Origin: Gemmatimonadota bacterium
Lineage (GTDB): Bacteria > GCA-2686955
Assembly: GCA_002686955.1 (NCBI GenBank)
Contig: NYZA01000227.1
Span: forward strand, 1-38,357
Direction: 5' to 3'
DNA length: 38,357 bases
Part shown: in pieces, positions 1 to 38,357 of the stretch
Layout: each line of letters starts with the position of its first letter
How positions within the stretch are numbered: position 1 is the first letter of the stretch
Program-made: the position numbers and the translations under genes
The notes under the pieces: generated by a model
Databases searched by the model: none
What the model was told of the DNA's origin: nothing
The model's input: only the letters and a program-made list of their open reading frames with translations

Positions 1-89
1 CAGCACGCCTCCGCGCGAAACGGTGCGAAGCACCGCCAGGGCACGAATCTGCGCCGCCTCGCGACGAAAGTTGGTGAGAAATGCGGGCT

Positions 90-108
90 AGGGTTCTGCG
101 CGAACCCT
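90..108. terminator. small perfect hairpin upstream of the first gene
   Basis: The arms AGGGTTC and GAACCCT pair perfectly around a 5-base loop, TGCGC. There is no T-run after it on the plus strand, so it is not a classical intrinsic terminator. It follows an in-frame TAG at 89-91 of a short open frame that enters from the left edge, and it lies 50 bp before the first gene. It could end transcription of whatever lies to the left or sit in the 5' leader of the first gene. The rest of positions 1-157 shows nothing I can assign. Confidence 0.25.
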
Positions 109-157
109 CAATCCCAACCTGCTATTCTCCGTCGTTCAATTTCGCCGGAGTCTCCGC

Positions 158-2737
158 ATGCACTACCGCCGTCTCATTGCCGCGATCGCCGCGACGTCGT
201 CCGCCCTCTCGATATCGCCGAGCGACGAGATCGAGCCGCCTCCCTCCCCGCGAATGAGCGCTGATGGCGTCCAGGCGGTCTCCAAGACGATCCAGAAGGT
301 TCACCATGTGAGCAACATCTGGTTGACCACCTCGAACTTCGGCTTTTTCGGCGACCCCGGTGAGACCTTCATCGATCACTACGAAGAGACCGACGGGCTC
401 GATGGTCATATCAGTTGTCAATTCCCGGCGCGTAGCGGACACGACTATCTCTTCCAGGGCGGCGTGTGGATCGGTGCGATCGCGGGAGACGACACTTTGG
501 TATCGGTCGGCACCGACGGCTGGGCTTTTCCGGATGCATCGAAGGAGTTCTTCTCCGGCGGAGCGTCCAAGGACTCGATCCAAGTTCGATCGACGCGTCA
601 GAGCTCGATCCACTTCTCCGACGACGCGGTCAGCGAAGAAGATTTCATCGCCACCTACACCGACACTCTGCTCACTTCCGACTTCACGACGGTCTCGATC
701 AACCACAGGAATCCGCTGGACATTCGAATCGTCGAAACATCGCAGGCATGGAGCTTCTCGTACGCGGAAGATATGGTGCTATTCGATTATGAAATCGAGA
801 ACATAGGACTCAAGACCCTCCGTGATGTGTACATGGGTGTGTATCTCGACGGAGACGTCGGGCCGACACCGCGCAGCCAGAACGATGGATTCGGCAATGC
901 TCAAGACGACATCACCGGTTTCAGGCCCTTCGACGCATCGGGCAAGGTGATCAACACCGCCTGGCTGGCGGACTACGACGGACCGGAATATCGAAACGAG
1001 ACCACCGGTGACGGCATGCTGATCCCCGGCGTGATGGCCTTGCGGGTCGTGCGAACGCCCGCAAAGCAGCTCCGAACTACGTACAACTGGTGGTTTTCCG
1101 ACGACAACGTGGAGGTGGACTGGGGACCGGGGCGCCGTTTCCCGAACAAGGACAGGGGAACGCCGGACAACGACGTGAACAAATACCTGATCATGCAGGG
1201 GTGGCAGAACGAGACCCTGCCCGACTCGCTCGCCGATCCCGTAACGGGAATCCGTCGCGACCCGAACCAGCTCGACGCGGTCAAGGATGGAGCGAACATC
1301 GGCGCGGACGACACACGTTTCCTACTCTCCTTCGGCCCCTTCACGGTGAACCCGGGTGCGAAACTCCCGATCACGCTGGGTTATTTCTGCGCGGAACACT
1401 TCTTCCGTGAGGGTGATCCCGGCCAATTCGACTTTACCGATCTCGATATCAATGCGCGCTGGGTTCAGTTCGTCTTCGACAATCCAAGCGTTGATTCGCC
1501 GGAGCACGACTTCGGAGCCGACGGGTATGAGGGGACGGGAGATCGAGACGAAGGCGATGGAATGCTCGATACGGGCGACTTCTTTTTCGGCGAGGACGTG
1601 GGGATCGACGGCGTGCCGGGTACGGGTGACTATGGTGAGTCGAACGGTCGCCTCGACACCTTGGTTGTGGGCAACGATTCCAGGACCGAAGACAGCGCCA
1701 TGCCCTGGGTGATCAGTCGAATCGATCCGAACCCGGGCGATCCGGACGAGAGCGCGATGGACTACCTACGTTCCATCGCCGGTGAGATCGACTGGAGCTT
1801 GACGGCCGCGGCGATCAACGCCGAGTATCCGCGGCTTCATCTGCTCTCGGAATCTCGCTTCGGTCTAGAGAACGGCTTCATGGACGAAGGAGACGGCCGA
1901 CCCGATTTCTCCGGACCGCCCCCGCCGCCCGCGCCTGCCCTCGAGATCGAGAAAGACGCGAATTCGATCACGATCAAATGGGATCGATCGTCTGAGGAGT
2001 TCGTCGACAGCTTTATTCCAGACCGAAAACGGCAACGTGACTTTCAGGGCTACCGGATCTACATGAGTCGAACCGGTGCGGGGTCCGATTTCACGCTTCT
2101 GAAAGAGCTCGATCTTTCCGAGACGCCGGAGAGGGACGAAGAAGGACTGCCGGTCGAAGACGCCTTCGGAGAGGTCGTCATGCTCGCCGACACCATCGGT
2201 CTGAACACCGGTTTCGGCTTGATCGAGAACACCGGCGCCGACTCTATCGAGTACGCATACTCGTGGACGCTGAAACCCCTGCTCTCGAACTGGCCCCTCT
2301 TCGTCGCGGTCACCGCGTACGACAATGGATATCCGCCGGCTCGATTGGCATCGCTGGAATCGAGCGTCTTCGCGAATGCGGTCGAGGTCACGCCATCGAC
2401 ACCGGTTGGCGGAGAGCTACCGGTTCTCGTCGTCCCGAATCCCTACAAGATCACCGCGGACTATTCGGAGCTCAAGTGGGAGCTCCCCCCGGCGAGCTGG
2501 ACTGAATTCGATCGCAGGATCGATTTCACCAATCTGAACGGTGCCGGCACGATCCGGGTCTTCACATTGGCCGGCGATCTGGTCCAGACCATTCAGCACA
2601 AGCAAAACGACAGTCGGGCGTCCTGGAATCTCATCTCCCGCAATGGCCAGGCAATCGTCTCGGGCATCTATCTTTACGCGGTCACCTACGACGACAGATC
2701 CGCTACCGATATAGGGAAGTTCGTGGTTCTCAAATAG
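158..2737 (+). CDS. large exported protein with C-terminal FlgD/type-IX-like sorting domain
   Basis: 859 aa, function unknown, probably exported. The N-terminus has a short basic and then Ala/Ile/Ser-rich stretch (residues 2-20) that could be a weak signal peptide. The start is supported by GGAG about 8 bases upstream. Residues 50-60 carry the 'ISNIWLTTSNFGFFG'-type opening seen in large exported proteins of Eisenbacteria/Latescibacteria-like genomes (from memory). Around residues 450-510 lies an Asp/Gly-rich stretch (DGYEGTGDRDEGDG, GDYGESNGRLD) that could bind calcium. A fibronectin-III-like segment, residues about 590-760, follows a Pro-rich linker (PPPPPAPA). The last ~85 residues, from 'VVPNPYK' to 'GKFVVLK', match the FlgD Ig-like / T9SS type A class of C-terminal domain, with 'SGIYLYAV' near the end. 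A cell-surface or secreted role is inferred. Its end overlaps the end of the convergent esterase by 8 bp. Confidence 0.85.
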   Translation: MHYRRLIAAIAATSSALSISPSDEIEPPPSPRMSADGVQAVSKTIQKVHHVSNIWLTTSNFGFFGDPGETFIDHYEETDGLDGHISCQFPARSGHDYLFQGGVWIGAIAGDDTLVSVGTDGWAFPDASKEFFSGGASKDSIQVRSTRQSSIHFSDDAVSEEDFIATYTDTLLTSDFTTVSINHRNPLDIRIVETSQAWSFSYAEDMVLFDYEIENIGLKTLRDVYMGVYLDGDVGPTPRSQNDGFGNAQDDITGFRPFDASGKVINTAWLADYDGPEYRNETTGDGMLIPGVMALRVVRTPAKQLRTTYNWWFSDDNVEVDWGPGRRFPNKDRGTPDNDVNKYLIMQGWQNETLPDSLADPVTGIRRDPNQLDAVKDGANIGADDTRFLLSFGPFTVNPGAKLPITLGYFCAEHFFREGDPGQFDFTDLDINARWVQFVFDNPSVDSPEHDFGADGYEGTGDRDEGDGMLDTGDFFFGEDVGIDGVPGTGDYGESNGRLDTLVVGNDSRTEDSAMPWVISRIDPNPGDPDESAMDYLRSIAGEIDWSLTAAAINAEYPRLHLLSESRFGLENGFMDEGDGRPDFSGPPPPPAPALEIEKDANSITIKWDRSSEEFVDSFIPDRKRQRDFQGYRIYMSRTGAGSDFTLLKELDLSETPERDEEGLPVEDAFGEVVMLADTIGLNTGFGLIENTGADSIEYAYSWTLKPLLSNWPLFVAVTAYDNGYPPARLASLESSVFANAVEVTPSTPVGGELPVLVVPNPYKITADYSELKWELPPASWTEFDRRIDFTNLNGAGTIRVFTLAGDLVQTIQHKQNDSRASWNLISRNGQAIVSGIYLYAVTYDDRSATDIGKFVVLK

Positions 2738-3689
2738 CGCTCATCCACTCGACGATCTCTTCGAAGCGGATTCGATCAAGGGCATGCGGCCCCTCGCCAT
2801 GGAAATGTCCTAGATGGGGAGAACAACCCTGCTCCTCGAAGGAGACCCGCGCCGATCGAACGATCTCATGCACGTCCCCCGACATCGGGTCGTCCTCCGA
2901 CGACACCAGGAAGATCCGGCGCGGAGCAACACATTTTACCAGATCGTCGATATCGAAAAGCTCCACGCATCCGGGAATGACGAGCGCCATATCCAGACCT
3001 ACACCGTTTCGCAGCTTGTGGCGATAGGTACAAGCGGCTCCACTCACACAGGCAAATGCAATGCGTGTATCGAGTGCCGACAGAAATAGAACTGTGTTGC
3101 CTCCGAAGGAGTGCCCGACTGCTCCGATTCGCGCCGGATCTACCGTCTCATGGCGGGTAAGAACACTCAGAGCAAGAGAAGCGTCCATCAACACTTTTCG
3201 CATCAGAAGATCGCCGCGCACGAGTCGATGGCACATCTGATTGTAGAACTGGAGCCAGCCCGCCGGAGTGCCGCCGGGGCGGGATTGCGGCGGCGCGAAC
3301 TCCTCTCCGGAGCCTGGGCGGCCCTGCCGCGACTCGAAACCGACCGCGTCCGGAGCGAGCACACAAACTCCCCGACGAGCAAGGGCCGGCCCGAATGCTT
3401 GATAACGATCACCGCCGAGCCCGAGGATCTCGCTCTTGCCCATTTCCCACTGGCTATTGTGTTGATGCAGGGCCAGCACGCCCGGATGGGGGCCGGGGGT
3501 TTTGGGAACGAGCATGAACGCCGCTGTTCGGTCTCCGTCGCCGGAGCGATACTCTAGACTATGCCGATCGAAGCCCTCTTCGTGGGTCACGGCCGTGATT
3601 TGCACCCGCGGCGGCGCGGTCTGAACCACGAAGCCCACCAGCTCGGCGACCAATTCGCGAGTATCGGCTGCCGTTCTCACTCGTTTCAT
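2730..3689 (-). CDS. alpha/beta hydrolase, dienelactone hydrolase / acetyl-esterase type
   Basis: 319 aa, cytoplasmic, no signal peptide. It has the fold marks of the dienelactone-hydrolase-like or acetyl-xylan-esterase-like (Abhydrolase_7) branch: 'HPGVLALHQHN' at 68-78 for the oxyanion region, the nucleophile elbow G-H-S-F-G-G with Ser194, a likely acid at Asp266/267 in 'SSEDDP', and a catalytic His near the C-terminus (His302 in 'GPHALD'). The substrate cannot be read from sequence; a carboxylic ester is expected. It is transcribed divergently from the DNA methyltransferase with only 14 bp between the two start codons, so their control regions must lie inside each other's coding sequence or one of the starts is further in. 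Its 3' end overlaps the preceding exported-protein gene tail to tail. Confidence 0.88.
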   Translation of the reverse strand: MKRVRTAADTRELVAELVGFVVQTAPPRVQITAVTHEEGFDRHSLEYRSGDGDRTAAFMLVPKTPGPHPGVLALHQHNSQWEMGKSEILGLGGDRYQAFGPALARRGVCVLAPDAVGFESRQGRPGSGEEFAPPQSRPGGTPAGWLQFYNQMCHRLVRGDLLMRKVLMDASLALSVLTRHETVDPARIGAVGHSFGGNTVLFLSALDTRIAFACVSGAACTYRHKLRNGVGLDMALVIPGCVELFDIDDLVKCVAPRRIFLVSSEDDPMSGDVHEIVRSARVSFEEQGCSPHLGHFHGEGPHALDRIRFEEIVEWMSAI

Positions 3690-3703
3690 GCGAGTACTCT
3701 ATC

Positions 3704-4312
3704 ATGGCCTCGAATCCCAACCAGAGTTGCCGAGCAATGCTCCCAATCGAATCGACCTCACTCGAATCTCCGATCGGAAAGATCGCCGTTGCTTGGCGCG
3801 GCCCGGTGGTCCTCGGCCTCGAAATGCCGGGAACGGACGAGCGCGGGGAATTGGGGGCTCGAGATCGGCCTGATGATCCGGCGCTGCGGCTCGAAACGTA
3901 TATCGAAAAGCACCATGGCGCCGCACCGATCCCCGGAAGCGACGCTCACGCTGTGCCCACGGCGGTCGCATCGTATTTCGATGGGAATCCCCGTGCGCTG
4001 GAACACTTCCAAGTCGAGCCTTCCGGAACGGCGTTTCAACGACGAATCTGGTCGGTGCTCCGTGAGATCCCTTGCGGCGAAACATGGACCTATGGCCAGG
4101 TCGCGGAGCGCGCGGGCCGAAGAGCCGCGGCCAGGGCGACCGGCGGCGCGATAGGAGCAAATCCCTGCTCTCTCTTCATCCCCTGCCACCGCGTCGTCGG
4201 CGCGGAGGGGGAATTGACCGGTTTCGGCGGCGGACTGGATCGCAAGATCTGGTTGCTTCAGCACGAAAGCGCCATCGCTCCTCGATCACATCCACCATCA
4301 CCAAGTTCGTGA
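3704..4312 (+). CDS. ogt: methylated-DNA--protein-cysteine S-methyltransferase
   Basis: 202 aa. It repairs O6-alkylguanine in DNA by suicidal transfer of the alkyl group to its own cysteine. The C-terminal domain (about 105-190) has the family features in order: 'FQRRIWSVLREIPCGETWTYGQVA' (quoted only as a landmark, residues 111-134), a Gly/Ala-Asn stretch 'GGAIGANPCSLFIP', and the catalytic P-C-H-R-V with Cys161, then the 'TGFGGGLDRK' loop. The N-terminal domain is short and degenerate, as in Ogt. The annotated ATG is the first possible one; a second Met at residue 12 (position 3737) would leave more room for a promoter between it and the divergent esterase gene. The last ~14 residues are Ser/Pro/His-rich and go beyond the usual end of the family. 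Confidence 0.93.
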   Translation: MASNPNQSCRAMLPIESTSLESPIGKIAVAWRGPVVLGLEMPGTDERGELGARDRPDDPALRLETYIEKHHGAAPIPGSDAHAVPTAVASYFDGNPRALEHFQVEPSGTAFQRRIWSVLREIPCGETWTYGQVAERAGRRAAARATGGAIGANPCSLFIPCHRVVGAEGELTGFGGGLDRKIWLLQHESAIAPRSHPPSPSS

Positions 4313-4370
4313 GCTTGGCCTTGCGTGACCCGGGCAAGCCGACCAGCGCCTGCGCGCCCTTGCGCGAACC

Positions 4371-5010
4371 CTAAGAGAGGGGCAGCTCTCGCTCGGCGAA
4401 CAACACTCCCCTATCCGGTATCGTGCCGAGCATGAGCTTGGCGAGGGGTGGCGACAAAAACAGCTCCCCCCATGGTGTCACCCGCGGGGGAATCTCGCCC
4501 CTTCACCGAGTCCGAGCGCGACCGGCGCCCCGATCCGGCCGCTGACCACACGAATGTCCACCATGTCCCAGGGTGAAACGTCACCCACGAAGTAGAGATG
4601 GGGATGAAACTCGTCCGCGCCGATGTCGACCGCGCCGTCGGCACCTCGGGGATCATGCTCGAAATCCTCGTAGGGCATTCCGGCCGCGTGGCTGTCGCCT
4701 ACTCCTCTGCAGGGCGATGTCAGCGCCAGATGGTAATCACCGATCTCCGGCTCGGCGAAGCCCGGATCCAAATCGAGCATCCCCTCGCCCCAGACGAGCT
4801 CGCACGCGTCATCGACATCGGAATGATCGATGGTAGCGGTGGCGCTGTAGAGGTAGTAGAGCAAGCCGATCTGATCGCCGAACGATGCCCTGTTGTTTCA
4901 GAGGACCGTATTCGAAACGCTGGGAGACCAGCCGAAATCGTAGGCCAGACCCCCGCCTCCTAATGAGACTTCGTTCCCGAAAACAGTGTTCCCCGCGATG
5001 AGTGGATTCC
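4371..5010 (-). pseudogene. decayed right-handed beta-helix surface protein (3' remnant)
   Basis: Read on the minus strand this is the C-terminal part of a beta-helix protein. The coil repeat 'NPLIAGNTVFGNE' starts near 5008. Then come 'GGGGLAYDFGW', an anchor-like segment 'DVDDACELVWGEG', the signature 'VDIGADEFHPHLY' and a terminal sandwich domain ending at TAG 4371-4373. Two lesions are visible. A TGA at 4898-4900 falls where the family has Trp (NTVL*NN for NTVLWNN). A frameshift near 4478-4480 separates '...GEGARFPRG' from the continuation 'TPWGELFLSPPLAKLML'. The homologous frame is lost above about 5010 and no start is found, so only the 3' end survives. It fills most of the 820-bp gap between the methyltransferase and the symporter. 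Confidence 0.7.
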
Positions 5011-5135
5011 TGGACGGTTTTCGCCGGGGAGGAATGTCCATCATAGCAGTTGACGATTCGGCGACGTCGCTTCGACTCGATTCGCGATCCGGTCATTTCG
5101 TATATGCTCGCCACCCGACAAGCTGAAAGGGCGAC

Positions 5136-6572
5136 ATGATGAGCACTATCGACCGAGGACACTGGAGCTCCAAGCTCGGCTTCATCTTGGCGGCGGCCGG
5201 CTCGGCCGTCGGGCTGGGCAATATCTGGAAGTTCCCCTACATCACGGGCGAGAACGGCGGCGGTTGGTTCGTTCTCATCTACCTGATCTGCATCGCCTGC
5301 GTGGGGTTGCCGATCATGACGGCCGAGATCTTCATCGGACGAACCGCCCAGAGCTCCCCCGTCGGCGCATTTCGAGCGCTCTCCCGCCCCGGCAGTCCGT
5401 GGATCGGCGTTGGGTGGCTTGGGGTGGCCACCGCGTTCGTGATCCTCTCCTACTACAGCGTCGTCGCCGGCTGGGCGATGCACTACGCGTGGCTGTCCAT
5501 CAGCGGAGCTTTCGCGCGCATCTCGCCGGACCAGATCGCCCCGATCTTCGCGACGGGAGATCTGAGCGACCCGGGACTCTACGAGAACGCCCCTTTGAAT
5601 CTGCTCTGGCACATTCTCTTCATGGGCCTCACCATCGCGATCGTGATCGGGGGGATTCGCGGCGGAGTCGAACGCTGGGCCCGCATCTTGATGCCGGTCC
5701 TTTTTCTCTTTCTGCTCGTTCTGCTCGGGCGGGCGATGACGACGGAAGGCTTCGCCGGCGCACTCGACTTCGTTTTCGGTCCCCATTCCGACAAGCTGAC
5801 TCCCGCTGGAGTGCTCGAAGCGTTGGGACATGCCTTCTTCACGCTCAGCCTCGGCATGGGCGCGATGATCACCTACGGAAGCTACCTGAAGAGCGACGAC
5901 GATTTGGTGACGACATCGATCACCGTCAGTGTGCTCGATACGATCATCGCTCTGGTTGCCTGCATGGTCCTCTTCCCGATCATTTTCGCATACGGTATGG
6001 AGCCATCGGCAGGCCCAGGATTGGTCTTCGTAAGCCTGCCGATCGCCTTCGCGCAGATGCCCGCGGGGTCGTTTTGGGCCACGCTTTTCTTCGTTTTGCT
6101 GACCTTCGCCGCCCTGACCAGCGCAATCTCGCTGCTGGAGGTCGCCGTGAGCTATTTCATCGACGAAAAGGGCTGGAAGCGATCGCGGGCAACACTGCTC
6201 TGCGGTGGAGTGATCCTCGTTCTCGGCATCCCTTCGGCGCTGAGTGGAGGCACCGAGCTCTTCGGTGCCGGATTCCAGAGCGCGACCGGAGCCCTGGGGA
6301 TCAAAGAGGGAGCCGGGCTCAACTGGTTCGACTTCTTCGACTACCTGGCGAGCAATTGGATGCTCCCCCTCGGCGGCCTCGGGATCGCTCTCTTCGTGGC
6401 GTGGAGAGTCGGTGGCGAGGCACGCGAACAGGGATTCCGCGCGGGGACGCAATACGGTCGCCTCTACTGGGCGTGGATCCACCTCTTGCGCTATGTCGTG
6501 CCGATCGGTGTCGTCCTCGTTTTCCTCAACGCGATCGGCCTTCTGGGTATCCTCGATGAGATCGCCTGGTGA
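5136..6572 (+). CDS. sodium-dependent transporter, SLC6/NSS family
   Basis: 478 aa, inner-membrane protein with about 12 predicted hydrophobic helices. NSS proteins of the LeuT/Tyt1 type import amino acids or related solutes using the sodium gradient. The diagnostic TM1 sequence is present: 'LAAAGSAVGLGNIWKFPYI' (about residues 16-34), where the unwound Gly-containing helix binds Na+ and substrate. It is followed by 'GLPIMTAEIFIGR'. TM6 'FTLSLGMGAMITYGSYL' and TM8 'ALTSAISLLEV' also match. AAAGGG a few bases upstream supports the start. The stop shares one base with the start of the next gene (TGATG), so the two are translationally coupled. The substrate is not readable from sequence. Confidence 0.93.
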   Translation: MMSTIDRGHWSSKLGFILAAAGSAVGLGNIWKFPYITGENGGGWFVLIYLICIACVGLPIMTAEIFIGRTAQSSPVGAFRALSRPGSPWIGVGWLGVATAFVILSYYSVVAGWAMHYAWLSISGAFARISPDQIAPIFATGDLSDPGLYENAPLNLLWHILFMGLTIAIVIGGIRGGVERWARILMPVLFLFLLVLLGRAMTTEGFAGALDFVFGPHSDKLTPAGVLEALGHAFFTLSLGMGAMITYGSYLKSDDDLVTTSITVSVLDTIIALVACMVLFPIIFAYGMEPSAGPGLVFVSLPIAFAQMPAGSFWATLFFVLLTFAALTSAISLLEVAVSYFIDEKGWKRSRATLLCGGVILVLGIPSALSGGTELFGAGFQSATGALGIKEGAGLNWFDFFDYLASNWMLPLGGLGIALFVAWRVGGEAREQGFRAGTQYGRLYWAWIHLLRYVVPIGVVLVFLNAIGLLGILDEIAW

Positions 6573-6985
6573 TGAAGCTACACACATCCCAGCTGCATGT
6601 CGCCACGCAAAGGCAGCGCCAGCTCGTCGATATCACCTCCCTCGCGCGCGCCGCCGTCCGGGAATCGGGGATCACTGAAGGGAGCTGCGCCCTTTACGCG
6701 CAAGGCGCGACCGCGGCGCTGATGGTGCAAGAGAACGACGACCCGAATATCGCCGACGACGTGCTCGACTGTCTCGATACCCTGGTTCCGGCGGGATGCT
6801 GGCGCCACGATCGGGTAGACAACAACGGCGCGGCCCATATTCAGGCGGGAATCGTCGGCCCCAGCGAAGCGATCCCGATAAGAGCCGGGCAACTCGCCCT
6901 CTCGACCTGGCAGAACATCTTCTTATGCGATTTCGACGGACCGCGGAGGGCGCGGGTGGTGCTGGTAACGATCGCGGGGGAGTGA
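6572..6985 (+). CDS. YjbQ / UPF0047 family protein (secondary thiamine-phosphate synthase-like)
   Basis: 137 aa from the ATG at 6572, which overlaps the symporter stop by one base; a GTG one codon earlier is also in frame. The family forms compact trimers and is annotated as a secondary thiamine-phosphate synthase, though the in vivo role is poorly settled. Matching landmarks are 'ENDDPNIADDV', 'HDRVDNNGAAHIQAGIVGPS', 'GQLALSTWQNIFLCDFDGPRRARV' (a landmark of the C-terminal half) and the near-terminal 'VVLVTIAGE'. One difference is visible: the usual His-Thr-Thr before the 'EN.D' motif reads Gly-Ala-Thr here (AQGATAAL). Coupling to a transporter gene suggests the pair may serve one metabolite, but this is inference. 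Confidence 0.85.
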   Translation: MKLHTSQLHVATQRQRQLVDITSLARAAVRESGITEGSCALYAQGATAALMVQENDDPNIADDVLDCLDTLVPAGCWRHDRVDNNGAAHIQAGIVGPSEAIPIRAGQLALSTWQNIFLCDFDGPRRARVVLVTIAGE

Positions 6986-7017
6986 TCCCCGTGCCGAAGA
7001 GCACGAATGGGCCCGCA

Positions 7018-8298
7018 TTACGCGGCCCGATGCACCGCCGAACCTACGCCTTCGATGTCGTCGAATACCGTTGCGTGTTCACCCGCGAGCGACACCGAGA
7101 TTCGAAGAATGCGTGAGTCCTCATCGTAACTCGATGCGACGGACGCGATATCCCGCTCGAACAGCAACATCTTTTCGAACGATGGCGGGAGCGAGTTCAC
7201 GCTACCGATCGATCCGGTGACCCGACCCTCGGGAATGCTCGCGCTCACGGTCAGGGTGTTGGCATCTTGATCGAGCCGCCATTCGTAGTGCGGAAGGGCT
7301 TGAAGCTCCGACGACGGGTCCTCGCGGAACCAGCGTGGGAACTCGAACGACACTTCCGCGCCGGTCTTGGTTGCTTCGATCTCGTACACATTTCCGTATC
7401 GGCGTGCCCGATCCCGCTCCAGATCGAGGTTGACCATGGGACGAGAAGCGCCCACCGCTCCGCCGTCGTGCCAGTGTTTCGCGAAGGGGGAAGGGCCGAC
7501 TCCGATTCGGCGCCGACTCCAGGCACCACGCACCGTCGAGAGCACTCCGATCGGCATCGTGTACCAGGCCCCCAAAACCTCGTCGCGCTCATGCCCGCGA
7601 TACCAAAAGGGGCCACCCAGCATTCGGTAGGCGCCCTCGATCGTGCCGAGGCCAAAACCCAGAAGGATCGCGCCCTTGAGTGAAGCACCGTAGATCGAGG
7701 CACCGCCGACGAGGGCCGCGACCACCAGAATCGCGGTGTACAGAAAAAGGTTTAGGACGATATTGAGGGCGGCGGCCTGTCTTGAAGAGAAGAAGAGCTC
7801 GTCTTGAACTCGCTCGTCGATCCGCCGGCGAATCCGAGGGGGCAGAGCTCCGACGATCGGCATGGTGATTGCAACCGCGAGCTTCTGCCCAACGCCCTGG
7901 AATATCGGCTCGGGTAGCTCGAGCTCCTCGGCTCGGTGGTTTTCGGAAGGGCGAAGTACGGCCTCGTAGGGAGAATCGTGGTCTTCACCGTCGCCGGCCG
8001 ACACCTCGTCGCCGGTGTTGCCCGCCCATTTGCCCCCCTGCGCGCTCGGGTTCCCCTCGTAGCCCGGTATGAAGATCGAATCTGAGGGGCAGATCTGGAT
8101 GACCTCGTCGGGATCGTATTTCCCGGGCGGCGTGGCCGCGATCTCGAAGGCCAGGTTTTCGGCGTCGTCGAATCCAAACCCCTCGGGATAGGAATCGGAG
8201 CAGGCCCGGCAGCCGATGCAGGTATTCTTGTCGACACGCCACTCGTTGGGCTGAGAAGTCTTGAGGGATTCGAGTGTGGGTTGAGCGGCGTCGGCCAT
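7018..8298 (-). CDS. ferredoxin - membrane hairpin - HSP20-like fusion protein
   Basis: 426 aa with three clear parts. Residues ~15-85 are a single [4Fe-4S] ferredoxin of the Fer4_13/15 type: 'CIGCRAC' gives three ligands and the fourth is the Cys of 'IQICPSDSI'. The position often occupied by a further Cys is Tyr ('DSYP'). Residues ~180-235 hold two hydrophobic helices ('NIVLNLFLYTAILVVAALVGG' region and 'GAILLGFGLGTIEGAYR'). The C-terminal ~130 residues look like an alpha-crystallin/HSP20 beta-sandwich: 'YEIEATKTGAEVSFEFP', 'LTVSASIPEGRVTG', 'PPSFEKMLLFERDI' and 'ILRISVSLA'. I know of no standard name for this combination. It might be a membrane-tethered redox protein with its own chaperone-like domain. 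It is convergent with the YjbQ gene, which ends 32 bp away. Confidence 0.8.
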   Translation of the reverse strand: MADAAQPTLESLKTSQPNEWRVDKNTCIGCRACSDSYPEGFGFDDAENLAFEIAATPPGKYDPDEVIQICPSDSIFIPGYEGNPSAQGGKWAGNTGDEVSAGDGEDHDSPYEAVLRPSENHRAEELELPEPIFQGVGQKLAVAITMPIVGALPPRIRRRIDERVQDELFFSSRQAAALNIVLNLFLYTAILVVAALVGGASIYGASLKGAILLGFGLGTIEGAYRMLGGPFWYRGHERDEVLGAWYTMPIGVLSTVRGAWSRRRIGVGPSPFAKHWHDGGAVGASRPMVNLDLERDRARRYGNVYEIEATKTGAEVSFEFPRWFREDPSSELQALPHYEWRLDQDANTLTVSASIPEGRVTGSIGSVNSLPPSFEKMLLFERDIASVASSYDEDSRILRISVSLAGEHATVFDDIEGVGSAVHRAA

Positions 8299-8500
8299 GG
8301 TTCACGGCTCCGAAATGGCTGGGCGGGTCGCGTCTTGACGAGACCCTCGCACCTTAGCATTCTCGACCGGATCGTCCCTTGCCCTAATCGACCGCGCGAG
8401 ATCTCCTCGATATGGCCCTCTCGAAGACCACACATTCCGGCATCATCGCCCTCGCCCTCTCCCCCGCGCTCTGATTCTTCGGAATGGGTTGGCGAGCCGC

Positions 8501-9253
8501 TCAACGGTTCTCGATACCTCGGATGTCGATCACGGGAGAATCGAGACTCGACGACGGGTCGAGGGCGAGGCGGAGCAATGCCTCGGCCGGCGCCTCGGGG
8601 GGGGAGAGCGCACGCTCCTCAAACATCTGAATGAATTTCCCCACGTCGGGGAAGCTCTCTTCGCTCTGCGATCGGATGAACGCCTGCATCTCGGTCTCGA
8701 TGATCCCCGGCGCGAGCGCGAAGATGCGAACACCCTCTCGCCCTTCCTCTTCGGCCAGGACTCTCGTGAGCTGGTCGACCGCGGCCTTGCCGGCGCAGTA
8801 GGCGGACCAGCCACGATAGGGAGAGTGCGCGGCGCCGGAGCTGATGTTGACCAGGGCGCCGTGGCGGCCGGTCTCTCGCAGGTGGCGCAGGTAGGCGCGG
8901 GAGCCGTTGAAGACGCCACAGACGTTGGTCGAGATGTGCTGGGCGAACTCCTCCGCGGAGGTGTCGCGGGCCATGCCGATCGGGGCAAGGACCCCGGCGT
9001 TGTTCACCCAGAGGTCGATGGGACCGAGGCTCGCCGCGACCTCTTCGGCGAAACGCTCGACCGCGGCGGCGGCGCGCACATCGACCCGGCGGTAGAGGAA
9101 GTGCTCCCCCTCCGGCGGTGACTCGGCGCTCAGGGAGCCTCGGGCGAGGCCGGCCACGCGCAGTCCGGCCTTGATGAAGGCTCGGGCGAGCCCGGCGCCC
9201 AATCCCCTGTTTGCTCCCGTGACGACGGCGATTCGATTCCGGAAATCTGTCAT
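8501..9253 (-). CDS. short-chain dehydrogenase/reductase
   Basis: 250 aa, classical SDR length. It has the cofactor motif T-G-A-N-R-G-L-G (12-19), D58 in 'RRVDVR', N-N-A-G (84-87), the catalytic Ser at 138/139 ('NISSG'), and Tyr152 and Lys156 in 'YCAGK'. SDRs oxidise or reduce alcohols and ketones with NAD(P); Arg and Gly residues after the second strand ('GLARGS') slightly favour NADP. The substrate is unknown. The gene is divergent from the aminopeptidase, with 48 bp between start codons, so the two probably share a promoter region. 202 bp separate it from the downstream ferredoxin fusion gene; I see no gene or clear structure in that gap. Confidence 0.9.
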   Translation of the reverse strand: MTDFRNRIAVVTGANRGLGAGLARAFIKAGLRVAGLARGSLSAESPPEGEHFLYRRVDVRAAAAVERFAEEVAASLGPIDLWVNNAGVLAPIGMARDTSAEEFAQHISTNVCGVFNGSRAYLRHLRETGRHGALVNISSGAAHSPYRGWSAYCAGKAAVDQLTRVLAEEEGREGVRIFALAPGIIETEMQAFIRSQSEESFPDVGKFIQMFEERALSPPEAPAEALLRLALDPSSSLDSPVIDIRGIENR

Positions 9254-9301
9254 TCGCCGATACTATCCGATAGCCTGCAATCTCGAAACGCGAGTCCATT
9301 C

Positions 9302-11086
9302 ATGACAACGAAACAAGCAGCGGATCGGATCGACGCGTTGCGCTCGCTCGCCTCGGGCGAACGTGTGCACGGCTATTGGGTCCCCTCGAAAGACGAGCAC
9401 CTCGGCGAGTTCATTCCGCCCTGGGCGGAACGGCGGCGCTGGATCTCGGGCTTCACCGGATCGGCGGGGGATCTGATCGTCACCTCGAACAAGGCCTGGC
9501 TCTTCACCGATGGCCGCTACCGGATCCAGGCGCTGGAGCAGGTGAGGAAACACGGGATCACCGTTCACAGCTCCGGCCGCGATCCTTCGCTGACGCAGAC
9601 AGTGACCGAGCTGGCGCGGCGGCGGCGCGGGTTCCGCCTTGGATTCGACCCCTTCACTCTGCCGGCATCGACGGCGGAATCGGTTTCCGACGCGCTGCGC
9701 AAGGCGGGCGGCGCTCTGGTGGGAGTCGAGCCGAATCTGGTGGATACACTTTGGGGCGACCGTCCCTCGGCTCCCGACACGCCGCTGCGCATGGTCCCAC
9801 CGATCTTGTCCGGGCGTTCATGCTCGGAGAAGCTGGCGTCGCTTCGGGCCGAGCTCGGGGAGCTAGGGGCCGACGCCTGGGTCACGGTGAAACTAGACGA
9901 GATCGCCTGGCTGACGAATCTTCGAGCACATGACGACATCCCTTACAGCACCGCATTCATCGCGTTCCTCTATGTGGGCCCGAGGGATGCACACCTTTTT
10001 CCTTGCGGCGGTCCCAGGCGAGTGCCTGCTTCGGCGCTGCCCGAGGGCGTGCATGTGCACGACTACCACGAATTCCGTGGGTTTCTCTCCGGGCTGCGTG
10101 AGATGCGGATCGCGCTCGATTCCGAGGGCGTTCCGGCCGGGGTGTTGGACCGGTTGCGCCATGCCGAAACCAAGCTCGTCATCGCGAGGTCACCCGTCGA
10201 AAAAGAGAAGGCACTAAAGAACCCGGCGGAATGCGAGGCGATGCGTGAGGCGAATCTCCGGGCGTCGGTGGCGAAGACGAGGGCGCTTCTGTGGCTGCGC
10301 GGATGTGTAGCGGCGGGTAAGGTGACGACCGAGGCAGAGTTCGCGAAGACAGCCGACGCTTTTTATGCGGAACAACGCGACTACCATGGATTGTCGTTCG
10401 CGACGATCGTGGCGTCCGGCACGAACTCCGCGCTTCCTCACTACGGCGCGGTCGACGACACGCCGATCGAGCCAGGTACACTTTTCCTTGTTGATTCCGG
10501 TGCACATATCGGTGGCGGAACCACCGACGCGACGCGCACGATCGCGATCGGGCCGGTGGACGATAAGGCGCGTAGGATCTACACGCGCGTGCTCCAAGCG
10601 CATATTCGATTGGCGCAACAACATTTTCCGGAGGGCACGCCGGGAACGGCTCTCGATACGGTAGCGCGATCGGTGCTTTGGCGGGATCGCCTCGACTACG
10701 AGCACGGCACAGGGCATGGAGTCGGCGCCGGCCTGAATGTCCACGAGGGGCCTTTCACGCTGGCGGAAGGGGCGCGCAAACCCTCGGCGATCTACCCGCT
10801 ACGCGAAGGGATGGTCACTTCGGTCGAGCCCGGTTACTACGAGGAAGGCTGGGGCGGGGTTCGCCTGGAGAATCTCTATATCATCTTTCGGGACGACGAT
10901 TCGGGATGGCTGACCCTGGAATGTCTGACCTGGATCCCCTTCGATCGCACGCTCATCGATCGCGAGCTGCTGAGCCGGGACGAGATCGCTTGGCTCGAGG
11001 AGTACCAAGAGGCCTGCGTGACGCGCCTGGCCCCCTGGATCGACGACCGGGAACGCTCTCGACTGAGCGATTGGATCGTGGGGTGA
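9302..11086 (+). CDS. pepP: Xaa-Pro aminopeptidase, M24B family
   Basis: 594 aa. It removes an N-terminal residue next to proline and is probably cytoplasmic. Architecture is two creatinase-N-like domains (about 1-300) followed by the metal-binding pita-bread domain, the long form of the family (as in human XPNPEP1). The five dinuclear-metal ligands are in place: Asp398 ('LVDSG'), Asp409 ('TTDATRT'), His472 ('HGTGHGVG'), Glu509 ('SVEPGYY') and Glu523 ('VRLENL'). His468 also fits the family. The C-terminal domain ends 'RSRLSDWIVG'. The gene stands alone on the plus strand, divergent from the SDR gene, with a 140-bp gap before hflK. The symbol follows function; the long three-domain form is sometimes given other names. 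Confidence 0.92.
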   Translation: MTTKQAADRIDALRSLASGERVHGYWVPSKDEHLGEFIPPWAERRRWISGFTGSAGDLIVTSNKAWLFTDGRYRIQALEQVRKHGITVHSSGRDPSLTQTVTELARRRRGFRLGFDPFTLPASTAESVSDALRKAGGALVGVEPNLVDTLWGDRPSAPDTPLRMVPPILSGRSCSEKLASLRAELGELGADAWVTVKLDEIAWLTNLRAHDDIPYSTAFIAFLYVGPRDAHLFPCGGPRRVPASALPEGVHVHDYHEFRGFLSGLREMRIALDSEGVPAGVLDRLRHAETKLVIARSPVEKEKALKNPAECEAMREANLRASVAKTRALLWLRGCVAAGKVTTEAEFAKTADAFYAEQRDYHGLSFATIVASGTNSALPHYGAVDDTPIEPGTLFLVDSGAHIGGGTTDATRTIAIGPVDDKARRIYTRVLQAHIRLAQQHFPEGTPGTALDTVARSVLWRDRLDYEHGTGHGVGAGLNVHEGPFTLAEGARKPSAIYPLREGMVTSVEPGYYEEGWGGVRLENLYIIFRDDDSGWLTLECLTWIPFDRTLIDRELLSRDEIAWLEEYQEACVTRLAPWIDDRERSRLSDWIVG

Positions 11087-11226
11087 GGGGTTAGGGTCGG
11101 CGGTGCTTGGGCGTTTATTAGCAATGAGCCCACGTTCGGTGTAGTGTGTGCTCGGCGAAACAGAGCGTTGCTTCACCGTCCGAGACACGGGGGTGTTCGG
11201 ACCACGAGCGATTCGGAGAGTGCATC

Positions 11227-12222
11227 ATGTCGGACGAACTCGACTTCAGCGAACTCTTGAACCAGGCCCGCGGGCCGACTCCCGCGCAGCGCAGATTCGC
11301 GGGCTGGGTGATCTTGGTCGGCTTCCTGCTCGTCGGGCTGGCCAGCAGCATCTACACGATCGGTCCCGAAGAGATCGGCGTCATCAGACGCTTCGGCCAG
11401 TTCACCGGAGTCACGCAGCCGGGTCTACACGTGCGAATCCCCTTCGGAATAGACGTTCTCGACAAGGTGCCGGTTCAGCGGCAGCTCAAAGAGGAGTTCG
11501 GATTCCGAACCCAGAGCGCGGGTGTGCGGAGCACTTTCGTCAACCGCGGCTACGAAGAAGAAGCGTTGATGCTGACGGGAGACCTCAACATCGGTTCGGT
11601 CGAGTGGATCGTGCAGTATCGAATCACCGATCCCTACCGTTTCCTCTTCCGCGTTCGCAATCTGAGGGAGACCCTACGCGATCTGAACGAAGCGGTCATG
11701 CGCGACGTCGTGGGCGATCGCACCATCAACGAGGTGCTTACGGTCGGCAGAATCGAGATATCCAACGCGGTCAACGCTCGACTTCAGGTTTTGGTGGACC
11801 AGTACGAAATGGGGATCGGCATCGACCAAGTGGTACTGCAGGATGTGAACCCTCCCGAACGGGTCAAGCCCTCGTTCAACGCGGTGAACGAAGCGCAGCA
11901 AGAGAGGGAGAAGCTGATCAACGAGGCGCGAGCCGACTACAATCGCGTCATTCCTCGCGCGAAGGGTGAGGCGGAGCAGATCATCAGCGAGGCGGAGGCG
12001 TACCGACTCGAGAGAGTCAACGGCGCCAAGGGGCAGGCCAACCGCTTCAACAGTCTCTTCGCCGCCTACAGAAAGTCACCCGAAGTGACGCGAAGACGCA
12101 TCTATGTCGAAACCTTGGAGAAGGCCCTTCCCAATGTCGGCAAGAAGGTGATTCTGGATCCGGAGCTCGAGGGGGTACTCCCTCTGCTGAATCTCGGTAG
12201 CGCTCTGACGGAGGGGAGGTAG
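11227..12222 (+). CDS. hflK: HflK, membrane SPFH/prohibitin-family protease modulator
   Basis: 331 aa from the ATG at 11227, chosen because GGAGAG lies just upstream and the frame before it has no homologous residues. HflK with HflC forms a large cage around the membrane protease FtsH. One N-terminal membrane helix (about 26-46, 'WVILVGFLLVGLASSIYTI') is followed by the SPFH domain from 'GPEEIGVIRRFGQF', including 'QPGLHVRIPF', 'GSVEWIVQYRITDP' and 'DVNPPERVKPSFNAVNEAQQER', then an Ala/Glu-rich coiled coil. It is followed 2 bp later by hflC and is clearly in one operon with it. No ftsH is present in the window. Confidence 0.95.
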   Translation: MSDELDFSELLNQARGPTPAQRRFAGWVILVGFLLVGLASSIYTIGPEEIGVIRRFGQFTGVTQPGLHVRIPFGIDVLDKVPVQRQLKEEFGFRTQSAGVRSTFVNRGYEEEALMLTGDLNIGSVEWIVQYRITDPYRFLFRVRNLRETLRDLNEAVMRDVVGDRTINEVLTVGRIEISNAVNARLQVLVDQYEMGIGIDQVVLQDVNPPERVKPSFNAVNEAQQEREKLINEARADYNRVIPRAKGEAEQIISEAEAYRLERVNGAKGQANRFNSLFAAYRKSPEVTRRRIYVETLEKALPNVGKKVILDPELEGVLPLLNLGSALTEGR

Positions 12223-12224
12223 CC

Positions 12225-13172
12225 ATGAACAAGCTGATCGCGCCTCTGGGCATTTTGATCCTCGTGCTCCTGGTGGTCGCCGGCTCGGCCCTTTTTGTGA
12301 TCGACGAGACGGAGCAGGTGATCGTTACTCAATTCGGAAAACCGGTGGGTGAACCGATCGCCACGCCAGGGCTGCATGTCAAGCTTCCCTTGATACAAAA
12401 AGTCCACGGCTTCGAGAGGCGCTTCATCGAATGGGACGGAGCCGCGAACCAGCTCCCGACCAGAGACAAACGCTTCATCTGGGTCGACACGTACGCCCGT
12501 TGGCGCATCCACGATCCGCTCCTCTATTTCCAGCGCGTGCGCGATGAATGGGGGGCGCAGAGCCGCCTCGACGATATTCTCGACGGTGAGACTCGCAACG
12601 CGATCGCGGCGCACGATCTCGTGGAGCTGGTTCGCAACACCAATAGAGTGCCGGTGCGCGCCGACGAGTTCGATGAGGGAGAGTCAGTGCAATTCCCCAG
12701 CATCGAGTTGGGCAGGGAGAAGATCAAGAAGGAGATTCTGCTCGCCGCCGCGGCCAGAACGAAAGATCTGGGGATCGAGATTCTCGACCTTCAATTCAAG
12801 CGGATCAACTACGTCGACGAAGTGAAGCTCAAGGTATACGAGCGCATGATCGCCGAGCGCACGCGAATCGCCGACCGCTTCCGTTCCGAGGGGCAGGGAG
12901 AGGCATCGAAGATCCTCGGCCAGAAGTCTCAGGAGCTTTCGAGGATCCAGTCGAACGCACGAAGAGAAGCCGAAGAGATCCGAGGTCGTGCCGACGCGGA
13001 AGCGACGGAGATCTATGCCGACGCCTACGACCGGAGTGTGGAGTCGCGCAAGTTCTACGAGTTTCTGAAAACGATGGAGGCCTATCAAAAGACGATGGAC
13101 GAGAGCACGACGGCACTTCTCTCGAGCGACGGGGACTTCTATCGCTATCTGTCGACCGACAAGACACCGTAA
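12225..13172 (+). CDS. hflC: HflC, membrane SPFH/prohibitin-family protease modulator
   Basis: 315 aa, partner of HflK. There is one N-terminal membrane helix (about 5-27), then the SPFH domain with 'DETEQVIVTQFGKPVG', 'TPGLHVKLPLIQKVHGFERR' (used as a landmark) and 'DTYARWRIHDPLLYF'. After that comes the HflC-typical 'GIEILDLQFKRINYVDEVKLKVYERM' region (about 185-210) and a coiled coil 'GRADAEATEIYADAY'. The ribosome-binding site GGAGG lies in the 3' end of hflK, and the stop (TAA) directly abuts the ATG of the glycosylase gene, so all three genes are probably cotranscribed. Confidence 0.95.
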   Translation: MNKLIAPLGILILVLLVVAGSALFVIDETEQVIVTQFGKPVGEPIATPGLHVKLPLIQKVHGFERRFIEWDGAANQLPTRDKRFIWVDTYARWRIHDPLLYFQRVRDEWGAQSRLDDILDGETRNAIAAHDLVELVRNTNRVPVRADEFDEGESVQFPSIELGREKIKKEILLAAAARTKDLGIEILDLQFKRINYVDEVKLKVYERMIAERTRIADRFRSEGQGEASKILGQKSQELSRIQSNARREAEEIRGRADAEATEIYADAYDRSVESRKFYEFLKTMEAYQKTMDESTTALLSSDGDFYRYLSTDKTP

Positions 13173-13769
13173 ATGGCGCTGCTACCGCGGCGCTATTTCG
13201 AACGCTACGTGGAAGAGGTCGCTCGCGGGCTCGTCGGCGTCGAGATCCATCTCGGTGGTGTCACTCTTCGAATAACGGAGACCGAAGCGTACGGCGGACC
13301 GGAGGATTCCGCTTCCCACGCGCGCTTCGGTCACACGGAGCGAAACGCTCCGATGTGGGGACCCGCGGGGTGCGTGTACGTCTATCTCTGCTACGGCATC
13401 CACAACATGCTCAATTTCGTGACCGGACCGCGCGGGGCGGCCGGGGCGGTGCTGATTCGCTCGTGTGAGCCGATCGAAGGGATCGAATTGATTCGAGAGC
13501 GTCGTGGCGAGCGGGCGGGGACGGAGTTGTTGGCGGGCCCCGGTCGTGTCGGAGAAGCACTTGGGCTCGATGTGGGCTGGAGTCACCACGACGCCTGCGC
13601 GGGTGGCGGCCTCGAAGTGCATGAGGGGGAACCGCCGAAGCGCCTCTTTGTCGGCTCACGAGTCGGCGTGAACTTCGCGGAGAAGCACGATAGGGACAAG
13701 CAAAGACGGTTCGCCGACGGAGCGACGACGTGGATCAGCCAGTCGAATGGGCTGATCGAGGGCCCGTGA
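13173..13769 (+). CDS. mpg: DNA-3-methyladenine glycosylase, AAG/MPG family
   Basis: 198 aa, normal length for bacterial members. It excises alkylated purines from DNA in base-excision repair. Landmarks are 'GVTLRITETEAYGGPEDSASHA' (about 29-50, holding the conserved E-T-E-A-Y with the catalytic acid), 'GCVYVYLCYGIHNMLNFVTG' (the Y-V-Y-x2-Y-G DNA-intercalating region) and 'AVLIRSCEPIEG', then 'LLAGPGRVGEALGL'. It starts immediately after the hflC stop with no gap, which couples its translation to hflC. Its last 35 bp overlap the 3' end of the convergent oxidoreductase/polyferredoxin gene. Confidence 0.93.
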   Translation: MALLPRRYFERYVEEVARGLVGVEIHLGGVTLRITETEAYGGPEDSASHARFGHTERNAPMWGPAGCVYVYLCYGIHNMLNFVTGPRGAAGAVLIRSCEPIEGIELIRERRGERAGTELLAGPGRVGEALGLDVGWSHHDACAGGGLEVHEGEPPKRLFVGSRVGVNFAEKHDRDKQRRFADGATTWISQSNGLIEGP

Positions 13770-15879
13770 GCTGCAGAACCTCCATGGGACAGACTTCGAT
13801 GCAGATCCCGCACTGGATGCAGGACGAGTCGGTGTTCCGCAGTGGCTCTCGACGCTGCGCGAAGCGTTGCACGTCGATTCCCATCTGACAGAAGCGGGTG
13901 CACTCGCCGCACCCGATGCAACGATCGTTGCTTTCGATCTTCAAACGGGCGATTCGGGCGGCGAGAATCTGCATCCAAGCGCGCAGAGGACAGAAAAAGC
14001 GACACCATACCCGGGAGCCCCAGTACGGGTAGAAGGCGACACCGACGATGCTGGCGAGCACGAAATCGATCATGAGACTGTACCAATACTGGGCGAACTC
14101 CTTGGTCGAGTAGAGCCCATCCGAGAGGATTCCCCATGCATCGGCCAGAATCAGGGCGGTCACCGGCAGGGCGAGAAGCAAGATCGCCCGCCCGAAACTC
14201 TCGGTTCGATAGGAGCTGCTTCCTCTCGGCGCCAGGTGTCTCCAGAAATCCCCGAGAGTCTCCGCCAGGCCGCCGCAGCCGCAGAGGTAGCTACAGAATC
14301 TCTCGCCCTGATATCGGACATAGAGCGGAATCACGACGAATGCGGAGGCGAACCCTACCGCGATCCAGGCCAGAGCTGTCGCTGTATCCCCGCCGGCCCA
14401 CGATGGAGCATCGATCAATGACCAGATCGAGAGCGGCCATGGCACCACCGCCGCATAGATCTTCCAGGGCCGCTCGATGATCATGGGGGCGAGGATCTCC
14501 GGTATTCCGAAGAGGAATACCCACTGAAAAGAGACTAGGGAGATGTAGCGACGTTTTTGGGTCCTGGATGGGTAGCGGCGGTAGGCGCGGATGCCGAAGA
14601 GCAGGAGCACGATGGAGTAGACCACGGTGCCCCAGAAGCTCGCATCGACGCTTCGAAACCCGAGATCCGCTTCGAGCAAACCCGGGACGAATCCCAGCGC
14701 GTCCTCCGGTCCGAAGGGGAAGAACATCTTCTTCGCCTTCAAGGTGTAGAAGCAGTAGGTGATGAGACCGAAGCACGCGATCCACAGGGCGCGTGCGAGA
14801 TCGATGTCACCCGACATGCGGATGCCGATGCGATTCAAGAAGGCTCGGGGGAGGGCCGTGCCGATGAAGACGAGCACGTCGTCGTTCGGCAGACGCAGCT
14901 CGCCTTCGTGGCCGTCGAGCACAACCTCGGCCTCCTCGATCAGCTTGGGGGAGGTGCCGAAGAGCGTTCGAACCCGTCCTTCGGCGGCGTATTCCTCGAT
15001 CGTCCGTCGGTTCTCCGGCTTGGCGCGCGTAAATCGATCGCCTCGGTACGAGACCGTGACCCGGGCTCCGGCATCGGCGCACGACACCGCCGCCTCGACG
15101 GCGGAGTCCCCGCCGCCGACCACGAGCAGCTCACGGCCTCTGTAGTCGGCTGGGTCTCTCAGTGAGAAGGAGACCTTTTCGAGATCTTCGCCAGCGATGC
15201 CGAGACGGCGGACTTTCCCGCGTCGCCCGATCGCCAGAACGACTCTGCGGGCGAGGTAGCTCTTCGATTCGCCTTCCCGAGATTCGAGAACCCCTTCGCC
15301 CGGTGTTGATCGGAGATCGAGTCCGCCCGACGCGACGAGGGTCCGGACCTCGAATGGACCGGAGGCCAGCCTTTGGATGTCGGTGACCTCTTCGGGCTGA
15401 TGGAGGTTGAGACTCCTCTCTTCGATCGCCTCTCGCCAACGCTTCACCAACTCCTCCTTGGCGGCGTCCTCGAACCAGAATCCACCTTTCGACTCGATGG
15501 CACGAGGCTCGCTGAATATCCGCTTGTTCTTGGGGAAGTTCTGGATCGTATCGAAGGGTCGGCACTGCTCGATCACCACATACCGGAGCCCGGTCTCCCT
15601 CAAGGCCAATGCGGCGCCGATTCCGGCCGGACCGGCGCCAACGACCACGACATCGAGAATCGCTTCGTCCCCGGCGGGCCTCAAATCCTCCGCCACCGAT
15701 CTGGCCACGTCGAATCCCTGGTTCAGCGCAACTTTGATGATCGGCGCATCCGCCAGGTCGCCCACTACATACAAGCCCTTCACATTCGACTCGTGGTTGG
15801 GCGAGATCCGCGGCAGCTCACGCACACCGAGCTTGGGCGAAAACTCGAACGAGATCTTCATGATTCTGCGTGTCGGCAT
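13735..15879 (-). CDS. flavin NAD(P) oxidoreductase fused to NosR/CcoG-like polyferredoxin membrane protein
   Basis: 714 aa from the ATG at 15879; a Met at 15861 and a GTG at 15921 are alternatives. Residues ~1-55 hold a thioredoxin-reductase C-terminal-like segment ('KGLYVVGDLADAPIIKVALNQG') placed ahead of the rest. Next is a full two-dinucleotide-binding-domain flavoprotein: the FAD site 'VVVVGAGPAGIGAALAL' and the NAD(P) site 'LLVVGGGDSAVEAAVSCADAG'. The C-terminal half has about seven hydrophobic helices. It carries a Cys cluster 'FCSYLCGCGGL', then 'WCRFFCPLRAW' and two [4Fe-4S] ferredoxin motifs, 'CIGCGECTRFCQMG' and 'CIQCGICIEVCPME'. This pattern fits electron flow from NAD(P)H through FAD to membrane iron-sulfur clusters. 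The acceptor is unknown. The regulator gene starts about 118 bp away in the opposite direction. Confidence 0.85.
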   Translation of the reverse strand: MPTRRIMKISFEFSPKLGVRELPRISPNHESNVKGLYVVGDLADAPIIKVALNQGFDVARSVAEDLRPAGDEAILDVVVVGAGPAGIGAALALRETGLRYVVIEQCRPFDTIQNFPKNKRIFSEPRAIESKGGFWFEDAAKEELVKRWREAIEERSLNLHQPEEVTDIQRLASGPFEVRTLVASGGLDLRSTPGEGVLESREGESKSYLARRVVLAIGRRGKVRRLGIAGEDLEKVSFSLRDPADYRGRELLVVGGGDSAVEAAVSCADAGARVTVSYRGDRFTRAKPENRRTIEEYAAEGRVRTLFGTSPKLIEEAEVVLDGHEGELRLPNDDVLVFIGTALPRAFLNRIGIRMSGDIDLARALWIACFGLITYCFYTLKAKKMFFPFGPEDALGFVPGLLEADLGFRSVDASFWGTVVYSIVLLLFGIRAYRRYPSRTQKRRYISLVSFQWVFLFGIPEILAPMIIERPWKIYAAVVPWPLSIWSLIDAPSWAGGDTATALAWIAVGFASAFVVIPLYVRYQGERFCSYLCGCGGLAETLGDFWRHLAPRGSSSYRTESFGRAILLLALPVTALILADAWGILSDGLYSTKEFAQYWYSLMIDFVLASIVGVAFYPYWGSRVWCRFFCPLRAWMQILAARIARLKIESNDRCIGCGECTRFCQMGIDVQRFAQRREPLRNTDSSCIQCGICIEVCPMEVLQLTGPRSAHSTG

Positions 15880-15997
15880 CTTCGATTCCAGGGCTATGCG
15901 CCGGGTCGATTCCCCCCGCACCGGTGCCCATCATAGGCCCTCGTGGGAGGGTTGCCTCAGTGGTTCAAGTCGAACGAATTCAGTCGATATCTCCGAC

Positions 15998-16714
15998 ATG
16001 GACGCCGCAGAGAGGATCAAGTACTTCCGCGAGCGGGCTGGATTGAGTCCGCCTCAGCTCGCTGCCCTTCTTGAGCTGGCGCCGGGCGAGATCGAGGCGC
16101 TGGAGCAGGGGAAGCGCGTTCTCGACCTCGATCTGATTCCCGCGCTTGTGCGCGCTCTCGGTTCGAGCTACGACGAGTTTTTCGGTACGCGGCGCTTGGC
16201 GGAGGACTTCCAGACCGAGATCCTGATCCAGAAGATCTCCGCTCTCGATCCGCGAGCACGGCGGGAGATAGAGCAGTTTGTCGATTTCAAGATCGAGAAG
16301 GGGCGGCGAGAGGAATCGCGCCGAAGCGCTGATCGCCGGGTCGTCTTGATCGTGGATGACGATCGCCACGTGCGGCAGACACTGGTGCAGGCCGTCAATG
16401 ATCTCACTCCCCACCGAGTCCTCGAAGCTCCCGATGCCGACTCCGCGATCCGGCTGCTCGAAGAGGAGGAGGTCGATCTACTGATCACCGATCTGGTCAT
16501 GCCGCGGGTCAGCGGGATCGATCTGATCGAAAAGGTCCGGTTGGTCGATGCCGACCTGCCGATCATCGCGCTGACCGGCTATACCGACATCTTCGACGCG
16601 AACGATACGCTCGATGTCGATGTGATCCGCGGAAAACCGCTTTCGCTTCAGGGACTCGTGGACGACCTGGAGCGCTTGTTGGAGGCTTCGGACGATGGAG
16701 TGAGTGGGGTGTAG
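15998..16714 (+). CDS. XRE-family HTH fused to a response-regulator receiver domain
   Basis: 238 aa from the ATG at 15998. The frame is open upstream but that part is antisense to the oxidoreductase gene. Residues 1-65 form an XRE/Cro helix-turn-helix ('IKYFRERAGLSPPQLAALLELAPGEIEALEQG' spans about 7-38). A charged helical linker (65-110) follows, then a receiver domain with the acidic pair Asp121/Asp122, phospho-acceptor Asp165 ('LLITDLVMPR'), Thr193 and Lys213. The DNA-binding domain is N-terminal and the receiver C-terminal, the reverse of the common OmpR/NarL order. No histidine kinase gene is present in the window. It is divergent from the oxidoreductase/polyferredoxin gene, its likeliest local target, and ends 3 bp from the convergent four-gene cluster. 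Confidence 0.87.
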   Translation: MDAAERIKYFRERAGLSPPQLAALLELAPGEIEALEQGKRVLDLDLIPALVRALGSSYDEFFGTRRLAEDFQTEILIQKISALDPRARREIEQFVDFKIEKGRREESRRSADRRVVLIVDDDRHVRQTLVQAVNDLTPHRVLEAPDADSAIRLLEEEEVDLLITDLVMPRVSGIDLIEKVRLVDADLPIIALTGYTDIFDANDTLDVDVIRGKPLSLQGLVDDLERLLEASDDGVSGV

Positions 16715-16717
16715 TCC

Positions 16718-18715
16718 TCAGGAGACACGCCGCAACGGACGCCCCTCACCGTCGAGCACAAGGAGCTGGCGGGGCTCCCCCACGCTGAGCAAGAGGTGGC
16801 GATCACGGATCGACACCATTCTCCATCGGCGAACGCCGCGAAGCTCGTCCGGCAATCCACCAGCGATCACCGATTCGACGGCGACCCGCGAAACGATCGG
16901 TGCTTTGGCCAGACGGGTGCAGAGCGAACAGAGCGAGCGGCTCGATACACATCGATTGCAGTAGTGCTCGTGACAGCTCGAACAGCGAAGTGCGTGCCCC
17001 TCGCAGACTGTGTCGCCACAGGGGGCACAGGAGTGGGAGTGGACCGGGCAGGCCTGTCGACCACAGGTTCTGCAAACCTCTGCATGGGCACGACAGAGAT
17101 CGCTGTCGCAGATCGAGCAGCGGGTGCCGTCGCGGTCGCAAACGGCGTTGCCGCAGCTCGCGCACTCGCCCGCGCATTTCTCGCAGACCGCCCTGCCACA
17201 AACTGTGCACTCCGCTGCGTGATCCGCACAACGCGACAAACCGCAGCTCACGCAGATCGACGCGTGTTCTCCGCATCCCGTACGGTGGCAAGCGGCGCAA
17301 CGCTGCGAGTGGGAGGGGCAGACGATCGCCCTACAGAAATCGCATTCTTCCAAGCAGCAGGGGCAATGGGCGCGACCGCACACCGAGCAATCGATCGACT
17401 CCGAAGTGCAGACGGGCTTCCGACACCGGGCGCACTCGAGTGCGCAGTTCCAACAGAGCGCTCCGCCGCAGGTCGCGCATTCGGTTCGGCACCGACCGCA
17501 GAGATCGGTGTCACATCGAGCGCATCGGGCGCCGCAGCTTTCGCAAGACGCGCGGCCGCAACGCCCGCATTCCCGCGCATCGGTTTCACAGACGATGCCG
17601 CGACAGTCCTGGCACGAGGATTCACACCGATCGCATACCGGAGTCGCGCACGTCGAGCATGGCTGCACTCCACAGCCCACACAAGAAAACCGTCCGCACA
17701 TGCCGCAGATACGCGCGCATGCGGCGCAGACCACATGCCCGCTGGAGCAGAGCGATAGCTCGAGGGCGGGTGTTCCACACGCCGAGCATCCGCCTGCTTC
17801 CAACGCGCCGGTGGACTGGTCGATTTCGATCGTGTGCTCTCCTAGAAGGCGATCTCGCGTGAGCGTCACCCTCGCCCGCACCCAAGGAACCTCGATCTCC
17901 GCGAAGCTGACAAGCCGGATCACGACGCGCTGGCGGTGGTTCTCGATCTCCTCGGCCAGCTTGTGCTCGTATTCGTCGTCAACCTGTTCAGTCGCATCTC
18001 GCCAGCGCGCGGGATCGCCCCGGGGCATCTCTTCCAAGCGATCCCTATAGTAGCTCTTCAGTCGCGTGATTGTATGTCGCAATCGATCGTGCAGGGCATC
18101 GGCCATTTCGCCTGCCCGATCGCGGGCTACCCGAGCCGCGAGCTTTGATGCTTCCTGGAAAGCGGCATCGAGCTCTTCGACCGATGCGTGGCGGCGAAGC
18201 AGCACTTTCGAGTCGTCATCCAACCACGTTCCCGGATCGATTCGTCGGGCAACATTGTTGTCATCTACCGCGATGCTCACCAAATCCTCTATCCGCTCAT
18301 CGGAGAGATAGACCAGGCGTATATGGAACACGTAGTGGCGCTTGAGTAGTCGCTCCAGCCGCGGCTCCGAGGTATCGGCGTCGGTCGCGTCGATCCGCCG
18401 AGCGATCCCGTCTCGCCTCACCCGATGGCGCACGGGAAGACGCAACCGAAGGCGGCGGCCTTCGCTGCTCATTTGTTTGAGCACACTCTCGAGTACGAAG
18501 CTGCCCGGTGTCACTCTTTCGACATCCGCGCTTTGCACTCCCGTACCGAAACCGAGCAGCATCTCTTCTCGCCCAAAGAATTCGACCAGCTCTCCCCCCA
18601 TCCTTACGTGAGAAACGCCGCCCTCTCGAGAGATCTCCGCGCCGTGTCGCCGAAAGAAAGCCTCGGTGAAGTCGCGCAGATCGTCGAACGGGCCGGCCCT
18701 ATCCCCTTCGCTCAT
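16718..18715 (-). CDS. Cys-rich protein with seventeen tandem 15-residue zinc-finger-like units
   Basis: 665 aa, no family recognised. Residues 1-300 are cysteine-free, mixed helix/strand and rich in charge. An amphipathic helical stretch at 180-265 ('FQEASKLAARVARDRAGEM') is probably coiled coil. Residues 310-600 are an array of the pattern C-x2-C-x4-C-x2-[C/H/D]. Units begin at Cys337, 353, 368, 383 and then every 15 residues to 578; fifteen of the seventeen are exactly 15 long. The fourth ligand is Cys in the first half and mostly His in the second. The last 65 residues return to an ordinary beta-rich sequence ('LPDELRGVRRWRMVSIRDRH'). The array could bind many metal ions, like stacked zinc ribbons or B-boxes. 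It is the last gene of the cluster and its start overlaps the helicase stop by 4 bp (ATGA). Confidence 0.85.
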   Translation of the reverse strand: MSEGDRAGPFDDLRDFTEAFFRRHGAEISREGGVSHVRMGGELVEFFGREEMLLGFGTGVQSADVERVTPGSFVLESVLKQMSSEGRRLRLRLPVRHRVRRDGIARRIDATDADTSEPRLERLLKRHYVFHIRLVYLSDERIEDLVSIAVDDNNVARRIDPGTWLDDDSKVLLRRHASVEELDAAFQEASKLAARVARDRAGEMADALHDRLRHTITRLKSYYRDRLEEMPRGDPARWRDATEQVDDEYEHKLAEEIENHRQRVVIRLVSFAEIEVPWVRARVTLTRDRLLGEHTIEIDQSTGALEAGGCSACGTPALELSLCSSGHVVCAACARICGMCGRFSCVGCGVQPCSTCATPVCDRCESSCQDCRGIVCETDARECGRCGRASCESCGARCARCDTDLCGRCRTECATCGGALCWNCALECARCRKPVCTSESIDCSVCGRAHCPCCLEECDFCRAIVCPSHSQRCAACHRTGCGEHASICVSCGLSRCADHAAECTVCGRAVCEKCAGECASCGNAVCDRDGTRCSICDSDLCRAHAEVCRTCGRQACPVHSHSCAPCGDTVCEGHALRCSSCHEHYCNRCVSSRSLCSLCTRLAKAPIVSRVAVESVIAGGLPDELRGVRRWRMVSIRDRHLLLSVGEPRQLLVLDGEGRPLRRVS
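16930..17707 (-). repeat. 45-bp-period coding repeat (17 Cys/His units)
   Basis: In-gene tandem repeat corresponding to residues 337-593 of the Cys-rich protein. The period is 45 bp (15 codons) over fifteen units, with a 48-bp first unit. Only the Cys/His frame (C-x2-C-x4-C-x2-C/H) is kept; the residues between differ from unit to unit and the DNA is not highly identical. It is therefore an old, selected protein repeat rather than a recent DNA expansion. Confidence 0.85.
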
Positions 18716-20637
18716 TGTTCCAACACCGAATCGAGGATTCTATCCGCTTCCCTGATATGGTGAATCCGATGGCGGGCCTGCTCAAATCGATCGGCCAATG
18801 AACGAAAGCCCTCCTCCATTCCGCTCTCATCGTGAACTGAAAGAAAGAGCTCTCTCACGATCTGCTCAAACGATTGTTGCTCTCCGAGCTCACCGAGAAT
18901 CAGATCGAGCTCGCCGATAACAAGCTCGAACATCCGGATCTTGTGGGCCAATATGTCGAGAATCCGCGCTTCGATCGTTCCCTCGAGCGAGAGATTAATG
19001 ATATTTACGGGTTGCTCTTGACCCAGCCGATGCAATCGTCCGATGCGCTGCTCGACTCTCATCGGATTCCAGGGTAGATCGAAATTGATCAGTTGGTGGC
19101 AGAACTGCAAATTAAGCCCTTCACCACCAGATTGCGTCGAGATCAGAATCCTCGCTTCGTCTCGAAACCTGCGCAGTGTTTCCGATCTCGCGTGCATCGA
19201 CGCAAGCCCCCCGTGAAATATTTCGACCGATTCCCCTCTCTCGATGAGAAGGCGCTGGAGCTGCGACATCGTTTCGAGAAAATCGGTGTAAATGATGAAC
19301 TTGCCGGGGAACTTGTCCAGTATCTCATAGACGGCTCTCACCTTTCTAGTCTCGGATGAGATGCCGGCGGCGATTCCGGCGAGCGATCTGAGACGCTCCG
19401 CACCCTTTCCCGCCAGATCGGGTCGCTCCGCCATCGTGCGCAGTGTCTTGCTCAAGGCGGCGGGGGAAGATGTTGCCTCGCGCTGAAGAGTCACGAGTGT
19501 TAGCAATCGTATTCTGTCGGCATGTCCCGTCCCTAACTCGTCGCGGATGTAGCTGGTGATGTCGTCATAGACCTCCTGTTCGTCCGGTTCGGCCTTCAGA
19601 TGGTAAATCGCGGCCCTACGGGGAGGCAGTTTGATCCCCACCGTGCTGCGCCGATTTCGGATCATCACGTCGGATAGAACCCGTTTGAGCTCATCGGTTC
19701 GCGATGGAAGTCGTGGATCCTGTTTCGATACATGCGTCTTGCGGAAGTTTCTGACCGTCCCCAGGATTCCGGGCTTCAGAATCGTCAGCAGTGAATAGAG
19801 CTCCGTCAAGTCGTTGTGTACCGGCGTTGCCGTGAGCAAAAGAACGTATTTCTTCTTGATCCTATTGACGAATCGGAACCGTCTCGTCGCACGGTTCTTG
19901 AGTTTGTGCGCTTCATCGACGATGAGCAGATCATAGCGATGCGCGAGAATCTGTCGTGAGTTTCTTTCGGACTGCGCCGTCGAGAGTGATGCCAATACGC
20001 GCTCGCCGCCCCAGCTTCCAGGCGCCCTGGCAATAGCGAACTCTTCACCGAACTTCTCTCGCATCTCCTCTTGCCACTGTGTGACCACCGACGCGGGTGT
20101 GAGAATCAACACATTTCGAACGAGTCCGCGTAGCAACAATTCCTTCATCACAAGGCCGGCTTCGACGGTCTTGCCCAATCCAACCTCGTCGGCCAAGAGC
20201 GCTTGGCCTCGCATCCTCTGCAATGCATCTTGGGCCGCTCGCACCTGATGCTCGAAGTGCAGAATCTCAACTTCGTCGAGCGCCATAAGCGTGTCGAATC
20301 CGGGCGTGATGTCGTGGCGAGCCGCCGCCAGGCGAAGGCGGAATAGGTCGATATCAGGCGACATGGTTCCGGAGAACAGATCGGTATACGATCGGTCGAT
20401 CGCGACGCTCGGTTCCGGAATCTCGATCCCCGCGTCGCGAAAGAAGCTGAGGTTTTGGCCACGGCCGCCGAAGGGCTCGCCACAGCGAAAACACTCGTTT
20501 CGGGTTTCCGGGTCCAACCAGGCGCATACGGGGCAACGCCGACCGAGAGTCGGTGGCGCAAGATCGGCTTTTCGTTCGGTCGATGAGACCGGGTCGCGAG
20601 GGATCTCAAGCCACTCGAAGCGTTCTCCGCTCCTCAT
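18712..20637 (-). CDS. SNF2/RapA-like DEAH helicase with N-terminal zinc ribbon
   Basis: 641 aa superfamily 2 ATPase. Residues 35-52 form a zinc ribbon (Cys35, Cys38, Cys49, Cys52: 'CPVCAW...ECFRCG'). After a linker come the Q-like region 'LHFEHQVRAAQDALQRM', motif I 'LADEVGLGKT' (148-157), motif Ia 'ILTPASVVTQW', motif II D-E-A-H (241-244) and motif III 'LLTATP'. The C-terminal lobe has 'KFIIYTDFLETM', 'ILISTQSGGEGLNLQFCHQLINFDLPWNP' (motif V region) and 'QRIGRLHRLGQ' (motif VI). This is closest to RapA/HepA-type translocases, which move on double-stranded DNA and remodel protein-nucleic-acid complexes. RapA-specific N-terminal Tudor-like domains are not obvious. It overlaps both neighbours by 4 bp. 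A few lines sampled by eye had lower GC (47-58%) than the AAA gene. Confidence 0.9.
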   Translation of the reverse strand: MRSGERFEWLEIPRDPVSSTERKADLAPPTLGRRCPVCAWLDPETRNECFRCGEPFGGRGQNLSFFRDAGIEIPEPSVAIDRSYTDLFSGTMSPDIDLFRLRLAAARHDITPGFDTLMALDEVEILHFEHQVRAAQDALQRMRGQALLADEVGLGKTVEAGLVMKELLLRGLVRNVLILTPASVVTQWQEEMREKFGEEFAIARAPGSWGGERVLASLSTAQSERNSRQILAHRYDLLIVDEAHKLKNRATRRFRFVNRIKKKYVLLLTATPVHNDLTELYSLLTILKPGILGTVRNFRKTHVSKQDPRLPSRTDELKRVLSDVMIRNRRSTVGIKLPPRRAAIYHLKAEPDEQEVYDDITSYIRDELGTGHADRIRLLTLVTLQREATSSPAALSKTLRTMAERPDLAGKGAERLRSLAGIAAGISSETRKVRAVYEILDKFPGKFIIYTDFLETMSQLQRLLIERGESVEIFHGGLASMHARSETLRRFRDEARILISTQSGGEGLNLQFCHQLINFDLPWNPMRVEQRIGRLHRLGQEQPVNIINLSLEGTIEARILDILAHKIRMFELVIGELDLILGELGEQQSFEQIVRELFLSVHDESGMEEGFRSLADRFEQARHRIHHIREADRILDSVLEQ

Positions 20638-22148
20638 GTTTCGGCCGACGCACGCCGGGCTCGGCCCCGCGCCCAGTCGCGAAGGGCGGAAACATCGTGG
20701 TCCATCGTGCGGGACAGAGGCGCAGTCGCATCAAGATTGTGCAAAACATCGTCATCGGCGAGAGGTCGCTTCGCCTGAAAGGCGTCGAAAAGTCCGCCCA
20801 CCACCGACTCCTCGATCTCCGCGCCGCTGAATCCCTCGCTCGCGTTCGCGAGGCGCCTGAGATCGAAGCTCTCGGGATTGCGATCGCGAGCACGCAGATG
20901 GATCCGGAAGATCGCCTCCCTCTCGAGAACCGTCGGCAGATCGACGAAGAAGATCTCGTCGAATCTGCCCTTTCTGAGAAGCTCGGGAGGGAGCTGCCGC
21001 ACATCGTTGGCAGTCGCGACGACAAAGACGGCGCGGCGCTTCTCTTGCAGCCAAGTCATGAAGGTGCCGAACACTCTCGCGGCGGTGCCGGCGTCTGAAT
21101 AGTTCGATGATCCGGTCCCGGCGAAACCTTTTTCGACCTCGTCGATCCACAGAATGACCGGAGCGATCGACTCCGCCGTTCTGATCGCGAGTCGCATATT
21201 CTCTTCGCTTGAGCCCACCGTGCCGGAGAAAACGCGTCCGACATCGAGACGCAGGATCGGCTGCCCCCACTGCGCCGCAATCCCCTTGGCCGTCAACGAT
21301 TTCCCACAGCCTTGCACGCCAACGAGCAACACCCCTCTCGGGGCGGGCAGGCCGAATTCACGGGCGCGATCGGAGAGGGCATCCCCTCGCTTGCGGAGCC
21401 ATTCTTTGAGCTGGCCGAGGCCGCCGACCTGATCGAGGGTCGCTTCCGGATCGTAGTACTCGAGAATCCCCGACTTGCGAATGATCTGCTTCTTCTCTTC
21501 GAGCACCGAATCGACCGCCGAACCGTCCACCGAGCGAGCGCGCACGACTGCCTTCGCCATCGCGTTCTCGAACTCGCCGAGTGTGAGCCCCTGTGCCGCG
21601 CGAATCACGGCCTCGCGCGTCAGACGAGGAAGATCGATCCGCACGTCGCCCCGCTCGTGCAACCAACCCAGTAGATCGTCGAGCGCGCGCCCCAAGACCT
21701 CTCTGTCGGGCAGCTCGTGATCCACGACTTCGATCTCCTTGGCCAGCTCGGTCGGCAGCTTCAGCACCGGAGAGACCAGAAGAATCGAGACCGGGCGGGT
21801 GCGCAGCGCCGCCACCAGGTCGCGAAGTTTGCGGACGATTCGGGGGTCGTTCAGGTAGGGATGAAAGTCGAGAAGGACGACCATCCGCTCCTGGTCTTCG
21901 TTCGCGAGCTCATCGAGTACAATCCGAGGATCGGTCGTGTCGGGCCCGCGGCGCGCCGCCGGAACCGGAGCCTTGCGCCCGTCACGGCGGAGGCCTTCGG
22001 TCGATGTCCAGATCCACATCTCTTTCGAGACGGTCTTCGCCACTTGTCGCACCGATTCGAGGACGCGTTGCTCTTCGAATGAGACCACGTACATCAAGGG
22101 GTATCGCGCGCGGATGGAGTCGACCAGGTGTGAGATCAGGTTGTTCAT
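20634..22148 (-). CDS. AAA+ ATPase, Ycf46-like
   Basis: 504 aa from the ATG at 22148, which overlaps the stop of the preceding gene as ATGA; the frame is open further upstream but unneeded. Residues 1-200 resemble the N-terminal half of Ycf46-type proteins: 'LISHLVDSIRARYPLMYVVSFEE' (4-26), then a degenerate ATPase-like fold with 'MVVLLDFHPYLND'. Residues 240-450 are a classical AAA module with Walker A 'GVQGCGKS' (277-284), Walker B 'ILWIDEVEK' (332-340), sensor 1 Asn381 in 'VATAND', Arg fingers in 'LLRKGRFDE' (391-397) and sensor 2 'SGAEIEE'. Family knowledge: Ycf46 is found in cyanobacteria and plastids and its job is poorly defined. It probably forms a ring and, from its place in the operon, works with the helicase. 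Confidence 0.9.
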   Translation of the reverse strand: MNNLISHLVDSIRARYPLMYVVSFEEQRVLESVRQVAKTVSKEMWIWTSTEGLRRDGRKAPVPAARRGPDTTDPRIVLDELANEDQERMVVLLDFHPYLNDPRIVRKLRDLVAALRTRPVSILLVSPVLKLPTELAKEIEVVDHELPDREVLGRALDDLLGWLHERGDVRIDLPRLTREAVIRAAQGLTLGEFENAMAKAVVRARSVDGSAVDSVLEEKKQIIRKSGILEYYDPEATLDQVGGLGQLKEWLRKRGDALSDRAREFGLPAPRGVLLVGVQGCGKSLTAKGIAAQWGQPILRLDVGRVFSGTVGSSEENMRLAIRTAESIAPVILWIDEVEKGFAGTGSSNYSDAGTAARVFGTFMTWLQEKRRAVFVVATANDVRQLPPELLRKGRFDEIFFVDLPTVLEREAIFRIHLRARDRNPESFDLRRLANASEGFSGAEIEESVVGGLFDAFQAKRPLADDDVLHNLDATAPLSRTMDHDVSALRDWARGRARRASAET

Positions 22149-22921
22149 CGTTTCTTCGCAAGTCTCGATATCGGTCGCCACTCGTCGCTCCCCCTGAAGA
22201 GTTTGGAAAGATAGGCGTGATACCGATCGGCATCTCTGGGAACGAGCCTGCGGGGGGCCGGGTAGCCCAGGGGATTCGGCTCGTAGCGCCATATGCCGGC
22301 GACCTCCAGTCGCTCCGGCAGGTGGTCGATCGCGCTCTCCATGCGAGCCCACGAGAGGGCGGGGCAGCCTGAGCGCCGGCGCAAGGGGCTCAGGAAGGAA
22401 CGCATTCGATGTCGGTCGAGCATCCAGTGGCTCTTCGCCACCGGGCGGGCAAAGTCGAACCAATGCGGTCGCTCTGGGTCGAGCGCCGTGGGACCGAGAC
22501 GCAACCGAATGTGGCGATCCCGGCACCCGAGATGCGAAGGATACTCGCCATAGTCAGCGCATGCCTCGACATCGCGGCCCTCCGAGAGCACGTGATCGAC
22601 ATGGCAGTCAACGAACGCATCGATGTCGCCCCGATCGGCGGGCCATCCACTCAGATGCGCCTGCACGCCCGGCCATTCTCCGGCGAGGCGCCAGAGAGTA
22701 CGGAACTCCGCCAGGTCCTCGGCCCGGTAGGTGTTGCGGTAGATGCAGCCGCCCCGTTCGTCCAGCATTCGGACCGCGCCGGGGTGCTCGGCGTGAAAGG
22801 CGATCACCTCATCGATCCCCCGCACGTCGATCCGCCTGAAATCGAGAACGACGTACCAACCCCGATCCACGGGGGACCAATTCGATTCGGCTTCGATCGG
22901 GGTCTCGTCGGGCGTGTCCAT
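22145..22921 (-). CDS. uncharacterised protein, first gene of the AAA/helicase cluster
   Basis: 258 aa, no family recognised. It looks soluble and cytoplasmic: acidic N-terminal tail (1-18), then an alpha/beta sequence beginning 'GWYVVLDFRRIDVRGIDEVIAFHAEHPG' (about 21-48). It is unusually rich in His, Trp, Arg and Asp. A middle segment has several Cys/His residues: 'FVDCHVDHVL', 'VEACADYGEY', 'SHLGCRDRHIRLRLG'. These could bind metal. The C-terminal part is basic ('KLFRGSDEWRPISRLAKKR'). Its stop overlaps the start of the AAA gene by 4 bp (ATGA), the same junction used at the other two boundaries of the cluster, so all four genes are expected on one transcript. An adaptor, nuclease or substrate-recognition role is possible, but no catalytic motif is visible. 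Confidence 0.78.
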   Translation of the reverse strand: MDTPDETPIEAESNWSPVDRGWYVVLDFRRIDVRGIDEVIAFHAEHPGAVRMLDERGGCIYRNTYRAEDLAEFRTLWRLAGEWPGVQAHLSGWPADRGDIDAFVDCHVDHVLSEGRDVEACADYGEYPSHLGCRDRHIRLRLGPTALDPERPHWFDFARPVAKSHWMLDRHRMRSFLSPLRRRSGCPALSWARMESAIDHLPERLEVAGIWRYEPNPLGYPAPRRLVPRDADRYHAYLSKLFRGSDEWRPISRLAKKR

Positions 22922-22963
22922 CTGCCCGAGAAGGATACGCTGCTGTGAGACTTGCTGCCGCGC

Positions 22964-23131
22964 TCAAAGATCGACGCGGATCTCCAGCTCGCTGACCTTG
23001 CCGATATCGTCGAGGGGTACACGGGCTCTGCCGCGCCTTTGCGCCGCCAGCATAGCGATCGTAGAGTGTCCACTAGGCGTCTCGGCACGGCGGGTTCGCG
23101 GCACAGCGCCCCGCCAAGCGTAGTTCGTCAC
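22964..23131 (-). CDS. possible small ORF between sigma factor and the four-gene cluster
   Basis: 55 aa if a GTG at 23131 is used; no ATG is available and no ribosome-binding site is obvious. The C-terminal half ('RARVPLDDIGKVSELEIRVDL' region, residues ~35-55) has protein-like composition and GC-rich third positions. The 243-bp gap between the sigma-factor stop and the cluster's first gene is otherwise empty and must hold the cluster's promoter if it has one of its own. No homology recognised; it may be non-coding. Confidence 0.2.
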   Translation of the reverse strand: MTNYAWRGAVPRTRRAETPSGHSTIAMLAAQRRGRARVPLDDIGKVSELEIRVDL

Positions 23132-23164
23132 TGCGTGTTTCGGCCCTCGTCGCGGCTTGCGCGA

Positions 23165-23716
23165 TCACCTTTGGGCATCCCCGACTCTTCGGCGGACCGG
23201 CCTTGCGAGCTTGCCGAGGGCGCGAGCGATCGTCGGTCCGATCGAGCCTCGCGGAATGCCCGTCCGACTCGCAATCTCATCGTATGAGAGCGAGTCTTTG
23301 TACCGCAGTCTCAGAAGGAGAGCTCCTCTCCGACCCGCTTCCGAGCCGGGCAGAAGTGAGAGCAGCTCTTCGAATCCCGGGAAACCGGAATCGGTGGGTT
23401 CCAGTGAAGGGGAGGGATCGACCTCCCTCTTCAGCAGCTCTCGCCGATCAGCGTCTCGATATCGTCGCCTGAGGGGATCAGTCGCGCGTCCGCACACGAT
23501 CGTCAGCACGTATCCGCGCGGGCTCGATGGGTCTCGAACCCGGAGAAATATGCTTGGATCGGCCAACGCCAGGAAGGTCTCCTGAAACGCGTCCTCGACC
23601 TCGTCCGGATCGTTGATCACTCCGCCGATGACGAAACGAACCGCCCCGGCGTAGCGCCGGACCAGCGCCGCGGGCTCTCGCCTGCGGCATCCCAAGAGCG
23701 CCGCGTCGTCGTTCAT
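23165..23716 (-). CDS. RNA polymerase sigma-70 family factor (ECF-like)
   Basis: 183 aa, the size of an ECF sigma factor with region 2 and region 4 only. Region 2 covers about 15-85: 'LVRRYAGAVRFVIGGVINDPDEVEDAFQETFLAL' (18-51), with the Asp/Glu-rich core-binding helix, then 'PRGYVLTIVCGRATDPLRRRYRD'. Region 4 near 130-175 has 'ALLLRLRYKDSLSYDEIASRTGIPRGSIGPTIARALGKL', with the helix-turn-helix that reads the -35 element. No anti-sigma factor is seen next to it. It begins 29 bp after the stop of the secreted glycosidase gene on the same strand, so the two are probably cotranscribed, and it lies upstream of the four-gene cluster. Its targets are unknown. Confidence 0.88.
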   Translation of the reverse strand: MNDDAALLGCRRREPAALVRRYAGAVRFVIGGVINDPDEVEDAFQETFLALADPSIFLRVRDPSSPRGYVLTIVCGRATDPLRRRYRDADRRELLKREVDPSPSLEPTDSGFPGFEELLSLLPGSEAGRRGALLLRLRYKDSLSYDEIASRTGIPRGSIGPTIARALGKLARPVRRRVGDAQR

Positions 23717-23745
23717 CAGTCTTCAGCGCGTTCGCCCTGTTGGAG

Positions 23746-26700
23746 TCAGGGCGTGTCCGTGTAGAAGACATTGTCCACGCCGATCTCGGCGTCTTCGTCC
23801 CAGGCGTAGAGCACGATATCGAGCAGGTACTCCGTGCCGTTGATCACTTCGAAGCCGTTCTCGGTCAGCAGCGCCATCAGGTCGACCGTGTGTTCGGGCA
23901 CGGCGAGGTGGCCCTCAGCGACCGGAAGCGCCCAGGCGATTCTGAAATCTTCGACTCGGTAGCGCGGATCGGATGTGACATTGTCGTCGTTGGTGGCCAG
24001 TAGGAACACGCCCTCCTGGGTGCCGTCACGATCCTTGATCCCCAAATACTCGCGAACGTAACCAGAGGGAGCAACGACCTGCTGCTTCAGATACCGATAG
24101 GTCGTTTTCAATTCCAGGCCAGACATCACCGTGAAATCGCTGTGAATCGCCGTCGGGACTCCGGGAATGTCGTCGTTGTACCCGCAGCTGTACTCGCCAG
24201 AGATAATCACGCCGTACTCGGTGGTGTCCCCGAATCGCTTGCCGAGATTAATGTTTCGGTCGAAAAGGTTGTCGTCTTGGCTGAGCCAGATATGTGGCGC
24301 ACATTCAAAATCCCATCGCGTAGGAGACACCGATGGAATTGCATCGAATTTCAAGGTTGGAGAGCTCGCGTCCTGAGGTCTCGGCGCGCCGATCTGTCGC
24401 TCCATATTGCGAGTAAACTCGTGTGGATCCACACTTCGACCAACGATGAAGACCGGCTCGGGGCCGAGATTTGGACGCTCGAGCCTGTTTCCGAACATAT
24501 CGAAGACAAACGCCTGTTCGTCGAGCTCGAATGGAAGAGGAGGAAGGGAAGGATCGGGGCGGAAGAGCACAACGACATCTTCGGTGAGATTCTCGAAGAA
24601 GAGGATGACGCTCTTCGACTCGGTGAGGGTCTGCTCCACCAGCTCCGCGCCGGAGAGCAAACGGATCGCGTTTTGGGCGACCATCATTGCCGATCGAGGA
24701 GAGCCGTAGACATCGACGAGCGACCGGTACGGTGCGTTGAAGATCCCGCTGAACTCGATGTTGTCGAAGCTGAAGTAGAACACGCGCTCGACGCCGGTGG
24801 CGGCGGCATTGACGAAGAGCTGGCTGACCAAACGCGCCGCATCTCGGTGAGGATCCACGCGCCGACCCACCGAACCGATATCGGCCGCGTTCGTCACGTT
24901 GAACTTCTTGTAGCCCGACCCCGCCATGATGTTCGTCTCTGTCGCCCAGAATGGGAAACCTCTGTTTGCCGGATCGTAGGCATCGATCAATCGGTTCACT
25001 TCGGTATGCAGAGCACGACCACAGTAGACCAGACGCATGGCCAGCCCGTGGGTGTAGGCGGAGTCGGCGTATGTCTCCATCTCAACGGTGTTGCCGAAAC
25101 GGATCGAAGCGACATCCATGTAGTTCAGCCCGCCCGCTTCGATGAACTCCCCGAACAGGGCGTCTCGGCCCTGGGGGAACTCTTCGGATGCGATTAGACC
25201 CCGTGGACTCATTCCGGTCAGTCCGAAGCCAACGACCCGCGATCCGGGGTCGAGAGTATGGAAAACCGATGTGGCCAGACTGTCGAGATGAAGCAGATGT
25301 TCCAGAGGCATGTTGTTTCTGATGCTCGTCGGCTCGTTGAACACCTCCCAGCCCTCGACCAATCCCGCCAGCTCTTGGCTCAGCTCGTAATAGTGACGAG
25401 TGTTTCCTTCGAAGAATGCCTCCCAACCTTCAGGACCGCCGATCGCGACGGGGCTCATCCAGGCCGGATAGCCGGCGGCGTTCGACTTCGACAGGTCCTC
25501 GACGACATCGATTTCGTCACCGATCATCGCGTCGATTGTCATATTGTGCTCGTTCGCCAGCTCGGCGAACCATCGGGTCTGCGTGGCATCCCATGCGCCG
25601 TTCAATCCGGTGGTCGGCGCAATCGCCGCGGGAAGAAAAAGGTGCTTGATGCGCAGGTGGTGAATGCCGAGACGCTTCAATAACGTGAAGGTGACGGCAG
25701 GATCCGGGCCCATCACGATCATCCGTTTCGTCGTGCACGCGGGCGTACCCGTGGGAGCATTCTCGCATTCGGGGCGGTCATTGAAATCGTAGCCGTCGTG
25801 GTTTCGATCCATGTGCAGATAACGGAAATGCGGGAGCTGCGCGCCGAATATTACATCGTTGGGATCGGCACCCATATAGGGGGTTTCCGGCTTCAAGATG
25901 CCGAAGATCAGCTCCTCGGTGATCAGCTCGAGGGGGGCGGCGACGACCAACTTGTAGATGCCGCTCCCATCTTTCAAATCGTCGGCGTCGATCTCGATGG
26001 TTCCGATTCCATCAAGAGGATCGGGGATCTGAACCATGTCGATCAGGATCTCCGGTCGCCCGTTCTCATTGAGCTCGTACGCGTCGACAACGCGATACCC
26101 TAGAGGGCCGGGGCGCGGGCTGCCCTCCTCGGCGTGGACCCAGTAGCGGAAATTCAAAGGCTCGGTGTCTTCGAAGAGCTTGTAGCGCCGCAACGCGCGT
26201 TCATCCAAGGGGTCCCCAAGGGATACGGACTGCACATCGACACCGATGTCGTAAGTCCTTGGCGAGGAGTACGGGGTGGCGGAGGCCCCCTCTTCGAGCT
26301 GAACGGCATCGACATAAAGCTGGTAGTCGTGCTCATTCGACCACTGCTGTCTCGTCGTGCTGAAATGGAGTTTGAAGCTGTACATACCGTCAGGATGGCG
26401 GGCTTGTACCGGAATGTCGGCAGTATTGAACTGGAAGACCAGCCGAGACCAACAGTTCGTGACATCGCCCGAGATCATACGCATGCCGCCGTTGGTGAGC
26501 ACGCTAGCGTCACCGTTGGTGACGCGCAGGTCAGTGTAGAACCCCAATTTGGAGCAATCGTCGTGTGTCACCGCATCGATATTGCCTTTCACCAAAACGC
26601 TAAATGTGTAATCGGTATCGGGAGAGAGCGCGGTCATCGGCCATCGCACCGCATGTCGCTGCAGCCAGGGATCACCATGAAGCGACAAGAAGTAGCTCCC

Positions 26701-26958
26701 CTCCGGAACGGTATCGAGAGGAGCGGTCGCCACATCGTATACGTCAATGTACTCAGCCGTCGGATTGGAAGGGTCCTGGATGAAGCGCTCGGCGAGTACA
26801 TCCCACCCGTCGGGACCGGTCTCGAAACCGGATCCGTCCAGCAGGAGATTCGCGGAGACGGCTGTTGTCGAACAGATCAACGATATCAGGGCGGGCGCGA
26901 AGACCGGAAGGGCGCCGGTCGTCGCCCAGGAGTTCCACATTCGATTCATCGGTTTCAT
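23746..26958 (-). CDS. secreted multidomain glycoside hydrolase, clan GH-A-like
   Basis: 1070 aa from the ATG at 26958, chosen for the AGAAGG just upstream and because it begins a good signal peptide (basic start, hydrophobic core 'GALPVFAPALISLICSTTAV', cleavage near residue 36); the frame extends 23 codons further up. Residues ~37-230 look like a CBM4/9-type beta-sandwich ('LLLDGSGFETGPDGWDV', 'LYVDAVQLEEG'). Residues ~360-790 are a TIM-barrel-like domain. The acid/base is probably Glu542 in 'GWEVFNEPT' and the nucleophile probably Glu674 in 'FWATETN', the pattern of GH39/GH5-like clan GH-A enzymes. The C-terminal ~200 residues form another beta-rich, possibly carbohydrate-binding domain. 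Family and substrate cannot be fixed by eye. Likely polysaccharide breakdown outside the cytoplasm. Confidence 0.78.
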   Translation of the reverse strand: MKPMNRMWNSWATTGALPVFAPALISLICSTTAVSANLLLDGSGFETGPDGWDVLAERFIQDPSNPTAEYIDVYDVATAPLDTVPEGSYFLSLHGDPWLQRHAVRWPMTALSPDTDYTFSVLVKGNIDAVTHDDCSKLGFYTDLRVTNGDASVLTNGGMRMISGDVTNCWSRLVFQFNTADIPVQARHPDGMYSFKLHFSTTRQQWSNEHDYQLYVDAVQLEEGASATPYSSPRTYDIGVDVQSVSLGDPLDERALRRYKLFEDTEPLNFRYWVHAEEGSPRPGPLGYRVVDAYELNENGRPEILIDMVQIPDPLDGIGTIEIDADDLKDGSGIYKLVVAAPLELITEELIFGILKPETPYMGADPNDVIFGAQLPHFRYLHMDRNHDGYDFNDRPECENAPTGTPACTTKRMIVMGPDPAVTFTLLKRLGIHHLRIKHLFLPAAIAPTTGLNGAWDATQTRWFAELANEHNMTIDAMIGDEIDVVEDLSKSNAAGYPAWMSPVAIGGPEGWEAFFEGNTRHYYELSQELAGLVEGWEVFNEPTSIRNNMPLEHLLHLDSLATSVFHTLDPGSRVVGFGLTGMSPRGLIASEEFPQGRDALFGEFIEAGGLNYMDVASIRFGNTVEMETYADSAYTHGLAMRLVYCGRALHTEVNRLIDAYDPANRGFPFWATETNIMAGSGYKKFNVTNAADIGSVGRRVDPHRDAARLVSQLFVNAAATGVERVFYFSFDNIEFSGIFNAPYRSLVDVYGSPRSAMMVAQNAIRLLSGAELVEQTLTESKSVILFFENLTEDVVVLFRPDPSLPPLPFELDEQAFVFDMFGNRLERPNLGPEPVFIVGRSVDPHEFTRNMERQIGAPRPQDASSPTLKFDAIPSVSPTRWDFECAPHIWLSQDDNLFDRNINLGKRFGDTTEYGVIISGEYSCGYNDDIPGVPTAIHSDFTVMSGLELKTTYRYLKQQVVAPSGYVREYLGIKDRDGTQEGVFLLATNDDNVTSDPRYRVEDFRIAWALPVAEGHLAVPEHTVDLMALLTENGFEVINGTEYLLDIVLYAWDEDAEIGVDNVFYTDTP

Positions 26959-27131
26959 TGCCTTCTGGAAGCTGTCGTGCAGGTTTCCGTTCCCGACACG
27001 CTCCCGGAGAGAGGATTCGCGGCTCAATGGGGGGCAGGCGAGCCCCGCCAGTGTAAGCGCACCCAGGGTCCGAAACTATCTACACAGGCAGTTTTCAGCT
27101 ATTTCATACTCCCCGGATGGGAGGAGTGAGA

Positions 27132-29096
27132 TCAGAGATAGCCGAGCGCGCGCAATGCACGGATCGAGCGATCGTCCAATCGATCGTCCGGAAGCGAGAT
27201 CGGATTCAGCATGAGTTCGACCGCGCTTGCGTCCTGCTCTTCGAACCAACGGTCCAGGGCCGCTCCCAGGGCGATCAGGGTGTCGGGTTCCACGGCGCGA
27301 TTCGATTCTCCCCCCACCGCTTCGAGGTCGTAGAGTATGTCGCGCACCCCCTCCGGATCAACCTCGCGGACCAGCTTCCACCGTCCCCGCGCCAACGCCG
27401 TCCGCCGTATTGCTCCAACCGCGGATTCAACAACGGCGCTCCGGGGCTCGATCCCGCTCGGCCCTAGCAGTCGGTCGACCGCCGAGGCGGCGAGCAGTGG
27501 GGCCAGACTCTCGCCCGCGTAGGGCTCGAGGCCGAGCAGATCGAGAAGCGTGGCTCCGAAATCGATCTGCTCCACGCTGCTTTCGACCCGGACACCGACC
27601 GGCAGGGGCGCCATGGCGGCGGAGCCGGAAAGCAGCCAGGGAACCCGCGCGACCGACTCAAAGACATGCGGTGGATGACGAAACGATTCGCCGTGCTCGT
27701 GCATGTTCTCGCCGTGATCGGCGGTCATCGCAACAAGCGCTTCCCCCGGACGGGCACGCCGCCAAGCTCGCAGGACTCTCGCAATCCCATTGTCCACATT
27801 GCGGATCTCGGAATCATATCGGGCCACCATATGGGCTTCGTCCGCCTCGCCGAGAGGGAGGGTGCCGCTGTTGATCGCGTCGATTTGGGCACGGGTTCCT
27901 CGGAGCGGCCCCCGGTAGTCGGCGGTCGAAAGAGCGCCCAGGATTTCGGGCGGAGGACGGTACGGCATGTGCGGATCGATCCACTGCACTACGAGCGCCA
28001 GCGGTGCCGAATCGGATGAACGAGGATGGCGCGCCAACCACTCCTCTGCCATGACCGTCACCGGATCCTCGTCGCGCAAACGGTCCACGAGACGAACCAG
28101 GGGCAGACGCCGAAGCCATGCCGAGGGGGGACTGCCCGAAAGATCGAGGTCGGAGAGCTCGGTGAAGGTCTCGAATCCGCGTGCGAAGCCGAATCTCCTC
28201 CCCAAGAAGGGGTTGGATACGATGGCGACGGTGCGGTAGCCGGCCCGAGCCAGCGCCTCAGCGAGCAGCGGCAAGTGCTCCGGCAACTGCTGACCGTTGG
28301 CGAGCAGCCCGTGGTCGTGGGGATAGCGCCCGGAGAAGAGGCTCGCGTGCGATGGGGCGGTGCGCGTCCAGTGGGCGTAGGCGCGTTCGAAGAGCACTCC
28401 CGAGGCCGCCAGGGAATCGAGGGTTGGGCTCGTCTCGCGCAAGGTGTAACCGTAACAGCCCAAGTGATCAGCTCTGAGGGTGTCGACCAGTAGAACAAGA
28501 AGGTCCGGCCGCTTCCAGCCAACAACTTCGTCGTCACCGCCCGCTACGCTCCGCGGCCCGGGCAGAGAGGCTCTCGCCCCCAGGCCGCTCACCGGAACAA
28601 GCGCCGCCACTGCTGCAACGAGGACCCAACAGAACGCGGGCCGAGGCCCGGCCGCGCCTCTGAGCCGCCACAGTCCGGCGCCGAGAGCCAGAAGAAGGGC
28701 GCCGGTGCGAGCGCCCATATGCGCTATGCCGAAAGGATCTGTCAGCGCCAGATCGTCGGCCGCGATCCCACCTACGAAGAGGAAGACGAATACCGCCCAG
28801 GCCAGGGCCGTGGCACCGGCGCCGGCCCGCCCTGGTGGTCGGTCGCTCGGACGGAAGAGCGTGACGAGCGCAATCGCCATGCCCGCGATCACCCCGAAGG
28901 GAGCATGTATCGCGGCCACCTGGAAAGCGAAACGAAGGAGATCGATCGCCCGCGGTGTCTCTCCTCCCGCCGAAACCACTTTGGCGGCGAGAACTCCGCC
29001 CCGGGCCAGGCCTGCGATGGCACCGGCCGCCGCGCAGACGCCCAGATCCGCGATCGATTTGGCGCGAAGCGCGCGTCTCTTGCCCGAGTTCGTCAT
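27132..29096 (-). CDS. membrane-anchored sulfatase-like hydrolase with Thr nucleophile
   Basis: 654 aa from the ATG at 29096, which overlaps the sdhB stop as ATGA. Residues ~10-175 hold about five hydrophobic helices, so the catalytic domain (195-600) probably faces the periplasm. It belongs to the alkaline-phosphatase/sulfatase superfamily: metal ligand Asp205 in '[17 protein letters not shown]', nucleophile region '[18 protein letters not shown]', later '[16 protein letters not shown]' with Asp/His ligands. In true sulfatases the nucleophile is a Cys/Ser turned into formylglycine (C/S-x-P-S-R). Here Thr246 takes that place and the Arg is His, as in phosphoethanolamine-transferase-like and many unassigned members. 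Phospho- or sulfo-ester substrates are both possible. The C-terminus ends '[11 protein letters not shown]', common for this subgroup. Confidence 0.85.
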
Positions 29097-29842
29097 TCGC
29101 TCCCGGTCAGTTCGGTCCTGAGAAACTCCTGATTGAGTTCCGCGATCACCCTCACATCGATCTCTTTGGGGCATACGGCCATGCATTCATAGTGGTTCGT
29201 GCAGTTGCCGAACCCTTCCGCGTCCATCTGCTCGACCATGCGCGTCGCCCGGCGTGCCCGCTCCGTGTGCCCCTGGGGCAGATGCCGGAACTGCGACACT
29301 TTTGCGCCTACGAAAAGCATCGCCGACGCGTTCGGACAGGCTGCCACGCAGGCCCCGCACCCGATGCACGAGGCCGCGTCCATAGAAAGATCCGCCTCGG
29401 ACTTCGCGACCGGGATCGCATTCGCATCCGGTGTGCCCCCTGTATTCACGGAGATATACCCACCGGCCTGGATGATCCGATCGAACGCGTTACGATCAAC
29501 GATGAGGTCTCGCAAAACGGGAAACGCGCGCGACCGCCACGGTTCGATGTAGATTGTGTCGCCATCTTGAAAGCGACGCATGTGCAATTGGCAGACCGTA
29601 GTGCCGGAATCGGGCCCGTGCGGAATCCCGTTGATGACCAACGAGCACATACCACAGATGCCTTCGCGGCAATCATCGTCGAACGCAACGGGCTCTTGGC
29701 CACGTGCGATCAGCGACTCGTTCAGAATATCGAGCATCTCGAGAAACGACATCTCTGGACTGACGTCGCTGATCTCGTACTGAACCATGCCGCCCTCGTC
29801 CGACAGGTTCCTTTGGCGCCACATCTGTAGTGTGAGATTCAT
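29093..29842 (-). CDS. sdhB: succinate dehydrogenase iron-sulfur subunit
   Basis: 249 aa from the ATG at 29842, which shares one base with the sdhA stop (TGATG). It carries electrons from the flavin of SdhA to the membrane quinone in the citric-acid cycle and respiratory chain. The [2Fe-2S] domain has '[19 protein letters not shown]' with a later Cys in 'TTVCQLH'. The [4Fe-4S] motif is '[14 protein letters not shown]', and the [3Fe-4S] motif is '[15 protein letters not shown]', the standard order. The length is typical of class B enzymes. The gene is third in the C-A-B operon and is coupled to the sulfatase-like gene by a 4-bp overlap. Confidence 0.96.
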
Positions 29843-31755
29843 CACTTGTAGCTCCTGACACTTGGCTTCACGAGATCGAAACTCAGCGGCTCCTTGTGCA
29901 TGACGGGGAAATCGTCGTCCCCCTTGTACTCCCATACCGACGCGTGTGAACAGCCTTCATCGTCTCTGAGCGCCTCCCCCTCTTCGGTCTGATGCTCCTC
30001 CCGGAAATGCCCGCCGCACGATTCCTTCCTCCCGATTGCATCGAGACACATCACTTCGCCAAACTCCAGGAAGTCCGCCACGCGGCCCGCTTTCTCGAGC
30101 GATTGGTTGAGCTCGCCGTTGCCGCCCGGAACACGCACATTGCGCCAGAACTCCTCGCGCAACGCCGGGATCAGCTCGAGCGCCTTGCGGAGTCCCCCCT
30201 CATTGCGGCTCATACCGCAGTGCTCCCACATGATCTGTCCCAGTTCCTTGTGAAACGAATCGACGCTTCTACCACCCCTGACATCTAGCAGCCTCTGCAG
30301 GCGGTCCGCGGCGCTCTTCTTCGTATCTTCGAACTCCTTTTGATCGGTCTCGACGGGTTCGAAGGAACCAGAGGCGAAATAGTGACCGATCGTATATGGA
30401 ATGATGAAGTAGCCGTCCGCCAGGCCCTGCATCAGAGCGCTCGCTCCCAGTCGATTTGCTCCATGATCCGAGAAGTTCGCCTCTCCCAGCACGTGCAGAC
30501 CCGGGATCGTGCTCATCAGGTTGTAGTCGACCCAGAGCCCGCCCATCGTGTAGTGAACGGCCGGGAAGATCCGCATAGGAAGCTCGTAGGGGTTTTCGTC
30601 CGTGATCTTCTCGTACATATGGAAGAGGTTGCCGTAGCGTTGGTTGATCGCGTCCCTGCCCAGACGTTCGATCGAATCGGCGAAATCCAGGTACACGGCC
30701 AGCCCGCTCGAACCCACTCCTCTGCCTTCATCGCAAACCTGCTTGGCCGCGCGGGATGCGACATCGCGTGGGACCAGATTGCCGAACGAGGGGTAGCGCC
30801 GTTCGAGGTAGTAATCCCGGTCCTCTTCCGGAATCTCCGGAGCCGCTCGGTGGTCATCCCCGTCTTTCGGTACCCACACGCGCCCATCGTTTCTCAGCGA
30901 CTCGCTCATGAGCGTGAGCTTCGATTGATGGTCGCCCGACACGGGAATACAGGTGGGGTGGATCTGGGTGAAGCAGGGATTGGCGAAACCCGCGCCCCTC
31001 TTGAAAGCCCGATGGGCCGCGGTCACGTTGCTGCCCATCGCATTCGTAGACAGATAGAAAACGTTGCCGTATCCACCCGTCGCCAAGACAACGGCGTCGG
31101 CCGATGCGCAATAGACATCGCCACAAATCAAATCTCTGACGACGATTCCACGAGCCCGCCCGCCAACGACGACGAGATCGAGCATCTCCGTTCGCGGTCG
31201 CAAGGTCACGTTGCCCAGGCCCACCTGCCGCATAAGCGCCGAATAGGCTCCCAGAAGGAGCTGCTGTCCCGTCTGCCCCCGAGCGTAGAAAGTCCTGGAG
31301 ACCTGTGCGCCCCCGAACGATCGATTGTCGAGTAGTCCTCCGTACTCACGGGCGAAAGGAACACCTTGTGCGACACATTGGTCGATGATCTCGTTGGAGA
31401 GCTGGGCGAGTCTGTAGACGTTTGCCTCGCGTGCCCGGAAATCGCCCCCTTTTACGGTATCGTAGAAGAGACGATAAATGCTGTCTCCGTCGTTCGGATA
31501 GTTCTTGGCGGCGTTGATACCACCCTGCGCCGCGATGCTGTGGGCGCGCCGGGCGCTGTCTTGAAAGCAGAAGTTCTCCACACGGTAGCCCAGCTCGGCC
31601 AGCGACGCGGATGCGGATGCCCCCGCCAGCCCGGTTCCTACGACGATGACTTTGTACTTGCGTTTGTTCGCCGGGTTCACCAACTTCATCCGGAAGCGAT
31701 GGTTGTCCCATTTCTGCGCCATGGGACCCTCGGGGATCTTGGCATCGAGAATCAT
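29842..31755 (-). CDS. sdhA: succinate dehydrogenase flavoprotein subunit
   Basis: 637 aa from the ATG at 31755 (GGAG nine bases upstream; one base after the sdhC stop). It oxidises succinate to fumarate with covalently bound FAD. Seen: the FAD-binding '[20 protein letters not shown]', the flavinylation region '[16 protein letters not shown]' (His), the substrate-binding '[26 protein letters not shown]' region and '[12 protein letters not shown]' near the capping domain. The C-terminal helical domain includes '[32 protein letters not shown]'. The extended N-terminus and the '[23 protein letters not shown]' region fit the class B (Bacteroidetes/Bacillus-like) type. Confidence 0.96.
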
Positions 31756-31756
31756 G

Positions 31757-32491
31757 TCACATCGCTCCATAGGGAAGCTCGAGCAAACCGAGCCAAGAAG
31801 CCAAGGGGATGGCGAGGTTTCCGATGAGCACCGCAGTGCCGACCGCGGGGCCGGCAAGATCTACCAATGGCCAGCGCAAGCTCGGAGTGGTGACGCCGAG
31901 CGATTGAAACAGGCTCGAGACACCGTGGCTCAAATGAAGTGCGAGCAAAGCGTTGGCGACCACGTACCAGGCGGTCACGAACCAGTCCTGAAACCCCAAC
32001 ACAACCATCGCGTATATGTCATGCCTGCCCAGCTCATCGTGGTGACTGAAGAGCTCCGGCTGCACCGTGCCGAGGGTGAAGTGAGCCAGATGGTAGACAA
32101 CGAAGGCGAGCAGGATCATCCCGGTCCACGGCATCGTGCGCGCCGCGAAGGTCACTTGCACCGAATCGTCCAGCACGTAGGCGATCGGGCGTGCCCGGCG
32201 GTTCAGAACGATCAAGCGCGCGGCCGATGCGATATGCACAATGAGGGTCGCGAGCAGAACGAATCGTATGAGCCAGAGCAACTCACCCAGACTCTGTAGA
32301 AAGTGTCCATAGCGATTGATCGGTTCCGGGCCCAGGAAGATCTGCAGATTGCCCACCATATGGCCGAAGACGAAAGCCGTGAGAATCAAGCCGGTGAGGG
32401 CCATCACGGATTTCGCACCGATGGATGATCGCAGGAACTTCACGGGGCCAGATGGCGCTCGAGACCTCGTTGCGCTGGCTGCCGACGCCAT
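31757..32491 (-). CDS. sdhC: succinate dehydrogenase cytochrome b subunit, b558 type
   Basis: 244 aa with five predicted membrane helices, the single large anchor of class B complexes (no separate sdhD). His residues sit in four of the helices: '[11 protein letters not shown]', '[11 protein letters not shown]', '[12 protein letters not shown]' and '[12 protein letters not shown]'. These fit axial ligands of two b haems. It anchors SdhA/B and passes electrons to quinone, probably menaquinone by analogy with this class. CGGAG lies 8 bases before the ATG. It is the first gene of the sdhCAB operon; 117 bp separate it from the epimerase remnant upstream. Confidence 0.95.
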
Positions 32492-32608
32492 TGCGTACTC
32501 CGGGTGGTTGAGACGCCTTGGGGGCGCCTGTGCAGAAAGGCGATGAAGAAGGCGAATCGGACGCCCCGAAAACCGCGGAGAGTATACCCTGGCCCTCTCC
32601 TTCGGTGT

Positions 32609-33641
32609 CTACGACTTGAGGGCTCCCACCACTCGTTTCAGTGCCGACCGGGCATCGTGCCGCCACTTGGGAGCGAGGAGATTCTCCAAAAGGGTTGTAC
32701 CGACGATCCAACGATGGAGAAGGTAGTCGAGTATCTTTGGAGGAGCGGGGGCGATCGATTCGAGCCCAAGCCTCCATGCCGCATGCGTAACGAATCGCAT
32801 CCCGCGTCGATCGATCGGTACGAGTCGCGCGGCCTGTATGATCGGCGATGTCGCGCAGAGTCAGCTCTCCCGGTGCGGCCAGATTGAGGGGACCATCGAA
32901 ACCCTGCTCGATCGCCTGCACGAGGATCGCCGCCAGGTCGTCCACATCGATGAGTTGAAAGGGTGCGGCCGCCGGGCGAGGATCCGCGATCCTCGGCTTG
33001 CCGAGCAGCGCCGACAGATAATTGTCCATTCCCGGACCGACGACGGCGGTAGGGCGAGCGACGAAGAAGCGTAGCGCTGAGTGCTCGCCTCTTAGGGTCC
33101 GCGCAAGAATGACTTGTCATTTGGTATCCCATCTGCACCACATCTGGGCGCCAAGATGACAAGTTATTCTGGCGCGGACCCTTAGGTGGGCGATTCTCGA
33201 TTCCACCAATGCCTTGTGCCGTGGATGGCTGAAAGAGCAAAAAGCGCGTAACGGCGCCTTCTCCGTTAGTCGGAGGGGATTGTCGGGGTATGCCCCGTAC
33301 GCCGTAGCACTCGAGAGCACGGTGATGTGATCCACGCCCGCCGACAGAGCCTCTTCCAACACATGCCGTGTCCCCTCGACATTGCTCCTCTCCATCGTCG
33401 TTTCGTTCCGCATCGGCTGGACCTGAAAAGCGAGATGCACCAGGTGATCGATCTCTTCCGCGCGCAGGAAGGGGGCGATGGGGGCGTTCATCTCCCAATC
33501 GACGTACCGATCGAGACCGCCCTGCCCTCATGGCCGACTACGATCCAGACCAACGACGTACGAAGATGGGATCCCGCGGCGAAGGGCGGCGGTCAGCGCC
33601 CGACCGATGAAACCTGAGGATCCTGCAATCGCGATGCGCAT
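32609..33641 (-). pseudogene. broken NAD-dependent epimerase/dehydratase gene
   Basis: Reassembled from three fragments, this is a Rossmann-fold sugar-nucleotide epimerase-like protein. It begins at ATG 33641 with 'MRIAIAGSSGFIGRAL' (G-x2-G-x2-G). The middle has 'HLVHLAFQVQPMRNE', 'NVEGTRHVLEEA', 'ITVLSSATAYGAYPDN' and the remnant S-R-H-K-A region. Next comes 'PTAVVGPGMDNYL' and 'FQLIDVDDLAAILVQAIE', and the end is 'YLLHRWIVGTTLLENLLAPKWRHD'. Three lesions are visible: an in-frame TGA at codon 38 (33528-33530); an 87-bp inverted-repeat insertion at 33095-33181 that brings in a stop; and a frameshift near 32845. It is certainly not expressed as one protein. Confidence 0.85.
33092..33184. mobile_element. 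87-bp inverted-repeat element (MITE/REPIN-like) with TTA target duplication
   Basis: The element spans 33095-33181. Its ends are GGGTCCGCGC and GCGCGGACCC, and the near-perfect inverted repeat continues inward for about 26 bases per arm (two mismatches, including the AATGACTTGTCAT / ATGACAAGTTATT part). About 35 bp of unique centre lies between. TTA flanks it on both sides (33092-33094 and 33182-33184). Deleting the element and one TTA rejoins '...SRIAHL' to 'RGEHSALRFFVARPTAVVG' in frame. It encodes nothing and must have been moved in trans by a transposase not in this window. Internal palindromes near each end also resemble paired REP sequences. Confidence 0.8.
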
Positions 33642-33762
33642 GGGGGTGAGATTCGGATTGGTGGGTATCGCTGGTGGCGGGTTCACACGCCCGCTCGTCT
33701 CTGCAAGACTCTCCTCTCACTCCAACGCACGATCCACCCCCAAAAAAAGAGCCCGGCTCCCG

Positions 33763-34698
33763 ATGAGCGAATCGATCCTCGTCGTCTCGCATCTGCGCAA
33801 GGCATACGGCTCCACGATCGCGGTCGACGGCATCTGCTTTTCGGTCGATCGAGGTGAGATTGTCGGGCTGCTCGGCCCGAACGGGGCCGGCAAGACCACT
33901 ACAATCTCGATGATCTGCGGCCTGACCGTGCCCACCGACGGGCGAGTGACCGTTTCGGGCCACGATATCGCGGCCGAGGCGATCGCGGCGAAATCCCAGA
34001 TCGGACTCGTGCCTCAAGACATCGCGCTCTATGAGGAGCTCTCCGCCACCGCGAATCTTAGTTTTTGGGGCTCACTCCAGGGTCTAACAGGTCAGTCCTT
34101 GCGGTCGCGGGTGGCGGAGCTCTTGGAAAAGGTCGACCTGGAGGGACGGGCGACAGAGCCGGTGGAGCGCTTCTCCGGTGGGATGAAACGCCGACTCAAC
34201 CTTGCCGTCGGTCTGATCGCGCATCCTCATCTCTTACTGCTCGATGAGCCGACCGTCGGGATCGATCCGCAGGCCCGCTTCGCTATCCTCGACATCGTGC
34301 GCGAAGAGGCCCGAGCGGGAACGGCCGTCTTGTACACGACGCATCTGCTCGAAGAGGCCGAGCGCCTTTGCGACCGAATTCTGATCATAGATCGAGGAAC
34401 GATCCACGCGGAAGGTAGTCCGGAATCGTTGGTGGCGATGTTGGGCGAAGGCAAAGTCGTTACTATCAGGGGTCCATTCGAGCAAGGCTCGATCGATCCA
34501 CTTTTGGTGACGGAAGATGGCATGGAGATTGTCTCCTCTCAGGCCGGCAGAGTGTTGCTCTCTATCGAGAACGGAGCGATCCCGGCACTCTTCGAGCTAC
34601 TCTCTCGCGACGAAGTTTCAGTGGACGACATATCGGTGCGCGAACCCGATCTCGAAAGTGTCTTCATCAAGCTTACGGGGCGACAGCTGCGTGATTGA
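33763..34698 (+). CDS. ABC-2 type transporter ATP-binding protein
   Basis: 311 aa from the ATG at 33763; the frame is open upstream only because of the antisense epimerase remnant. It powers the export system with the two following permeases. Motifs: Walker A 'LLGPNGAGKTTT' (37-48), Q-loop 'GLVPQDIALYEEL', signature 'ERFSGGMKRRLNLA', Walker B 'LLLLDEPTVGIDP' and the switch His in 'LYTTHLLEE'. The C-terminal ~80 residues ('VVTIRGPF', 'REPDLESVFIKLTGR') are the regulatory tail of DrrA/CcmA-like exporters. It overlaps the next gene by 8 bp (GTG at 34691). Confidence 0.93.
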   Translation: MSESILVVSHLRKAYGSTIAVDGICFSVDRGEIVGLLGPNGAGKTTTISMICGLTVPTDGRVTVSGHDIAAEAIAAKSQIGLVPQDIALYEELSATANLSFWGSLQGLTGQSLRSRVAELLEKVDLEGRATEPVERFSGGMKRRLNLAVGLIAHPHLLLLDEPTVGIDPQARFAILDIVREEARAGTAVLYTTHLLEEAERLCDRILIIDRGTIHAEGSPESLVAMLGEGKVVTIRGPFEQGSIDPLLVTEDGMEIVSSQAGRVLLSIENGAIPALFELLSRDEVSVDDISVREPDLESVFIKLTGRQLRD

Positions 34699-36010
34699 GG
34701 ACGTGAGAAGTACCGCTCCGGCAACCGGCGTGGCCGCAATCTACCGGCTCGTCCGGAAAGATCTTCTAAGGCGCTATCACGCGCCTATGGAGACACTCTT
34801 GAGCCTCGCGCTGCCGCTCGGGCTCACGGCCGTGATCGGTCTCGCATTCGGGGGAAACCAGAACGGGAATGTCAGCCTTCCCCCGATCGGCGTCGCGGTT
34901 CTGGACCGAGACGACTCGTTCATGAGCGGGCTGATGGCGGGTGCGCTGGGCGGGATCGACGGAGAGAATGCGCCGATCACCTTTGATGTTCGCGCGGTCG
35001 GATCGGAAGACGAAGCGTGGCGCGGCATGCGCGAAGGCGAGATCTCCGCAATGCTGGAGATCCCGGCGGGCATGTCGGACTCTCTCTTCGGGGGAGGCAC
35101 GGTCGATTTTCGCCTGGTACGCAACCCCTCGGAACGGATCCTGCCTGAAATCGTGGAGCAAGTTATCGGCGTGGGGGTCGTACTGCTTTCAGAGGCGACG
35201 ACACACCTCGCGGGACCCCTGGACCGCATGCAGGCCATGGGCGACTCCCTCGACGCTTGGCCCGACGAACTGGCAGTCGCGTCGATTTCCGCGGCATGGA
35301 GCGAGGAACTAAGGCGATTTGAAAAGTGGGTGTTCCCTCCAATCGTGACCCTCTCGGTATCGTCGGCCGAAGACGATTCGGACGCCTCCGAGACCGGTCC
35401 ATCGATCGACATATTCGCCTACATCTTGCCTGGGATCGCTTTCTTGGGTTTGCTGTTTCTGGCGGCCGCCGGCCACAGAGACCTCTTCACCGAGCGTTCG
35501 ATGGGGACCTTCCATCGGATAGCGGCAGCTCCGGCCGGCGTCGATGCGCTCCTCGCGAGCAAGTTCGCTTCGGCCTCCGCGATTGCCGCGATTGGGCTGC
35601 TATTGCTTCTCGGATCGGGTGCCATCATTTTTGGGAGTCGATGGGGCGACCCGATGGGACTGGCGCTGATGGTGCTTTCGGGTTCGATCGCGGCGTCGGG
35701 AATGGTCGGGCTTCTCTATGGGGGCGCGCGCACGGAGCGCCAGGCCGAGACACTTGCGCCGATCCTGATCCTCTCCGTGTCGTTCGTCGGGGGTTCGATG
35801 ATTCCGCTGAGCGAGCTGCCTGGCTTCGCTCGAAGTGTCGCTCCCTTCACGCCAAACTACTGGCTGATCGACGGGTTGCGATCGCTCGCGGCTAGTGAGG
35901 CGAATTGGCTCGGTGTTCTAAAACACGCCGGCGTGCTAACCGGCTTCGGGCTCAGTGGAATGGCCCTCGGAATGGGACTCGTGCGAAGGCGCTCCGGGAG
36001 CGGCGTATGA
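34691..36010 (+). CDS. ABC-2 type permease (first of two)
   Basis: 439 aa from the GTG at 34691; a GTG at 34703 is another choice. N-terminal membrane helix 'METLLSLALPLGLTAVIGLAFGG' (about 33-55), then a long extracytoplasmic domain (about 60-250) with 'PPIGVAVLDRDDSFMS' typical of ABC2_membrane_3 permeases. Five or six further helices follow, including 'IFAYILPGIAFLGLLFLAA' and 'LGLSGMALGMGLV'. The motif 'AEATLAPILILSVSFVGGSMIPLSELP' region (about 355-378) fits the family. It probably forms the translocation pore with the second permease. Its stop overlaps the next start (ATGA). The exported substrate is unknown; a lipid, drug or polymer is usual. Confidence 0.9.
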   Translation: MIEDVRSTAPATGVAAIYRLVRKDLLRRYHAPMETLLSLALPLGLTAVIGLAFGGNQNGNVSLPPIGVAVLDRDDSFMSGLMAGALGGIDGENAPITFDVRAVGSEDEAWRGMREGEISAMLEIPAGMSDSLFGGGTVDFRLVRNPSERILPEIVEQVIGVGVVLLSEATTHLAGPLDRMQAMGDSLDAWPDELAVASISAAWSEELRRFEKWVFPPIVTLSVSSAEDDSDASETGPSIDIFAYILPGIAFLGLLFLAAAGHRDLFTERSMGTFHRIAAAPAGVDALLASKFASASAIAAIGLLLLLGSGAIIFGSRWGDPMGLALMVLSGSIAASGMVGLLYGGARTERQAETLAPILILSVSFVGGSMIPLSELPGFARSVAPFTPNYWLIDGLRSLAASEANWLGVLKHAGVLTGFGLSGMALGMGLVRRRSGSGV

Positions 36011-37200
36011 GCTTGATATCCATACTTCGACTCGCCGCCCAAGAGATCCGGCTCGTTGCCGCCGATCGGGGATCGGTTGTGTGGCTGGTGCTAATGCCAT
36101 TGATCTTCACCTTTTTCTTTGGTAGCGCCAATTCACCACCCAGTGGAGAGCCTGCGAAAATCGCCCTGACCCTCGTCGACGAATCGAATGGACCTGCCTC
36201 GCGAGCGTTTGTGGCGGTCCTCGAAAAGGAGGAACAACTGAGTCTGAAGGTGATGACACGCGCCGAGCGAGATGCGGCTTCGGCGAGTTCGTACAGAGAG
36301 ATCGTGATCCCGGAGACATTCGACTCGCTGGTGGCGGCAGGCGAACAGGCTTCGCTGCAGCAGAGGAACTCGGAAGGCTCGAACGACGAGGCGGACGCCG
36401 CGGCGGGCGCCCTCCTCGCCAAGGGAATTGCCCGCTTCATCGGCGGGTTGATCGGCGCCGATGCCGCCGGCGCCGCGCTCGGTACGGCAGCGGATACCGC
36501 CAAAGGAGCTCGTGCCTTCGAAGAGGCGTTTCGGGCATCGGTAGAGCGCCCCGAGCCCGTTCGCCTAAATGTGCATGTTCCAGCGCTTTGGAAACCGCTC
36601 GGATCGGGATTCTCCGCGACAGCCCCCGGAATGTTGGTGATGTTCGTACTCATGAACGTCACGATTATCGGCGGTGTGCAGCTCGCGACCGATCGAAGAA
36701 CCGGGCGCCTGCGCCGCCTGGGCGCACTTCCGATTCGCCCCACCGAGCTACTCGCGGGGCGGGTTCTCGGCTCGGTCGGAATCGGAGCGATCCAGGTGGC
36801 CTTGCTCGTGGTTGCGGGTCAGACGCTTTTCGGAGTGAACTACGGCGCGAGCCTTTTCGGTGTGGCTATCGTAGCGCTCTCTCTGTCGGCCTGGGCCGCG
36901 GGGCTCGGCTTGTTGGCCGGATCGATCATGCAAACCGACGGCCAGGTGGGGGGGGCAACGGTGCTGCTAGTCAACGTCATGTCGGCTCTATCGGGATGCT
37001 GGTGGCCGATCGAAGTAATGCCACGTTGGCTTCAAAGCGCGAGTCTAGTGCTCCCCCCGCGTTGGGCGATGGACGCACTATTGGCTCTGACCGCCTTCGG
37101 GGAAGGGTGGACTGCCGCGTTGCCGGCGACTGTAGTGCTCTTCGCGTGCGCGGTGGTCACCGTGCTGGCGGGCGCGCGAACAGTCTTTCGTTTTCAGTGA
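36007..37200 (+). CDS. ABC-2 type permease (second of two)
   Basis: 397 aa. N-terminal helix 'GSVVWLVLMPLIFTFFFGSA' (about 23-42), then an extracytoplasmic domain with 'AKIALTLVDESNG' and an unusual Gly/Ala-rich segment 'FIGGLIGADAAGAALGTAADTAKGA' (about 153-177). About five C-terminal helices follow: 'PGMLVMFVLMNVTIIGG', 'LGSVGIGAIQVALLVVAGQ', 'GVAIVALSLSAWAAGLGLLAG', 'SALSGCWWPIEVMPRWLQ' and 'VVLFACAVVTVLAGA'. Same architecture as the preceding permease, so the exporter is probably a heterodimer of permeases on a homodimer of ATPases. The gene overlaps the preceding one by 4 bp and the convergent glgC by 7 bp. Confidence 0.9.
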   Translation: MSLISILRLAAQEIRLVAADRGSVVWLVLMPLIFTFFFGSANSPPSGEPAKIALTLVDESNGPASRAFVAVLEKEEQLSLKVMTRAERDAASASSYREIVIPETFDSLVAAGEQASLQQRNSEGSNDEADAAAGALLAKGIARFIGGLIGADAAGAALGTAADTAKGARAFEEAFRASVERPEPVRLNVHVPALWKPLGSGFSATAPGMLVMFVLMNVTIIGGVQLATDRRTGRLRRLGALPIRPTELLAGRVLGSVGIGAIQVALLVVAGQTLFGVNYGASLFGVAIVALSLSAWAAGLGLLAGSIMQTDGQVGGATVLLVNVMSALSGCWWPIEVMPRWLQSASLVLPPRWAMDALLALTAFGEGWTAALPATVVLFACAVVTVLAGARTVFRFQ

Positions 37201-38357
37201 TCCCGCGCCAAGCTCTCCGGCGACTCCGGCGCCTTCGGCACAACCACTACTCCCAACTCCGATCTCACCTCGCCCCCTCGTAGCTCGTGCTCCGCGCCGC
37301 CGATCACCGCCCCATCCTCGACTATGACATTCTTGTCCAGAATGGCCGAGCGAATTGTAGTTCCCGCGCCTACGACGACATTGTCCATCAGAATTGAATC
37401 CTCGATCGTAGCACCGGTCTCGACCCTTACATTTCTACCGACAACCGAGCTCGTGATCATTCCGCCGGCAACGATTGTACCGGACCCAACGATCGACTGT
37501 ACGGCCATGCCGCGCATGTCTGGATGATCGAAAACAAACTTGGCGGGTGGATCCTTGAAGCTCGCGGTCTGGATCGGCCAGTCCCAATTATAGAGATTGA
37601 GCGCGGGGCGCACACGGCGGAGATCCATGTTCGCCTCGTAGTAGCTGTCGATCGTTCCGACATCCCTCCAGTAGATCGAGCCCTTTTTCGATTCACCGGG
37701 GATCCGGTTGTTGTGGAAGTCGTACGCGAAGATCCGTTCCATTTGGAAGAGCTTGGGGAAGATCGACTTGCCGAAATCGTGTTCCGAAGCGTCGGTATCG
37801 GCGTCCAAAGAGAGTACGTCGATCAACAGATCCGGATCGAAGAGGTAGTTTCCCATGCTAGCGAGCGCGTAGCCCGGGCGCCCTGGGATCTCGCGCGGCT
37901 TCTTCGGCTTCTCTTCGAATCCCGTGACCCTCCATTCGTCATCGACTTCAATGATCCCGAAGCTCTCGGACTCAGAAGCCGGCACCGGAAGACAAGCGAC
38001 AGTGCACCTGGATTTGCGCCCCTTGTGAAAGGAGATCATCTGCCGGATGTCCATCTTGTAGATATGATCCGCCCCAAAGACGATGACCAGGCTCGGACGG
38101 TAGTCCGCGATCAGATTGAGATTCTGGAAGATCGCATCGGCGTTTCCCCGGTACCACGAATGGCCGGTCTGCATCTGGGCCGGCACCGGTGTGATGAAAA
38201 CATCGCGCCCCATCTGCCCTACCCAAGCTCGTTGCAGATGCTCGAGTAGTGATTGAGCCTTGTACTGCGTCAACACAAAGGTCGCGTGAATGCCCGAGTT
38301 AACCAGATTCGAGAGGACGAAATCGACGATTCGGTAACGCGCTCCAAATGGAACGGC
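37194..38357 (-). CDS. glgC: glucose-1-phosphate adenylyltransferase (3' part; start lies beyond the window)
   Basis: 388 codons to the right edge, no start in the window. It makes ADP-glucose from ATP and glucose-1-phosphate for glycogen synthesis. At the edge the sequence reads 'VPFGARYRIVDFVLSNLVNSG', the conserved segment about 25-45 residues into GlgC; the N-terminal nucleotide-binding 'GGxGxRL' loop is therefore just outside. Further on: 'TQYKAQSLLEHL', 'WYRGNADAI', 'VIVFGADHIYKMD', 'ITGFEEKP'-like 'VTGFEEKPKKP', 'YALASMGNYLFD', 'DFGKSIFP' and 'YWRDVGTIDSYYEANMDL'. Then comes a C-terminal left-handed beta-helix with hexapeptide repeats ('IVGSGTIVAGGMITSSVVGRNVRV' region). It is convergent with the ABC exporter. 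Confidence 0.95.
   Translation of the reverse strand, partial: AVPFGARYRIVDFVLSNLVNSGIHATFVLTQYKAQSLLEHLQRAWVGQMGRDVFITPVPAQMQTGHSWYRGNADAIFQNLNLIADYRPSLVIVFGADHIYKMDIRQMISFHKGRKSRCTVACLPVPASESESFGIIEVDDEWRVTGFEEKPKKPREIPGRPGYALASMGNYLFDPDLLIDVLSLDADTDASEHDFGKSIFPKLFQMERIFAYDFHNNRIPGESKKGSIYWRDVGTIDSYYEANMDLRRVRPALNLYNWDWPIQTASFKDPPAKFVFDHPDMRGMAVQSIVGSGTIVAGGMITSSVVGRNVRVETGATIEDSILMDNVVVGAGTTIRSAILDKNVIVEDGAVIGGAEHELRGGEVRSELGVVVVPKAPESPESLARDH

What the first reader, a model, noticed from the sequence alone, without database searches (positions are those of the whole stretch)
16718..22921. Four-gene translationally fused cluster: unknown protein, Ycf46-like AAA+, zinc-ribbon SNF2/RapA helicase and a giant Cys/His-array protein
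All three junctions are identical 4-bp ATGA overlaps, which argues for strict coexpression and equimolar assembly. An AAA+ ring ATPase and a SNF2-type translocase, plus two proteins with no recognisable family and strong metal-binding potential, make a coherent machine. Plausible roles are remodelling stalled RNA polymerase or DNA-protein complexes, or phage defence. The helicase carries a zinc ribbon and the last gene carries about 17 possible metal sites, so the cluster may share zinc-dependent nucleic-acid or protein recognition. I do not recognise it as a named defence or repair system. Overlaps and motifs are seen directly; the joint function is inference.
Basis: partly seen in the sequence, partly recalled or inferred. 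Interest (0 to 1): 0.82.

Follow-up and report, generated by a model that had tools for sequence, protein, structure and literature searches.

The report
Split RapA with AAA+ motor partner
Four bacterial proteins that are always inherited together, even when their genes are scattered, appear to form a previously unnamed machine in which a DNA-walking motor like RapA (the factor that frees stuck RNA polymerase) is split in two, carries a long zinc-studded rod, and is paired with its own ring-shaped AAA+ motor.

Summary
The four overlapping genes are real (A 258 aa, B Ycf46-like AAA+, C zinc-ribbon SNF2, D 665 aa with 67 Cys).

They are a co-inherited module. In 386 genomes, A is found clearly in 8. 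All 8 also carry the close C subtype (9 genomes in all), B (62 in all) and an array-bearing D, although in six of them the genes are scattered. B from A-bearing genomes is one clade (SH-aLRT 97), and so is C (100; one congeneric exception). Named relatives are Planctomycetota and Chloroflexota, with A-B-C-D order in two Planctomycetota, one Chloroflexota and the only other genome held of the window's phylum.

D is not orphan. Its N-terminal ~283 residues are homologous to YqhG (PF11079) and, through it, to the RapA C-terminal domain (profile-profile E 2.6e-11; the only Foldseek hits at E<1e-3 are four RapA structures). So C+D is a RapA split into two subunits in RapA order, as YqhH/YqhG of Bacilli appears to be. 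D then continues as a regular 15-residue zinc-finger rod. A has a ferredoxin-like fold plus four conserved Cys.

Best explanation: a chromosomal two-motor remodeller of stalled RNA polymerase or DNA-protein complexes. The target is inferred. Defence is not supported. Novelty: new variant of the RapA kind.

The parts
22145..22921 (-). Gene A, 258 aa, no known family; predicted ferredoxin-like (beta-alpha-beta-beta-alpha-beta) N-domain plus conserved Cys4 region
22637..22864 (-). A: conserved N-terminal domain (about residues 20-95), the part shared with Chloroflexota homologues
   Evidence: alignment; AF2 pLDDT above 90 over most of it
22364..22606 (-). A: region of four conserved Cys (C106, C121, C133, C186), kept in the 11 non-Chloroflexota homologues; candidate zinc site
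   Evidence: alignment
20634..22148 (-). Gene B, 504 aa, Ycf46-like AAA+ ATPase of a dedicated clade
21297..21320 (-). B Walker A GVQGCGKS (residues 277-284)
21138..21155 (-). B Walker B ILWIDE (residues 332-337)
18712..20637 (-). Gene C, 641 aa, zinc ribbon + SNF2 (RapA/YqhH group) translocase without a RapA C-terminal domain
20482..20535 (-). C N-terminal zinc ribbon CPVC-x10-CFRC (residues 35-52); found in 15 of 17 C of the clade, 2 of 90 outside
18871..20265 (-). C SNF2 two-lobe motor core (about residues 125-589)
16718..18715 (-). Gene D, 665 aa: RapA-C-terminal/YqhG-type domain followed by zinc-finger rod
17867..18715 (-). D N-terminal domain (residues 1-283) aligning to E. coli RapA 703-968 and to YqhG
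   Evidence: hhalign E 2.6e-11 to RapA_C; E about 1e-33 to YqhG; Foldseek RapA E 1.8e-5
16934..17788 (-). D zinc-finger array (residues 310-594), 15-residue period, predicted as continuous short beta-hairpin rod (pLDDT about 73-95, lower at its C-terminal end)
18712..18715 (-). C/D 4-bp ATGA overlap, also in Planctomycetota and other relatives
20634..20637 (-). B/C 4-bp ATGA overlap
22145..22148 (-). A/B 4-bp ATGA overlap, also in G001, L020 and G391

Best explanation
A-B-C-D encode one chromosomal, non-mobile remodelling machine. C (SNF2 translocase with a zinc ribbon) and D (RapA-type C-terminal domain plus zinc-finger rod) together rebuild a RapA-like enzyme from two polypeptides: C tracks along duplex DNA, and the D N-domain packs on it as the RapA C-terminal domain does in a single chain. 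The D rod and the C ribbon, together with the probable zinc-binding protein A, recognise the target. B, a dedicated Ycf46-type AAA+ ATPase presumably acting as a ring, is recruited through A and uses a second ATPase cycle to pull apart or release the complex that the translocase has engaged. The most likely target is stalled or post-termination RNA polymerase, as for RapA. Shown: the four-gene association, the split-RapA homology, intact motor motifs, and the regular Cys array. Inferred: zinc loading, physical complex, who contacts whom, and the target.
For: Co-inheritance: A is found clearly in 8 of 386 genomes and all 8 hold the close C (9 of 386), B (62 of 386) and array-bearing D (hypergeometric A-in-C 8e-16, A-in-B 3e-7, A-in-D 1.5e-14; at family level A-in-C 2.5e-12). 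All eight named genomes reached through close C loci hold A, B and D, while seven genomes with the broader SNF2 lack A. B of A-bearing genomes is one clade apart from generic Ycf46-like proteins (SH-aLRT 97, 0 of 500 shuffles); C likewise (100). Pairwise distances of A, B, C and D N-domain correlate at r 0.81-0.93. Order A-B-C-D is kept in G001, L019, L020 and, with frameshifts, L017. Split RapA: D N-domain profile vs RapA_C, probability 97.5, E 2.6e-11, end to end, column-shuffled controls E 0.4 or worse; array-D profile vs YqhG E about 1e-33; the only Foldseek hits at E<1e-3 are four E. coli RapA entries; C's PDB matches include RapA E 7e-34. The order C then D equals the order of the domains in RapA. 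RapA removes stalled or post-termination RNA polymerase (PMC8666675, PMC9303389). B. thuringiensis YqhH, by name the SNF2 partner of the shorter system, is an ATPase/helicase needed for UV survival (PMC10054049).
Against: No interaction or biochemical data. RapA contacts RNA polymerase with its N-terminal domain (PMC8666675), which C lacks (it has a zinc ribbon instead), so the target may have changed. YqhG of Bacilli alone against RapA_C is weak (E 0.006), about the level of the reversed-profile control (0.004), so the Bacilli link rests on the intermediate sequences. Correlated distances could reflect vertical descent alone; no neutral-gene control was run. Genes are dispersed in many genomes, so constitutive equimolar expression is not implied. 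G365 has C and D but A and B were not found. A's role is unknown.
Confidence: 0.5

Rival explanations
1. Same four-protein machine, but it clears obstacles other than RNA polymerase (nucleoprotein roadblocks, recombination or replication intermediates); the RapA domain is only an architectural inheritance.
For: C lacks the RapA N-terminal RNA-polymerase-binding domain and carries a clade-specific zinc ribbon instead; B. thuringiensis yqhH knockout is UV-sensitive (PMC10054049); SNF2 core matches Sulfolobus SNF2/Rad54 best among solved structures (E 7e-38; organism from general knowledge).
Against: The RapA-type C-terminal domain is otherwise known from an RNA polymerase factor; no positive evidence for another target.
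Confidence: 0.25
2. Anti-phage defence system related to DISARM or BREX helicases.
For: C hits DrmD and BrxHI models (E 1e-74 and 1e-78); B hits IetA at 4e-17.
Against: Scores are far below equivalog cut-offs (DrmD 250 of 950 bits, IetA-type 55 of 510), explained by superfamily membership; no defence system among window neighbours; no phage match at E 1e-40 and only generic 37-40% SNF2 matches among the ten plasmid records listed; congruent trees and dispersed chromosomal copies.
Confidence: 0.07
3. Two separate pairs: C-D is a split RapA, and A-B is an independent Ycf46-type system that merely shares an operon in some lineages.
For: A/B and C/D are the recurrently overlapping pairs; G391 has A-B and C-D on different contigs; G365 has only C-D; in other genomes C-D (short D) occurs without A.
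Against: A never clearly found without close C and D in 386 genomes; dedicated B clade mirrors the C clade.
Confidence: 0.13
4. Zinc or redox homeostasis cluster in which D is a metal store or sensor.
For: 67 Cys in D, Cys4 in A, ribbon in C.
Against: The array is a regular structural repeat predicted with good confidence, coupled to motors; no metal transport neighbours seen.
Confidence: 0.04

Closest known systems
RapA/HepA (E. coli RNA polymerase recycling SNF2 ATPase)
   Same: SNF2 motor of the same group followed by a homologous C-terminal domain
   Different: Here the C-terminal domain is a separate gene with a zinc rod; no RapA-type N-terminal domain, a zinc ribbon instead; two extra partners A and B
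YqhH-YqhG of Bacilli (and short C-D pairs in many phyla)
   Same: SNF2 gene followed at once by a YqhG-type gene, often with 4-bp overlap
   Different: Bacilli YqhG has no Cys array, the SNF2 lacks the ribbon; A is absent from all seven short-pair genomes tested
Ycf46-family AAA+ ATPases (cyanobacteria, plastids)
   Same: B has the same kind of N-domain plus AAA architecture; full-length relatives at 40-55% identity in many genomes
   Different: B of this module forms its own clade tied to A, C and D; generic copies sit beside other genes such as a 150-aa protein and a TPR protein
DISARM DrmD / BREX BrxH helicases
   Same: SNF2 core homology
   Different: Far below equivalog cut-offs; none of the partner genes or genomic setting

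Membership tests
RapA (RNA polymerase recycling factor) | SNF2 motor core of RapA group | tested here: met
   Pfam SNF2-rel_dom 1.9e-33; RapA model 8e-54 but below equivalog cut-off (183 of 576 bits)
RapA (RNA polymerase recycling factor) | RapA C-terminal domain | tested here: met
   Present as the D N-domain, in a separate gene: hhalign E 2.6e-11, Foldseek E 1.8e-5; not detected by Pfam PF12137
RapA (RNA polymerase recycling factor) | Both on one chain with RapA-type N-terminal domain | tested here: not met
   Two genes; C N-terminus is a zinc ribbon
RapA (RNA polymerase recycling factor) | Binds and recycles RNA polymerase | not testable with these tools
   needs biochemistry
YqhG (PF11079) | YqhG domain in the gene directly after an SNF2 gene | tested here: met
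   hhalign of array-D N-domain to Pfam-positive Bacilli YqhG E about 1e-33; adjacency in most loci; the window protein itself does not reach the Pfam cut-off
Ycf46 AAA+ family | Ycf46-type N-domain plus classical AAA domain over full length | tested here: inconclusive
   AAA domain E 8.6e-27 and full-length matches at 40-55% to AAA proteins in 62 genomes; the name Ycf46 rests on recalled resemblance, no Ycf46 reference sequence was compared
DISARM (DrmD) | DrmD equivalog score | tested here: not met
   250 bits vs cut-off 950 and 245 vs 610
Anti-phage defence island system | Located among known defence genes or mobile elements | tested here: not met
   (window neighbours only; dispersed loci not scanned for defence genes)

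The most novel reading that the evidence does not exclude
A previously undescribed bacterial machine that couples two different ATP motors, a DNA translocase (RapA split into two subunits) and a Cdc48-like AAA+ ring, through zinc-rod and adaptor proteins, to extract stalled RNA polymerase or other complexes from DNA: a bacterial counterpart in logic to Cdc48 acting on chromatin-bound RNA polymerase II.
Probability: 0.4. Interest if true: 0.8.

Novelty: new variant of a known kind. Interest (0 to 1): 0.62.

Why it matters
It would give a first testable role to YqhG, a Pfam family 'of unknown function' that follows the SNF2 gene in most of the loci seen here, by identifying it as the detached C-terminal domain of RapA. 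It also defines a four-protein module in several phyla that unites an SNF2 translocase with an AAA+ ATPase, a pairing for which no bacterial precedent was found in the papers searched, and a zinc-finger rod of about 17 sites as a possible new type of recognition element.

Tried and rejected
Pfam, NCBIfam, PADLOC and PDB-sequence searches for A gave nothing usable. Foldseek of A gave only weak ferredoxin/ACT-like matches (E 0.02 or worse, TM about 0.2). An iterated A profile drifted into B through a frameshifted fused ORF in L017 and was discarded; a clean five-member alignment was used instead. The single-sequence RapA comparison was inconclusive (probability 2.4, E 0.007) and became significant only with a RapA_C profile. 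Apparent C+D fusion ORFs in L019 and L177 are long alternative frames; L182 is an SNF2 with a truncated D remnant. Conserved neighbours of the dispersed genes were sought; only ordinary genes recurred. Mutual exclusion of single-chain RapA and this module was looked at: no overlap, but counts too small to mean anything. Literature searches found no description of the module.

Full report
Observation. The four minus-strand ORFs and their three 4-bp ATGA overlaps are present as described. I call them A (22145-22921), B (20634-22148), C (18712-20637) and D (16718-18715). B is a classical AAA ATPase with intact Walker motifs. C is an SNF2 ATPase with all motor motifs and an N-terminal CxxC-x10-CxxC ribbon. 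D carries 67 Cys, with a strict 15-residue period C-x2-C-x4-C-x2-[CHD] in residues 443-592. A matches nothing in Pfam or in PDB sequences.

Is it a module? The window's phylum has one other genome held (G001, same family), and it has A-B-C-D in order. Across 386 genomes, nearly all from outside the phylum, A was found in 8 (a ninth, G113, at E 8e-4 is taken as chance). The close C subtype (bits above 590) was in 9, B in 62, and array-bearing D in 11 by my reading. All 8 A genomes are contained in each of the other sets. The chance of A falling inside C is 8e-16 by genome and 2.5e-12 by family. In six of the 8 genomes (G054, G099, G197, G237, G242, G328) the genes lie on different contigs or far apart, with C-D adjacent only in G099 and G237, so the association is not an artefact of linkage.

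Named relatives. Close C loci came from Caldilineaceae/Anaerolineae (L013-L017) and Planctomycetota (L018-L020). Searching their whole genomes found A and D in all eight, with B seen either beside C or elsewhere. Gene order varies: A-B-C-D in L019, L020 and L017 (the last with frameshifts in A and D), A-B-C in L016, A-B and C-D on separate contigs in G391, and dispersed in others. Genomes with the more distant SNF2 (G394-G400) have C and a D-type gene but no A. G365 has C and D without A and B, although its congener G099 has all four; loss or an assembly gap cannot be told apart.

Trees. B proteins from A-bearing genomes form one clade (SH-aLRT 97) against 17 other Ycf46-like proteins, with one change of label and none of 500 shuffles as low. 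C from A-bearing genomes, plus G365, form a clade at 100. The same sub-groups appear in both trees, and distance matrices of A, B, C and the D N-domain correlate at r 0.81-0.93. This fits co-inheritance but was not compared with neutral genes. C of G394 and G062, both with long-array D genes in the genome, are the nearest outgroup, which suggests that the zinc rod came before A and the dedicated B. The C zinc ribbon is found in 15 of 17 C of the clade and 2 of 90 outside.

What D is. The gene directly after the SNF2 gene belongs to one family in 78 of 87 loci, by a profile started from zinc-bearing D proteins. Bacilli members are the Pfam family YqhG. Profile comparison of array-D N-domains with those YqhG proteins gives E about 1e-33 over the full length. 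AlphaFold2 models D with mean pLDDT 86.5: an alpha/beta domain, a long helical hairpin and strands up to about residue 300, then a regular rod of short hairpins. Foldseek against the PDB gives four hits below 1e-3, all E. coli RapA. Profile comparison with a RapA_C alignment (E. coli RapA plus eight PF12137 proteins) gives probability 97.5 and E 2.6e-11 over 257 columns, D 1-283 against RapA 703-968, collinear to the C terminus. Column-shuffled controls give 0.4-0.9 and the reversed profile 0.004. The narrower array-D profile gives 2.7e-6. I therefore read C+D as RapA split between motor and C-terminal domain, in the same order, with YqhH-YqhG as the simpler form. Bacilli YqhG on its own matches RapA_C only weakly (E 0.006), so that link runs through the array-bearing and other intermediate sequences.

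What A is. A has a confidently modelled N-terminal beta-alpha-beta-beta-alpha-beta domain (mean pLDDT of the whole model 82) with only weak ferredoxin/ACT-like structural matches. Four Cys (C106, C121, C133, C186) are kept in all eleven non-Chloroflexota homologues, so a zinc site is likely. Chloroflexota A keeps only the N-domain, behind a different N-terminal extension.

Function. RapA releases RNA polymerase from stalled or post-termination complexes (PMC8666675, PMC9303389). YqhH of B. thuringiensis is an ATPase/helicase needed for UV survival (PMC10054049); for B. subtilis one paper lists YqhH (HepA) among RNA-polymerase-interacting translocases (PMC7385302), while a later review names YwqA as the RapA homologue (PMC10804225). 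The most economical mechanism is a RapA-like translocase made of C and D, targeted by zinc modules, working with a dedicated AAA+ ATPase recruited by A. The target is inferred. C lacks the RapA N-terminal domain that contacts RNA polymerase, so an altered target is a serious rival.

Not defence. PADLOC and NCBIfam hits of C and B are superfamily matches far under cut-off. Pfam and PADLOC scans of window neighbours show a methylpurine DNA glycosylase, SPFH proteins, oxidoreductases, a sulfatase and a sigma-70-family factor, no defence system. No phage record matches C at E 1e-40, and the ten plasmid records listed match C at only 37-40%.

Verdict. A real, previously unnamed four-protein module, best filed as a new variant of the RapA kind. 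Confidence is high (about 0.9) that the four belong together, good (about 0.85) that C+D is a split RapA, and moderate (about 0.5) for the full mechanism as stated.

Noticed in passing
16001-16714 (+): Convergent neighbour of D: protein with an N-terminal XRE-type HTH and a C-terminal response-regulator receiver domain, the reverse of the usual order.
   Followed up: partly
13735-15921 (-): 728-aa protein with a pyridine-nucleotide-disulphide/FAD oxidoreductase part, a membrane-like middle and a C-terminal 4Fe-4S ferredoxin part.
   Followed up: partly
L150, L151, L159, L160, L167 (other genomes): Generic Ycf46-like AAA genes outside this module are followed by a conserved 150-180 aa protein and a TPR-like protein: a different recurring neighbourhood for this AAA family.
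   Followed up: partly
L039, L043, L044 and other Bacilli loci: YqhG (PF11079, function unknown) appears, through intermediates, to be the RapA C-terminal domain encoded as a separate gene after the SNF2 gene yqhH.
   Followed up: yes
L018:6197-7498 / G391: Planctomycetota D homologue that stops just where the zinc array should begin; array lost or frameshifted.
   Followed up: no
L278:3521-7176 (G387): One Chloroflexota genome holds a second SNF2 plus D-type pair (18 Cys) besides the module's own dispersed D.
   Followed up: no
L277:3-2423 (G394) and L264 (G058): Long-array D proteins in genomes without a clear A; G394 also has two B-like genes.
   Followed up: partly

Follow-up and report, generated by a model that had tools for sequence, protein, structure and literature searches.

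A YqhG-like partner of a RapA-class SNF2 ATPase carries a seventeen-unit Cys/His array that may form an interlocked zinc ladder

The main finding of this work was the identification, in a Gemmatimonadota genome (GCA_002686955.1, contig NYZA01000227.1), of a protein in which a domain homologous to YqhG of Bacilli is followed by a long, strictly periodic Cys/His array, and whose gene directly follows that of an SNF2 ATPase. The window referred to below is the whole stretch of DNA analysed, 38,357 nucleotides. We consider it reasonably probable that this protein serves a RapA-like SNF2 translocase of split type as its partner subunit, with a docking domain and a metal-ladder arm. A more far-reaching proposal, put forward tentatively and as something that we would not yet call likely, is that the array represents a new kind of repeat, an open-ended zinc ladder of interlocked cross-braces that gains exactly one metal site per added 15-residue unit, and which bacterial and haloarchaeal SNF2 motors, having lengthened it more than once, would use as an arm with a reach set by the number of units. 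The partner domain itself is of a known kind, that of YqhG and probably of the RapA C-terminal domain.

Results and Discussion

A seventeen-unit array with an exact period

The array protein and the operon to which it belongs comprise the following features:

16718-18715, minus strand: array protein, 665 aa, an open reading frame with a full-length orthologue at 47% identity
17789-18715, minus strand: N-terminal domain, residues 1-309, related to YqhG by hhalign and structurally similar by VIA to the RapA C-terminal alpha+beta domain
17708-17788, minus strand: putative zinc lead-in, residues 310-336, with C310xxC313, C323...H327 and C330xxC333, assigned by conservation
16940-17707, minus strand: 17-unit array, residues 337-592, C-x2-C-x4-C-x2-[C/H/D], period 15
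16919-16930, minus strand: cap CxxC, residues 596-599, proposed partner of the unit-17 CxxC, from the sequence and its retention in long members
16718-16900, minus strand: C-terminal beta-rich module, residues 606-665, from the alignment, with strands at 630-664 in the model
18712-20637, minus strand: SNF2 ATPase of the RapA/YqhH/BrxHI/DrmD class, 641 aa, PF00176 and PF00271
20482-20535, minus strand: zinc ribbon CPVCAWLDPETRNECFRC, near the SNF2 N-terminus
20634-22148, minus strand: AAA ATPase, PF00004, 75% identity in the nearest genome (G001)
22145-22921, minus strand: 258-aa protein, first gene of the operon, 54% identity in G001

From its N-terminus the array protein thus runs through the YqhG-like domain, the lead-in, the array, the cap and the beta module. 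The original prediction, made from the window alone, had described seventeen units with fifteen exact 15-residue spacings, and this description is confirmed: the units start at residue 337 and then at 353, 368 and so on up to 578, the first spacing being 16 and the following fifteen exactly 15, which places 16 units in one exact register. In the array region the strict motif was matched 17 times with a longest exact-15 run of 16, whereas 2000 shuffles of the same composition reached at most 6 matches and a run of 2. The fourth ligand is Cys in eight units, His in six, Asp in two and Glu in one, in the order C C D C C C E C and then H H H C D H H H C. The proposed shift from Cys to His along the array therefore holds as a trend but without a clean switch, and 16 of the 17 units fit C/H/D at this position, the misfit being the unit C428..E439. 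All 67 cysteines of the protein lie between residues 310 and 599, and the metal-binding region is wider than first delimited, since it takes in the conserved CxxC / C-H / CxxC lead-in (310-333) and the conserved CxxC cap (596-599). In the alignment, C310, C313 and C330 are invariant across 16 family members, the lead-in is kept also in short members, the cap CxxC is conserved in long ones, and the C-terminal beta module is conserved in several members with long arrays.

The array is real and not an artefact. An orthologue in the nearest genome, a Gemmatimonadetes MAG of the same family (G001, contig JALXCG010000613.1), has 47% identity and 17 units in identical register, with the three cysteine ligands of every unit identical between the two proteins. 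The two share 65 array cysteines, 29 of which differ in codon. A sequencing or assembly error, which had been named as a possible refutation, was thus not seen, and an artefact of repeat assembly was rejected, as the array holds no DNA tandem repeats. Two antisense open reading frames of 320 aa each (16796-17758 and 16900-17862) were discounted, since orthologues conserve the minus frame and the shared cysteines differ in codon as stated. Since there is no tandem repeat at the DNA level and the units of one array share only 14% identity at non-ligand positions, they are old and diverged.

Selection had been thought to act on the metal frame, with the intervening residues free to vary. The frame is indeed kept, but about 30% of the non-ligand positions are conserved unit by unit between the two orthologues, against the 14% between units within one array, and the mean BLOSUM62 score of non-ligand residues in unit-against-unit comparisons was 13.8 on the diagonal and -1.6 off it, although the own counterpart was the best match for only 9 of 16 units. 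This unit-by-unit conservation of the columns between ligands suggests that selection sees more than the metal frame, and on the same grounds a recent duplication or homogenisation was rejected for the window. The array was absent from all libraries searched, the window protein matching no Pfam, NCBIfam, PADLOC or PHROGs family, so that it did not turn out to be an ordinary known family; nor did we find any paper describing the array or the function of YqhG.

A YqhG homologue beside a YqhH counterpart

The N-terminal domain of about 300 residues is common to all family members. When compared by hhalign with 22 YqhG proteins of Bacilli it was matched with probabilities of 99.4-99.8 and E values from 8e-22 to 1.5e-28, against E values of 0.12-0.9 for reversed and column-shuffled controls. 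In the Pfam search the window protein had no match to PF11079 (YqhG), and sub-threshold matches to this family were obtained for two of 16 family members (one of them from genome G328). At all 26 YqhG loci an SNF2 gene lies directly upstream, and its product is about 40% identical to the SNF2 protein of the window. As shown by these sequence computations, the N-terminal domain is a YqhG homologue and the adjoining ATPase the counterpart of YqhH. Because of the profile homology and the shared upstream SNF2 gene, we regard YqhG and the array protein as one family of partners of the same ATPase, with the difference that YqhG ends after the N-terminal domain and carries no cysteine array. YqhH has been called a HepA/RapA homologue and is listed among the ATPases reported to contact RNA polymerase (PMC7385302), and the YqhH of Bacillus thuringiensis has ATPase and helicase activity, its loss making the cells more sensitive to UV (PMC10054049).

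In the window, the minus-strand order is the 258-aa protein, the AAA ATPase, the SNF2 gene and the array gene, and the same order is found in G001. The last two junctions of this four-gene operon are ATGA overlaps, including that of the SNF2 stop with the array-gene start. The AAA ATPase, which we take to be Ycf46-like, and the 258-aa gene, whose product had no Pfam match, are conserved in G001 only, while distant genomes keep just the SNF2 and array genes together. Elsewhere in the window, a convergent plus-strand gene (15407-16714) encoding a helix-turn-helix and receiver-domain protein ends just before the stop codon of the array gene, and two adjacent Band_7/SPFH genes, probably an HflK/HflC pair, occupy 11146-13172.

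Distribution of the family and of its ATPase

A scan of genome contigs with the single protein gave no match, while an alignment-based scan did, and when 386 genomes were searched with a profile built from three sequences, relatives turned up in 16; together with two Caldilineaceae MAGs found by name, these make up the family set of 18 genomes. Some members have long arrays (5 to 17 well-formed units), and others, of 372-386 aa, have a short tail of about one unit. In 12 of the 18 genomes the array or short-tail gene has the SNF2 gene immediately upstream, and in the other six SNF2 is present but unlinked. Among the 386 genomes, an SNF2 score of more than 590 bits coincides exactly with a long array: nine genomes have the one and the same nine the other, the two genes being unlinked in four of them. 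A more distant SNF2 occurs in six further genomes, and a partner gene adjoins it in at least three of these. The zinc ribbon CPxCxWL...CxRC was found in 11 of 11 SNF2 proteins of the bacterial long-array clade and in none of 12 others; it is a candidate docking site for the array protein.

Long arrays also occur on haloarchaeal plasmids. In Halorhabdus tiamatea, Halocatena salina and Haloferax lucentense, the SNF2 gene, the array gene and a gene for an Mrr-type nuclease stand in a row, with about 33, 10 and 43 well-formed units, respectively. The gene table of H. lucentense pSVX82-3 (NZ_CP104744.1) lacks the array gene, an open frame spanning 1244 codons (11338-15071), and instead lists three small hypothetical genes on the opposite strand. 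Other haloarchaeal plasmids encode a version of 385-394 aa with a single ribbon-like cysteine cluster at its end, adjoined by SNF2 in most cases. Since both long and short haloarchaeal versions occur, array length varies within one lineage; across the whole family the extremes are YqhG, which has no unit at all, and haloarchaeal plasmid proteins with more than 40, some relatives having a single unit. In the SNF2 tree three groups were recovered (bacterial long-array, short-tail and haloarchaeal), and two changes are needed to account for long arrays, one in the bacterial clade and one in haloarchaea, on a tree in which the haloarchaeal and outgroup branches are long. The tree is compatible with one origin of long arrays or with two.

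The Mrr-type nuclease that follows the array gene in the three plasmid loci, and a short haloarchaeal relative that adjoins DUF499 and DUF262 genes, would fit an anti-phage module resembling DISARM, BREX or Hachiman, in which the array senses or binds phage DNA complexes. The SNF2 partner points the same way insofar as its best PADLOC matches are BrxHI and DrmD. Its scores, however, are far below the curated cut-offs (250 of 950 bits for DISARM DrmD, 245 of 610 bits for BREX BrxHI), and no BREX or DISARM core gene, nuclease or methyltransferase was seen among the neighbours of the SNF2 gene scanned within the window. YqhG, moreover, is present in 57 of 60 genomes of its order and looks like a housekeeping protein, so that we regard a role in defence as quite unlikely. 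Phage relatives were looked for by tblastn and none were found at the sensitivity used. The N-terminal part of the Halorhabdus array protein (locus L066:7431-10718) is matched by phrog_36169, a viral family of unknown function, at E 4.7e-16, and viruses may carry a short version of the partner protein.

The predicted fold of the N-terminal domain and of the array

The full-length model, built from a four-sequence alignment and without metals, had a mean pLDDT of 75.8. In it the N-terminal domain is an antiparallel sheet with two long inserted helices, a layout that fits the topology described in 2026 for the C-terminal domain of RapA and of the BREX helicase BrxHII, which was said to have these same elements and no known homologues beyond the two proteins (PMC12839542). 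The first three Foldseek matches of this model were RapA. VIA placed model residues 6-279 on RapA 708-968 with a Z score of 7.9, just under 8, over about 228 residues with an rmsd of 7.4-9.3 A, its lists being compatible with other folds too. The profile-profile match of the family to RapA was weak (E 0.0014-0.0023) but collinear; the long-array subset alone gave E 0.11 against RapA_C, which is noise level, and the Pfam search found no match to PF12137, the RapA C-terminal domain, in the window protein or in family members. A RapA C-terminal-domain fold is thus supported by the model but not proven. RapA (HepA) is an SNF2 ATPase that recycles RNA polymerase, and the present system resembles it in ATPase class and, tentatively, in this predicted fold, but here the domain of C-terminal type stands apart from the ATPase as a protein of its own, extended by a metal array, and the ATPase (641 aa) bears its own zinc ribbon.

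The model of the array alone reached a pLDDT of 88.3, which makes a rigid rod, as had been suggested, plausible. FYVE-type fingers could be superposed on three to four consecutive units of it, with Z scores of 5-6 over 45-55 residues and rmsd of 2-4, a local and weak likeness, with LIM and PHD proteins coming next among the structural matches. Foldseek with the array-only model gave a best E value of 0.03, to a LIM protein, and a sequence search of the PDB gave one FYVE chain at E 0.005, while a Pfam scan of the window protein returned neither a FYVE/PHD nor a B-box match. The likeness to stacked B-box or zinc-ribbon scaffolds that had been proposed is consequently the poorer one. LIM proteins are likewise tandem zinc modules, but their modules are of about 55 residues with separate sites, whereas the units described here are of 15 residues and would be interlocked.

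Proposed interlocking of neighbouring units

Evidence on how the ligands may be wired came from ligand pairs that are lost together. Fourteen arrays were decoded into units, the CxxC ligands of each being denoted as pair A and the Cxx[C/H/D] ligands as pair B; with caps excluded, the sample held 250 units, 51 broken A pairs and 35 broken B pairs. The A pair of unit u and the B pair of unit u+1 were broken together 23 times against 7.2 expected, a count reached in none of 5000 shuffles, and the latter was broken in 23 of 43 cases when the former was broken but in only 7 of 166 when it was intact. This association had a Fisher P of 4e-13, of 1e-9 in a less redundant set and of 1e-6 without Haloferax; the 14 arrays are related to each other and the shuffles ignore this kinship. 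Such defect pairs are present in distant lineages. The other pairings gave 4 joint losses against 9.6 expected (same unit), 9 against 7.2 (nested) and 7 against 11.4 (A of unit u with A of unit u+1). A weaker excess for A pairs two units apart suggests that defects recur at this spacing. Co-loss gave no support to pairing inside one unit, to nested or two-unit pairing, or to A-A and B-B pairing between adjacent units.

That neighbouring units share or interleave metal sites had been predicted in general terms, and since A of unit u and B of unit u+1 are lost together, this pattern supports their interlocking and specifies that one metal ion may be held between these two pairs. Each site would then interlock with its neighbours, as in a continuous FYVE/PHD cross-brace. 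A FYVE finger shows a single instance of the kind of interleaving proposed for the ladder, with its ligand pairs 1 and 3 around one ion and pairs 2 and 4 around the second. The array shares with FYVE/PHD fingers the CxxC-x4-Cxx[CH] core, the interleaved ligand pairs (here from the co-loss pattern) and the local three-unit superposition; those fingers are single domains with two ions, while the brace of the window protein would run through 17 or more units at a fixed period. At the ends, C310/C313 would pair with C330/C333, C323/H327 with the B pair of unit 1, and the A pair of unit 17 with C596/C599. The loss of both the C323/H327 pair and the B pair of unit 1 in one relative (G054) agrees with the second of these pairings. 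With lead-in and cap counted, the rule places 66 of the 67 cysteines at ligand positions and predicts n+2 ions for n units, that is, 19 for 17 units and 3 for one-unit relatives.

So many cysteines at ligand positions could also mean that the array is a store of metal or thiols whose conformation responds to oxidation or to the loss of zinc, so that the SNF2 motor is switched under stress, a sensor to which the UV sensitivity of the yqhH mutant of B. thuringiensis (PMC10054049) and a ferredoxin-like redox protein encoded nearby in the window would be congenial. The unit-by-unit conservation outside the ligands, like the exactness of the register, is more readily expected of a scaffold than of a store, and YqhG works without any array; we therefore hold a sensor to be improbable.

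A possible arm for the motor

In the reading that we prefer, a partner subunit bearing a metal-ladder arm, the N-terminal domain would dock on the SNF2 ATPase and the ladder would act as a stiff arm carrying the motor to its substrate, possibly an RNA polymerase that has stalled or a complex bound to DNA. During evolution the arm would lengthen or shorten by an integral number of 15-residue units. The arrays of bacteria have almost no net charge, and this near-neutrality gives no hint of nucleic-acid binding. This neutrality, together with the high predicted order of the array, would also suit a mere spacer or oligomerisation rod that clusters several ATPases without touching a substrate, an explanation that we consider unlikely, as the beta module conserved past the array in several long members suggests that the tip presents something.

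Conclusion

The arm proposed here for the SNF2 motor links three loose ends, namely the Bacillus pair YqhH-YqhG, the RapA C-terminal domain and an unnamed family of long, regular Cys/His arrays, of which the array looks like a real, length-variable and previously undescribed molecular part. If the ladder is true, it would be a genetically encoded rod, with both its length and its complement of metal ions given by the number of units, a part of possible use in protein design, and the reach of an SNF2 motor to its target would become directly testable.
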